A stretch of 64,000 nucleotides of DNA from Symbiotaphrina buchneri (lineage: Eukaryota > Ascomycota > Symbiotaphrinales > Symbiotaphrinaceae). Below the pieces are notes generated by a model, which was not told the DNA's origin, searched no databases, and worked only from the letters and a program-made list of their open reading frames with translations. Every line of letters starts with the position of its first letter. The first letter of the stretch is position 1. Shown one piece after another: positions 1 through 64,000 of this stretch. The position numbers were made by a program, and so were the translations under genes. Location of the stretch: assembly GCA_001599915.1 (NCBI GenBank), contig BCIG01000008.1, positions 248,001-312,000 of the forward strand. Direction: 5' to 3'.

Positions 1-2
1 GG

Positions 3-1147
3 GCACTGAGGGAGGGACTCCCAAATACTGGTTTCAGAGGACGTGGTGGTCTGCCTTTGAGTTCAAGAGGTGGACATCCCTCGACAGGCCCGCAGGTCTC
101 AACGGGTCCGCCACCCAATGCTCCAACTGGACCCAAAAGGTATGGACTTGTACTTGATTTCTCAATGGTCCTAACAAATCCTGATCTATGATATTTTATA
201 GTGCGAAAGCAGAAAAGCGTAAGAGCCCGTCCCGCTCGCCATCTCCAGAGCGTCGCTCCCGACATCATCATCACCGCCGTCATCGTTCCCGGAGCTCATC
301 GCAATTGGACACTGACCTAGATGAACATCGGGAAAAGCGTCATCGCACATCCCGAAAGCCACATCAACACTCAGCTGAGGAGGAAACTGATGGCCTGAAG
401 GGCTCCCCGGCACGCTCACGCGACTCCTCTATGCCGTCCGATAGGGTCAAGGGCCGCGATAAGGAACAAGAAAGACGAAGCTCACATAAGCATTCTAGCT
501 CTCGCCGTTCTCACAGGGATAGAGATAGGGACAGGGAGCGTAGTCGAGAACCCCGCCGTCGCAGACATCGGTCTCGTTCTCGTTCTACAGCTGCAGACTC
601 GGATGCATTGAGAGTGCGCGAAGGCGATGAGTATGTCAGCAGTTATAAAGAGAAGGAGCGCTCAAGCAGATATGAGAACAAGCGCAGCCGACGAGATAGA
701 TCTGAGGATATTGAGGATAGCGATGATCGCCATCATCGTCGATCCCGCCGTTCCAAGAAGGAAGAAAGATCAAGAGAGCCTACTGCCGCGGCAGAGCCGG
801 AGAAGGATATTCACACCTTGGAACGTGAGGCACGGGACAGGGAGCGGATGCTGAAGGAGCAACAAAGAAGGGAGTCTTTGAACCAAGACCGTGATCGTGG
901 GAGGAGAGAAAAGGATCGCAAACGCGACCGAGAGGTGGAGGATGTCGACGACGATGGTGATGGGGATGACTCTCGTCGCAGCAGACGGCACAAGCATAGG
1001 CACCACAGTCGGCGAAGCGGAGGAGATGACGAGGCAGAAGCGACCTCCAAATCAAGACGAGTGAGTTACAAGTACGAAGATGAGGAGTCGGACGAGGCTC
1101 GAGCTTTGCGCATCGAGAAGGAAAGGGAGGCGGCCCGATGGGGATGA
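3..1147 (+). CDS. Arginine/serine-rich protein, 3' part (5' end outside window)
   Basis: The last two exons of a gene entering from the left edge. Exon 3-139 reads in frame 3 and carries a Gly/Pro-rich linker (PPPNAPTGPK). An intron at 140-201 (gtatgg donor, ctaac branch, tatag acceptor) restores an AGT codon and leads into KAEKRKSPSRSPSPERR. The rest, to the stop at 1147, is highly charged: RS, RD and RE dipeptides, His-rich runs, a predicted helical stretch (KDIHTLEREARDRERMLKEQ), and a tail ending EKEREAARWG. Such RS/RD tails are known from splicing and mRNA 3'-processing proteins of the nucleus, so an RNA-processing role is an inference. The defining N-terminal domain is not in the window, so I do not assign a gene name. 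Confidence 0.75.
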
Positions 1148-4100
1148 AGTGCGAAGGGCTTGCTTGTACGAACCGGCTCTCATGAATTGGTTCCTTGCCG
1201 ATTCTAGAACTTAGCTTGGTTCCAAGTATGGGTCACGCTCTTTGGCTCCTTTAGACGGCCTTCAGGTAGCATCTTCAGAGCTCTCCGCTTCTCATGAAAG
1301 AATCACCGTTAACGGTCCTAATTACTGTACCTTTGTTGCGAATGGGTTTGAAATTGACAAATGCCGAAGCTACTTGGTCATCTCACGTAGCATGTTCTAA
1401 CTTGGCTCCCATGCAGGGCAAGGATCCTGCTACCCCGTAACTGTCCTTCCGTGCGTGCCATGGATCCACACTTGCATTTAGCCATCACCGAAGCAAGAGC
1501 CCCGGAGTGTGTTCAGTGCGAAGTTAGAGAATGTGCTTGAGCCATGGAATGGCATGAGCCAGAGTTGTTCGTCCACTCCGAAGCCTACGACTAACTCTTC
1601 GAATCACGGACAATGGTCAGAAAGGGATATAGGCCGAGCCGCTTACCCGATAGGCGTCATCCGAGGACAGCGCATCAGGGGTTCCCGTGCACAGCAAGGT
1701 CAAGCTTGACTTCGCCGACCGGAGGCCTCGACGACGGCTGAAGGCGCTGAAGACCTGGGCTGGAACCTGGAAGCTGGAACCTTGGACCTCTGGGCCTGAC
1801 CTGTCCGCTGCAGCTACCACTGGGGGGCCCGTATCTTCGAGTTCATGCCTCTGGGTTTGACGTCCTCATCATCCTTGTGCACGAGGGATAGTGGGCGCTG
1901 CAGGCTAGCATCGCGGCCAGAGCGGGTTCAATCGAAACTAGTCCACTTCTTTTTTGGTTCACTCCAATCACGGTCCGATTAGACACCATGGTCTCCGATC
2001 AGGGCCCACTGGTTACCTGCCGAAGGCCAGTCTAGGCCGAAGAGATCATTTCCCACTTCGTTGCTCACATTGTGGGGAAGCGTGGCTCGATGGCCGTCCC
2101 GCCTTCCTCTTTCTCTCCTTTTCCGTGCTCACCCCCGGAGACGGCGCGACAAGGTAATTTAATAAATATCCGTCCTTCGGTCTAAAGTAGAGAAGCGGTG
2201 GAATGTTTCCATTGGAGCCGGCCGATCATCTCCCTGTCCTACTTAGACCGATTCGGCGCTCGAAAAGGTCGTTTTCATAGGAAGTTGGAAACTCTCGTCT
2301 GCCCTGATAGCAAACTGGAGGAGCAAGAGCAAGTGATGACCGGCTCTTGGAGACATCAATGGTTATATCCACGTATGAAGTACTCGGGTGAGTCCCTATC
2401 CACCTCTTTGTGGAGATTGTCAGGCCTCGTAGTTGGCGTTGGTTTGAACGAGCAAACAAGAACGACGCGTCGGATTTTTTGACGGCGTAACGCACAGCCA
2501 CAAGCTCCATGCCACCTTCCGAATACGAGAACAGATCTCGCCCTCATCTTAGCTGCTTTCTCGCATCGAGCGTCATTTTGATCCCAATTTATCTCCGCAC
2601 AGTTTGACCCTTTGCTTTCAGATAATCGATCACCAGCACCATCTGAATACAAGTAAATACTACCAAAAAGAGGTAAGCTTGAGCATGTTGACAGGGCTAA
2701 TGTAAAGCAGCTAATAAGAGTATGATGTACGAGTATCTACCGATGTTAGGGAGTTCCCGAAGCTTCTTGGGCGGTCATTATGCGGTGTAGCAAACAAACA
2801 ACTCTCAAGAAGGAAGAACATTTTCTCGAAAGCCCGGCTATGCATGGCCAGGAACTGCAGGTATTCAAATGCCGGATTGGACGACTAGCCACGTCTTGAC
2901 TGCCGCCCTGGTCTCCTTCATAGCGGATATCGGCCGTGAGGCCCCAGCAAATTCGCGATCAGCAGCCTTAGAGTGATCGACTTTGGGCACCCTTAAACGC
3001 CCATCACTCACGAGTAAGGTAAGGTAACTGGTTTGATGCAAAACTAATCTATCTGACAACTTTCTTTTTTACGTGACCATAACAGGCGGAGGTGTGAACC
3101 AAGGTCCACACGGCATAAGCCCCCATAACTACCGAGTCGGCATACACGCCATTTGTCTGGACATTCTACGATGGCGTGGGGGAGCAGCCTCGGGCCAATA
3201 CCGAACTGATGATCACTTCCTACGCAGTTGGATAACAACAGCTAGCAGCAGCAGCAATATCAAAAAGCAGCCGCGGAAAAAGATGGCGGATATTTTCAAG
3301 CAAGCCACCATGACTACGGCCAGGGCGAACTTTGACATGACCGACAAAAGCACAGCTCCTGAATCTGTTCGTAGACTCGAAACCTCTGCCAGGTAAGCTG
3401 GATATGAGGTTAAAAAGATGACAAAGCCGGCCAGAGCCGATGACTAAGGTGCAACGATAGACCACCGACCGGTGGACCAAGGCGATCCGCACGGAGTACA
3501 CCTAGGCTATGAGTAAATCGGGCCGATCTTGAGATTGATTAACAGGGGGATCCTGGCCATGCGTCTCGGCTTCCATTCAGAAAACAGGCAGTCAAAGTGA
3601 CGATCGACAACTTCTCTCCGAGTCACCAATTGCTCTCTGTGTCGTGGTAAGTAGTGGCGACAAGGGCCCCGATCCGCGGCGGACACGGCCTACCTTCCTT
3701 TCCCCTTGTCATGCCTTTTCCTGACCACCATATAGGTCATTTTTAGAATAAGGGTTTGTTCATGATTCTACTATGCGAAACAGCAATTGCCCATGCGTTC
3801 ATACGATCCCGGGCTGTCTGGGACGATGCACGTGCATGCAGCCTTGTCACAAACACCTTAGAAGTTTGCACGCGTATGCAATGTCCTATCTGACGTTTTC
3901 TGTAACGTGCCACCGCGGACAATGCTGTCCTCTCAAATAGGCAATCTCCATTCTACGGGTGGCCTCGTGCAGAGTCGATTTCGGCCCCGTTACATGTTCA
4001 TTCGTAGTGTCACAGGTGGAAGTGACCATTATTGACTACTTCCAAGGACGAAGGGTCTGGATCGGTGCCGATAGGGTTGGTTGTACGAGTGTTTCGAACT

Positions 4101-5223
4101 CCCGGTTTTACTACCTTCGTACAGCGGAGGTGGCCACCACCTATGATGATAGGCTGCCATGAATGAATGCATGACTGGGGTTTTGGAAGAGGGTCTTGGA
4201 AAAGGTGAGTCTGAACTTCGAAAAAATCGGGTTCGCCCCGTAGAGAAGAGTGGCCATGTTCTGAGCGGACAACGGTTCCGTCGTATAAAATTACCGGTTA
4301 ATAACCTGATCAATCTCTGGACAATCCTCCGGACTCCACTACCACCTCTCGTGGAATTTTGTCTGCTGCATAAGGCGTAAGCTAGGGAAGCAGTATGCTC
4401 CCCATGAGCGGAATGAAAGGCTTTTCTATTTTTATAGACCTGCATCCGCACTGTCGCAGGGAAAGTACGCACTACCTATTTGCCTTTGCTTCAACCAAGG
4501 ATGAGCATGCAGGACTCGAGCTCTGGACCCGTCGTGGTTCACACCCTTTCGCTTCGTCTCGACCCGTCTTTTGACAGCTCCGAGAGAAAAGGCTTCCCCT
4601 GGCTTCCTGCAAGGATTGGCCTGGGCGGACAGATGGGTTCCAGGGCCTACGTGCAGGAAGCAGACGGCCCAGCACGGGTGGTACCCGTCTCTTCTCCGTG
4701 CGGCTTTCCTCTGCTTTCCCCGGGTTGAGGAGCCCAAGGACACTGTACGATAATGATAATCTGGCAAGGTTTTTACCTGTGGTTCTCGGACCGCCCACCG
4801 TCCAGTACCCCAACCCTGCGGCTTGCACCCCTTCGGAAGGTGAGCATTTGGAAAACAGGTCGTCTGATGCCTCGCCAGATAGGTACTTTGATATGCGGAT
4901 CGAAAACCATCTTTGATCAGCGAAGCCTATGTGAGAATAGCGCGAAACCTGGTGTGTTTACATTGCTGGCCCCAATCTGAAACTCGCCCCCGGAAGCTTA
5001 ACCAGCGAGCCTCTGTTTCATAGTCGCTGCTTTTCTGCTACATTCCGGGGAGCTACTTAGGTCACGCACTACGAGTCTGCAACACATGAAATGTGCGCCA
5101 TGTTTTCGTGATGCAGCACGACGATGCTCGAGAACCAAGAGCGCCGCTCGGGATCGGCACTTGGTTCCGTTTGCGGGTCCGTTGTGGGCGGGAGATAAAA
5201 TGAGGCCATGCAGCCAGACGTGC

Positions 5224-5252
5224 AGGTGTGGGACGGTGTGGGACGGTGTGGG
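5224..5252 (+). repeat. Short tandem repeat, about three 10-bp units
   Basis: The unit GTGTGGGACG is repeated in direct tandem, with the third copy imperfect. It lies in non-coding sequence and looks like replication-slippage microsatellite material. Confidence 0.7.
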
Positions 5253-6084
5253 TGATCAGACGGCGAGATGGCGCGTTACCATGGATCAGATGGACTCTTG
5301 CACGACGCCGGTCTTCCAAGCCTATCAGAGGCGAGATGTCACACGAATAGGAAGGACCATGCCCCTGGCGGTGGGGTCACTCGGGTCAGCGGTCATTGGA
5401 GAAGAGGACTTCTGTCACTCATGTGGCGTCCTGGTCGTGGTCCTTCTGGAAAAGTGCCAGCTGTCTTGAGCAGCCCCAGGTTCTTCGGTCTATCGACAAA
5501 GTCGGACAATCACAGTCATCAACGGATGGCCAGGGATTGCTCCTGAAACAACAAGCCGGTTGGTTATACACCGACGACTGATGCTGGTCTGTCTGTCCCT
5601 GCGCGACGAGGACGGCGTCGAAGCGGCCAATGTCGGGCCGGGGGATCCATACGCATGAGGTGCCCGAAGATCACCACGGCGGCGTATGCAGAAGAAAATA
5701 AAAACGAAAAAAATATGACGGCGTCGAGGAAAAGTACAATACATAGTGGGGGAAAGGGGGCGAGGCCTGGCTTGGATTGCCTTAAAGGGGTCAAGTGGTA
5801 CAGGGTATGTTTGGGAGGAATTGCCCTGTGCTTTCTGGTTAGGGCGCAGCCATTCTAATTGTGCATCTTGTCGATGGCGGATTGCAAGCTTAGCATGTTC
5901 CCTAGCTGTGTGATCTTCGCCCGGTTGGGATGGTTCCAGCCTTTCGAAACTCAAGCCCTTCTGCGCGTGCGCGCTCGCCATGCTTCGCTTCCTTGGCTGC
6001 TGCTTGAGTCGCTTGGCAGCCCTTTGTGCCGTACGAGTACGGACTTCTTGAAACTTTACTTTTCTCGGTCGTAACAAATTGAAC

Positions 6085-6905
6085 CCGGGAACTCGAGGTA
6101 ATCAAGTACCTTAAGGAGTGGAGGAATACGGAGTATTATTGCAGTGATCAACGCGACACTACCGCGCCAAATATTTACGGGGGAATTCGAGCCGTAGAGC
6201 AAACATACCTAAGGTAACTACCTTAAGGTGCCTTGGCCGTTCTACGGGCCATTTCATAGTGTCGCCCTGCATCCTTTGGGGGCTTTTTGCTTTTTGCCCT
6301 TAAGCTTCTCAACGCAGTAGGAAGGTGAGGCAGGGAGCAAGGGCAAGGTTAGGGGACCTTCGAGCCCATGCATCTCTCGAATGGAAAAAGAGGAATAGCA
6401 GCAGCATGTACGACTGATCCTCTACCGTAAGGTACTCCAAACAGGTTTCCCTCAATGATCAAGGGCATCGGAAACGTACGAAATGTAGGTGTACTTACCT
6501 TGGCAGTGGTCAGGTACGGCAGTCGCTACAGGCTGACCGCTCATTGTTTTGGAAGAAGGTTCGTAACCTTCGGTAGCTGAGGCACAAGTAAGGTACCTTA
6601 CCTTAAGGTACTCACCCGTAGATTATTAGAGTAAAAGCCGTCGCATTCGACAGCCGAGTACCGTAGGGCTCGCCCGCCCAAAGAATTGGCCCTCTTCTCC
6701 GCCGACCGGCGCGCCCAAAAAAAGATGGAAATCAGTCAATCGCAAATATCAACCATGCCCGTGCGACGGACGAGACGAGACATTCAACCCCTTAAGGTAC
6801 CTACCTACGCACGACTATCAAACCTTCCTATACTGACTACCTTAAGGTAGGTAAGGTTAGGTACCTCAATAAGGTAAGGTAAGGTAGGAAGGCAAGGTCC
6901 TGTTA
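6085..6905. repeat. Cluster of dispersed TACCTTAAGGTA-like motifs
   Basis: Many short copies of AAGGTA, TACCTT, CCTTAAGG and GGTACC on both strands, for example around 6100, 6208-6232, 6590-6612, 6790-6810 and 6838-6900. The motifs overlap and form small palindromes such as ACCTTAAGGT. The same vocabulary recurs near 3015, 18225-18275, 39185-39905, 43145-43255 and 48830, always outside coding sequence. No longer element with terminal repeats or coding capacity is visible. Confidence 0.75.
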
Positions 6906-7918
6906 CCTGCGTACCGCTGCTACCTGGGGGTTCGAGGAAAGGCCAGTGTAAGGGGAGGTACTCGTGGACCCCGTCGTCCTCAGACCTCTCGTCCAAGACG
7001 AAGCGCCCTGCGGCCAGGCTAGTGGAGCTAGGAATCTAATCTAGGCCCGCGTCCGGGTGTAAAACGGTGCTCGTCCTGAAGTCATCCCAGTCTCACCACT
7101 CCACAAATGCGCAACCGGCAATTGGGCGTTGGTGCCACCGCTCTCGATGTTTCCCGGGTACTGATCACTGGCTCCCCGTTCGTCTGTTCTTGCGCCCGGC
7201 CCAGGTCCGTGGACGCCAGAAGCAGTGATACCGTACTCCAGGACCCTGCGCTTGCCCCTGTACGCGCCTCTCCAACTACAATTCTGGAACGACCGCAATC
7301 TTTTTTTTCCCAGCCTGCCAGGTACGACTGCCGGACGCCAACCCAGTCCAAAACTGACGATTTCAGACGCCTCGTGCCATCCTCTTTCTCGCCTAGGCCT
7401 TGACGAACCTGTTGGGTTCATCCTGTTACCTAGCTCTGACGGCGATCGTTATAGCCCCTGGGAATGTGGTGGTCAATGATATGACCACCCATTCCCTGCT
7501 GTGACCGGGCTCTGCAGGCTTGATCCGCGATTGAAAAGGCTCTTGGATCCCTGAGCTTGCAGCTTGCTTGGTCCCCGGAGGCACAGGAACGTCCGGTCGA
7601 GCGCCCAGGGCAAGACGCTGGCAGACCTTTGCGCCTGGCAGACCTACTAGAGTTCTACTTGGACCTGCATACGCACTTATATATCGAGGCTCTGCCTGCC
7701 GCAATCGTCGGTCGTCTGTCGGCGTGGTGCGTGTTCGGTAGCGGCGGCATCCCAGTCAAGTCCATACCCCGGTTATCTTGCAGACATTAAGCATTTTTGA
7801 TGGTGCTGCAGTCCCATAACGGACCACCAAGTCAAGAGGACAACGTCATATCACTGCGACCAATGCGGCCATCTGTTCCCCCCTTGTGGATACAGCTGCC
7901 TGCGCATGCAGATATCCC

Positions 7919-9307
7919 ATGTCCTCGAAACCTCCACCGCCTCCGTCGATATACCAACGTGACAGAGTCGACACATCATTCATGACCGAAACACAGCGGA
8001 GCGAAGGTGGGGCTCTACCCCTGCCTCCTCCATCTCTCCTGGCGCAGTCGTATGGAGGACAGCGTCTACCTCCGTTTGATCGTCTTACTCCTCTCGAGAT
8101 ACCTAAGCCCTTACCTCCTTATCCTCCCGCTGTTCAACCAGCTTTTCCACAATATGGCGACCAAGTCTTACCTATCATTCGCTCGGCCCAGCCACCACAG
8201 TATCAACTCCCGCAGCAGCCCCAAAGCAGTGCAACGTCTGCGGAGAGGTGGTCTGCGGTGCCCCTCGATAGAATACTGTCCAGCCAGCCACAGGCTTCGC
8301 CTAGATCGGACTCCAACTATTCTCCGCGCCGTATTTCCACGCTGTCTCCGCTTTCTGAAGCGTCTTCGCGGATACCGGGAAACTGGGCCCCCGACCGTGC
8401 TCCATACGACGAGCAAAAGTCAGTTATCCCATGTTTTCGGCGCCGAGACGATGCTGACTTCACCTGTAGGGATTTTGCCCCGCCGCTTCTGTCGCCCTCA
8501 TATGGCCAAGATAGGCGGGCTCCTCCCTATGGAGCAGCCGCTCCGGGCTACTATGAACCGCCTAGGCCACAACCTGCTCTTGTTGGGCACGATGTTCCAC
8601 TTCATTCAAGGTTAGTTTTTCATGGCTCGATCGCTTGCGCGCGCTCTCACAATCTCAGCTCCAACAGGTTTGAGCTTCGGGTCCGTCAGCAGCCCCTCGC
8701 AGCACGAGCCTGTGGCTTTGGGGAGCGAGATCGGCGTGTAGTCGACCCTCCACCAATCGTACAATTACACTTGAAGGATCCTCATGGTGATCCTGCGGAG
8801 CTTCGATACCCCTTTCACGTTGTGCATTGTACATTATGGAATGAAGATGGCTCGAACGATGAGACGGCACTTCTGCAGGCGGAGAGGCGAACGACACGGA
8901 GACTGATGGGAACCCTGGTTGCCTCTCCCTTTGTGGGCATGGACGAAAACGATGAAGAGGGTTGCTTTTTCTGCTTTCCCGACCTCTCATGCCGCACTCA
9001 CGGCAGGTATCGACTCAAATTTGTCCTCATGAGGCTAGAGGCTAGTGAGCTCAATCCTGGCGGCTTTAGCCCGATCGTTGCCCGGACAATGAGTGACGTC
9101 TTCACTGTCTACACGGCAAAGGACTTCCCTGACATGAGGGCCAGCACTGCATTGACCAAGGCCTTGAAAGCCCAGGGCTGCGCGATCTCCGTGAAGAAAG
9201 GGAATGAAAAGGCGACCCCACACGGTCGGGACGATAACAGCGGCGAGGACGATGGGGCCGACATGGTCTCAAGCGGAAGAAAGGGAAAAAGGCGAAGAAA
9301 AGAATAG
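7919..9307 (+). CDS. velC: Velvet-domain transcriptional regulator, VelC type
   Basis: Velvet proteins are fungal DNA-binding or co-regulator proteins, with an NF-kB-like fold, that control sporulation, sexual development and secondary metabolism. The first ATG of the long frame is at 7919 (MSSKPPPPPS). Two introns fit, 8419-8469 (51 bp) and 8611-8667 (57 bp), giving about 426 residues. The N-terminal half is Pro/Ser/Gln-rich and disordered. The C-terminal velvet domain starts at FELRVRQQP and contains ARACGFGERDRR, PPPIVQL, HCTLWNEDG, GTLVASPFVG, FCFPDLSCRT, GRYRLKF and FTVYTAKDFPGM-like DFPDMRAST. A basic tail (GKRRRKE) could be a nuclear signal. The single uninterrupted domain and long N-terminus match VelC better than VosA or VelB, whose domains I remember as differing; the subfamily call is from memory. 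Both introns are multiples of three and free of stops. Confidence 0.82.
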   Translation: MSSKPPPPPSIYQRDRVDTSFMTETQRSEGGALPLPPPSLLAQSYGGQRLPPFDRLTPLEIPKPLPPYPPAVQPAFPQYGDQVLPIIRSAQPPQYQLPQQPQSSATSAERWSAVPLDRILSSQPQASPRSDSNYSPRRISTLSPLSEASSRIPGNWAPDRAPYDEQKSVIPCFRRRDDADFTCRDFAPPLLSPSYGQDRRAPPYGAAAPGYYEPPRPQPALVGHDVPLHSRLVFHGSIACARSHNLSSNRFELRVRQQPLAARACGFGERDRRVVDPPPIVQLHLKDPHGDPAELRYPFHVVHCTLWNEDGSNDETALLQAERRTTRRLMGTLVASPFVGMDENDEEGCFFCFPDLSCRTHGRYRLKFVLMRLEASELNPGGFSPIVARTMSDVFTVYTAKDFPDMRASTALTKALKAQGCAISVKKGNEKATPHGRDDNSGEDDGADMVSSGRKGKRRRKE

Positions 9308-10005
9308 ATTAGCATGTGCTGAGCATCATGCATGTAGATGTCGCAACAGTTCTGATATGACCGGATCGGCATATAGTTTGGGAGGTAATGGTGGCATTCT
9401 GTCGGTTAGTTCTTGGTTGGCTTTCTTGACCGGTTCAGCAGCGTGTTTGGCGGAGCATTTGCCATGGCGCACTTTTTACCCCCGTTGATCAGAGGAATGG
9501 GTCTGGGGGACGACGACGTGACGAAAGCATGGGGATCGTTTGGCATGTGCAGCTCTCTTGCGCCTCTCATGTTTTCCTTTTTTTTTTGCTGTTGTTTCCC
9601 CCCAGCTTTACGATCGATCTGTTTTCCTAGCATCTTATACCAATGTACGTACTCTCCGTGTGCGATGCGATGCGATCTATCAGCATCGCGGTTTTGTTGG
9701 CATACACAGGACCAGCTATTTCTACCTCAGGCGCTGTCCTTTTACTCGATCCCGTCGAGTAGTCTGATAATGATAAGATGTTAACTCAAAACGAGTACCC
9801 AGTGCAGTTTTATCGGTGGTTGCAAGATGATTGGCTCTAGGGATGCAGTGACACGCTAAAGCTTTCCGAATCGCGAGGGTCCTCGAGCCCACACGTAAAA
9901 AGTTCACAGGCTGCCTCGTCCATTACATTTTCTTCTTCCCGCCTGGCGAACGCCAGCAAGGGCACCTTCTATTTCACCTCCCCTATCACCCTACACTTTC
10001 TCGCC
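9308..10005. other. Intergenic, velC 3' / CTP synthase 5' region
   Basis: About 700 bp between two genes on the same strand. It contains pyrimidine runs near 9575-9605 and no open frame that looks coding. It must hold the velC 3' end and the CTP synthase promoter. Confidence 0.6.
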
Positions 10006-12050
10006 ATGAAGTACGTTCTTGTTTCCGGAGGTCAGTATACGCCAGAAAGGTCCCGCAAATCTTATGCTCAATTCGTTCAGGTGTCATAAGCGGCATCGGG
10101 AAGGGCGTTATCGGTATGCCCCAGGGATCCTGCCGTGTCACAGACATGCTTTGCTCACGCGTTTGTAGCCTCTTCCACAGGCCTTCTTTTGAAGACGCTC
10201 GGCTTGAAGATATGTGCTCCTCTTTGTCGCGTGGTCCTTGCGCAGGAGCTCCAATCCAATGCTGACGGGCTTTGTACGTCTCATCAATCAAGGTCGACCC
10301 TTACATGAACGTTGATGCCGGCACCATGGCGCCCACGGAGTATGTGTGAAGGCGCGAGCATCATTTGGATGTGTCGGTTACTGAAACCTCTTCTAGGCAT
10401 GGGGAAGTCTTTGTTCTAGACGATGGCGGTGAGGTAGACCTCGACCTTGGGAACTACGAGCGCTACCTCAGCATCACCCTGACTCGGGAGAACAACATCA
10501 CCACTGGGAAGATATACCAACATGTTATCGAACGGGAACGTAGAGGTGACTACCTCGGCCGGACTGTTCAGGTGGTGCCCCATCTCACGGACGCGATTCA
10601 AGACTGGATCGAGCGGGTTGCCAAGATACCCGTAGACGACACAAAGGAAGAACCCGACGTGTGCATCATTGAGTTGGGTGGCACAGTGGGTGATATTGAA
10701 AGCGCCCCTTTCATCGAGGCGATGAGGCAATTGAGGCGCAGAGCGGGGAAGAATAACTTCGTACAAATTCACGTCTCCTTGGTACCCGTGGTTAGCGGAG
10801 AGCAAAAGACAAAGCCTACGCAACAAGCCACCAGAGATGTGCGCAGCGCAGGGCTCAGTCCAGATCTGGTATGATTGGATGACCGCCAATCTGATTTTCC
10901 TTCTGATCATGCTGAACCTTCTCAGATTGCCTGCCGTTGCGAGCAACCGTTGGAGACCGCAACCATCGAGAAGATTGCCATGCACTGCCAGGTCGAACCG
11001 GAAAATGTTCTGGCTGTTCACAACGTGACCACCACCTACCATGTACCGTTACTTCTTGAGAAACAACGGTTAATCCCCACGTTGCGAGAAATTCTTCGTC
11101 TGGATACGGTCGCTATATCTCCTGCATTGGCCAAGAAAGGCGCCAGCACCTGGAAGGAGTGGAAGACGCTGACCACAGCGCAAGAGAGACTCTTTGAATC
11201 GGTGACCATTGCGCTAGTGGGAAAATACACCAACCTCCACGACTCCTATCTGAGTGTGATAAAGTCGCTGGAACATGCTGCAATGCGTTGTGGCAAAAAA
11301 TTGAATCTCATCTGGGTTGACGCTTCCCATCTCGAAACTCAGACAAGCCTGGAAAGCCCAGCAGATTTCCACAAGGCTTGGCATGCCGTCTGTACCGCCC
11401 AGGGCATTCTGGTTCCTGGTGGATTTGGGCTTCGAGGCACAGAGGGAATGATCTCCGCGGCTAAGTGGGCCCGGGAAAACAAGATCCCCTACCTGGGTGT
11501 CTGCCTGGGGATGCAAATTGCGGTCATCGAGTTTGCCAGGCATATTTGCGGCATGCCAAATGCATCTTCGGTGGAGTTACACGCCGAATGTGAGGATCCA
11601 GTGGTAATATTCATGCCTGAGATTGACAAGGTGACAATGGGTGGTACCATGCGGCTCGGGCTGAGGCCGACTTTGTTCCAGGAAGGAAGCGAATGGAGCA
11701 GGCTGAGGGCGCTTTATGGTGAGGCAAAATCAATCAATGAGCGTCACCGCCACCGATACGAAGTCAATCCCGCATATATCGACAGACTGGCTGAAGCTGG
11801 TCTTACTTTCATTGGCAAGGACGACAAGGGCGAAAGGATGGAAGTGTTGGAGCTCAAAGACCACCCGTATTACGTTGGCGTCCAATTTCATCCAGAGTAT
11901 ACGAGCCGAGTGTTGGATCCAAGCCGGCCTTATCTGGGCCTGGTGGCAGCCAGTGCCGGATGTCTTGAGGAGGTGACGGCGCAGATGGCTCTGGCAAAGG
12001 AGCAGATAGAGAAGGGGGCGGTAAATGGCACGCATGGTGTCAGCATCTGA
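10006..12050 (+). CDS. URA7: CTP synthase
   Basis: Makes CTP from UTP, ATP and glutamine, the last step of pyrimidine nucleotide synthesis in the cytosol. Six exons give 585 residues, the usual length for the family. Introns: 10031-10080, 10114-10168, 10210-10277, 10340-10396 and 10869-10925. The synthase domain starts [18 protein letters not shown] and includes IDPYMN-like [31 protein letters not shown] and GEQKTKPTQ. The class-I glutamine amidotransferase domain has its nucleophile in GVCLGMQ (about Cys404) and the His-Glu pair in HPEYTS. Four introns are ordinary GT-AG. The third reads ATATGT...GCTGAC...TTTGTAC, an AT-AC intron; only this splice gives the conserved junction [14 protein letters not shown], and the whole frame closes only with it. 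The identification is very secure. Confidence 0.97.
10210..10277 (+). other. Apparent U2-type AT-AC intron in CTP synthase
   Basis: A 68-bp intron with ATATGT at its 5' end, a standard ascomycete branch site GCTGAC at 10261-10266, and TTTGTAC at its 3' end. The usual donor GTATGT and acceptor TAG each carry one change, first G to A and last G to C. The 5' end does not match the U12 consensus ATATCC. Exon phase is 0 on both sides. Using the internal GT at 10214 with either nearby AG leads to a stop at once. Confidence 0.85.
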
Positions 12051-12532
12051 GTGCACTTGGTGTCTTTCTGTTGCGCACTTTAATGATCACTAGATGTCCT
12101 GTGCAGCCAGGAGCTGAGCGGGTCTAGAGAACGGCGTCTTTTACATGGGGTGATTTAATATGGCTATATAGAGATGGCCTTGTAGCTAGCTCCTGGAACC
12201 TATACCTCTGCATTTAATGAAAGCGACTTCACCTCCTGCATGCCGAGGTGAATGGCCATTGTCCTCCAAATATTCTCATTGAGAGACACCATTGTCCGTC
12301 GTACTTATATCTAGATACCTACCTACGTTTTCGCTTGCTGGCGAGCACGAGATCCCCGAGATTTTAGGCGAGCTCCCAGAGCTTGCTACAATTCTAGGCG
12401 TCGAAGGGCCATGGCCCCTTCCTTCCGTCAAACTTCATTGCGCTCAACACAATATCCTCTCTCTTTGGAGCGCCGGCTTGCCATCGTTCACAACCTCTCC
12501 ACAGCATTACAATCGCCCAATCAGATCTCAAA
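12051..12532. other. Intergenic, CTP synthase 3' / Nhp10-like 5' region
   Basis: About 480 bp, no gene seen. A CCAAT box lies about 12518-12522, very close to the downstream ATG at 12533, probably in the leader rather than acting as a promoter element. Confidence 0.5.
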
Positions 12533-13528
12533 ATGCCTCCTGGTAGGTCTCCAACTTCCATCTGCAAGCTAGGGAGGAAAGCTCCCTGCCCTGGCTTGCT
12601 TCCAAGGCCATGGCAGCTCACAGCTCAGTAGTATCGACCGAGACGAACGCACTACCACCCTCCATTGAGAAAGCCTACCGACAGAAATGCATCGAGCTGC
12701 GACGGCGTATGGCCGAGGTCGACGAAGTCAATGATGCTTACCGGGTACGGCGCGTGCGCCTCAATCGTGCCATCATGAAGATGAAGCTCGAGCGGGCTTT
12801 CCTCATGGAGCAGCTCGCGCGGCGGACCAACGAGAACATCGACGATAGTGATGACAGCGCCAGCGCGCCCCCTACGGTTCGTTCGCGGCCCCCTATTTCT
12901 GCTCATTGTTGCCCTCTTTCGCAGTCGTATCAGGGAGCAGGACGCTGACTGACTCTTCCTGCAGCCTGAGGAACGGCCACTCCGCACAAAACGCAGCGGC
13001 CGCAAGGCTTCGCTCCCAGATACATCTGTTGGGCCAGACCAATCGCCCAGCCGTAACGCCGGTGGGGACAATGCCGGCGCCGTTGCATCCTCATCTATGC
13101 CCCCTTCACCCGAGTCACCGGCCCCTAACACGCACAGCCACCGTCACAATGCCGTTATCACGCCCAAGGAGCCAACTGCCACGCGCCCGCCCACGTCATC
13201 TCACCCAGCCGACGCCAACCCGGACGACGCCGCGGCAGTGGCGGATGTCAGGGACCAATTAGCATTCCGCATATTCGCCGAGCAGAACCGGGACCAAATG
13301 CTCGAGGCGCAGGCGCCGGGAAACGAGGAGACGCTGATGGACATGCTGAAGGAGGCCTGGGCAGCATTGCCCAAGGAGGAGGCGGACGCTTACATGGACA
13401 AGGCGGAGAGCCAGCTGCAGGCCGAGGGAGGCGATTTGAAAGCGGAGGTGGAAGCGGATGTGGAGATGAATGGGACATCGGGCGGCGTCGAGGAGGACGT
13501 GGGCGGGTTCACGGCCGTGAACAGGTGA
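12533..13528 (+). CDS. Nhp10-like HMG/INO80F-domain subunit of the INO80 complex
   Basis: Likely a nuclear subunit of the INO80 chromatin remodeller. Three exons (12533-12542, 12617-12876, 12965-13528; introns of 74 and 88 bp) give 277 residues. The very short first exon encodes MPP plus one base, and splicing gives MPPAHSSVVSTETNALPPS. Residues about 20-95 form a helical segment (KAYRQKCIELRRRMAEVDEVND, then KMKLERAFLMEQLARR) resembling the INO80F/TFPT and Nhp10 N-terminal region. A Ser/Pro-rich basic linker follows. The C-terminal part (LAFRIFAEQNRDQM ... MLKEAWAALPKEEADAYMDKAE) looks like a divergent HMG box. It converges on the RMD1-like gene. The INO80 assignment rests on remembered family patterns; another HMG-box chromatin protein remains possible. 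Confidence 0.7.
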
Positions 13529-14049
13529 AACTGGTGCCGGAGTTGGTTCTACCCTAAGATCATCCCAGGCGGCCAATCGCAAAATCAAGAGGATCTCAAG
13601 AGTGATCTAAGGTGGACTTTGGTGGTCTACTGACTGGCAATTGGCGTTCGGCGTTTTGGAGGAAGGCCATGGTGCGCGGGAAAATGCTAGAGAGGGGCGT
13701 TAATTGCATATGCCTCTTGTTTTCCTTGCATTGTGACGTCCGGGCTACAACTGGCCGCGAACGTGCGTCTACTCTATAGCATAAGATACTTGTGCATTTG
13801 TAGCGTCACATTCTCCCACTACACAAAGAGATCCAATTCCGGGCTGCAATCCAGCGCTTGTACAAGTCGCTCCGTGTTCGTGAAAGCCCTTTGCCCGCCA
13901 AGCTTCCTCGATGTAGTAGTAATTAACATGGACACATTATGGCTGGCCTCCCCTGTAAAAGTCGCTGCAAGAAGGAAACGCCTCAAAAATGCAAGTTCCC
14001 GCTAAGTTGGGAGCAACGACAAGCAGCGCTGCTCTCCAGAGCATCAGGT
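13529..14049. other. Convergent 3' intergenic region
   Basis: About 520 bp between the 3' ends of the Nhp10-like gene and the RMD1-like gene. No coding or structural feature was recognised. Confidence 0.5.
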
Positions 14050-15751
14050 CTAGTCTACTCCCGCGTAGAGATCCACGACGATATTCACAGCAGCTACCAG
14101 AATCTCTGCGGCGATCAGAATGATGACTGCAGATACCGGGTCAGCTTTCAGATTGCTCAAGAGGGATATATGGTCGCAGCATTGCGCGCAAACGGGTCAC
14201 TCACCAATCCACTCCAGATACTCTCCATGAGTATGTGCGCTCTGATCCTTGAGCACAGCCAACAGATCTGCAATGACATCCAACCGCTCCGTCAACAAGC
14301 CTACCCGCTGATCCATTTCAAGGTAGCTCCGTACAGCCTGGTAGATCGGCTCCAGTTGTGGCTCTGCCCACATCAGCTCCGGCGAGTCGAGAACAGAGCC
14401 CTGGAGATGGATGTTGATACGCAGAATGAACAGCTCCCCTATTTGCATGTTGATCTCGCGACGTGAGAGGTTCACTTTGCCAGTCAAGGCTATAGTTTCT
14501 GGGAGGTCTTTTGTCGCTTCGATGGTGTTGTCCACGAGATCCTCGAATAACGATGTCTACAGCACGATAATCAGCACCAGAACCTCACACAACACGGAGA
14601 AGAAATCTTACCTTGACACTCTGCGCTAGAGCGTGGCTGATAGCGAGTTTCGTCATGTAGTTCTTCTTATCCCTCAGACTAATGAAGTCATTATAGATCC
14701 GCGCTTGATACTGGCTCGTGTAATAGAAGTTGAAATCTTCCGTCTGCACATCATCCTCACTCAATTTCTCCTGCTCGAATTTGGCAATCTCCTTAAGGAA
14801 CCTCTGCTCCTGCTGTAAACTCATGCCCCATATTACTACCGTGCCGTAATTGAACAAGAACACTTCCGGAGTATGGACTTCGGTATCAAAATCCCTCGTA
14901 GTTTCCGATGGACCTTCCGGCTCAAGCACTTCTGCCGGGGTACGGTTCGGCACCGAATCCTCTCCGTTGTCCAAGCTTGTGTCGCCGCCCTGTGTATGGA
15001 GGTCGATTAAATCATCTCTCCTATGCTGATTGTTCTCGTCCACCTCGACTACACTATCCGAATATCTCCGCTCCCCAAAATGTGGCCTAGGGGGACTGTT
15101 TTTATGGGCTTTGGGCCCTTCACCGTGATTTGAATGCTCTGGCACCTTCCCATAATTATAATTATAAGGCGAATAGATGCACTCGTCAAAGAGCTTTGGT
15201 TGAGCGCCTCTTGTTTTGGCCTTTCCCTTCAGAAACCTCATGAGCCCGTCTAAGCGATAAGCGTTTGCCGTGCAATATGCCGTAACCCTGGGAAGTTTGT
15301 CACGGTCTGCTTTTCCCAATCGCGCCGCGTCTCTCCTAGCCGTAGGATCTTTTATGCGGGTGAATTGCGAATATACATCTCTCCCACTCTCTTCATCAAG
15401 GTCCTCGACGTCCGGATTGGGCAGCAGCTTCAGCTTTTGCGCGTTCTTGGTTGTCCGCTGGGGGCCAATCTTTGGTGCCGGAGGCGCAGATGGAGGCCCT
15501 AGGGGTGAGCCATGACTATTTCTCCTGCGGAGTCTGCTATTAAGTGCGGATAGTACTGGCTGCTGGCCGAGCGGACGTGATGGTGCGGAGAAGGCGGCGG
15601 ACGGTTGTAAAGTTGTGACCTGAGTTTGTGGATTGAATGTAACAGTGCGCTGTGGCTTCGAAGGACCGGAGGCGCTACGTTTGCCGGAAGTTTGTGAAGA
15701 GGATGGATTGAGGAGCGGTGTCTGCTCTGTCGTAGTGGTCGTGGAAGCCAT
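14050..15751 (-). CDS. RMD1/Sif family DUF155 protein with C-terminal membrane anchor
   Basis: Member of the DUF155 family (yeast Rmd1, fission yeast Sif2/Sif3, human RMND1 relatives); several members are linked to mitochondria or membrane-associated functions. Three exons (14612-15751, 14205-14556, 14050-14126; introns of 55 and 78 bp) give 522 residues. The Ser/Thr/Pro-rich N-terminus includes a TPLL motif of the kind seen in membrane-protein tails. The DUF155 core starts near VTAYCTANAYRL and continues through FDECIYSPY, EVFLFNYGTVVIWGM, EEQRFL-like QEQRFLKEIAKFE, FYYTSQYQARIYNDFI, LAISHALAQSVK and the helical LPETIALTGKVNLSRREI. The short last exon encodes a hydrophobic stretch (VIILIAAEILVAAVNIVVD), the transmembrane tail typical of the family. 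The start ATG at 15749-15751 is clear. Confidence 0.88.
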
Positions 15752-16317
15752 GATGCGAGCTCAGCGGGAGCGTCGCAATTAAGGGAAAGAGGAGCGTCTA
15801 CAATGATGACGGCAGAACATCTGTCATGAGCATTGGTGGCTATTGGGGACGATGATAAAGCAGCGGCGGACCAGGAGGAGGATGAGTTTCGCGGGTAAGA
15901 TCCGCTATGGTAGGTTCGGATAGGTATTGTTCAGCGTTGCTCGACGCTGCCTGCTTAAAATGCATGGATGAGTTTCGGGATGGAAGATGTGCGGTAATCC
16001 CAAGGCGTCATTGGTCCAAGCTTTTACACCCAACGCTAAGCCGTTCTCGGCGCTCACGGCTCAGGCTTAAAAGGGGGAAAAGGTCATACAAAGAAAAGGA
16101 GATAGTACGAAAGTTAGGAGACATCAAGGTGTCCCAATTACCTGTATCCATTCTTTCAGAAAATTAGGCACCTCGGTCCCTCGAGGAGTCTAGGAACGTT
16201 GTTCATCCACAGCATTTACAAATATAAATACAATGGCTGTCCACAGGCACGAACTGTCTGCTTTTCCTTTGTTCGTAGCCCGACTTGCCAAAGTCTCACA
16301 CCCAGCCTGCGACGGCG
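15752..16317. other. Intergenic, upstream of the RMD1-like gene
   Basis: About 570 bp between the divergent starts of the RMD1-like gene and a doubtful plus-strand ORF. No supported feature inside. Confidence 0.5.
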
Positions 16318-16905
16318 ATGGCTTCAATTCCTTACGGAAAATTGCCTCGCGTCCCATCATCTGGTACCATCTCTCAAAGCGAAGCGACCTTCAACAGTAA
16401 GAATCTGCCTTATACATCATGTATTTCGGCCATCCACAACATGGACGACGATCTAGACCCTGAATTGGAGTATTTGCTCACGAATCACCGCGAGCTTGTC
16501 ATCGCAGCAAACCTTCAGCCTGACGAGTTGAGAGAATTGCTCAGCGCTACCCAGGGCACCATTGACGAGCAGTCATCAGATTCGACGATAGAGGATGCAG
16601 ATATCTCACGCAGTCCCAGTGTCCTTTATTATCCTGACATTCGTGCTCAGACGACGGTACCCACAATGCTGATGTATACTACAAGGTGTCCGTCCAAGTA
16701 TAGTCCGAAAAAAAGATCTTGGAGACAATGCGGCGCAAGGACCACATCAAATTCAGCGTCTCAAGAACCCGCCACCAACACTGCGTCGTTCGAACACGGG
16801 TGCACCGCCACGCCCACGACGTCCCGTAAGAAAGGACTCCTTCAAGTTTTTGCTTGCTTTGGACGACTTAGGAGGAAGTGCAAGCTTATTGCGGCTAACT
16901 TCTAG
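16318..16905 (+). CDS. Small hypothetical ORF overlapping the UTP16 3' end
   Basis: An ATG-initiated frame of about 195 codons (MASIPYGKLPRVPSS...). The first 110 residues have protein-like composition, with an acidic, helix-prone stretch (LDPELEYLLTNHRELVIAANL, DELRELLSATQ). The rest is basic and Ser/Thr/Cys-rich and runs antisense to the final 150 bp of UTP16, where the composition may be imposed by the other strand. I recognise no domain. It could be a lineage-specific protein, the first exon of a differently spliced gene, or chance. Confidence 0.35.
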   Translation: MASIPYGKLPRVPSSGTISQSEATFNSKNLPYTSCISAIHNMDDDLDPELEYLLTNHRELVIAANLQPDELRELLSATQGTIDEQSSDSTIEDADISRSPSVLYYPDIRAQTTVPTMLMYTTRCPSKYSPKKRSWRQCGARTTSNSASQEPATNTASFEHGCTATPTTSRKKGLLQVFACFGRLRRKCKLIAANF

Positions 16906-18050
16906 AACTCGGACGTTGACCGGACCACGCTTGACATCCTTGATAGGTTTGTCCTCTGCTTCGAAGAACTTATGCCTCTTTGGCTTCTTACTCGCAAAGG
17001 ATGCCGTTTCAGCTGGTGGCGTCGGTGGTCTAGCGATTGGCTCCTCGGCCAGAAGTTCCTCAGGAAGAAATGCCGGCAGAGATGGAGCGAAAGACAAGCC
17101 GGTCAACCCCTGATCTCGTGTTGGCTCCGACTCTCCTTTCAGCTGATCTGCATTGGCGCCTATTGTATCGTTAGACGATAGATTCGTATCAACCTTGCTG
17201 CCTTTAGACTTGTTCTCTTTTCGCCGTGCAGCTTTTTGGGCTTGTTCTTTGAGTCGTGCATCCCGCTCCTGACGCCGTAGTTTGAGCTCCGCTGCCTGCC
17301 TGTAACAAACGGTGTAAGTCGGAGATAGTTCACCAATGGCTTTGATACGTACTTTTCCGCAGCCTCGACGGCTTTCTGTTGCTGTTCCCTTGCTCGTTGC
17401 AAGCCCGATGCCGTGCTGACTGCTTCAGGAGCTTCATCGTCGTCTGTATCATCGTCTTCATCATCCTCTATTTGTGAATCTGCTATCTCGGCCTGAGTTG
17501 AAGGGGCTGAAAGAGGCACTGGGTCTTCACTGCCAAATCTGACGTGGGTGGCTCTTTTGACACTCGTAGTAGCCTCATCTGCGGGAGCCTTCTCCGGCAC
17601 CCTATTTTCATCTTCCCTCACGCTTTCGTCTGCCATCTCTTTAGCTGAGAGACCATTTTGTCGTTCAAGATCGTCATCATCCTCAGATGAGACCTGCAGA
17701 ACCTGGATTGTGCCGTCCGCTTCATCCTCGACCAGATTAGGCTGCGGCTTTACTGGTATTTCCACCTCCACTCTTCTTCTCTTCCTTGACCCAGAAGCCG
17801 AGGTACCAGTAACAGGCCTCCTTCTCTTAGAAAGAGGCTCGGGAGTGCCTCTTAAGCTGCCTTCCGGTGTCTCTGTGAGGCGTTGACTCTGTCTCCGTGT
17901 TGTGACCATATCCTCTTGGTCGGCTGACGCCCACTGGCTAGAAGTCCGGACCTCAATATCTCGTGGGGGTGTGATTGTATCGCCAGACGCTTGTCTTCGA
18001 CGAAGGCCAGTAAAAATAGATCTTGTGAACTGGCTGATTTGAGAGAACAT
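16753..18050 (-). CDS. UTP16: U3 snoRNA-associated protein Utp16 (Bud21)
   Basis: Component of the small-subunit processome, which assembles on nascent 35S pre-rRNA with U3 snoRNA in the nucleolus. Two exons (17353-18050 and 16753-17299; 53-bp intron) give 414 residues. The N-terminal two thirds are disordered and very acidic, with a strongly basic patch (SGSRKRRRVEVEI) and a long Asp/Glu run (DDEDDDTDDDE). The conserved part is a helical, coiled-coil-like segment across the splice junction (REQQQKAVEAAEK, then QAAELKLRRQERDARLKEQ) and the C-terminal block with PAFLPEELLAEEP, KRHKFFEAEDKPIKDVKRGP, and a basic GGGFLRR end. The block pattern matches fungal Utp16 proteins. It is transcribed away from the TPR gene, whose start is 254 bp off. 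Confidence 0.82.
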
Positions 18051-18304
18051 TGAGAGCGGGTTGCATGGATATTCTTTTTCGCCAAAAGTTTGAGGTCAAA
18101 ATGTTTAGAGGTTAGTCTTCTGTCGGAGGGTCGGCCTCTGCACTCACCGCTTCACCGTAGTACGCTAGCCCTAGTTTTGTATACCGTAGTCACTCTCCCT
18201 CCGATATCAGATCCCTCGTCGTCTACCTTACTTACCTACCTTACCTTACCTTACTTACATTTGAAGAGTAAGGTAGAGCCCAGTCCTCCGCTGGAGACTC
18301 GCAC
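18051..18304. promoter_or_regulatory. Short divergent promoter region with a TTACC repeat
   Basis: 254 bp between the starts of UTP16 (leftward) and the TPR protein gene (rightward), so both promoters must lie here. It contains an imperfect TTACC/CTTAC array at about 18225-18275, the same motif family as the large intergenic clusters. No experimentally known site can be named. Confidence 0.5.
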
Positions 18305-19573
18305 ATGGCGCATTCTGGCCCTCGGTTTGTCTCTATCTTGAAATCCTTGGAGACCAGAGCTCCCAGGTCGCGCGCGATTTGCCCGACGTGCGTCGTCCGG
18401 CTTCTCCATGCCTCTTCCCGCATACAAGCAGCAAGGCCTTCGCCTTCCCGCACTCGCCGCATGAATGCGGCTGGCGCGGCTCCACGAGGGCGGGTTGGCG
18501 CCAATGATATAGAAGCAACCTTGCCTTCACGCGCCACCATTGAGTCTGCCATCAAAGGCGACGTAATTACCTTAGACGCTGATACCGCCCTCTCTCTCCT
18601 CCGAACCTTGGTTAGCCTAGGGGAACGGCCGCCGCAGAGCGAGCTGGACCACGCATTGAAGGGTCGGTCGCAATCTGTCCAGAGCTTCAGGGTATAGCTG
18701 ATGGATGCTTCAGAACATAATGCCTCTCCATTGAACATCTATGAGCTTGCTATGATGTGTTTGAAGAATATCGCAACTCGCAAAGCGTTCTTTCCCCCGC
18801 TGCTGGCTATGGCCGCTCGAGCAGGCGTTCCGGAGGCCAGAATACTGATCCTCGAAGACGCCCAGAAGAAGGGGCTCGGTCAGAGGGAAGATATCCAAGA
18901 GTATAAACGGCAGATGAGCAAATGGGCTGCTGAAGGGGTGGTGAGTGCCATGGTCTTTCAAGCCCGCATGGAAAAGACCGATACAGCCAGAGTGAATCTA
19001 TATGATCGAGCCTCGAAGGCGGAGACAACAACCAGTGATATTCCTTATGTCGCCGAAGCATGCGTTCAGCTGGGGCGACTAAGACTCAAGCAAGGCAGTA
19101 TGAATGATGCTCGCTTGCTCTTCCAAAGGGCCGCTGATCTGGATCATCCGAAGGGATATTTCTTTCTGGCAAGCCTCCAGGAGTCAGACCCAGAGAGTCA
19201 GCATCACTCCTTGCGAAAAGCAGTGTCAGGTAATCTTCCGGTTGCGGCATACAATCTAGGAGCTTTCTACACCCGGCAGGCCCAGAACAAGGGCCATATG
19301 TACTGGCTAGGGAAGCATGTACTCGTTCAACTGGCAGAGGAGTACTATGCTCAAGCTGCTCGAGGTGGCTATCTGGCTGGGAAGATCGTAATAGCTTTAA
19401 TTCTACGTAACAAAGGCCACATCGATGAAGCATTCGAGCGGTTGCAGGAGTACGAGAGCGACCCCGAATATCCCAGGTCGATGCTCTCAGGACAGCTCAA
19501 GGCCGTCAAAGAGAAGTGGTTCGAGAAGGACTTTGTAGCCCCTTTAATTGCGACACCGCTGTGGGATCCGTGA
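18305..19573 (+). CDS. TPR/Sel1-like repeat protein, probably mitochondrial
   Basis: Two exons give 405 residues if a 51-bp intron is removed at 18663-18713 (gtcggt donor, tagctgat branch, ttcag acceptor). Without that splice an in-frame TAG at about 18698 would end the frame; the intron is a multiple of three, so both exons share one frame. The N-terminus (LKSLETRAPRSRAICPT, VRLLHASSRIQAARPSPSRTRR) is basic and without acidic clusters, like a mitochondrial presequence. The body is helical with TPR/Sel1-type repeats: EACVQLGRLRLKQGSMNDAR, FQRAADLDHPKGYFFLASLQ, VAAYNLGAFYTRQAQ and YYAQAARGGYLAGKI. Sel1/TPR repeats are protein-binding scaffolds, and many mitochondrial assembly factors carry them. 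I cannot name the ortholog. Confidence 0.8.
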
Positions 19574-19957
19574 TCCTATGGATAGCGTGATGGCATGATT
19601 TATTATATATTTTCTTTGACGCCCAGAAAACGGGCTTGGTCAATGGGGCTTTGGTCATTAAGACATGCCTTCAGAGAAAGTCCCGCTGCACAGTAAGACC
19701 ACAATGATTACTTGCTGAAGGCCATGCCTCTCCAGTGGAAGGATTTCGCAGCAAGCTCATGGCACCTCAGATACGTCTCACTATTCTACTTCACAGTCAC
19801 GGATGCTGAGAATTGTATGCTGAGGATTCGGCGCGGTCGAATAGTTAAATCGAGGATTACGAGCTTTTTATTTGGCTTTCCGGACATCCATGCTCCTTGT
19901 ACCCTCTAATACAAAGAAGCATCTTCGAAAGATCAAACTCGTTCTCAACCAGCAAGA
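19574..19957. other. Convergent 3' intergenic region
   Basis: About 380 bp between the 3' ends of the TPR gene and CCT8. AT-rich near 19600-19615; no other feature seen. Confidence 0.5.
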
Positions 19958-21754
19958 CTAATCTTCGTCCCAGTTCGGATTGGGTCCAGGAGGCTTTGGT
20001 CCGCCTGCTTGTCGTGCCACAATGACCTATCAGACAGTTAGCACCTCCAATTCCGCAAAAGCAACGGGTACCTGTTACCTGGTCCACGCTCAGAACAGTC
20101 CTCGCAGCCTCAGAAGCAAGCTTGATAGCCCAGCTCTTGGAGATCATCAAATCCAGTATTCCCTCCTCCTTAGCATCCAGAGTACCTGTGTTATCTTCAT
20201 TGGCGATATCCACACCCACTGTCCAATTATCTTTTTTGTGATGAGCCGTGTACAAATGGGCAAGTGTCTCTGTAGCATCCAGGCCAGCACTTTCTGCTAG
20301 CGTCCTTGGAATGACCTCGAAAGCCTCGCCGAACTTGCGAATGGCATATGGTGAAAGGCCGGGTGTCTTGTCACCGAAAGCAGTAATCCTTTCCACCAAT
20401 TGCATTTCCGTTGCTCCTGCGCCAGGAACCAACCGTGCATCTCGAGTAATGGCCTTTACCACATTCACACCATCATCCACTGCCCGCTCAACATCATCAA
20501 GATGGTTCTGAGTTGCGCCGCGAATGACAAGAGTTGCCGTCCGCGTCGTTTCATTCTCCTGCCGGAAAACTGTCACTCGGTCTCCGCCAATCTCGATGGT
20601 CTCCACGATATCGACGTTCCCCATTTCATCCGGCATTGGTGCTCCTAGCCTTGCTAGTGGTGTGGCACCGACGACCCGGCAAAGCCTCCGAAGTTCGAAC
20701 TTGCTGAGAATCTTAATCACCAGAATTCCGAAGCGGTTGAGATAGTGCAAGGCAAGATCTCCGACGGTCGCGCCAGCCACCACCACCCTTATGCCCGCGT
20801 CATGGAGTTCCTTGACGATGACTTCAAGTTGATGCTCCTCTCCTTTAGTGAAGTCCAGCATCTCCTTCGCATTATGTAGCAACACCGTGCCCTTCGTTTC
20901 TGTTTGACTGATGTCGATCGGGCACGAGAACACCGCGACCTTTGCCTTCTTGGTTTTCTTCACAGATCCATCCGGCTCCCTTCCGAACACCATACCTTTA
21001 ACCACCTTGCTCTGCTCTAGACTGCCACCCATGATCTTGACCACCCTTATGTTGTCGACATTGAAATTGACGGGATTCTTTGGTAAAACAGCAAGAACAG
21101 CTTCTGCGACCAAGTTCGCAAGGGTGTCTTCACTGCCAGACTGCTTTGAAGCCACCACTGTCCGAATGGCTTTGCTGAGCTCATCCTGATTTCGGATGTC
21201 CTTGACTGTATCCACCTCGAGTTCTGGCAAGGATTAGCATGCTTGGTGACTTCTTGATCATGACTTCCTCACCCTCAAGCTTCTCGAAAGCAAACTTCTG
21301 CGCTCTCTCATAGCCTTGAACGATATCACTGCTTTTTAGCCCCATCCTCAGTAGTTCCTCAGCTTTCTTCAATAGCTCCCCAGCAAGAACAATCACAAAG
21401 TTTGTCCCGTCACCCATCTCTGCCTCCTGCTGCTGGCTAGCCATGACCAGCAACTTCGCTGCTGGGTGCACCACGTCCAATTCCCGTAATATTGTCGCCG
21501 CATCGCTTGTGAGGATCATCTTTTGTAGATGGTTTATAACTATCTTATTGCGGCCATAGGGACCTAGAAAAGTTTGCACCGTTTGGGCGATGGCACGGCA
21601 TGCCTCGATATTGCGAATGACCGCTCCATCTTCTGCGTCGTAGCTGAGGTTACTTGTCAGTACCTAACCCGGAGTGTGAGATGCGAGCCACATACTTTTG
21701 ATATCCAGGCTTGAACAGCCCACTATTTGGGGCATTGGGTATCGAAAGAGACAT
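19958..21754 (-). CDS. CCT8: TCP-1 chaperonin theta subunit
   Basis: One of eight subunits of the cytosolic CCT/TRiC ring that folds actin, tubulin and WD40 proteins using ATP. Four exons (21696-21754, 21273-21643, 20079-21223, 19958-20026; introns of 52, 49 and 52 bp) give 547 residues, the normal subunit length. The order is typical: short N-terminus MSLSIPNAPNSGLFKPGYQ, equatorial domain (GAVIRNIEACRAIAQTVQ, LGPYGRNKIVINH, LTSDAATILREL, EAEMGDGTNFV), apical domain (IMGGSLEQSKVVKGMVF), and the C-terminal equatorial part (GDRVTVFRQENETTRTATLVI, LVPGAGATEMQL, AFEVIPRTLAESAGLD, GILDLMISKSWAIKLASEAA). The tail GGPKPPGPNPNWDED is characteristic of theta. For the first intron a nearer AG is also possible but puts the branch A too close. 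Confidence 0.96.
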
Positions 21755-22125
21755 ATCGTTAGGAACGCAGCGGAATAACGCGGTTTGGACACAAGCTCGC
21801 ACCGGATGTTTGGAGATCTTGACTTCGGACGCGTTCCATTAAACGTTTCGGGCGTGAAGATTCAAACTACTTGGCGGCACTTCCCGCAGCACCCTACCAA
21901 GATATTTGCCGTGTTTGTCTGCATGGAGCTTGACGCAGGGGCTACCGTAGTTATCTCCTGTGTTACAACTTACAAAATTCTACAAATGGTCATGCCAGGA
22001 TTGCAGCTGACTTGAACGCTCTGTGGTGCAAATTTATTTCATAGTGGAGAATCCTGATCATAAAACGGGTAACCATTGCACTCAAAATGAACCCCTGAAC
22101 CGGTTATACATTTGACAACGTCAGG
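21755..22125. other. Intergenic, CCT8 5' / OMA1 3' region
   Basis: About 370 bp between two genes on the minus strand. It holds the CCT8 promoter and OMA1 3' end; nothing specific recognised. Confidence 0.5.
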
Positions 22126-23544
22126 CTACCAGCTGATGGTGCCAAAGGCTCTCTTGAAGTCATTCGCTGTGTTCACATCAGCGCTGTCTAATACTAGCTT
22201 CGTCGTTGAATCTGAGAATCGAAAGAATAACATACCGTAGTCGAGGGTGCTGCTGCAGTCGCTTTCAGCTCGCTTTTGATATGCTTCAGGCAGCCTGGAA
22301 GACATTAGATGTTTTCGTTATCATTCTACACCAGCTTACCATTCTTTCATCTTCTCCATGCGGTTATGTGATGCCGGATGTGTGGACAGGAATGCCGGAA
22401 CAGATACCTCCTCAGCTTTCTCCATCCGACCCCATCTGCAACTGTCAGTGCCCAAAGAGCAGGACAAGTGCTCTCGTTGGCAATACTTACACCCCAACCG
22501 CTGCATCCGGATTATAGCAACTCTGAGCCATCATCACTGGAGTACAATTAAAATCGGCTTTAACAGACAGGGCAGCTTGCACCTACTCAGACCTATATAA
22601 TCTGCTTCACTCTGGAATCTCGTAAGCTAGGCGATAATGACTGTATGAGACTTTAGACGAACCTCCTGTTTCCTTGAACCAGGCCTCATGAAGCCCAAGT
22701 CCAGCAGTACTTGGCTCAAATAGTCCGGCGCACCAACAAGGAATGCTAACCCATACATTGCAATGACCACCCAGAAAGTTTGACTCATCCGTTCTGCGGC
22801 GTGGTGAGCAACGTTGTGGGCTATCTCATGGCCCAATACTGTAGCAAGACCGTCATCTGTCTTGCAGATCGGTAATATTCCGCTGAAGACGAAGACTTTG
22901 CCCCTACATTGGATCAGCAAATAGTCGTGTGCAACGCATAAGATGACAAAGGCGTACCCAGGAATTACAAAGGCATTCTTTTGTGGATCGTCAATGACAT
23001 GGACCTCCCAGTTGATATCGTACAGTCCAGACGATGGGATCAGCCGGTTTAGAACTCTCTGCACCATTCTCGAAGCCGGGTGGTAAGCTGGCAAAATCTT
23101 ATGCCCGTACTCTTGCATAACCTGCTGATACATCTGCTTGGCCATGCTCTCTTCTGTTTCAGCCGAGATTATATTGAAGCGTCGGCGACCAGACACCTAG
23201 AAGAGATCATGATTAGCTTCCGGTATGAAGGAAGAAGCAACGGCAGAGCGAAGCCAGGGACAGGCTCTTACGGGAACTGTCTCTTGGTTCAGGAGATAGA
23301 AGCCAGTTCCACAAATTCCGGCAATACCGCATCCATACCTGAACGTAGGACTCTGGTACCAAAGGGTCCTGAGGTTGGAGGCTCGTTGAAACCTACTATA
23401 CCTCGGTCCTCCTCCAGGAAGATAGACCTGCCCCCGTTTTTGGACCTCTTGTAATCGCAAGGATGCCCTTGGGCAGAGGAGGTGCCTGCTGGCAGCAAAC
23501 CCGGAAGTCGACCACCGCACGCTGAAAGAGCGTGCCGGCAACAT
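22126..23544 (-). CDS. OMA1: Mitochondrial inner-membrane metalloendopeptidase OMA1
   Basis: M48-family zinc protease of the mitochondrial inner membrane, involved in quality control and stress-activated cleavage of membrane proteins. Eight exons give 339 residues: 23272-23544, 22958-23196, 22663-22903, 22587-22611, 22491-22536, 22340-22435, 22236-22294 and 22126-22166. The N-terminus (MLPARSFSVRWSTSGFAASR) is a basic mitochondrial presequence, followed by a hydrophobic segment (CGIAGICGTGFYLL). Conserved stretches include VHVIDDPQKNAFVIPG, KVFVFSGILPICKTDDGLA, the catalytic zinc-binding helix HEIAH (about residue 195) within GHEIAHNVAHHAAER, the third zinc-ligand region ADYIGLMMMAQSCYNPDAA, and FLSTHPASHNRM. 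The 25-nt fourth exon completes the EADYIGLM motif. The frame closes exactly over all seven introns. Confidence 0.93.
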
Positions 23545-23915
23545 GGCTTTGGACGTTTCAATTAATTCATGACTACGACGGACAAGGATATCCTGTAATC
23601 ACAGTCGCGAACAAGTGGGATTACGAAGGAAGCGCAACCGGAAGCTTCTAGCGGCATGACGAGCCATTACATATTATCGGAAGGGTTGACATGTGGTAGC
23701 GAGGATGCCGCCGGGACAGAGGCCAGAGCTCGGCTTTTTTGCAATGGCTCGAGCACTTCTGCGCCAAACTTCCAATGATGGAATTACTGTGGACGGAGAA
23801 GAGCTCACAGCATGGATCTCGTTTTGTTTTGATTTAACTAATGAAAGTCTGGTATACATTTGCCATATACCCATCGTCTATAACATCATATACTCCGTAC
23901 ACACAGGTAGCGATA
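23545..23915. other. Intergenic, OMA1 5' / transporter 3' region
   Basis: About 370 bp. A TACTCCGTA motif lies at 23891-23899. The short open frames here carry no recognisable domain. Confidence 0.5.
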
Positions 23916-25304
23916 TCAGTGAGCATGCCCCACTTGAGTAATCAGAGGAATTAACATGCCAACAACAGCTGCCAAGGTATCTCGCATCGTCGGGCCCTCT
24001 TTTCGAGAATCGGGACCATCCACAAATCCATTCGAACTGCTTTCCTCCTGAAAATGTTTGTCTTCCTGCATTGTGTGCATTGCCACATATCTGCCGGCTG
24101 AATCAGTATGAACCAATAGCAAGACGGGTCAGGGAATACTCACAAGAATGTGCCAGCAGAAAATAGTAAGAGGATGCCCGTCCACCATTTGGTGCCTTCC
24201 TCTCCGCCTCCTCCTCCAGAACCCAAGACATTTACAATGATCCAAGTTATCACCGCACCTGCCGGAGCAGCAAGACTGAAAATGACCAAGTGGGCCCTTG
24301 CTTCCCGTTTAGTCAGGCCCTGCTTCAGCAGCACCGAGGTAAGTCCAAACGCTGCAGGCGCTTTGTGCAACATTATTGCGACAAATACGATAAATCCCAA
24401 ACTCTTGCTGGCCATTGTTGAGGACGCACCGAGCGCGATACCGTCAGCAGCAGCATGAATCACAAGACCTAGAGTAGTGGCTATACCCTTCGATTGACGA
24501 GGGGTCACGTCTCGCTGTGGAAAGGCATCATCCTCGCCCTCGGTTCCATCAAGACCAAGTGATGAGACATGATGGAAGCCTCGAGACACATTCGAAAGGT
24601 TTCGCAACGAGATGTGATATGGGGTCCGATGCGCCTGCGCAATTGCAGACCCTATCTGCGGTATTTGGTCGATCAGGTACATCAATATAAAGCCCAGGAT
24701 CAATGACAGGCCAACCCAAGCATGAGGCGAACTCTCCGCGTGGTGCTCTTCTAAACCCCCTCCGGTCTTCGTCTCCTCGCCCTTGTCATCAGCTTGCCAG
24801 ATGTGGAGCGTATCATCGGAAAAGTCTTGACTTGTTGGGACCTTTCCCGAAGTCGAGCTACCACTTGCGCCAGCCGGTATCACAGGCCCAGGCATGGCAG
24901 CAAAGGGGTCTGCGTCTCCCTTTTCCACGGTGGCTCGTGTCTCCTGCTCTCCCCGGGGAAGTTTGATGGTATGTAGCGCTGATGCGGCTGTGGACCAATT
25001 GATATTGATTGAGCTGTCCGAGACTTCTCTGCGCCGATGTGCACTTGACGGAGAGCTTGCGGTATATAAAGTTTCAATGCCCTCTGGTATGATGACGACT
25101 AGGGACGTCCCGACTAAGACACCCATGCCGACCGTGGAAAGGAGCCGCAATTGCGACTGAGATAGTGAAAAGGAGAGCGGCAACGAGCCAGCAAGGAACG
25201 AACTGCTCCAGTCAGCCAACGGAATGGACAAGCGACCACAGGCAACTTTACGCTATTGCCATGACCGTGCAAAGGCTCAGTAGCATAAAGAGAGTGTCGA
25301 ACAT
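23916..25304 (-). CDS. ZIP-family metal transporter, ATX2/ZIP9 type
   Basis: Predicted to move zinc or manganese into the cytosol from the Golgi or secretory lumen, by analogy with yeast Atx2 (manganese) and animal ZIP9. Three exons (25252-25304, 24144-25202, 23916-24090; introns of 49 and 53 bp) give 428 residues. The first exon was inferred because the long frame has no upstream ATG. It encodes MFDTLFMLLSLCTVMAIA and joins to SFLAGSLPLSFSLSQSQL, reconstituting membrane segment 1. Further segments include VGMGVLVGTSLVVIIPEGIE, WVGLSLILGFILMYLIDQIP, the metal-binding GLVIHAAADGIALGA, VFVAIMLHKAPAAFGLTSVL, PAGAVITWIIV and MLIPLITQVGHAH. The roughly 110-residue Ser/Glu-rich loop after segment 2 is cytosolic by family topology. 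It diverges from HAT1, 440 bp away. Confidence 0.9.
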
Positions 25305-25744
25305 GTTGGGCGACTATGAGCAGCGGCTCAGCAGGAGGAAAAAGGAACGGATGTAATTATGAGCGCGGGACTATGGAAGAACAGGCGGCAGCTTCCAGGC
25401 ACATGTCGCTCCGCGTGTGTATTTCGATTGCAAGAGATGCGCAACCCAAACTATCCTCGCGATAGTTGAGCACTAAGGCCACATTTGAGAAATTTGACAG
25501 CGGTCGGTGTAGTTAGTGCACGCCTGTACCCAGGGGTGATAGGTAGCGGACGATCGAGGGGGTGGGATCAGGGGGTCTGCGGTCGCGGTCGACCAACCTC
25601 GCAAGGTGACAGCGAGCGACACGGCAACTTCCACCTCCATCTTGCGCGCGACTTCCACTGCCCAGGAGCCAGAAGGTGGGAAACGCGTGAAGCGACTCCA
25701 GCGAACGCTCGTCATAACACATTGCGAGCAGTACAAGTATCGAG
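25305..25744. promoter_or_regulatory. Divergent promoter region between the ZIP transporter and HAT1
   Basis: 440 bp between two divergent start codons, so both promoters should be here. No distinct TATA box or known operator was recognised. Confidence 0.5.
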
Positions 25745-27390
25745 ATGGCAGAGTCTGAGGAATGTAAGGCAGAACACATCCCTGCCTCTCACACACAAAT
25801 ACCAGCTGACTCTGCGCGGTGCAGGGTCATCCGATGCGAACGATGCCGTGGAGATCTCTCTTGTACACGCCGGGTCTGAAGCTCCGGAGCCCATAGCAAC
25901 GTTCCACCCTAGGTTCACCTACCCAATATTCGGGGACGAAGAGACCATCTTCGGATATCAGGGTCTTAAGATCCATATTCTCTTCACTGCGCATGATCTC
26001 CAACCGAACTTGGAGATAACTTGGGACAAGAAATTCAAGCCAATCGGGGAGACAAAGGCCGCCGATATCGAGGAGCAACTAAGGGTCTGGCTGCCGGAGT
26101 GTAGGTATTCTCTTGCTTGTTATGTGCTGTGCTAATATGACATGCCAGCGGCTTTCCAAAAGGCTGCTAGCTTCAATGCCAGGGTCCAGAATGACACATC
26201 GGCTCCCGACTTCAAGCCTCCCGGAACACTCATAACGACATATAAAAAGGGAGCCAAGACGTTTGAGATTTGGTCAGGAAGATTGACAGATCCTGCTGTT
26301 CGGGCGATGGTGGGCCGGATGCAAATCTTCGTACCTTTCTTTATCGAGGGTGGCACATATATCAACCTCGAAGACCCTGAGTGGACTATCTCCCGGTGGA
26401 CCATCTTCTTCCTGTAGGTCATCTCCCTACATTATCTTGCAGTACTGACTTCCGAGGTACAGTTATGAAAAGTCGTCCTCTCCTCCGACTCCTCTGTCGT
26501 CTCCTTATTCGATCTGCGGATATGCAACCGCCTACCGCTACTATCTTTACGACCCTGTGCTGCCTCGTCCATCATCAAATCAACCGCCCCGGCCTCTACA
26601 CCGAGAAGCAAATCAGAAATTCACTCTCCCCTTTCCCGAGACCATCACTCCTTTCTCCCTTCCCAGCCGCGAGCGCATATCTCAATTCATCATCCTCCCT
26701 CCATTCCAAGGCCAAGGCCATGGAAATAAGCTGTACAACACCCTGGTCAACACTTTTCTCGGAGACCCAACTGTCATTGAAATCACAGTGGAAGATCCGA
26801 ATGAAGCATTCGATGACCTCCGCGACTACTGTGACCTTGCTCGTCTGCGTGCGAACGGTACTCTAGCACAAATAAAGATCAACACATCAATAACGCTGCC
26901 GAAGAGACGGCGCATACCCATCTCACAACTCATTGACCAAACTCTCCTGGAGGAACTGCGGTTGAAGAACAAGATAGCCCCTCGTCAGTTCTCCAGGTTG
27001 GTGGAGATGCACCTGCTATCTCTGATTCCACCCCGCAACCGGCAGACGGCGAGACTTACGCGGAAGGCCAATTCGGCGGATGAGCATGATCGTGCATATT
27101 ACTTCTGGCGACTAATCGTAAAGCAACGGCTTTACAAACACAACAAGGATCAATTGGCCCAGTTGGACCGGCTAGACCGCATCGATAAGTTGGAGGAGAC
27201 ATTGGGCAATGTGGAGGGGGATTACGTGCGGTTATTACGGGGTGCAGAGCGTGGTATCCAAACCGACGAGGAGCCCATTGGAGCGGTCGCAGGGACACAA
27301 GATGAAAAGAAAGATAGAGGGAGGAAGAGGGTAATATCGGACGATGACGAAGAAGGTGTGGAACCCGCATCGAAAAAGGCGAAGGCATGA
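25745..27390 (+). CDS. HAT1: Histone acetyltransferase type B catalytic subunit
   Basis: Acetylates newly made histone H4 (Lys5 and Lys12 in other fungi) before nuclear import and chromatin assembly, normally with the WD40 partner Hat2. Four exons (25745-25763, 25825-26100, 26149-26413, 26463-27390; introns of 61, 48 and 49 bp) give 495 residues. The 19-nt first exon encodes MAESEE plus one base and joins to WSSDANDAVEISLVH. Family hallmarks are FGDEETIFGYQGLKI, PGTLITTYKKGAKTFEIW, MQIFVPFFIEGGTYI, EKSSSPPTPLSSPYSICGYA, the acetyl-CoA-binding loop FQGQGHG (about residue 269) and VEDPNEAFDDLRDYCDL. The C-terminal tail is basic and acidic with a likely nuclear signal (RGRKRVISDDDEE, KKAKA). It ends 187 bp from the convergent PDA1 stop. 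Confidence 0.97.
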
Positions 27391-27577
27391 TGCGCTTTTC
27401 AAGTAAGAGATTCCTGCTTGTCAATCGGACGTACTATACAGCCATGGTGAGGGGCATTGATTCTAAAGTACCCGGCGCACCGGACTTGCTATTATGCTGT
27501 AGAAAGCTGGAAACATCTAAATCGGATGGAACCCCTTACAATAATACAATAGCCGAGTGCAACCAACTGCAGGAGGC

Positions 27578-29096
27578 CTATGCAATTTGACGTTCCTCGG
27601 CGAATCTGGCCTTGTTGTCTGTCTGTGGCTCAGGTGTGTAGTAGAAGTTCTCATCCAGGACTCTTCCCCTCATGAAAGGGGGCTCCGATCCGCGGACGTA
27701 TATGTCCTCGAACAAAACCTGCGGCGTCGGCTCTGGGGGCGGCATCGCCTCGGCCTCCGCAACCTCCTCGTCAAAGAACGTGCGCGCGTCTTTGTCAATC
27801 TGCTTGAGTTCGTCTTCGGAGGTGACTCCCCATTCGATCAGCTTATGCTTTAACCCTGCGATAGGGTCGTTGGTGCTCCGCATCCGCTGGATCTCCTCTC
27901 TAGTCTATGAGTTTGTCAGTGCCACATCCTCGTCATAACGTCATCCTGAAAAGCGCCATACCCTGTAAGTTGTACCCGGATCACTCATTGAGTGTCCACC
28001 GTAACGGTAGGTAAGGTACTCGAAAACCAAGGGCCCATTTCCAGAAGCAGTCCATTCCTTCCCGTATTGGACTGCAGCCTTGACTGCTAGTACATCCATA
28101 CCGTTGATCTTCAACCCAGGAATGTATTGACCACGTTTATAATAGTCCGTGAGAGCCGCGGCACGGTTTGCTGCCGTACCCATACCGTACTTGTTGTCTA
28201 GGATCTGTTAGCCGATACCCACATTGCGCGTGTCACATTACCCACTCTCGCAACCAAAAATGACTGGTAAATTCCATAGCTTCGCCATGTTGAACGCCTC
28301 GAAAACCTGACCTTGGTTCGAGGCACCATCACCGTACAATGCGAGAGTCGTGTTCTTGTTCCCAACGTATTGATTGGCAAATGCGATACCGGCACCCACC
28401 GGAACTTGAGCCCCAACAATACCATTGCCGCCGTAGAAGCCCTTGCTGAACATGTGCATCGAACCGCCCTTGCCGTGGGCGATTCCTTCCCTGCGACCAA
28501 GGAGTTCTCCTATGATGCTCTTCACGGTACCACCACGCATTAGGGCGAATCCGTGACACCGATACGCAGTGATAAGATGGTCATCCTTGGTGATAGCGTG
28601 TTCGATGCCGACGGCAACAGCCTCTTGACCAGTGGACAAATGGCAGAAACCGCGAATCTTCTTCTCCTTATAGAGTCTATCGGCGGCCATCTCCATACGG
28701 CTTGGCACGATCAGTCCACCGTCCGCAGATCTCACCGGTCATACCAGCTTACCGGATAGAAACCATATCATAGTACATCTGCTTCAATTCTTTCTTCGTC
28801 GTGTGGAGGGTATAGGGAGGGGGGTCGAGTTCATATGTCTCGAAGCTCTCTTCGGAGAGCTTCACTTCGAATGGCTTCTCATCCTCCTAATTTCCTCGCT
28901 CATCAGCAACAATCATAAGGTGGACAGCGAAGGATCGAGAAATGAGACTCACGGCTGGGATATCAGCCTTCTCCGCGTGCGAAGAAGCCGCGTCGGTGGT
29001 GACAGTTCGTCGGACACCGGCTGTCCGAGCAACAGCGCGCAGTGCATTGCACCGCAGCGGTGGAGCCGGAGTTACTCTCAAAGCCCTCGAGAACAT
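27578..29096 (-). CDS. PDA1: Pyruvate dehydrogenase E1 component alpha subunit, mitochondrial
   Basis: The thiamine-diphosphate-dependent decarboxylase subunit of the mitochondrial pyruvate dehydrogenase complex, which makes acetyl-CoA. Five exons (28953-29096, 28753-28886, 28246-28700, 27962-28197, 27578-27904; introns of 66, 52, 48 and 57 bp) give 431 residues. The ATG at 29096 begins a mitochondrial presequence ([20 protein letters not shown]). Conserved features are [55 protein letters not shown], the ThDP/Mg motif GDGASNQGQ ... [11 protein letters not shown] completed across intron 3, and the phosphorylation-loop region [20 protein letters not shown], whose serines are the known regulatory sites in other eukaryotes. 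The DNA 5' of the gene is gene-empty for 5.7 kb. Confidence 0.97.
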
Positions 29097-32000
29097 CCTT
29101 CGCAATGCCGTGGAGGATGATGTGACGCAGGAGGATATCCGTTAGCAGGAGGTGCCGCTGCAGATTATTCAATCAAATGTTGCTGCTAGCGCTCGGTGTT
29201 GGGAGCAGTTGAGAAGGATCGCCGCGATACCTGATTGGGTCAACCAATCGAGCCACTTCACCCCTGTCCTAAGAAGTCACCGCGGTCTTTTAAGTGACTG
29301 CGCAACCCTTTTGTCCAAACTACTACAGGATCGTGAGCAGTAACCACTTGGGCAGGACAGGATGATGACAAGGACCGATGTGCCTGGTGATAAAAGGTCC
29401 CAGATTCATGACTCTGGAAGCCGTATGAAGTATCATTAACCGCGCTTCTCAGGACAGGTGAGCTTCGGCGGCCCGGGGAGTCCCGAGAAAGCTGTGCTCT
29501 TGTCCGATATGACAACATGCCTACCGTACCTGGTATCTCAAGTTGCACGATATGCCAGTATGGAGCTGATGACATTTACCTGTGTCCTTCTCGACTCTCG
29601 TGACGTTCGTGACGTTCGTGGGGAAGTAGACCAGGTGTATTGAATAGGAAGCCCTGGATAGCATTGCTGGCCAAGTTCACAACCTGGCACAGACAGTTTC
29701 GGATCCTCAACACCATACCTTATGCTGGCAGAAAAGAACCCTATTTGGATCTTGCTTCGGCATTGCTATCAAATTAATATGATAACCACTCTACCAAAAA
29801 ATGATCAGCCATTCCCGGCCTTCCAATCCATTGGCAGGCTAACTCTGGGCTTTGAATACTACCTGATGGGGTGCTTTTCATTCAAGATTTTACTATTCGG
29901 TCAGTTCCCGTGGTTTTGCCCCATAGCATTGCTTCTTCTGTGGGCCCGTCTCAGCCATCTACATGCGGCACCATCTACGGTACCGAGCTTCTGCATCTCT
30001 TGGGAGTATGCAGGAAACAACAGTACCAGGTGCCTGGGAGCATTTCAGGAGATCACTCGTTTCGGGCGGTCTCATTACGACTAGGTGCATCAGCTCTGGA
30101 GGCTGATAATCCATAGTCAGGGATAAAGTCAAACTGAAACCCCCGGACAAGCTTTGGATGTCTTCCGTGTATTTACTCAAGAGTTGAAGTCTTATCCTGA
30201 TGGAAGATCTTCCTGGCTGATTGACCAACGGCGTGCATTATTTGATTTCTGCTATCTCCTAAGCCCTTTAAACTGTGCTTATTGCTCATATGATGTGATA
30301 CCCGTTTGCTCCAGCTTAATGGGCTTTTTTGAACAACGTTAGATTTCTTACCATGCACCAACACTGAGAAAGCCACCGTGTGCAGCAGACTTTTTCAAGG
30401 CTCGTTTGGGATTCTTTCGCTACCAGTTCCATACCTGGCTCTCCCTTGAACTCGATCAGCCCCCTTATCATCCCATCGTAGCGAATAGCTTTTCTTCACC
30501 CCGGAGATCGATGCCACCACAACTTAATGTCTTGTTTCGATTATAACCTGTCACAGTGATGATCGCTGAGCACCATTTCACTGAACGTTTCTAGCTGTGT
30601 AGTATAACAAACGGGGACTCATTTTCACACTGCAAGTTACTGCACAACCGTCTATCGTCTTTTAAATCTATATTTTATGAAGACGACTCGTACTTGTGGA
30701 GCATTTTTGATCTAAAAGACTTCAAGTGTGGAATCCGCTTTTGAACAAACTAGGGGGTAATAAAATGCCACTTTCAAGTCGGAACGAGGAAGGACCATGT
30801 GGACGTTGAAATGACATGAGCATGTCGTAACCAAAGCCAACGACGAGCCTTCGGTTCAAGCAGAATCACAGCTCTGTTTACACTATGACGGTGATCTTTC
30901 TAGACAATCTATGAGTGAATGCCCCAAGTGAGGGACTCAAAGCGGGCACTCTGGATCCTGACGGTACCCGAGGGGGAGTCGGCAGCGCCCCAATTGAAGC
31001 CAATTGGAAAGTTTGGAGGCCTTACTCCGTATGTTCTTGCAAATAGACTTAAGGAGGCAGTCGATGAAACGAGAAACTATCGCTTTGTCCGCTACAGTCC
31101 TTCAAGCAGGCGGCGCATTGACGCTCAACTGGGCCGAAAGTAAGGACAAGGTAATCTACCGGTACCTGAGGATGCCGTCCTCCCGCTCCGTAGACCGTAC
31201 CATGGGGCTGTTCCGAGATTATTTTGGGCGCCATAGTCCGAAATTTAGAAGTCTCGTGCAATAATATGGCTCTTAATGATTGCCGAGACTCATTCTGTAC
31301 TCGGTATGTCCAGGCCTTTTTCAGCTTATCCGGTGACCATGGCTTTGATGCATCTGTAGACGCAGATATGCGCACCAACTGCCATCATAGCAGGCAGAGC
31401 AAGGTAGGTGTACCCCGTATGCTAGGTTGGCATTGAAACTGATCTTAATTTTTTACCAGAAGTACGATGGTTTCCGGGACCTTTGAATAACCCATAACCA
31501 TGGTACAACGTACATGCTGCAAATACAAGCTGCATGCTGAACCGACTACGGCACTGGTGCCCAAGATAGAACACTACTAGAACATCAGCCTTTGCAGGAC
31601 AAGATGGCGTACATCTGCAGATTGTCGGTAGCCCCGCCATGTACGATTTATTAGCCATACTCCGTACTACCTTACGTCTTCGCTCCCTGATAAAAGAGAC
31701 AGGGTAAATGAGCTCAGACCACTACCAAGTCGATGATGCACGCTTCATTTGGCTTGTCGTACCCTTAGTCGAGAAGATATTGCGTATACGGCACATGGTG
31801 ACTGACAGTCCAGCTCCCGGACCGTTGTTGATTATTCCAACTTTCCGACCCACTCGGCAAAAAGCTGGCTACCCCTGGAAGCGGATGCGCAAACCCGAAA
31901 GCCGGTAATCAAACCAGACTTATGATTGGTCTGTCCTTCCAGGGCCTCGGACCTGGGACAGTTGCGGGTATCGGCCTGAGCGGATGCGGGTTTCAGATGA

Positions 32001-34851
32001 AACCGCGGTACTCCTCCGCTCACTACAACCTTCCCGTGGCCAACGTACGAGTACCAACACCTGACGGAACTGGAGTATGGTAGTACGAGTACGTAGGTAC
32101 TCTACTTGTACGCTCCCTGTCCTGCTCCAGCAAGCACAACCTGATGGGGTCAACCTGCTCAAGCTGGCTCTTGGGCATCGATCTTACCTGGTAGTGGCAG
32201 ATATGCACGGAGGTAGATGTCGAGAGGTGCCGTACCATTTCACCGCCAAGTATCAAACCTCTTTGCTGGCACAAGCATGTGAATAAGGTAGGCAAGGGAA
32301 GAGGACATAAGGTAGCTCTGCGGATTTCAACATGCACCGAGAGAAGACGAGATGGCACAGGAAAACAACTCCCGTGAGTGTGCTCCTTGCCGGCATGTTG
32401 AGAATGAGAAGACCGACGCCATCATCATTTCTCGGTCAACAGACTGACATTTGTATTTTCCACGTGTATGAGTGGCTTAAAATTAGGTAAAGTGGTCCGA
32501 GGCATGATGTCCGTACTGAGGACGAATGGATACTCTGTAAGCCGAACGATGATAACAATAATGAGCCGTGAAACTCAGAATATTGCGGATTTTCCGCATC
32601 GTGAATAGCATTTTATTGTGGCCGCTACCGATCACGATGGAGTAATGCGGAATACCCCAAAGATTTACAAACGGCAAGCGGACAAAAGAGGTCTTGCGGT
32701 ATATCATTGCCTTCTACGAGTAAAGCATGAATGATACGAAGCGTAGTTGTGCACAGCGAGAGCCGTTAAGAGTGATTAGCAACGTTCTGCACGCATAAAC
32801 CGGCTGCATCCTTCCTGTGCGCAGAACACCTTAGTCTTGCAGCAGTGGCAGTCGATGTGCAGTTCAATGCAAGCCCACTTGGATTCCATTGCAGGAATGA
32901 CAGACTAGTTCTGAACCTGAAGTACAGATAAATCAGGCTATGGCACTTCATGAAATACGTACAAGTACTCCGATACCAAGGTTGAGCGAGCTTGAGGCTG
33001 AAGGGCGTTTGGCCCATCTTCAGGATTTCTCAATTGAGCTTACAAGGACCATTTTCTTTTGTCTCTTGAGATTTGAGCTTGACAAGCGGTGACGACCAGA
33101 GGAGAGACATCGAAGACTCGGGGGAATTATCGACTTGATCCTCTGCGAACGAGCAACAAGAGTGCGTATCGTAATCTGCGGTGCGAAGTATGTACACCTT
33201 ACACTGGGTCCGGAGACCAGTGGGGAAGAGGAGGTTGAGAAAGATGGGCCGGGCCAGGGGCCCCGAAGGACGACACAGGGGCTAACTGCGAACTGCTTGA
33301 ACTCGTTTCACACCGTTTTGGAGAGCGCCTGCAGTTTTCTGTCAGCGTCCAATAAGGCGCGAGCGTTCGTCTGTTAGACCCAAGCGCTAAAAGGGTCCCG
33401 GCCGGAAAAAAAGGGGCTACCCTGCTGCAGGCCCATCCGAATGAGCACACAGTTCCCATGCAGAAGGCAGGCAACCCGGTGGACAAGACACAGAGCATGT
33501 GAGGAACAGATGGTGCTATGGACGTCGAGTGTTGATCATACACCGTACACTCATACACTTACACGAACGCAGGATCGTACTTGTGGAGTGATCGACAGAC
33601 TTGTTGTTGTCAACGGCATGAGAGCGAGTCGCACAATGCAAGCAGGGCAAGCAAGCACGAGCGCACATGTGCGGCACGCAGCCCTAGGGTAAGCGGCTGT
33701 CAGCCATGTGGTCTGCCAGCGGCTAGTCGTCCAGTCTCGCACGTTGTTCGAGTAACGTTACCTAACTGGATCGCTGATCCATCATGGTTAAATAACATGT
33801 CGTCTGCTCGAATCTGCCTTCGACGAATCCAGGTGCCCACAGAGAAGCTCGGTACGGTACAGGTAGAATCCTGCCAGCAATCATCGCGGTGATCGAGATA
33901 GAAGCTTGGCGTCTGCCCGCAAAATGCGGGTCGGGAGACGGAAAAAAGGGTGTCGATGCCAACTTTACCTCTAGTCGACTGTTGTAGCAATCTCGCTCCG
34001 AGCCCGTGGCATGTCTTTTCCAGTTAGGCATGGCATCCGTGCTGCCGTACCTTGGACCTAGAGCACTTTTGAAGTTAGCACAAGGCCAAGCCGTTGCGGA
34101 AGGTGCCCACTCCTGCGCCATGTAAGGGATGAGTTGAAATGACCGACCATCCGTCCCTGACAGTTTTAGCTGCACGTTCGAGAATCGACGAAAAGAAAAA
34201 AGGAACTGTCTCGGTCTGTCCGTCGAGTCACCCTTGCGCCCTCTTAGTTGCTGCTTGCTGCCCAGCCACTGCACTTGGCCCTCCTAGCCTTGCATTGGAC
34301 GAAAGTCTTTCGGCAGCGTTCCCGTAGCCCGTGAGTGGGCGGCGGGCCAGAGCAACCCGACGAGCGCTGGTGGAGAAGGTGTGAAATCGAGAACCATGGC
34401 TGCAGTTTCGACAGGGCCTAAGACTCTAGGACCTAGACCCCTGTTATTGCCAGGAGCCGGTCGCCCAGTGCGCCGTCGAGGTGCCTGATGCCCGCGGCCA
34501 GGGAAAAGGAAGACTCTGTTGCAGCTTGCGCAGTCGCTCAGGGAAGAGACAAGGAATAGCCCGGTTGTTGTCTCTGAGCTTCGACTCCCTCCTAGAACCC
34601 TAGAAAACTGCGCTCCTAAATGACAGCCACTTTCGTTATTATTATTGTTAGATAGTACTAGCCATATTAACATCCATTAGCATCCAAGACCAACCATACA
34701 AGAGCGTCTTACCACTACGGTCTTACCAAACCGTCGTTTCCTGTGCACGCTCCGCACGCTCGCATGGTACCTACCTACTGATCGGCCCCCCTCGGTCCTG
34801 CGTCCTGCTCGGAAGGGCAGAGGAAAAGACCTCCTTTTCTCTGCTCCGTCC
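29097..34851. other. Gene-empty stretch between PDA1 and the Far1-like gene
   Basis: About 5.75 kb between two divergent genes with no gene I can support. Frames such as 29722-30084 (plus) and 33762-34274 (minus) lack conserved motifs and plausible splicing partners. The stretch contains TACTCCGTA at 31023-31031 and 31658-31666, and a small tandem repeat of GACGTTCGT near 29601-29621. No tRNA, 5S rRNA or transposon ends were recognised. Long regulatory DNA or non-coding transcripts are possible explanations. Confidence 0.6.
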
Positions 34852-37800
34852 ATGTCGCGTCCCTACCAGTCGTCTCAAATATCCAGACGCCAGGCCGACT
34901 CGCAAAGACAGATTGAGGTCCTCCAAGAACTCGGGTTGTTAAATACCCCTAGCCGGCGGAGGAAGCTCCAGAAAGCTGAACAGGGACGGGCGGCCGGCCA
35001 AACCCTCCACGAAGGTGAGCTGAAACGTTAGTGCAGTGGCCTCAGTCGCCTTGCGCCCTCTGTCGTCACAATGCCTGATCTGCCGCTGACCGGATTCTGG
35101 AAGTTGGTCGATATCTACCTGCCGTCCAGCGCAGTTCGTCCATCACCTCATCGTCGCAGCGATCCTCGAGTTCGGAGCCTGGATACAGTCGCGGCACTCA
35201 GACATCTTTTCATTGGCGAGCACGTGGCATGGCCGGAATGCTGGACGTGGAACGATCACGTACACGGAGGGAAAGGACATTCATAGGCAGCGAATGCGCC
35301 GTCTGCGAGGAGCCCCTGGAGCATACTCTACGCGGTGAAAAGGTCCTCCAATTTTCCTGCGGTCACGTTTCTCACGAAGCATGTTTCTACGAATACATCA
35401 AAGAATTCGATTCGCAATATTGTCCAACATGCAACTCTCCATTGGGGTTGGATACAAGCAGAGGCGGAAATGTCCTAGATATCGGTATGCTGGAAAACCT
35501 GCCGAGATCGAAGTCAATGCGCTTACCCCACTGACCGATGTAGAAAAACTGAGCAGCATTGTGCGTTCTGTTTCAATCAATGATGCTCGCCATGGCCCTA
35601 GAAGCACCCAGAACACCCCGACGCCGTGGGATACCACTTCCACTCTGAATACTCATGGCATGTCGACCACTCAAGAAACCAACATGCGCTCTAGTCAACG
35701 GGATCGCAGTGACCGCGGCAGTGCCCGCCAGCATGGCAGGAACGACAGCGGCGCGACGGGAGTAGCTTCCTCCGGGGATTATACTGACGTTCCTCCATCA
35801 GCCACTGCGAGGAGACATGATTACGATGTGCAATCCATGGAGACCAAGCTTAGCAGTCCTCGTACAAGCATGGTCAAGAATCCGATTCCACCTCCCACCG
35901 TCACAGTGCGCAGCGAATTCCCGACATTATATCGATCGCGCCAGCAGCAGAGTCTCACATGCCTGGTTACGGTTGAAGTGATGGACAATAAGTGGAGGCC
36001 AGATCCTGAAGATCTACGGAATGGCCAGCAAGACTCCAACGGGATTCAGGAGGAAGATTTTGGTCGACCAAGATCCCCGCCGCAAAGTCAACGACCTACA
36101 ATTGACCATTATGAGCCGCGAGAAGTCCTTGACGAGGTAACTGAGGATCTCCGCTTGCGGGTGGACAACTGGCATGGGCTGGATTTCTCAAGGTATGCTC
36201 GCTGCACTCTGTCTGCTCTTGTCTAGTCTAAGATGTCCTAGATTTGGGAAACTCCGCCTGTACGGTACTATACGAGTAGGGAAGGATCGCAGATCATGGC
36301 AAGAGCTAGAGTGTTATCTGTTCGGGGAGATGTTGATATGTGTAAAAGAGAAGAAGACCACACAACCTGTTTCCCAGTGGGACGAGAAGGGTTCGCAGCA
36401 TAGGATGAGTCGATGCACTCTGAAAGGTTCGATACTGATTAAAAAACACTTAAACCACGTCGAATCTAGTCCAGGTATGGCACAAGCTGTTCATTTCCGC
36501 CAAATTCTGAGCATGCTCTAATTTGTTTCCAGTCGAGCCGATACTGACGCTGAGTTTATCGGTTGCTGAACTACCGTCTTTCCACTTACACTTCCAAAAT
36601 CGGAATCAACTTGAACTTTGGAAGCGCGCCTTGCTCGACTTGAATAACTCCGAGCCTCAAAATATACATACTCCGGGATACGAACAAGACAATTCGGAGA
36701 CAGATGATGAGGACTTCCGATCGCCCAGAACTAATGAGCGCGCATCTTCCATGACCTCTTCCTATGCCGGTGCAAAGTCTCACAACACAGCCTTAACAGA
36801 TTACACGAGCTCCGCCAGAGGAACACGAGCGGTTCAGCACACGGTGAAATTGGCACATTCGGTCCATGTGCCGTTGGATCTGGTGGTGGTGATCCCCATT
36901 TCGTCGTCTATGCAAGGTCTCAAAATCACTTTGTTACGGGATACCCTTAAATTTCTGGTTCAAAACTTGGGTGAGCGTGATCGGATGGGCTTGGTTACCT
37001 TCGGATCAAGCGGGGGTGGTGTGCCTCTTGTGGGCATGACAAACAAGGCCTGGACTGGGTGGCCTAAGATTCTGAATACCATCAAGCCAGTAGGTCAAAA
37101 GAGTCTCCGGGCGGACGTGGTGGAAGGTGCAAACGTTGCTATGGATCTTTTAATGCAAAGGAAATCCTGCAATCCCGTGGCAACGATTCTTTTGATCAGC
37201 GACTCGTCTACTTCTGATGGAGATAGCGTCGATTTCGTTGTGTCTCGCGCTGAGGCAGCAAAGTGAGTATACACCACCTATCTGGTAGATTCGAGGACGT
37301 CGTTGACCATTGCGAAGGGTTTCCATTCATTCCTTCGGCCTTGGTCTTACACACAAGCCTGATACTATGATTGAGCTTTCGCACCGGACGAAGGCCGCAT
37401 ACACCTACGTTAAAGATTGGATGATGCTGCGGGAGTGTGTTGCCGGCTGTCTAGGCTCGTTACAAAGCACGTCTCACCAGAATGTCAAGGTCAAATTGAG
37501 GCTCCCGGAGGGTTCACCAGCAAAGTTCGTCAAGATCAGTGGCGCTCTGCAAGTCACCAAACGTGATACAGGGAGGGATGCGGAAGCGGCTTTAGGAGAT
37601 CTAAGATTTGGCGATAAGAGAGGTTCGCTTTTGCATACGCATAACATGTTGGAGAACTGAATCGACTGACCTTGGCCTTAGATATCCTAGTACAACTGGT
37701 CATACCGCCAGACACTGTCTCGCAAGAGAATGTTCCCCAAGATCCATGGGAGTCTCTGGTGTCTGGATTGGAAGCGCTTGGTGGTCCCCTGGATCAGGAA

Positions 37801-38544
37801 GAACAGCGGACCACTAGCGTGGAAGAGGTGCCTCTGCTCCAGGCTGATTTAACGTATGGGGATATTCTTCGTGAAGGCACACTGACACATTCATCACGCC
37901 CTTCGCTTCTTGCCATTACGATGCTACCTCCAAATCCGAAGGCAAAGCAGTCCACGCGGCCGCCAACGCCTCCTATACCTCCACTTCCCTCCATTGTTCA
38001 GCGGCGTATGGAACTGCTTACTTCCGATATGCTCACCCGAGCATTGACTTTGGTCTCCCGTGGTCAACATGAGCGGGCACATCACCTGCTCAGGGAAACG
38101 AGGGGGATCTTGCAAGGGCTTGGCAAAGGCGGTCTCCCTCCTGTTCCACCGCTCGTAGCGAAGCAGGGCAATGGCACCAATGGGATCACGGAAGGAAATG
38201 AACCCGGCGGCCGCGGATCTCCCGACGAGCCCAGGTCGCCCTCGCCACCTACCGAAGCCGCCTCCTCTTCTCTAGCTGCGGGTATTGATTCCGCGACTGC
38301 AAATGCTCTGGACGCGGAGTTGGAAAGTGCACTGGAGTGGATCAATCATCCCGCTGTGTTCGGGCGTGATTCAAGGAAAGCTGTCTTGCAGGCAATCGGA
38401 GTCATATCATCGCAACGGGGATACACATTTCGGACCCCAATCGAATCTCTCTGGGCAGAGCGAATTTCGGGCGTCAGGAAGATGGCAGCTCGGTCTCGCG
38501 ATTGGCGCGAGACGGGTGATGAAGCACTCATGGAAGAGTCTTGA
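34852..38544 (+). CDS. RING-H2 / PH / vWA scaffold protein, Far1/Ste5-like
   Basis: Probably a pheromone or cell-communication MAP-kinase scaffold; the RING-H2, PH, vWA order is that of yeast Ste5 and Far1. Seven exons (34852-35014, 35104-35484, 35544-36192, 36242-36474, 36533-37262, 37318-37622, 37682-38544) give 1107 residues. The RING-H2 domain (about residues 100-145) runs from CAVCEE through FSCGHVSHEAC to YCPTC. A disordered Ser-rich linker follows. The PH domain spans RLYGTIRVGKDRRSWQELECY to LHFQNRNQLELWKRALLDLN across the 36475-36532 intron. The vWA domain begins VHVPLDLVVVIPISSSMQG and includes LGERDRMGLVTFGS and VATILLISDSSTSDGD. Its MIDAS motif reads PISSS instead of DxSxS, so the metal-binding aspartate is missing. 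The C-terminal third is Pro-rich with a helical MLTRALTLVSRGQHERAHHLL. The orthology is inferred from architecture. Confidence 0.85.
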
Positions 38545-40373
38545 TGCTACCTGGAACTCTTCCACGCAATTCTCTGACGATTCAGTGTTCATATGTAAGA
38601 TATCCGGCCATAAGCAATGGGGAGTGTAGCCTCCAATGGATGTGGACGGCGCGGCGTTTGACTTCGGGCAGTTTTGGAGCTCAACATCTTCTGATATATA
38701 TTCTGATATATACCCTTCTGGTGGTGTCGCGGCACGAATACAGGCTGGGGAGCTGACTTGTAGGCATTTTATCTGTCTCTCATTCTTGTTACAGCCGCGC
38801 AAACTTCTTTCCATTTGTTCTTGATTTTCTCACGGCTTGGCCAAGACGTCTCATGCCTACTGGGCTTACGAGTCCAGTTGTCTTTGTGGGTTTATGGTTA
38901 CAATTATACGAAGATACCACGGAGGGGTAGAAGCTTGAAGTTTTCGATAACGGACAGAGGAGGTCTTTTGTGAAAGAATTTCTGTATGCTCTGGAGGATG
39001 TTCGGACGTCTTTCGTCTGTTGTAATGAAGACATCCTGCGTATAGACCGGGATATCTGTGTCTCACCGTCTATGTCTATGATTTTACTCTCAAGTAGATA
39101 AGGCACTGGAGGTATTCGAAGTGCTTCTCCCTGGCTTCCAGGTTGCGTTCGTTGTAACAAAAATCCTGTCAATACCTGTTCGACATACCTTATCTGTACG
39201 GATACGGTAAGGTATTCATGTTCTCACCAGTAGTGCCGTACCGTACCTCACCGATGGGTGGTACTCGGATGAGGCATGAATAGTTGAATAGCGTTCCCGA
39301 GGACTAGACAATTGCCTCACCAAAAGTTTAACGTAGCGGCTAAATCAAAGACAATCATTGGTTTAAACCCCTGCTAAGCGGGAGCTCTTTATGCGGCGCT
39401 ATCATCCTTTTCTTGCTGGATGCGAGTACAACAGGCACCTTAAGCTCGTGAGGTACCTGTCAAATACCTTAGCGTATCTTAGCTTAGTAAACGAAGCCGT
39501 TCGCTACCTTATTGATACCTTACCTTCCTCCTTTCTATCTGTGACAGACTCAAATTATCTCCTTGTTCGAACGTTTACTATGATAAGGTATATAAGGTTA
39601 AGGTACGCTATTGACAGCATCTTAATGATCTACCAGGCGAGCAGGTAAGGTACCTTAAGGCACCTTAGGAAATCCGGATGTCTAAGAAAGGTATCATTAC
39701 CTTATTAAGCTGATCTTACCAAATACCGTAAGGACGTTAAGGCAGGGTAAGGTAAGGTACAGGTAGTACTTCGTCCAGTAAAGCGGTAAGGTTGGTTGGT
39801 TAGGTAAGGTACCTCAGGTAAGATGGGTACCTGCAGCTAAGAGTCGTACCCAAGGTACCTCAAGTACCTGGAGTCAAAGCCCCTTGTGCAGTGCAGAGGT
39901 ACCTCGTAATCGCGCGCCCATATGTCCCTGATGCTGTTCCCCCACCGTTTTCGCTGCCCTCGTGCTAGGAGCCGGCGATAGGGACTCTCACTACAAATCG
40001 TCAGCGCCTACAGACAAGGGAATTATCGCTATAAGTTCTGACCTCATTTATATAACATCTTTTCTTCCCTGCGGGCTGCATCGCGCGATCCCCTGTCCGC
40101 CAGCTTCAGGGCCTTTCCCTTGACGATACAGCTTTCACCCTGCTGGATCACCGACCTACCTGGCTCCGAAGTCAAGGGGGCAACGTATCAGACAAGCAGC
40201 AAAGCTCCCACAATCTGTGGAGTCTGCCTTCAGCTGGGTGATATTTGTCCCTCGTCCCATATCTACAGCATTCAAACGACCACCCGATGTGGCATTTGTG
40301 ATCTTCAGCAATCGGCGGTGAAGCAAAACACGACTCACTGCAAGCCATTCTCCCGTCCCTTGGTGGTCCAGCC
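38545..40373. other. Intergenic region with dense TACCTT/AAGGTA motifs
   Basis: About 1.8 kb between the Far1-like and F-box/WD40 genes, both on the plus strand. A two-copy tandem TTCTGATATATA lies in the likely 3' UTR near 38690-38712. The middle is dominated by the motif cluster annotated separately. The last 300 bp are CT-rich leader-like sequence before the F-box gene. No supported ORF. Confidence 0.6.
39185..39905. repeat. Dense cluster of AAGGTA / TACCTT / GGTACC motifs
   Basis: The densest occurrence of the short motif family in this window. Tens of overlapping AAGGTA, TACCTT and GGTACC copies occur on both strands, for example at 39640-39670, 39720-39770 and 39785-39870. There is no fixed unit length or single orientation, so it is not a simple tandem array. 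It may be a microsatellite-derived landscape, or many binding sites for one factor. Confidence 0.8.
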
Positions 40374-42544
40374 ATGGATCAGAGCTTCACCGGCCCGGCG
40401 AGTCCGATGCGCAGGCAAAGAGATTCAATAGAGTCGGGGGACGAGGAAATATCGCCAAGCATGCAGGCATCCCGCAGAGAGAGCATCCCAACACAGCATC
40501 CAAGGCCACTCCCTTCGCCAAGCAAACGTCCGTCTCCTCTGCCCCCTAGTCTTCTACCCTCCGCACCTGCCTCGCCTCCGACCCCCGCTCCAAGTCCGAC
40601 TCCCCATCAGCGGGCCCCTAGCTGGAACAACGCTGGAGAGAATGAAGATGCTTTTCTGAGAGATGCAAGAGCCCATTTCAGCAAACTTGGCAGTGCTGAA
40701 CGTCAGAGATATTTGGCCGAGATCCTGAACCTTTGTGATAGTCCACAACTCAGCTTCGTACATAACTTCGTCAGCCCGCGGCTGAAAAAAGATCCGTTCA
40801 CATATTTGCCAGACGAGCTGTGCCTCAAGGTAAGCGCCTCATCGGCTCGCTCTATGATCCATGCTCTAACTAGTCCACATCAGATTCTCCAATTTATGGA
40901 TGAGCCACGTGCTCTAGCACGAGCGTCACAGGTGTCGAAGAGATGGCATCAGCTGTTGAGCGATGATATGACATGGAAGAATCTTTCGGAAAGGCACGGT
41001 TACCGTCGACTTTCGGAAGGATCTGAGACCTTCAATGAAACCATGTTTCCCTTCATGGAGACCCACAGCCTTGGAAGGGACCAGTCACCGAACAGTTCAG
41101 GCTTTTATGGATACGCTTCAGGCGGCTCCAACAGTGTTCCTAATCTCATGGAAGCGGCCTCGGACAACCCGTCCAGCTCCAAGTCCTCCACTCACCGTGC
41201 GGTACTGTCTTACAAGTCCCACTTCAAGCAGAGGTACATGGTGGAGTCAGCATGGCGTCACGGTGGAGTTGTCAAACGGCAGCATATCACTCCCGATCAA
41301 GGGGTGGTAACCAGTCTGCATCTGACGCCTAAATACATAGTGGTCGCCCTCGACAACGCCAAGATCCACGTATTTGACACAGAAGGCGAGCTCCTGAAGA
41401 CACTTCAGGGACATGTCATGGGAGTGTGGGCTATGGTTCCTTGGGACGATACTCTTGTCAGCGGTGGGTGCGACCGAGATGTCAGAGTGTGGAATATGGC
41501 GACGGGGTGAGTCCGCATCCTAAGCGTCTGGCACAATTTCTGATTATTTCGCAGACAAAGTATCCACACTCTCAGGGGCCACACCTCTACAGTTCGCTGT
41601 CTGAAGATGTCGGATGCGAACACTGCCATTTCAGGCTCAAGGGACACGACGCTACGAATCTGGGATATACCGACAGGTATTTGCAAGAATGTCCTGGTTG
41701 GTCATCAAGCTAGCGTTAGGTGTCTGGAAATCAACGAAGACCTTGTGGTATCCGGCAGCTATGATACTACCGCTCGGGTGTGGAGTATCTCCGAAGGTAG
41801 ATGTCTTAGAACACTTACAGGCCATTTTAGCCAGATCTATGCCATAGCGTTTGATGGGAAGAGAATTGCCACTGGTAGTTTGGATACTAGTGTTCGAGTC
41901 TGGGATCCGTACACAGGGTGAGTAGTCTTTGACTGCAGCAGGGCGGCTCTAACGTGGTTTAGTCAATGCCAAGCGATCTTACAGGGACACACGTCTCTTG
42001 TTGGACAGCTACAGATGCGCGGCGATACTCTGGTCACCGGAGGCTCCGATGGCTCTGTAAGGATCTGGTCACTCAAGAAAATGGCTCCCATCCATCGTCT
42101 CGCGGCGCATGACAACAGCGTGACGAGTCTTCAATTTGACGACGTGCGTGTGGTCAGCGGGGGCAGCGATGGTCGCGTTAAAGTCTGGGATTTGAAGACC
42201 GGCCAGCTCGTCCGAGAGCTTGGGTCACCTGCCGAGGCTGTTTGGAGGGTGGCATTCGAATCAGAGAGAGCTGTAATCATGGCTAGTAGGGCCAACAGAA
42301 CCATCATGGAGGTGAGCCGAGTTGGACACTGGTGACGCATTGGCCTGTATTAATGTGTCGACAGGTCTGGTCGTTTTCACCGCCAGAAGAAGCCTTGGTC
42401 GAGAGATACCGGTCTGGTAGCCCGGCCAGCTTGCCGGATCAGATCCTGAGTGGGTATGATAATCGGAGCAGCGGATCGCGAATGTCGGAGGAGCCAGACG
42501 TCGCCATGCAAGATGCTTTCGACCTCGGCATGGAGACTGCCTGA
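40374..42544 (+). CDS. F-box/WD40 SCF ubiquitin-ligase substrate receptor, Cdc4/Fbw7 type
   Basis: Predicted to bring phosphorylated substrates to an SCF ubiquitin ligase through Skp1. Five exons (40374-40829, 40884-41506, 41555-41917, 41963-42311, 42365-42544; introns of 54, 48, 45 and 53 bp) give 656 residues. After a Pro/Ser-rich N-terminus, a helical dimerisation-like segment (LRDARAHFSKLGSAERQRYL) precedes the F-box (FTYLPDELCLKILQFMDEP, ARASQVSKRWHQLLSDD). Seven to eight WD40 blades follow, with hallmark endings DVRVWNMATG, TLRIWDIPTG, TARVWSISEG, SVRVWDPYTG, SVRIWSLKK and RVKVWDLKTG. The layout resembles Cdc4/Fbw7 and beta-TrCP-like receptors; which one cannot be told by eye. The first intron splits the F-box, is a multiple of three and has no stop, so its retention would insert 18 residues into that domain. 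Confidence 0.9.
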
Positions 42545-43573
42545 AGTGCATGCCCCCCTTGCTTCGGAGTGCACGGGATGAGTTGACGGATGTGTGTCTG
42601 ATGCGATCTGTTGGATAATTGTGATTTGGATATCCATCTCATTTGGGCCTGTGTGATATTTGTGCTACAGCTGGGAGTTGGAGTATGAGTGGACATGTGA
42701 CAGGGCATCTGAGCGTTCGCGGGAGGAGCATCCACCACTATATGTGGCATTCCTGGAGTCATGGTACAGGAGTTTCTTGTTCCGCACAATGGCGTGTCAG
42801 GCATGGGATGTGTTTATGTGCCCCGGTGTTGGTGTGTTATATTTTGGTATATAGAAGATTTTCTGGAAGGCATGTCAAGGCCTATATGATGATGCTACAC
42901 CGACCGACCAACTTACCTTGCAGTCGGTGAGCCCTCGTCCTCTCTGTGATTGCGCCTGTCTTTCCTTCTTCTCCCTTGTTGATGAATGAAGTGTTGGAGA
43001 TGTCATGTCCCGTGTACGATACTGATTACGAAGTACAAGTATCCCACTGTTGTTCGGTGTTTGGTGATCGACGTCATTCTAGATCTCTGGGCCCACCGCC
43101 CGGTTGCAACTATTATTGCGGGAAGGCCAACGTTGGGTCGAGCCTAAGGTAAGGTAAGGGTGGGTGCCGGCTGATCGGAAAGCTTAGATACCTGGTAGGT
43201 ACCTCGTACAAGGTAGTCGAATCCGTACCTCGCGCAGGCAAGGTACCTCAGATAAGGTTCCCTCGCTGACGTGACGTATCGTAGTCGAACCTTGTACGTA
43301 CACCGTACTTCGTAGCTCTTCGTACGAAACCCCAAATCACGGTGTACTTATCGGCCACCTTCAAACGGCAGCTCCGGCTTCCAGCGGCACAAGATTCCTG
43401 CCACACCTTCTGAGAAACATCATCCCCATCCATCCTTCTTCCTGCGGACTCTGTTTCGCGGCTCGGTCGTTCTCAATTGCGCCAATTGTCTTGTCTTCTG
43501 CCAATTGTGTCATCATCCGAAGCTATAGGCGAATTGCCCAAAGTTCCCTCCATCTTGCTGCCGTCCAACAAGA
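42545..43573. other. Intergenic, upstream of the phosphate carrier gene
   Basis: About 1 kb. AAGGTA/GGTACC motifs occur at about 43145-43255, and the final 150 bp are CT-rich, as expected of a leader. No supported ORF. Confidence 0.55.
43145..43255. repeat. Small AAGGTA/GGTACC motif cluster
   Basis: Several copies of AAGGTA, GGTACCTC and TACCTGGTAGGTACC-like sequence upstream of the phosphate carrier gene, the same motif family as the cluster at 39185-39905. Confidence 0.7.
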
Positions 43574-44946
43574 ATGGCTTCGTCTTCGCTGGGAAAGCTA
43601 CAACCTCCCAAACGGAAAATTGAACCATACTCCCCCACATACTTTGGCGCATGCACTCTCGGCGGTGTCATTGGTAAGTCGACCCTCGCTGTATAAACAC
43701 ATATATGGTTCTTTCCGAAAGACCAGCAGCTGACCGCAATATGTTCCAGCTTGCGGTCCAACTGTGAGTAGAATACGATCTGGGAGGAGAATTTGGTCTA
43801 GGCGACTGACGGGCCATAGCACACCTCTGTGACGCCTCTAGATCTCGTGAGTTGTCTTCATCACTGGCGAGTCAATTGCTTTGAGGAGCCCTCCTGATAT
43901 GCCTCCAGGTGAAATGCCGACGCCAAGTCGATCCAAACATATATAAATCCAACGTTCAAGCATGGCGCTCAATCTACAAAGCAGAAGGCCTGCGCGGCGT
44001 ATTCTTTGGATGGAGTCCCACCTTCGTCGGGTATTCGTTCCAGGGCGCCGGCAAGTACGGCTTTTACGAGATCTTCAAGTATCTCTACGGCGAAAGGCTA
44101 TTTCCCAACATGAACAAGACCATTGTCTATCTCGGTGCAAGTGCATCGGCCGAGTTTCTTGCTGACATTGCCCTCTGCCCATGGGAGATGATCAAGGTCA
44201 GGATGCAGACGACCCTGCCGCCATATGCACACAACTTGCGTGAGGGCTGGAGCAAGATGGTTGCCAAGGAGGGCTATGGCGGGTGCGTTGATGCCATACT
44301 CCCTCGACCATTGCGGCTGCGCCAGGGCCCTCGCTGACACGAACACATGCAGGCTCTACAACGGTATCTTCCCCTTGTGGGGCCGTCAGATCCCATACAC
44401 CATGGTCAAGTTCGCAACTTTCGAGAAGACGGTCGAGTACATCTACCATTATCTGGGCAAGCCCAAGGAGAGCTACAACACCCTGCAGCAGACGGGTGTC
44501 TCGTTCCTGGGAGGATATATTGCCGGTATCGGATGTGCGGCGGTCAGTCACCCGGCTGATGTGTTGGTCAGCAAAATGAACGCCGAGCGCAAGCGTGAGT
44601 CCCTCTCCTCAATTCACTTGCGGAGATGATAACTGACAGGCGGACAGCCGGCGAGAGTGCCGTGTCGGCCATTGGACGGATCTACAAGAACATCGGATTC
44701 AAGGGCTTGTGGAACGGGCTGCCCGTCCGTATTGTCATGATCGGTGAGCTGGCGAATTAGCACCAAACCATGAATATCGCATTACTGATGTTCCTCCGCA
44801 GGTACCCTGACCGCATTCCAATGGCTCATCTACGATTCCTTCAAGGTCTACCTAGGGGTACGTCGCATGCCATCCTTGCAAAGGCTTCATGAAATGGTGC
44901 TAACATGGCTGTACGGCTTAAGCTTCCCACAACCGGTGGCCACTAA
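43574..44946 (+). CDS. MIR1: Mitochondrial phosphate carrier (SLC25A3/Mir1 family)
   Basis: Imports inorganic phosphate into the mitochondrial matrix for ATP synthesis. Eight exons (43574-43673, 43750-43763, 43820-43846, 43909-44282, 44353-44594, 44648-44743, 44802-44857, 44923-44946) give 310 residues, the family's usual size. Three mitochondrial-carrier repeats are visible. Repeat 1 has [13 protein letters not shown], followed by [34 protein letters not shown]. Repeat 2 has [11 protein letters not shown], followed by [25 protein letters not shown]. Repeat 3 has [12 protein letters not shown], followed by [28 protein letters not shown]. The end PTTGGH is common to fungal phosphate carriers. 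The first signature motif is built from two tiny exons of 14 and 27 nt. It converges on the gene at 45601. Confidence 0.95.
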
Positions 44947-45600
44947 GAGGAGAAACGGTTGCTTTGGGCGGTGTTATAGACTACAGACTTTGCATTTCAG
45001 CGCCACGGGCTTTTGGTCTTTCCTTTTCGCAGTACAACTACAAAGCAAATCAAGTCATTTATCTTCCAGGCAATCATCATAATGTAGAGGGGGAAGCGGG
45101 CTAAAAATTATTTGAATGACGCACGCCATGTGGAGACGGTTACGATCTATCATCGGTTCAGGCCAGAACTCTGAAGGCGTACAGCATTGTTGTTGATCTA
45201 GCTACTACTGATGTCCAGGACCATCTCTGACGAGAGATAAACCGCAGACCTGGTAGCTAAGCCACGATCAATCCAGCCCGCCTCTTTTAGTCGTTTCCAA
45301 TGCCCATAAGCTTGACAATAGGCAACCTCCTGTGCGGGAACCGGAAACCTGCAGGGGATCCCTCGCGCCAAGGCACCGACCATCGCGCTGGAGCAAAGAA
45401 CAACCCGCCGCTTGCATGCATATCCATTGCCTCCTGGATGCCGCGTAATCTAAAAGTACAAGCCCAACGCTCATGGCACGCAAAAAAACCGACCACAACC
45501 GGCTGAACTGAGGCAGGCAGAGGATACCCCGGACGGTTTGACGAGAGGACAGGCCGAAAGAACACTCCCTGGCAGCTTCTACAGCATCCAAGGCCAGAAG
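44947..45600. other. Convergent 3' intergenic region
   Basis: About 650 bp between the phosphate carrier 3' end and the unrecognised minus-strand gene. Open frames here show no recognisable motif. Confidence 0.5.
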
Positions 45601-48538
45601 CTACTTTTGAGTATTCGTCCTTTTGGACTCGGTCCCCTTCTGCTTCTCGAGAAGGTCCTCCCACATGGCTTTCTCGGACACGCTACGCGGATGCTCCGCG
45701 TCCGAACCGCGTGGGATGCCAAGGGCGAACTGGTCACTAGGATCATATCCGCTATTGCCACGGATCCCACCAACGTAGAAGCCAACTTGGACTTCACTGG
45801 CCGCTTGTTCGCCGTGCGCCGTCACCTGCGGAAGACTGAAAGGGTTTCCGAGGAACTGCTTCTCCTTGGAGGCAGAGTCAGTGACTGACTTGTTGGCCAC
45901 CTCCTTGCCCTTGCTCCGCATGGTCCTAGATTCTTGCTCCTTCCCTGCAGGCGACTTGATTGATGAAGGTATGGGCACCGGGGGGCTGACAGCATGTGGC
46001 GACATCTGCAGGTCATCACTGGCATCGTCTCTATAGTAATGATCGGCATCATCGAGCTCCTCCGTGTAGGTTTCCTCCGTCTGAGTCTTTGATCCAAGAA
46101 CATCCTTCGCAGTAATCGTGCTGCCTTTCATAGACGCAGTGGCCATTTGCTCCTGGACATCTGCAAGCGGCCGGGGGGACGGACTGTATTTGGTGACGGA
46201 ACGTGGCCGGAAACTTCCTCCACTCTCGGTATAGAGCCCAGACCCAGCACCGCTTCCGGACGCTTTGGATGCTTCAACTTCCAGAAGATAGTCAAAGTTA
46301 ACAGTTGGTGTCCGCCGACGCGCATCGAATGAGTGGCTTGACATTCGAACTGGATCCCACGAGGAAGCCACGCGGGCGGCGTCGTTTCTCGCGTTAGGGA
46401 TGGGGAAATTCTCCTCCCAAGACGTCGCTGCAATGCCCGGACCTAGGCCACCTTGCTCCTGGAGTGATTCTTCGTTCCTGAAACGCTTTTGGGAGTCCAA
46501 CATGGCCCATGGATTCTGATACGATGTCGCCTGAGTTAGCGATGGCACTGATGGACCTGCCAAAGGTTGCCGAAGAGCCTCCTGAGTCTGAGAAAACGTA
46601 TGACGTTGTTCTAAGTGGTTCGAGCCCAGTTGGTCTCCGACATATCCCTTATTCTTCCCAAATACTGTGTGTCCTGTCGATTGAATGTCTGGGGACGTCT
46701 CATCCAAGTCAAACAAGGTCTCGTCGTCGTCATCCTGATCCTTCGGTGCACTCGTCCCTTTTGGGTCGCCCCGAAAAGCTGCATGGGGCTCAACGTTCAG
46801 GTGAAGTGCAAGAGCTTCCGCAGATGTAGGGGGCGAGACTTGCTCAGGAGAGCGACGGCTCGTTTGATGGGATTCCACAATCGGAGAGGGCACTTCATGC
46901 CGTGAATGCTTGCCGCGAGCCTTTGCAATGTTTCCAGGACCTACTGGTGGTGTAGCTTCAACAGATGTGCTAAGAGCTACGGTAGAGGTCGGACGCCTCT
47001 TACGCCCAAAGGCATCCACCAATTCATCAGTACCCATTTCTTCTTCCGCGGGTTCGATTGTAGGTGCACTTTGTCTGACTGCTTCCGCTGTTGCCGATGA
47101 CAAAGAGGAAGGGCGGTCGTCCAAGCTTGAACTGGGTTCCACGAGGAGATTATCAATCTCAAATCTCACGTGTTTTGGACTTCGCGTCGTAGAATCCCTT
47201 CTTCCCCGGATAATGCTGTGTAAGGGGAGCGAGTTCGAACGATGGGAGAGCGAAGAGAAGGATGCACGTCTTCTGCTAATACTGGACGAGCGAGGGGAGC
47301 TGGACAGAGAGTGTTTGGAGAGTTTGGGTCGTTCAGTGGAGACGTCAACTGGTGGCTCTGAAGTAGCCCGTCTGCCGGTGGAGCTAACAGCAGCCAACCC
47401 CGAGTCACTTCCTACAGCCGCGGATCCGGACGTGCCCTCAGCCTCGGCCGCATCCAAGCTTTTCCGAGCAGCACTATCAAGAAGGGGCAGAAAGTTTGGA
47501 GTAAAGAGCCCCCTAAACTCAGCTTCACGATCATGAGGGGGTGTCAGATCACCGGCATGTCCTTTCCTTCCACGACTGGTGGAAGACTTCTGACCATTTG
47601 AACTTGCAGGTATCCCTAGTTCTGTCGAGAGAGGCGCAAGGTCCGGTCCCTCGCCCTTCCGTTTACGTGGTTTCCGCACAGGCTGCTCTTCGGTATTCGA
47701 CGGGCCCGAATCCACATCCTTCCCCTCCAGATCGCCCTTGTCTCTGGAAGATGCTCGAAGTTTATTGCGGAGCTTCTTTTCATACGCTCTGAATTCCTTT
47801 TCTTTCTGAATCTTGAATCTTGCGATCTCTTCATCCAGCTGCCTTCGTTTCGTCTCGAGTTTCTCCAGCATATACTGAGTGTCTTCTGCAGTATACGACT
47901 GAGGACTACCCTCTAATTGTCGCGCGGATTCATCTTGACTTGAAGATGATGCGGCAGATCGCCGGAGCTCATCTGTTTCAGTCATCCTAAGTAGCGTTTC
48001 CAGCTCTGAGTGGTATCCTACGGCACACAACAGATACTGTTCACTACATCAGCCCATGTTTTCCAACCCGTAAAGGAGCATCGCAGCAGTCCACAGACCA
48101 GGGCATGATCAGGCCTCACAATCTGCTCCCCGTTGGTCCGAGAATGTCAAACACAATCCCGAGTGAGTCCGGAAGACCCACGGCCTTGGAACCGCAGAGA
48201 CCACACTTCGAATATAGCTCGCTGGCGTTGAAGAAGGAATCAACCTCTGGCCTGCATTGGGCATGAGAGGGAGAATGGGCCAGTGCACACGAGAAGCAGT
48301 TGCCAGGCTGATGAAGAGGAAGGACGAAGTCGTCTCGAAGGGAAGCTGGTGGAGACAGAGGACGACCCCAGCGCGGCGGTTGGTCCGTGCGCGTCCACAC
48401 AGAGCCGCTTGAGCCAAGCTTCCAGACCGATCGACAGAAGTACGATAACCTCTGCAGGCGGTGAGAGAGAAGGGGGAAGCGGGGGCGTCCCGACAGATCA
48501 GAGGACAGACGCGAAGGGAACCAGCACCACAATTGCAA
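45601..48538 (-). CDS. Large serine-rich, disordered protein of unknown function (5' end unresolved)
   Basis: I do not recognise this protein. The main exon (45601-48043) is open for over 800 codons. No ATG opens it upstream, and a splice at 48044-48119 (gtgagg donor, gctgat branch, tgtag acceptor) joins it in phase to an exon ending at 48120. That exon reads CFSCALAHSPSHAQC, NASELYSKCGLCGSKA and LPDSLGIVFDILGPTGSRF, then continues EQYLLCAVGYHSELETLL. The paired cysteines suggest a zinc-binding knuckle. A coiled coil follows (YMLEKLETKRRQLDEEIARF and beyond), with a basic patch (RKPRKRKGEG), long Ser-rich disordered regions, and a conserved-looking C-terminus (FYVGGIRGN, DQFALGIPRG, SEKAMWEDLLEKQK). 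The start exon lies beyond 48120 and was not found; 48538 marks only the limit of the open frame. Confidence 0.7.
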
Positions 48539-49174
48539 CCAGTGGGGGACGATGTCAAGTTTCTGACCAGGTTGACAGCTTGCCGAAGACGGTACGAATG
48601 GAGATACAGGATGACTGTGTCCAGTCAGGAGACGTAGATTTCCACGCTTCGTGACTGTGGGAGGTTTTGTCTCGATCGGCTCACTTTTCAGATCGGCGCT
48701 GTACGAAATTCCTACGAAATACGAGGTACGGAGTTACGTACGGATTATATCTTTTCCGTCCTTCTTACTTCCATCACCGCATGCGATGGTTCAAACAGGC
48801 GAGGTGGTCCGTGCACGGATCTGACTAAGGTACCTTCCAACAGTCATGATGCTTTAAGCCTTCAGGGGTTGGAGGGTCACGACGCCTCACAATGCACAGT
48901 CTGTTACACTCAGACAGATACAGCAGAGATGCAGAGACTAGAGAGACTGGGCCGTGAACTTTTGCAGTAGCTACTTACTGCTTGTGCATTTTAACGGTGG
49001 GTCAAATACTCTTGCATGGATATCCCCTTTGTTCCTGCGGTGCAGGGCATCACAACACACACAATCAATAACCAGGTATACAAACGTAACATGGTTGCAT
49101 TGTGGGTGTGCATTGGCACCATAGTCAATGGTCATTGCACCCCAGAAGTGTCCATTGTGCTCCGTATGCGCCTC
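48539..49174. other. Intergenic, upstream of the unknown gene / 3' of UBP12
   Basis: About 640 bp. It may contain the missing first exon of the serine-rich gene. It has one GGTACCTT motif near 48830; otherwise nothing specific. Confidence 0.4.
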
Positions 49175-52100
49175 TTACACGGCTTTGCTGAGCCCCTCCC
49201 CTTCCTCGACATGTACATCTGCCACCGGGATCTCCTCCTCATCCTCTACAATGTCCATCGATGGATCGACGTGCACTTGTCGAGCGTCAAACACACCAAG
49301 CATGTCTGGCACCGGCACAGGGCTCTGCCGCAGCGGCGTGGCATCGAGGTATCCCATGACGCCGTCGTCATCAGCAAAATCCCCCATCCGGTCGTTGCTA
49401 TCGCTGAATGTTGAAGACCCGTTGGCAGCCTTGTCGCTCGCATCGTCCGTGTCATCATCCGCATCCGCAGCAGCATCAAACAAATGCTCATCAACAGAGG
49501 AGTCCGGCGGATCCGCAATCCTTTGGCTCATAGTAGAACCTCCCGTCCAGTGCCAGTTCGTGTGGGAGCCCCACGGGCTTTGCGTCTCCTCATCCATATC
49601 CATCCCTTCAAGACGCTGTTCCCCATCTTGGTGGGTAACGCTGTATTCAGGTGGACGATCGCTCTCGGCTGGACTCTCGATAGGTAAACCAGTTCCCGCT
49701 TGGTGAGTTACTCCGGCTCCGGTTAAAGCGCTCGACGACCCATTGCGGGACAAGTCGTCGAGACGCTGGCCTTCCCCCGCCGGTGATGCGGCGCGAGACG
49801 AGTACCCCGACTCTATGCCAGAGTCATTGGCTTCTTCAATGATCTTCTCAAAGTAGGGACCGCCTAAAGGGCGCTCTGAACGCCGTCTATAAAACAGGAG
49901 ATATGCAGCGGTGGTCACCACACCCTGTGGATTAGATTTCTGCGTGACATGGGAGTCTGAGTTCGAGCGTCAGCCAGAAGCAGTAAGGATTGCACGGTGT
50001 CACTGACCGTTGTATTCATACCAATTCCCGTCAAGGAAGTTCTTGGCGAAGGCAGTGTAATGGCCCCCACCCAGACCTCCGTAGTGGTTATCCACAGCAA
50101 AAAGATCATATACCTGCGCCTTGCCTTCCTCATGCAATGCCACCCTTTTGGTCAAGTCGAGGCCCTCGATGGGGAAATCTAGCAATACATCGACCTTATC
50201 TCGGAGCCCTCTACTAGCGCTGAATCTCTTCAAATGGACTACCAGAATATCCGGAGATTTCCACAGCTCGAATTTCTTGCTTGCACGACGATGTTCCTTG
50301 CAGCGGGGACAATACCACGCATCGCTTTCCGAGAGTATCTCCTCCTTGCCGAATTCATCTAGACAATCCCCAAGACTGATGCCTTTCCTGCGACGGCTGG
50401 CCCTTACCTGTCGCCTATGTTCAAGCTCCGCATCGGGCAACACCTGTGGATCGGAAAAGGTTGAGCTCCCTTGAAGTTCATCGTTGTTGATATCGGCGCC
50501 GAATAGCTTGTCATAAACGGACCTATCATATTCCAAAATTATGCCGTCACCGGGGCGTACCAGAGGACCTTGATCACGGAGCTCATTGGTCGTACGAGTA
50601 GTCCCTCGATGCTTTTTAGAGTAGGTTAGCGGCCGGCTCTGATGTGGCGCCTGAGCTTGTGCATCTTGACGTCCATGCCTACTACCACTCAGAAGAGACT
50701 CCGGCGTAGGGAGGTCCTCGTCGCTATCACTTGGATCCTTCGGGTCTTCTTGAGGATTGTTTGAACGTTCTGTCCAATCGTTCGCATCTTCTTCACTGGC
50801 TGAGGACTCCGACTTGTCCTGCTGATTCCGGAAAGCTGGATTGCTTGCCCCTGAAGTCGCTACACGCGGGCGCCGCGAATACAGTCTCGACTCAAGGGAA
50901 GGAAAATCTTTAGTGTCCTCGAGATCGCTCCAACCCGTTGGAACTATCTCTCGGTCTGTGTGGAAATACTTCAGCCGGAACAGGTTGTGCAGCCCGGTCG
51001 GTAAGGGCTCGTCACGAATAACGAAACCCCGCGCGCAGCCCATATCGCCGCTGAGAGCGGAAGCAGTCGGAGCATCCCTCATGGAAACATCGACAAAGCC
51101 ATCATCGCTCTCTAAAGACCGTGTCTTGATCTGTGAACCTGAGGAACCTTCTTCGTCGTCATCGGTTGCTAGAACAGTGTCTGAATCGTCTTGAGCAGAA
51201 GATGGTTTCACGAACGCTTCTGCGAGTTTTGTCAGATCGAAGGTGGTCAGATTAGCGACCTGCGCCAACACCTTTCGTAAAATCGTATCCATATCATCTG
51301 CCTCTTCCCGTCGGATGACCATGTACTGAGGGTATGCCACGTTCTCATAGCTTTTGTAACTCCGATTCCCGCGGTCACGAGCAATACGGTGAAATAACGG
51401 AACAAGTAAGCGATCAGAGACTGGTGATTTCCAGTCTGGTACTTCATCTTCTTCATCGGAAGGATTGACACCATAGGGATAACCCCGTCGAATCCTTGTC
51501 TGGCTCTTCTTGGCAGGGTAATTTGTTGGAACGTCCTCGAGCTCATAGACCGCAATCTGATCATTACTAGATATCGAGGACTCCCCAATCGTTTTGAAAT
51601 CGCTGAACATCTTGTAAAACTTCTCTTTATACACTTCGGCGATGACAAGCTTCTGCGGATCCACATTCGTCCGTCGGGCAACGAACTCTTTCATAGCCTT
51701 GAAGCTCGCATTTTTATCGAGCTCAACCGATATCCGCACGGGCCGTGCTCTGAGAGGAAAGAACAAAACATCTTTGCTCCAAGGAGAGTCTATAGGGAGC
51801 TGCAGCGTAAGGTTATTGAAGGGATCAAAGGTAATGCTGACTTTCGCACAGACGGGGCACACGAGTGTCGATTTGTAAGACCCCGCAAACAGGTCAGCAA
51901 TCACGGAGTCGTTCCGTGCTTTGTAGATATCCCAGCATTTTTGTGCAAGTTCTTCCAGGGCTGCCGGATCATTGACCATTTCATCCGTAGAGTCTGGTTT
52001 CTCTATGTAGGGCTTTTTCAGGACCCGATTGAGGTCTTCCTGCAGGCCATCTAGCAGGAAACCTAGGAATTCCTGTGAATCCTGCTGACCATAGCCAGAG

Positions 52101-54428
52101 AAAGAGGGACCATAACGGCCGATGACATTCTTGAATTGTCTGGGCGCAAAAGACGGAGGATTATTCTCGGAGAACATGCTGTGCAGCAGTGCTGCATATG
52201 CCTTTGCAACCTCACCGTTGTGGGCGAGAGGATTTGAAGGGTTAAGGTCGGCTTTGTACTTGTCCACTTTGACATTCATCAGTTTCAGACTAAGCATTCA
52301 TCCGGGTCATCCCCACTTACGGAGAAAGTATCGAGTAAGTTCCTCCACGCTCCGGATACATTGCAAAGCCGAGTTCATATAGCAAGTGTTACCGAGGTTG
52401 CTGAGTCCACATATACCAGGAGGCCTCCCCTGCCTGCGCTCCCTTCCACGGGTCATCATTCCTCCATTTGACATCGAGCTGGATCTGCCATTTCCAGGCA
52501 CACTCTTGAGCTTCGGCTTCGTCTGGACATTAGTCACACCGCTGCGGGTCACACTGATCGGCACACCGTGCTTGTTGGCATTTTTTGCAGCCACTTCTGT
52601 CACCCAGTCTCCTCCACGAGGCGTCCGAACCTGTTCCTCCAAAACAAGGACTTCGTCCCGACCCAATCCAACAAGAGAGAGTGTGCTGTGCCCGTTGTAA
52701 TTGGTGTTAGCTGTCTGATCCTTGGCATCAAATAATTCTCTTTGTGAGCCTTCCTGCAATGAGATGAACGTGTGTACATCGAGTAAGAGCTTCTCTGCAG
52801 CAAAATTTGCTAAACTTGCTTCATTCACGTCGGAAGAGGGTGAAACTCCCCTCGATGAAGCGGCCGTAGTTGCGCCGGACTGCCCTTCCACACTCAATAT
52901 GCGCCAGAGACGGACCTTGGTTTCCATATCGACACCGGCTAGTGACTTAACACGTTTGAGAAAGCTGTTAAAGTTTTCGTGTCTGCTGGCTAACACTTTT
53001 ATTGGAGGAGCTGAACTCTCCTTGAGCAGCTGCGCAGTCTGTCCAGCGCTATCATTCCGCAATTTCATGACCGTAAATATAGGCGGATAGAGTTCGTATA
53101 TCACATTCTCGGTCAACAAAGACTCGCTGGTGTTGTGGGCGAACCTGGTGATGATCGGAGACCCTTCGGCATTGCCGTACCATCGCATGATAAGGTCCCA
53201 AGCTTCTTCAGGCACTATGATGAAGTCTTCGCCAAGTTGTAAGCCAGGCTTCAAGGGAATGAAAGGCTTGCCTTCTTCGTCGACGAACGTTTGAGGATAG
53301 TCTTGAATCACTTATATTAGCCTAAGTTACCCGAAAGCAGGGCACATCTTTACCTCCTGCCACGAGATCGGAATTATCAACGGGACCGATGTCGCCTTCT
53401 TGAAAATCGCCAGCACGCGGTTTGGACTTCATCCCTTCGCTGCTCCTCGCCAGAACACGATTTTGCCATTGAATCGAGAGAAGGTAGCCTTTCATTCCAT
53501 CCGTCAACGGACTTTCGGAAAGCTGCTTGACCATCCTAACTTGTTCATCAACCGTGTAGTTAGCCGGGTGCGGCTGTGAGCTTGAAGTCAAGTTATCCGG
53601 ATGAACAGTGGTCGCTTGAGACGAAATTTCTTCATCTGAGAGCATATCCACTGAGCCAGCCCTGTTATATCTAGGCTTTGTAGCTGCGGTGTGCGTCGTA
53701 TGTTCTACGTCGCCGTCCTGCTCTCTTATTGAAGGTTCCACTTGGGGCTTCGATAATGGAGTAGGTTGAATTTCCATGCTTGTAGTGAACTCTGACTTGG
53801 GGCGCTCCTCAAGATCTGAGGCCGGCCGTTTAACGGCAGGCGATGAAGACCTTTGGTGTGCCTCCTCCCTGGAGACCATTTTATCAACTGGATTGTTACT
53901 TCCTGTTGCGAACGACGAGTTTATGGACTTCCAACCACTTGCGTTTGGTGGGCTGTCTCCATTCTTATCCGCACCTGACATATCCCCGGTGTTCTCGCCG
54001 TCCAGCGTCAAACCAGCATAGGCCGCACTAGGTGAGCTTGCGGCAGTGGATGGATAATCAGGATTCGGCGAGAGTCCACGGCCTGGGCCTTCAAGGTTTG
54101 TCTCGCTGCGAAGATGTATAGGGACGTAGCGTGGCGGTGAGGGCGTTGCGGAGTGTGTGTTGCTCGGGCTTGGATGCAGGACAGAGTAAGCTGAAGGAGA
54201 GACCTGCCCAGTTTGAGCGTTGCGCTGTGTCTCGAGCGAGGTTTGTCTGGTTGCTGCAGTGCTTTGACGGCTCCCGGGCAATGCCAACTTTCTCTTTTTG
54301 GTGGAAGACGTCGTGACGAGAGCTGTCCTCAGACAGCTCAAACTTTGTTTTACAGGAGGGCAATGCGGTGGATAGCCACGGTTGTGGAGCTGCTCGTGCA
54401 GGGATGTCAAAGAAACAGGCAGACACAC
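49175..54428 (-). CDS. UBP12: Ubiquitin carboxyl-terminal hydrolase, Ubp12/USP15 type
   Basis: Cysteine protease that removes ubiquitin from proteins. Exons 53354-54428, 52321-53310, 50008-52266 and 49175-49956 (introns of 43, 54 and 51 bp) give about 1700 residues. The Ser-rich N-terminus has a predicted basic [14 protein letters not shown]-like region follows ([26 protein letters not shown]), then a ubiquitin-like middle. The catalytic domain has the Cys box ([17 protein letters not shown], about residue 667), [21 protein letters not shown], the zinc-binding CPVC and CPRC pairs, and the His box ([11 protein letters not shown], about residue 1421). A long charged insert between them is typical of Ubp12/USP15. 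The last exon completes YEYNDSHVTQ and [14 protein letters not shown]. The first exon has no ATG near its start (the open frame begins with GTG), so a small upstream coding exon is probably missing. Confidence 0.93.
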
Positions 54429-54889
54429 CGCGGCTCAGAGCAGTAGCTTGGGGGCAGCACCATCGAGGGGGATAACAACTCTTGCGATCGGCCCGCTTTG
54501 AAATGATGATCAGATGAATTTTGGTGAGGGCAGGCTCGATGTATGGGGTACGGTACGGCCAGGCCTCGCTTGTGCTGTGACGTCCTTGCACGGGTGCGAG
54601 GAAGATATAAATCACACCCAATCTGCCCTAACAACCAGCGAAGAAAGGGAATCAAAGAGCAACCAACGAAAAGGTGTAATTCTTGCTTTGGGGGACTGCA
54701 AGGCCCGTGGTAAAATTCAAGTGTCAGCAGCAATCAGATATAATAATCAAGCACTGGTCTAGGAGCTTACAGACCCTTTGAAAGGCTTATACTCTACATC
54801 AATATATAAAAAAACTGTAAAAGCTTGGCAGGAGGATTGGTTGGCTGTCGTTGTTCCTTGGCATAGAAATGATTGACTATTGTTGTTTT
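54429..54889. other. Intergenic, upstream of UBP12
   Basis: About 460 bp of normal composition between UBP12 and the AT-rich block. It probably holds the UBP12 promoter and first exon; no coding ATG could be connected convincingly. Confidence 0.4.
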
Positions 54890-57650
54890 GTAGTAACATG
54901 ACTTTTACAGTCTTATAACCGGTATCCCTGACCTGTACCCTATTAAAAATAAATATATTTAGGATCATAACAATGTTGTACAATGTTATACAATGATAAA
55001 AGATTACAATAGAATAAGTACTATATCTATTATAGTTATTATATGTTTTTTATATGATTTCAACAGTTAACATCTTATATAAACTATAAAACCTGTTTAG
55101 ATTACTATATATATGAATATTAAATATCTAAAACATAGTTTTATTAACTTTATAACATATATATTCTTTTTTATCATTTTCTTTATTGTTTTCCCAGATT
55201 AATTCTTTTTTTTAATATAACCTATCTGTTTCCAGGTTTTTTTAAAGTTTTTTATAGTTTTTTTAAATACCTGTAAAGGCTTTTACAGCTATTATAAGCT
55301 AATATTTAATATAGAATATCCTTTATTATATTATACAATCTAGATCTTAATAGATTATTATTATTTACATCTTTAAATATATAATATAACTTATTTGTAT
55401 ATAATATTATATAATATTACCTTGTTTATATTTATATAATCCTAATCTATAATAATAGAATCTATCTTGTTTTATTTAAGATAAAAATATAATAAATATT
55501 AATGTTAATAAGGTTATATTACCTAAAAGTCTTTTAAAAAACAATGTTTAAGATTATAATAATAATCTAAAAAACAAAAGATAACTAAAATAATAATATA
55601 TAAAATTAAAAAACATTATATAATTAAAAAATTAAAATATAAAAGAAAATAATATATAATTAAAATAACTATATATAAAATTGAAAAACAGTATATAATT
55701 AGAATACTAAATATTAAAAACCAAGATATAATTAGATTTTTAATATATATACCTTTATAAACTTATTTTTAATTATTAAAATATTTAATTATATAATCTT
55801 AAACCTATATTATATTAGTATAAACATTATTAAATATTATATTAAATTAATAAACATGTATTAAACTTATTTAAAAATAGTTTAATATTTATTATATATT
55901 ATAATAATAGTATAACAATTGTAAATCCTTTTTTTAAACCTTTTAAGTTATTATTAAAGTTATTTTAAGGTAAAACTATATATATAAAACAATTTTTACA
56001 ATTAATTAAATAATATAATAATGTTTTTACTTTTACATCCTGTTTATATATTTTTAATAGATATTTACATAAGTTTACAGATATTTAGATCTTTTAAATT
56101 TAAGATAAATTATATTATCTATAAAGTTTGTTTTATACTATTTTTAAACAACTTTTATTATTTATATAGTTATATTTTTATAATTTAAACTATATAAATA
56201 AAATATATCTTTATAATAGTTATTAATTTTATGGTTTAAAGATATCTTTTAATATAAAACTTTTACAAGAGTTATTATAGATGTTATATAACTATAATAA
56301 TTAGTTTATTTAATTGTATTAAACAATTTAAAAGATTATTAATATTGTATATAATAATAATAAAGATATATAGATATAAATAAATCTATATATAAAATTG
56401 GTTATCTAATTAAAATTAAACATATAATGTTATAATCTTCTAATTAGTAGTAAAGTTATATTGTTTATTTTTAATAATGTTTAAAAACTAAGATATTAAG
56501 ATAATATATTAATTAAATGTTTATAAGATAAAATATAGTTATCTTTTACCTATGTTAATTATATATATTAGGATTATATATTACTTTATTATATATTATT
56601 CTTTTTAAAAAGAACTTTAGGTTAAAATTATAATTAACAACTTTATAATCTTAAATATAAACATTAATAAACATGTTTTACTATGTATTATTGGTTTTAA
56701 TACCTTTTATATAATTATTTAAATTAGTTTTCTTTTATTTTATATAAAATTAGACTTTTTTAACAGTTTATATATAATATTTATGTTATTATTAATCAAA
56801 ATCAGCTTGATTAAATCTGTTTTAATTAAAGTAATATTTGTTTAAATCTAATTAATAGCATTATAGATATATTTAAGATTAATAATATTTAATAAAAAGA
56901 TATAAACTAGTATATAATTCTTTTTATATTCTATTAAACAGGTAATTATTTTATATAATAGTTATATTAAGATTCTATAATTATTATATATAAGTTTAAA
57001 AAGTCTTTATTATTTATTATATTTACTATAAATCTAAATTAATTTAAAATACAAAGTATATACTATCTAAGATAGTTTATTTATAAATAAAATAATATAA
57101 TAATATATGTATTTAATTTAAAATAAAAAACATTAAGTTAAGATTTCTATAAGGTTTTTAAAATATATTTTATTACTATATAAACTATTAAATACTAAAA
57201 ATAAAGTTTTCTACATATATATTACCTTTTATTTCTTTTTACAGATAATAACTTCTTTAATTAATAATATATAAATAATATTATACTTATAAAACTTTTA
57301 AACATATAATTAAATCTTTTTAAAAAGCTATAAACTATTATATAAGTTAGTTAATCTATAGATTATATAGTATATATAATCTTTAGTATCTATATATAAT
57401 TACATATTTAAACAAATCTGAAAACTATTGTTTAAAATGATATTCTAAACTCTTTTAACTAAAAACAATCATTTAAGATTAAAAAAGGTATGTATCAGGT
57501 ATGTAAAGCTTTATATTATTTTATGTTACTTAGTATTACTTAGTATTACTCTATGTTATTTAGTATTAAAGCTTTATCTTACTTTATATTGCTCTATGTT
57601 ACTTTATATTGCTTTATATCATTCTGTGTTAGTCTATGTCAAGGATTTAC
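54890..57650. repeat. AT-rich block, probable RIP-degraded repeat relic
   Basis: About 2.8 kb made almost only of A and T, with runs of tens of bases lacking G or C, sharply different from both flanks. There is no coding frame. Repeat-induced point mutation in ascomycetes converts C to T in duplicated DNA, and old repeats end as such AT islands. The right end (about 57480-57640) has a degenerate tandem series of TTACTTTATATTGCTCTATG-like units. The original element cannot be identified; it is old and thoroughly broken. A small AT-rich heterochromatin patch of another origin is the alternative. Confidence 0.75.
57480..57645 (+). repeat. Degenerate tandem repeat at the right edge of the AT block
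   Basis: Repeated, imperfect units such as TTACTTAGTATTACT and TTTATATTGCTCTATGTTAC, about 12-20 bp each. G and C persist here in the same positions of successive units (GCT, CTATG), unlike the interior of the AT block. Confidence 0.65.
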
Positions 57651-58056
57651 TTACTAGGGTATGTATTATTGCCGGATAGTAGAGCTTAGGCCTGCAGCTT
57701 TATAATAGACGTTCAACATAGTGAAATCTATGTTTCCAACGTTTTTCACATCTCTTCAGGGTTGTATGTTTGCTTGCACATGGTTTACATATTTGATCTG
57801 TGAAGTGATATTTTTGCTGATTAATCCCCAAACTATCTCTGTAGAGATATGGACGCGCCAAAGGCGCGGTCTCCCCTAGTGTAGAACATAAGGTAAGGTC
57901 TCTTTCTTTTTGAATTCGACACTTCTTGGCTTGACAGCAGCCTCTATGCCATTTCGCACAGGGATATAATAATAACGCCCGTACCAACCATGCCTGACCC
58001 CAAGCGTCAATGAAACAAACCATTAGCATATCCTAGCTAGCAAGAAACGCAGCTTC
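57651..58056. other. Intergenic between the AT-rich block and SNX41
   Basis: About 400 bp of ordinary composition. It contains a perfect hairpin-forming inverted repeat CGCGCC-AAA-GGCGCG at 57854-57868. A minus-strand open frame (57700-58029) has several Cys and His residues but no domain I can name; it may be a remnant related to the adjacent decayed repeat. Confidence 0.5.
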
Positions 58057-60257
58057 CTACCGCACTTCAATTTTGCCCACCTCTGATTTCGCTTCTTCCC
58101 AGTAATCCAGATTTTTCCTTGCCCAGTCAATATGGCACTTAGCATACGCAACCTGAAATATAGCCATCAGTCTCGTCACAACCATGGTCGATAAGTGCAA
58201 CACTGCAGCTTACCATATAACGTCGCAGATCGTCCTCTTTCTCACTTTGGAAACGTCGAAGATCCTTCAACACTCCTGCACTAGCATCTTTTACATCTTT
58301 CCCTGAGACTTCCAGCGCTTGTTGAAGCTGGGAGCCCGTCAGCACAGGAACCACATTCAATGAGACGATGTCATACTTGTGAGAGGCTCTCGCGGGTTTT
58401 ACCTATCTGATCTCGCCTTGTCTTCTCGGGATCGACATCGACAATGCCGTGCACAGCATGGCTGATCCTACCAAATATTTTGTTGGTCACAAAGTTTCCG
58501 CTCCCCGTTTTCTTGTGCGCTGCTGAGGAAGATCCAGCGTCGCCATGGAGAGATCCCTGCACAGCAGACGGTGGCGAGGACGGGACGTCGCCGTGAGTCG
58601 GGGGAAAATCGGAATCTATAGAGGCGGTGTCATCACCCCCTTCAGGACTAGCAAGGCTGCCCCTGTCGCTACTACTTCTCGTAGACGCATTCGATGTGGA
58701 TCGTCGTGGAGGGCTCAACTGGCCACTACTACTGAGATATGCCTCAATCCGTTTAGCTTCCGCCTCGCTCCTCTCAAGGGTCTCCAGTAGACTCTTCTTC
58801 TTGGCAAGTTCATCTTTGGTCATCTCCTCCTGCACCCGCTTCAGAACCCTGAAACGGAGGACGCCGCGCACAATGCCAGCGAACTGAGCGCTCTCACGCA
58901 TGGGTTCCGCAAAGTTCGCGCCGAGGGAAGCGGCTAGCTCCTCAATCGCAATATATGAAGAGTCAACAGCCTGCCCGACACGTTCGATCGCCGCGGCTAA
59001 CGTTGGAGATTGTTCGGAGAGTGAAAATCCGTTGTATCTGGCACCAAGTTCGGCCATATCCGTAGCGAGGGAAGAAAGGTGGGTCAATGTCCGCCTGTTG
59101 ACCTTCTCAATGCTGCCCTGGAGAAGGTTCTCAAGCTCTTTCGTTGAGGTTTCAAAATTGATGAAATAAGGGTCGAGATCCTGCTCAGTAAGAATTTGCG
59201 ACATTGGTGGAAATCTCCCAAAAACTTGCGGCCCTGGAATGGAATGAGCAGCAGAGGAGGGGTTTAGTGACAAGTTTGGTGGGTTCGCAGGAGTGCCACT
59301 AGACCCCGGAATTGTCGTTGAAGACTTGAGTTTAGCGGAAGTCGAGGGCACGGGCAAGTAGTTATGGGCCGGCGTCGGATTCGCTGGATCCAGAGGCGGG
59401 GCCTTCATGTTATTTTTTGGAATGGATGAGATGGGATGAGAGTGCAGAACTTCGATCTGTACGGACAGGTCAGTGGGTAGAAAGTCTGCAATGAATGGCA
59501 TACACATACCCAGCTGGCATTTGGGTCAAGAAACTTCCAGAATACACCATCTTCCCTAATCTCTTTCATCTTCCGACAACGGTTCAGAAAGACCCCGAGC
59601 ATCCTTTTCCTGAGATCTATTATGTTCATGTCTTCCTTCGCTCTGGTTGGCTTGACTGCGTAATCTGCCATTGTATGTTTTTCGGGAATCGGGGGAATGA
59701 CCAATGTAGGGTGCAGGTTCACCAGAGTGGCCCTCAGGGAGCTGAATTCCGAGTACCTGCGGCGAACCTCAAGATCCTACTCCGGGTCAGCGAACTTGCT
59801 ATGAGCCTAGGGTGGGCCATAGCTTACTCCAGTTCTAATGGTATAAACAATATAACTCCCTCCACTCTCGTGATTCTTCCCAGCGTCAGTGATCAAGATC
59901 GGCATATCGGGATTCTCGTAGAGCATGTGCTCAACCCGACTGGCATATCCACCCTTCTTCCTCTGAGCGGTTCCGGCTCGGGAGTCGAGCCCGCTACTCT
60001 CCTCGTCACTGGACGCTGGCGCCTGCGAGAGGAATCCTGGCGGTCCATTGTTGTCACCGGAGTTTGTGGATGCTGGCGTTGATGGTCTTTCAAAGTCTGT
60101 TTTGATGGTCAGTGCTTCCGGACAATATTGTTTGCGCCTGATAACAAGGTTAGAACTTACTGGAGTTGGGCGAGCTTGGGTCTGCCGGATCGGACATGGC
60201 GGAATCGCGATGCTCGAAAGACGAGCCGTAAGGATTATTGTCCTCGTCGTTCCACAT
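58057..60257 (-). CDS. SNX41: Sorting nexin-41 (PX-BAR)
   Basis: Endosomal sorting nexin that binds phosphatidylinositol-3-phosphate and takes part in retrieval from endosomes and, with Atg20/Snx42 relatives, in selective autophagy. Six exons (60161-60257, 59828-60096, 59510-59776, 58377-59456, 58214-58327, 58057-58152; introns of 64, 51, 53, 49 and 61 bp) give 640 residues. The start MWNDEDNNPYGSSFEHR is as in Aspergillus SNX41 proteins. The PX domain includes RVEHMLYENPDMPILITDAGK, DLEVRRRYSEFSSLRATL, the PPIPEKH lipid-binding loop, and IIDLRKRMLGVFLNRC. The linker SSIPKNNMKAPPLDPANPTP is followed by the BAR region (TEQDLDPYFINFETSTKELE, ARYNGFSLSEQSP, FVTNKIFGRISHAVHGIVDVD). The last exons encode EVSGKDVKDASAGVLKDLRR and WARKNLDYWEEAK. 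Frame closure is exact. Confidence 0.96.
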
Positions 60258-60763
60258 GGTGAGGGGCTGATTACACAGGCTGGCCTTCGATTCAATCCGT
60301 CATCAACCGTCCCTGTTTCTGCTGCATGTAAATGGGTCGTTGTAGGTATGTCGAGCTCATTGGACGCCGTCGACCTGAAGCTCTCCCATCTCTACCGTAA
60401 CTGTGCTAGTCCTAATTTGGTTACGGTAGAATGATCATAAATGTCCAGGGGCACCAGGAGACAAATCGGGACATGAATAAACAAGATCTCGCAGAGATAC
60501 GGACAAGGGGTAACACATCTCTAAAATTCGTCATGCTCTGCACTGCTCGTGGACATAGAGCGACCATTGATAATATGGACAAATTCTCTCCGCTGCTGCA
60601 TCATCAAGTACGTCTCACTGGATGCTGGGACCTCATTCTATCTGAAGAGGTAGTCTACGCAGTAAAATGACAGAGTGGCATGACTGCTTCAGATACGTCT
60701 ATATGTAATCTTACAGATATCCTACATTGACTGGTCCATGCCCGCGTATCATTAGGTAGTCTC
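60258..60763. other. Intergenic, SNX41 5' / Trm732-like 3' region
   Basis: About 500 bp between two minus-strand genes. No supported feature other than the expected promoter and 3' end. Confidence 0.5.
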
Positions 60764-63700
60764 TTATACCACCTCACCGTAGCGTTTCGTGATGGCAATC
60801 GCACGCATGACCCACAAAGGATGCATACCCCAAGCCACTGAACTGCTCACGATGCCTTCAAGCTGTCTAAGAAGCTTTTCCTTCCTGGGCTCTGGCGAGA
60901 CGCCTTTCATACACCATTGCAACAAGACATCTGCAGTAAGTATGATCCGCATACCCAGAGCATACACCTCGGCTTTGGCGGTCCAGCCTAGGGCACCACC
61001 TGGCTCTGTCCTTGCAAGTTTTATCATCTCGTAGAGTCCATCCAGCACCCAATGTTCGAGGTAAGGCATTAGATGTACATGGAGATTGATAGTTGGTGAT
61101 CCTCCCATGCAGATGGACCAGACCTCCGCTTCCCTCACTTCATCAATGAACAGATTTTGCTTCTCCTCCACGAATAGGGCGCTATCTTCTTTTCTAGCTT
61201 CCGAGAACCACTCGCTGACCGGCCCTTGAAGGTCTGCAATGAAACCTTCCAATGCATCTGTCGAAAGCGTAGTAGAAGAGCTTCTTCGCCTATGGAGGCC
61301 TGTCATCCTTCTCAAAGCAGGCACACACAGCTCTGAGCTCCAATCCTGATTGGACGTCAACAGTTCGCATACGCTCGCGCTCGCCGCCGAAGGTATGAGA
61401 GTCATCGTCGTGCCATCTTGCTTCATTTGTCCAACAAGCATAGAAGCCACATCGGCAGCCTTTTCGCGTACTTCGTCATCATCGTCGTTCAGGCAGTCGT
61501 AGAGCGCAAGGTAAGTGTCCAGGAAATGTTTTCTCTTGATCTGACACGGACCTGAGCATTGATGTTGGGACAGAAATGCGCACAATGACTGTGCTGCCCC
61601 GTAGCGGACGACGAAATCCTAGATATATTAGTCCAGTACGAGGTCGAGTTTTTGCTCGTCTCACCCTTTTCGCTTCCAAGTTCTGTTGTATAGACTTATT
61701 CCAACCTGCGAGCCAACTCCTCGCATTGACCTCTGCGTCTGCGGCAGCTGATAATTCCGAGCTCAGAGCAAGACCTTGTAAGTGTAGCCGGGCAATTTCC
61801 AACGGAGGATTCGTCCGGTTTTTTGGGACTGTGTAGTGAGCTTCATGCTCCATATGATCGAGAATTTGCACCTCTCTATGAGCTAACTCAGGGTAGAGAC
61901 AATCAAAGTCTTGTAATAACCTCGTTAGATCATTGATTGCCAAAGCTTTGACACCCGGATCCTTGGATATGTGTTGAATCCAACAGTAAGAGCGCAACAG
62001 TGACTGGAGCAACTCCTTCTGCGACGTGACAGCCAATGATCTTGCATGGACATTCAGCGTCTGCAGAACGCGAAAGGCCGCATCATCGTTATGTCGACAG
62101 AAAAAGTCAAGCCGTTGCGAAAGCGAAATATGACGTCCCAGTATGCAGTCAAATATTGCTAGGAGCCGGGCAATACCTATAAGCAGAAGAGGCGCGTTGT
62201 CTAGATGTCCAGAAAGGTTTGTCGGGATTGACGGTTCATGGCACTCCTGAAGATCCAGAAAACAGTGGCAAAGTAGAGTATCTAATTCTAGTAGGCCCGG
62301 ACGACATTCCGGATTCCCTATGCTTTTGTCAGAGCGCATGGTACGCGAGCAAGGAGCCGGTTTCAACTTACGAATATGAACGGAAAGTTCATCCATTCCA
62401 GTGGAGTCTATTAAGCAGTTCAATATGTCAAGCACAGCCGTTTTTATATGCAAGTTCGGACTCTGCTCCAATACGAGGCGACATGAGCGCACTAGGCTTG
62501 CTATAAAGTTGCCATCAAACCTCAGCTGGCTCGTGAAGGACTCATCGGATAGTCTAGGAGTCTGTCCGCTGCCAAAGCCCATTCGCCCAGAAAGGGAAAA
62601 TGTTCTTAACATGTGCAGTACGCATAGCAATCTCCCATGCGTCTCATTAGCAGACGCTGTTTCCTGATCGAGTAGATTGAGTATCTCTTCAGGATATGCG
62701 CCAATCTTCTTCAAAGAGCAATATGTCCGAGCAGCCATGTCCCTAACAAGCCATATGCTACTGGCGAGATGGGCACGCACGAGTGATTGTATCTCGAATC
62801 CACAATCTGGTGGTGAACCTGCTCGCCTTATGATCTCTAGAGCGGGAAGCACGTTCTGAGGCAGCCCAGCTCCATGGGAAGGAGTCGACGTGCGAGTTGT
62901 ACCTGTGGATCCTGCTGAAGCCTCAGTGCTCTGAAGCAATGACACCAATAACACCGGCAAGGTTCTATGTTTGTCATAAGACAACTTTGATGGGCCACGG
63001 CTGGTCACTTCTGCCGCATCGTGAGATTCATTGGTGCCAAAGAGACGGTCGATAAGAGCCCGAAGAAGCATCATCCCACAATTACGAATAGCCCATCTAT
63101 ATGATCATCAGCTGGTGTCGGTCCGGTAGTGAGAGGCATCAGAGGCAGTACATTTCTTTTGTTAAGCAACTCACCGCTATGTCCAAGGTACTAGCTAAAT
63201 GAAGTTCAGAATTGGGCCCTAACCGGGAGCTCGTAAATATTTCCTTCAGGCAGTTGAGAGCATGCACCTGAGGAAGCCGTGAATCTTCGTGGTTGAAGAA
63301 TGAAGGCACCGGTTCAAGCGCTTTCCTCTGCAGATCGGTGATAACGGCATGGAAGAACACGCTCCCTGGCTCAGCTGATAGTATCCCTATAAGCAATGAC
63401 GGTATGCCAGCAGAGCGGCGAGTGATAGTTGACGCCTTATTTTCAATGCAAAGCATCGTCTCATTGTACCAAGTATCCAGCCACTGACGTCCTCCTGAGG
63501 CCGCTAGAAGAGCAGACCGTTGGCAGGATGCTGCAAAGGTAGTAGAGACTGTCGAAAAGGCGCCGCGGTGCCGCAACTCTGATAGTTGCTGGAGGGATAA
63601 CTCCCCTATTTCCCTGAAATGGTGTGGGGAAAGCCAGAAGATACCAGCCGTTCCAGGAGAAGGCGTCTTCTCAACGATAGTTCGGAGTAATGCACTGTAA

Positions 63701-64000
63701 TAGTGAGCCTCGAGAGTCAAGCGAAAGCATCGCAGCCATACCTTGCTTCTTTCAAAGCACGCCATGAGTAACTGAGGAGGTCCTTTGTGTCAAATTCTTG
63801 TTCCTGCTCCATGTCTTCCGGGAGATGTCCTTCAGGCGAATCTGTACATAGGACAGGCTTGACCACCGCCCAAATATCTGAGCAAGACATTATGATTCGT
63901 GGTAGTAGGCGGCTCCATATTCCTTGTCCATCTGCGGACAGCTGTGTCGAGGAATAGAAATCTGGCCTGCCCAGAATATACCTAGTTCGAAAAGTCAATG
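60764..64000 (-). CDS. TRM732: Trm732/THADA homolog (DUF2428), C-terminal part; 5' end outside window
   Basis: In yeast Trm732 partners the methyltransferase Trm7 for 2'-O-methylation of position 32 in tRNA anticodon loops; THADA is the animal relative. Only the C-terminal part is present. Introns placed at 63695-63741, 63097-63151 and 61619-61664 keep the frame. The second joins CLTKE to the diagnostic DUF2428 block IWAIRNCGMMLLRALIDRLFG. An ORF tail would otherwise end soon after the GTGAGT at 63174, so that tempting donor was rejected in favour of GTACTG at 63151. Upstream is SWRALKEASALLRTIVEKTP. The rest is an alpha-helical HEAT/ARM-like array (HLASSIWLVRDMAARTYCSLK, DFVVRYGAAQSLCAFLSQHQ, DTYLALYDCLNDDDDEVREKAA), ending KRYGEVV at 60764. 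Exon structure close to 64000 is uncertain. Confidence 0.85.

Follow-up and report, generated by a model that had tools for sequence, protein, structure and literature searches.

The gene for CTP synthase in the stretch of fungal DNA analyzed here (64,000 nucleotides; the window) is interrupted by an intron, intron 3, that begins with AT and ends with AC. From its letters and from the protein that they encode, we infer that this intron is very likely U2-spliced and that it came about through coupled G+1>A and G-1>C changes at its two ends. A preliminary description of the window had proposed this reading, and it stands as the best supported; the U2-type signals are intact save for the two end bases, and those of the U12 type fail. 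The coordinates of the gene and of the signals in intron 3 are collected in Table 1.

Table 1. Features of the CTP synthase gene and its AT-AC intron (window coordinates)
Feature	Position	Strand	Description	Basis
CTP synthase gene	10006..12050	+	coding span, six exons, 585 aa + stop	spliced translation, structure match, PF06418
CTP synthase exons	10006-10030, 10081-10113, 10169-10209, 10278-10339, 10397-10868, 10926-12050	+		spliced translation
Intron 1	10031..10080	+	GT-AG	frame and alignment
Intron 2	10114..10168	+	GT-AG	frame and alignment
AT-AC intron (intron 3)	10210..10277	+	phase 0, 68 nt	sole recognized end pair among 19 open 585-residue splices
5' splice site ATATGT	10210..10215	+	GTATGT-type, A at +1	donor score without +1
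Branch site GCTGAC	10261..10266	+	branch A at 10265; 12 nt of intron after A, 11 after hexamer	
3' splice site TAC	10275..10277	+	YAG-type, last base C	no AG between in-frame TGA 10263 and 10291
VSSIK codons of exon 4	10278..10292	+	include catalytic Lys38	removed by five GT-AG/GC-AG alternatives
Intron 4	10340..10396	+	GT-AG	frame and alignment
Intron 5	10869..10925	+	GT-AG	frame and alignment

Excision of the AT-AC intron together with the four GT-AG introns yields, on spliced translation, a 585-residue CTP synthase free of stops, in agreement with the preliminary description. Pfam places CTP_synth_N (PF06418) on residues 1 through 261 of this product with a score of 396.4 bits. The search of solved structures returned 27 matches, the best of which is 7rmc (CTP synthase 1; E 1.2e-246), aligned over query residues 1 through 562. 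Alignments were inspected for five of the 27, the five best, and all are ungapped over the intron 3 junction; the yeast-type sequences among these five read GLKVTSIKIDPYMN at the junction, with no gap. The organism is absent from the match table, and we take the structure sequences with GLKVTSIKIDPYMN to be of yeast origin. The CTP_synth_N domain, the full-length alignment and Lys38 are all present in the spliced AT-AC product, which marks it as a CTP synthase. An open frame of 210 codons on the opposite strand (10419-11048, -), antisense to the CTP synthase exons, is probably a by-product of codon usage.

The extent of 68 bp, the ATATGT start, the TTTGTAC end and a GCTGAC hexamer with 11 bases after it, all given in the preliminary description, are found at 10210 through 10277. 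In context the intron reads AAG/ATATGTGCTC...GCTGACGGGCTTTGTAC/GTC, and the join is exact, with no sliding possible. Retention of intron 3 ends the frame after 65 codons.

To define the splice that the protein demands, we enumerated donors from 10172 through 10261 and acceptors up to 10339 for introns of at least 30 nt. The enumeration gives 2149 donor/acceptor pairs with an open frame, only one of which yields the full 14-residue junction string; this count is partly circular, because the string is the product of the AT-AC splice itself, and a count based on a shorter string is fairer. By that measure, 19 open pairs retain a 10-residue junction string at a length of 585 residues. All 19 represent a single 68-nt gap slid through different registers, and 10210-10277 is the only recognized end pair among them. 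An in-frame TGA lies at 10263 through 10265, upstream of VSSIK, and the next AG, at 10291-10292, falls within the conserved segment. Since the frame is closed by the TGA and there is no AG before 10291, no donor can produce an exon with VSSIK from an AG acceptor. It is solely the protein junction, taken with the missing AG, that makes intron 3 convincing.

Conservation was assessed with a CTP synthase search of genome contigs (at least 592 matches and at least 589 relatives), from which the best 80 relatives were aligned. Every record among these best 80 of 589 is titled archaeal or bacterial, and the set was used for conservation only; a CTP synthase pattern search of viral contigs gave 11 matches and no relatives. 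Among the best 80 of 589 relatives, Lys occupies position 38 in 80/80, residues 40 through 42 are Asp-Pro-Tyr (Asp40, Pro41, Tyr42) in 80/80, and an insertion across positions 31 through 44 occurs in none of the 80. The junction match is strong yet not identical, as position 35 is Ser in this gene, whereas the best 80 of 589 relatives carry Thr in 72 cases and Ser in one. Registers with donors at 10211 through 10214 (ends TA-CG, AT-GT, TG-TC and GT-CT, respectively) have Val34 -> Ile as their sole change. Ile is found at position 34 in 5 of the best 80 of 589 homologues; the protein alone therefore cannot discard these four donors, and it is their end pairs, not the protein, that set them aside.

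To compare intron 3 with its surroundings, we used ten supported local GT-AG introns as reference: the four in the CTP synthase gene and six with a Pfam match spanning the junction. For the latter, 12 spliced segments were built and 10 were scanned against Pfam (ZIP and VWA were left out), with six of the ten qualifying. A second HAT1 segment, Trm732, Vps5 and M48 were dropped as reference introns, as no family match crossed the junction. The donor matrix covers positions -3 to +6. With +1 left out, AAG/ATATGT scores 7.78 bits compared with 4.03 to 7.76 for the ten supported introns, which were scored on their own training data, while the AT-AC intron lay outside the training. Scored in the same way, four GT donors within intron 3 range from -2.04 to -6.21 and two GC donors reach -10.01 and -12.07; with +1 included, the AT site scores 5.23 and the best GT donor within intron 3 scores -0.23. 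A CTRAY branch is seen in 7 of the 10 supported introns, with 10 to 19 nt from branch to end, compared with 12 nt in intron 3. At 68 nt, intron 3 is longer than all ten (48 to 57 nt). The AT and AC ends, a U2-like 5' site apart from +1, the branch site and its spacing are thus all present, as in an AT-AC intron of the major type.

The motif by itself is not unusual. ATATGT-N35..75-CTRAC-N3..20-YAC occurs twice in the window, and a first-order Markov model gives a mean of 0.57 with a maximum of 4 in 200 samples; given these numbers, the AT-AC motif alone is unremarkable. The second match, at 43739, starts inside an apparent ordinary GT-AG intron and overlaps the end of candidate intron 43674-43749. 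A scan with a fixed rule, whose thresholds for an open frame (13 and 20 codons) were set after intron 3 was known, returns three AT-AC candidates in the window (10210-10277; 30911-30967, +; 41241-41373, -) and, under the same rule, 19 GT-AG rows. The candidates 30911-30967 and 41241-41373 come from the rule without homology support, and we do not call them introns.

Several neighboring features were recorded in the window. A Velvet-factor gene (7820-9304, +) lies upstream of the CTP synthase gene on the same strand; its Pfam match comes in two stretches, suggesting an intron within the open frame. A HAT1 histone acetyltransferase gene (25470-27387, +) contains one of the supported introns (26101-26148) and encodes a HAT1 C-terminal domain of the fungal type. 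With the Velvet factor, this domain marks the window as fungal. At 43622-43846 (+) there is a gene fragment whose spliced product, of 31 residues, we take to be characteristic of the mitochondrial phosphate carrier; the fragment includes a 14-nt exon (43750-43763) between the candidate GT-AG introns 43674-43749 and 43764-43819.

Other readings of the interruption can be weighed against these data. The preliminary description held that GT-AG alternatives run into a stop immediately, and this proved incorrect: an intron ending at the AG at 10291-10292 keeps the frame open from two GT donors (10231 and 10234) and three GC donors (10216, 10240 and 10261), giving a CTP synthase with a change immediately ahead of VDPYMN. 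That the gene is spliced in this way is nevertheless very unlikely. All five splices lose VSSIK and with it Lys38, the residue found in 80/80 of the best 80 of 589 homologues; in the fly enzyme, Lys38 touches the transferred phosphate, and the K38A change dramatically reduces activity (PMC8325340). Four of the five donors (10261 left out) score only -2.04 to -12.07, against 4.03 to 7.76 for the supported introns. The CTP_synth_N match also falls by 11 to 15 bits, from 396.4 for the AT-AC product to 385.2, 382.3 and 381.7 for the three of the five products that were tested; an AT-AG splice product scores 379.8 bits. A different splice lacking AG, such as GT-CT 10214-10281 (Val34 -> Ile) or GT-AC 10231-10277 (seven additional residues), likewise leaves the frame open and retains the 10-residue string, and we regard it as extremely improbable. 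The GT-CT donor scores -6.21 and the GT-AC donor -4.53. Four GT-AC splices even keep an 11-residue string in an open frame, but they insert 5 to 9 residues, and the insertion that a GT-AC splice needs is seen in none of the best 80 of 589 homologues. We know of no standing intron class with GT-CT or GT-AC ends.

The ends of intron 3 are surrounded by the signals that an ordinary GT-AG intron has, as would be expected if base calling or assembly had corrupted a true GTATGT...TAG sequence. Such an origin would take two independent errors, placed exactly at both terminal bases of the intron and yielding the sole pair known to compensate, and the remainder of the CTP synthase gene contains no frame error; we give this explanation very little credence. 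Equally doubtful is a pseudogene or second copy with a 68-bp insertion from which no enzyme is made, as all other parts of the gene (585 codons) are intact, and a strong 5' site together with a correctly spaced branch site is hardly to be expected from a random insertion. Removal by the minor spliceosome, as a U12-type intron, would account for the AT-AC ends and for ATAT at the 5' site, and yet it has next to no probability. PMC2846911 quotes RTATCCTT as the U12 rule, from which ATATGTGC departs at +5 to +8 (GTGC in place of CCTT), which bears out the earlier remark that the U12 signal ATATCC is absent, and the best match to the U12 branch CCTTAAC within the last 38 nt is 3/7. The available text of PMC10639083 reports no convincing minor introns in Ascomycota and Basidiomycota, and by this literature on the group as a whole the minor spliceosome would be absent here; PMC7072748, on the other side, detected minor-spliceosome RNA genes in one fungal species. 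An Rfam scan of the 64-kb window found no RNA family, a result that says little about U11 and U12 elsewhere in the genome.

For step two of splicing, the two terminal bases of an intron come into contact. In a U2-spliced AT-AC intron 3, U1 and then U6 would recognize the otherwise strong 5' site AAG/ATATGT, and U2 would recognize GCTGAC as the branch site. During step two, the A that opens the intron and the C that closes it would replace the usual G-G contact of the intron ends. In yeast, A-C is the only pair that can replace G-G at the ends, and A-A appears weakly functional in mammalian introns (PMC8283771); PMC6726248, citing Parker and Siliciano, gives AT-AC as the most efficient yeast pair after GT-AG. 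The ancestor would have been a GTATGT...TAG intron that underwent one change at each end. As just two end positions differ from a textbook fungal intron, a coupled double change is the simplest history, and GTATGT...TAG ancestry is most likely. It is improbable that the AT-AC form was selected, with a slower second step allowing retention of intron 3 to set the amount of an essential, feedback-controlled CTP synthase; if it was, AT-AC should be kept in related fungi and the other introns of the gene should be GT-AG.

U2-type AT-AC introns (AT-AC II) were reportedly described by Wu and Krainer in 1997, a study cited in PMC3584512 and PMC6726248; like intron 3, they carry the signals of the major spliceosome but have AT and AC at their ends. 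The classic cases are animal, whereas intron 3 belongs to a fungal core-enzyme gene, and its branch site is strong and of the fungal type. Counts of AT-AC introns that do not follow the U12 rule exist for several species (PMC2846911), and C. elegans has at least 42 that are suspected to be real, apparently without U11, U12 and U4atac RNAs according to the available text of PMC3033335. Among the splice-site pairs annotated in fungi, AT-AC has an average share of 0.019% (PMC7072748). It was recorded in 69 of 14305 TopHat junctions of Trichoderma longibrachiatum (PMC4324775) and is among the non-canonical pairs listed for Fusarium graminearum, with Sanger confirmation of seven non-canonical genes in that species, the pairs being unspecified in the available text (PMC3577648). 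Both species have AT-AC in a filamentous fungus, as here; the available text of these two sources makes no link to CTP synthase or to the intron position.

Yeast offers the closest functional comparison in the major spliceosome. The same compensation of a first G->A by a last G->C is known from double mutants (Parker and Siliciano 1993, Chanfreau 1994; PMC6726248, PMC8283771, PMC10711555); these were made in the laboratory, whereas intron 3 is natural and would be the normal splice of its gene. The AT-AC protointron of SUT635 and an alternative AT-AC splice of RPL30 likewise represent natural use by the major spliceosome of a fungus, but SUT635 is a noncoding RNA and the RPL30 intron is normally GT-AG, and according to the available text of PMC6726248 no standard intron of S. 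cerevisiae is normally AT-AC. The AT-AC kind is thus already known in fungi and with the yeast major spliceosome, and a specialist would be only modestly surprised. In the open-access literature, which was the scope of the search, we found no report of this intron. That intron 3 is of a rare but known kind, located in the gene of a core enzyme, is well supported.

According to the available text of PMC8283771, the geometry that cryo-EM shows for the G-G end pair has no A-C equivalent; a natural A-C intron that must be spliced well would therefore be a useful substrate for this question. Gene finders limited to GT-AG and GC-AG could mis-splice this CTP synthase, deleting its catalytic lysine. 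As a natural candidate for compensating change at both ends of an intron, intron 3 is a clean case.
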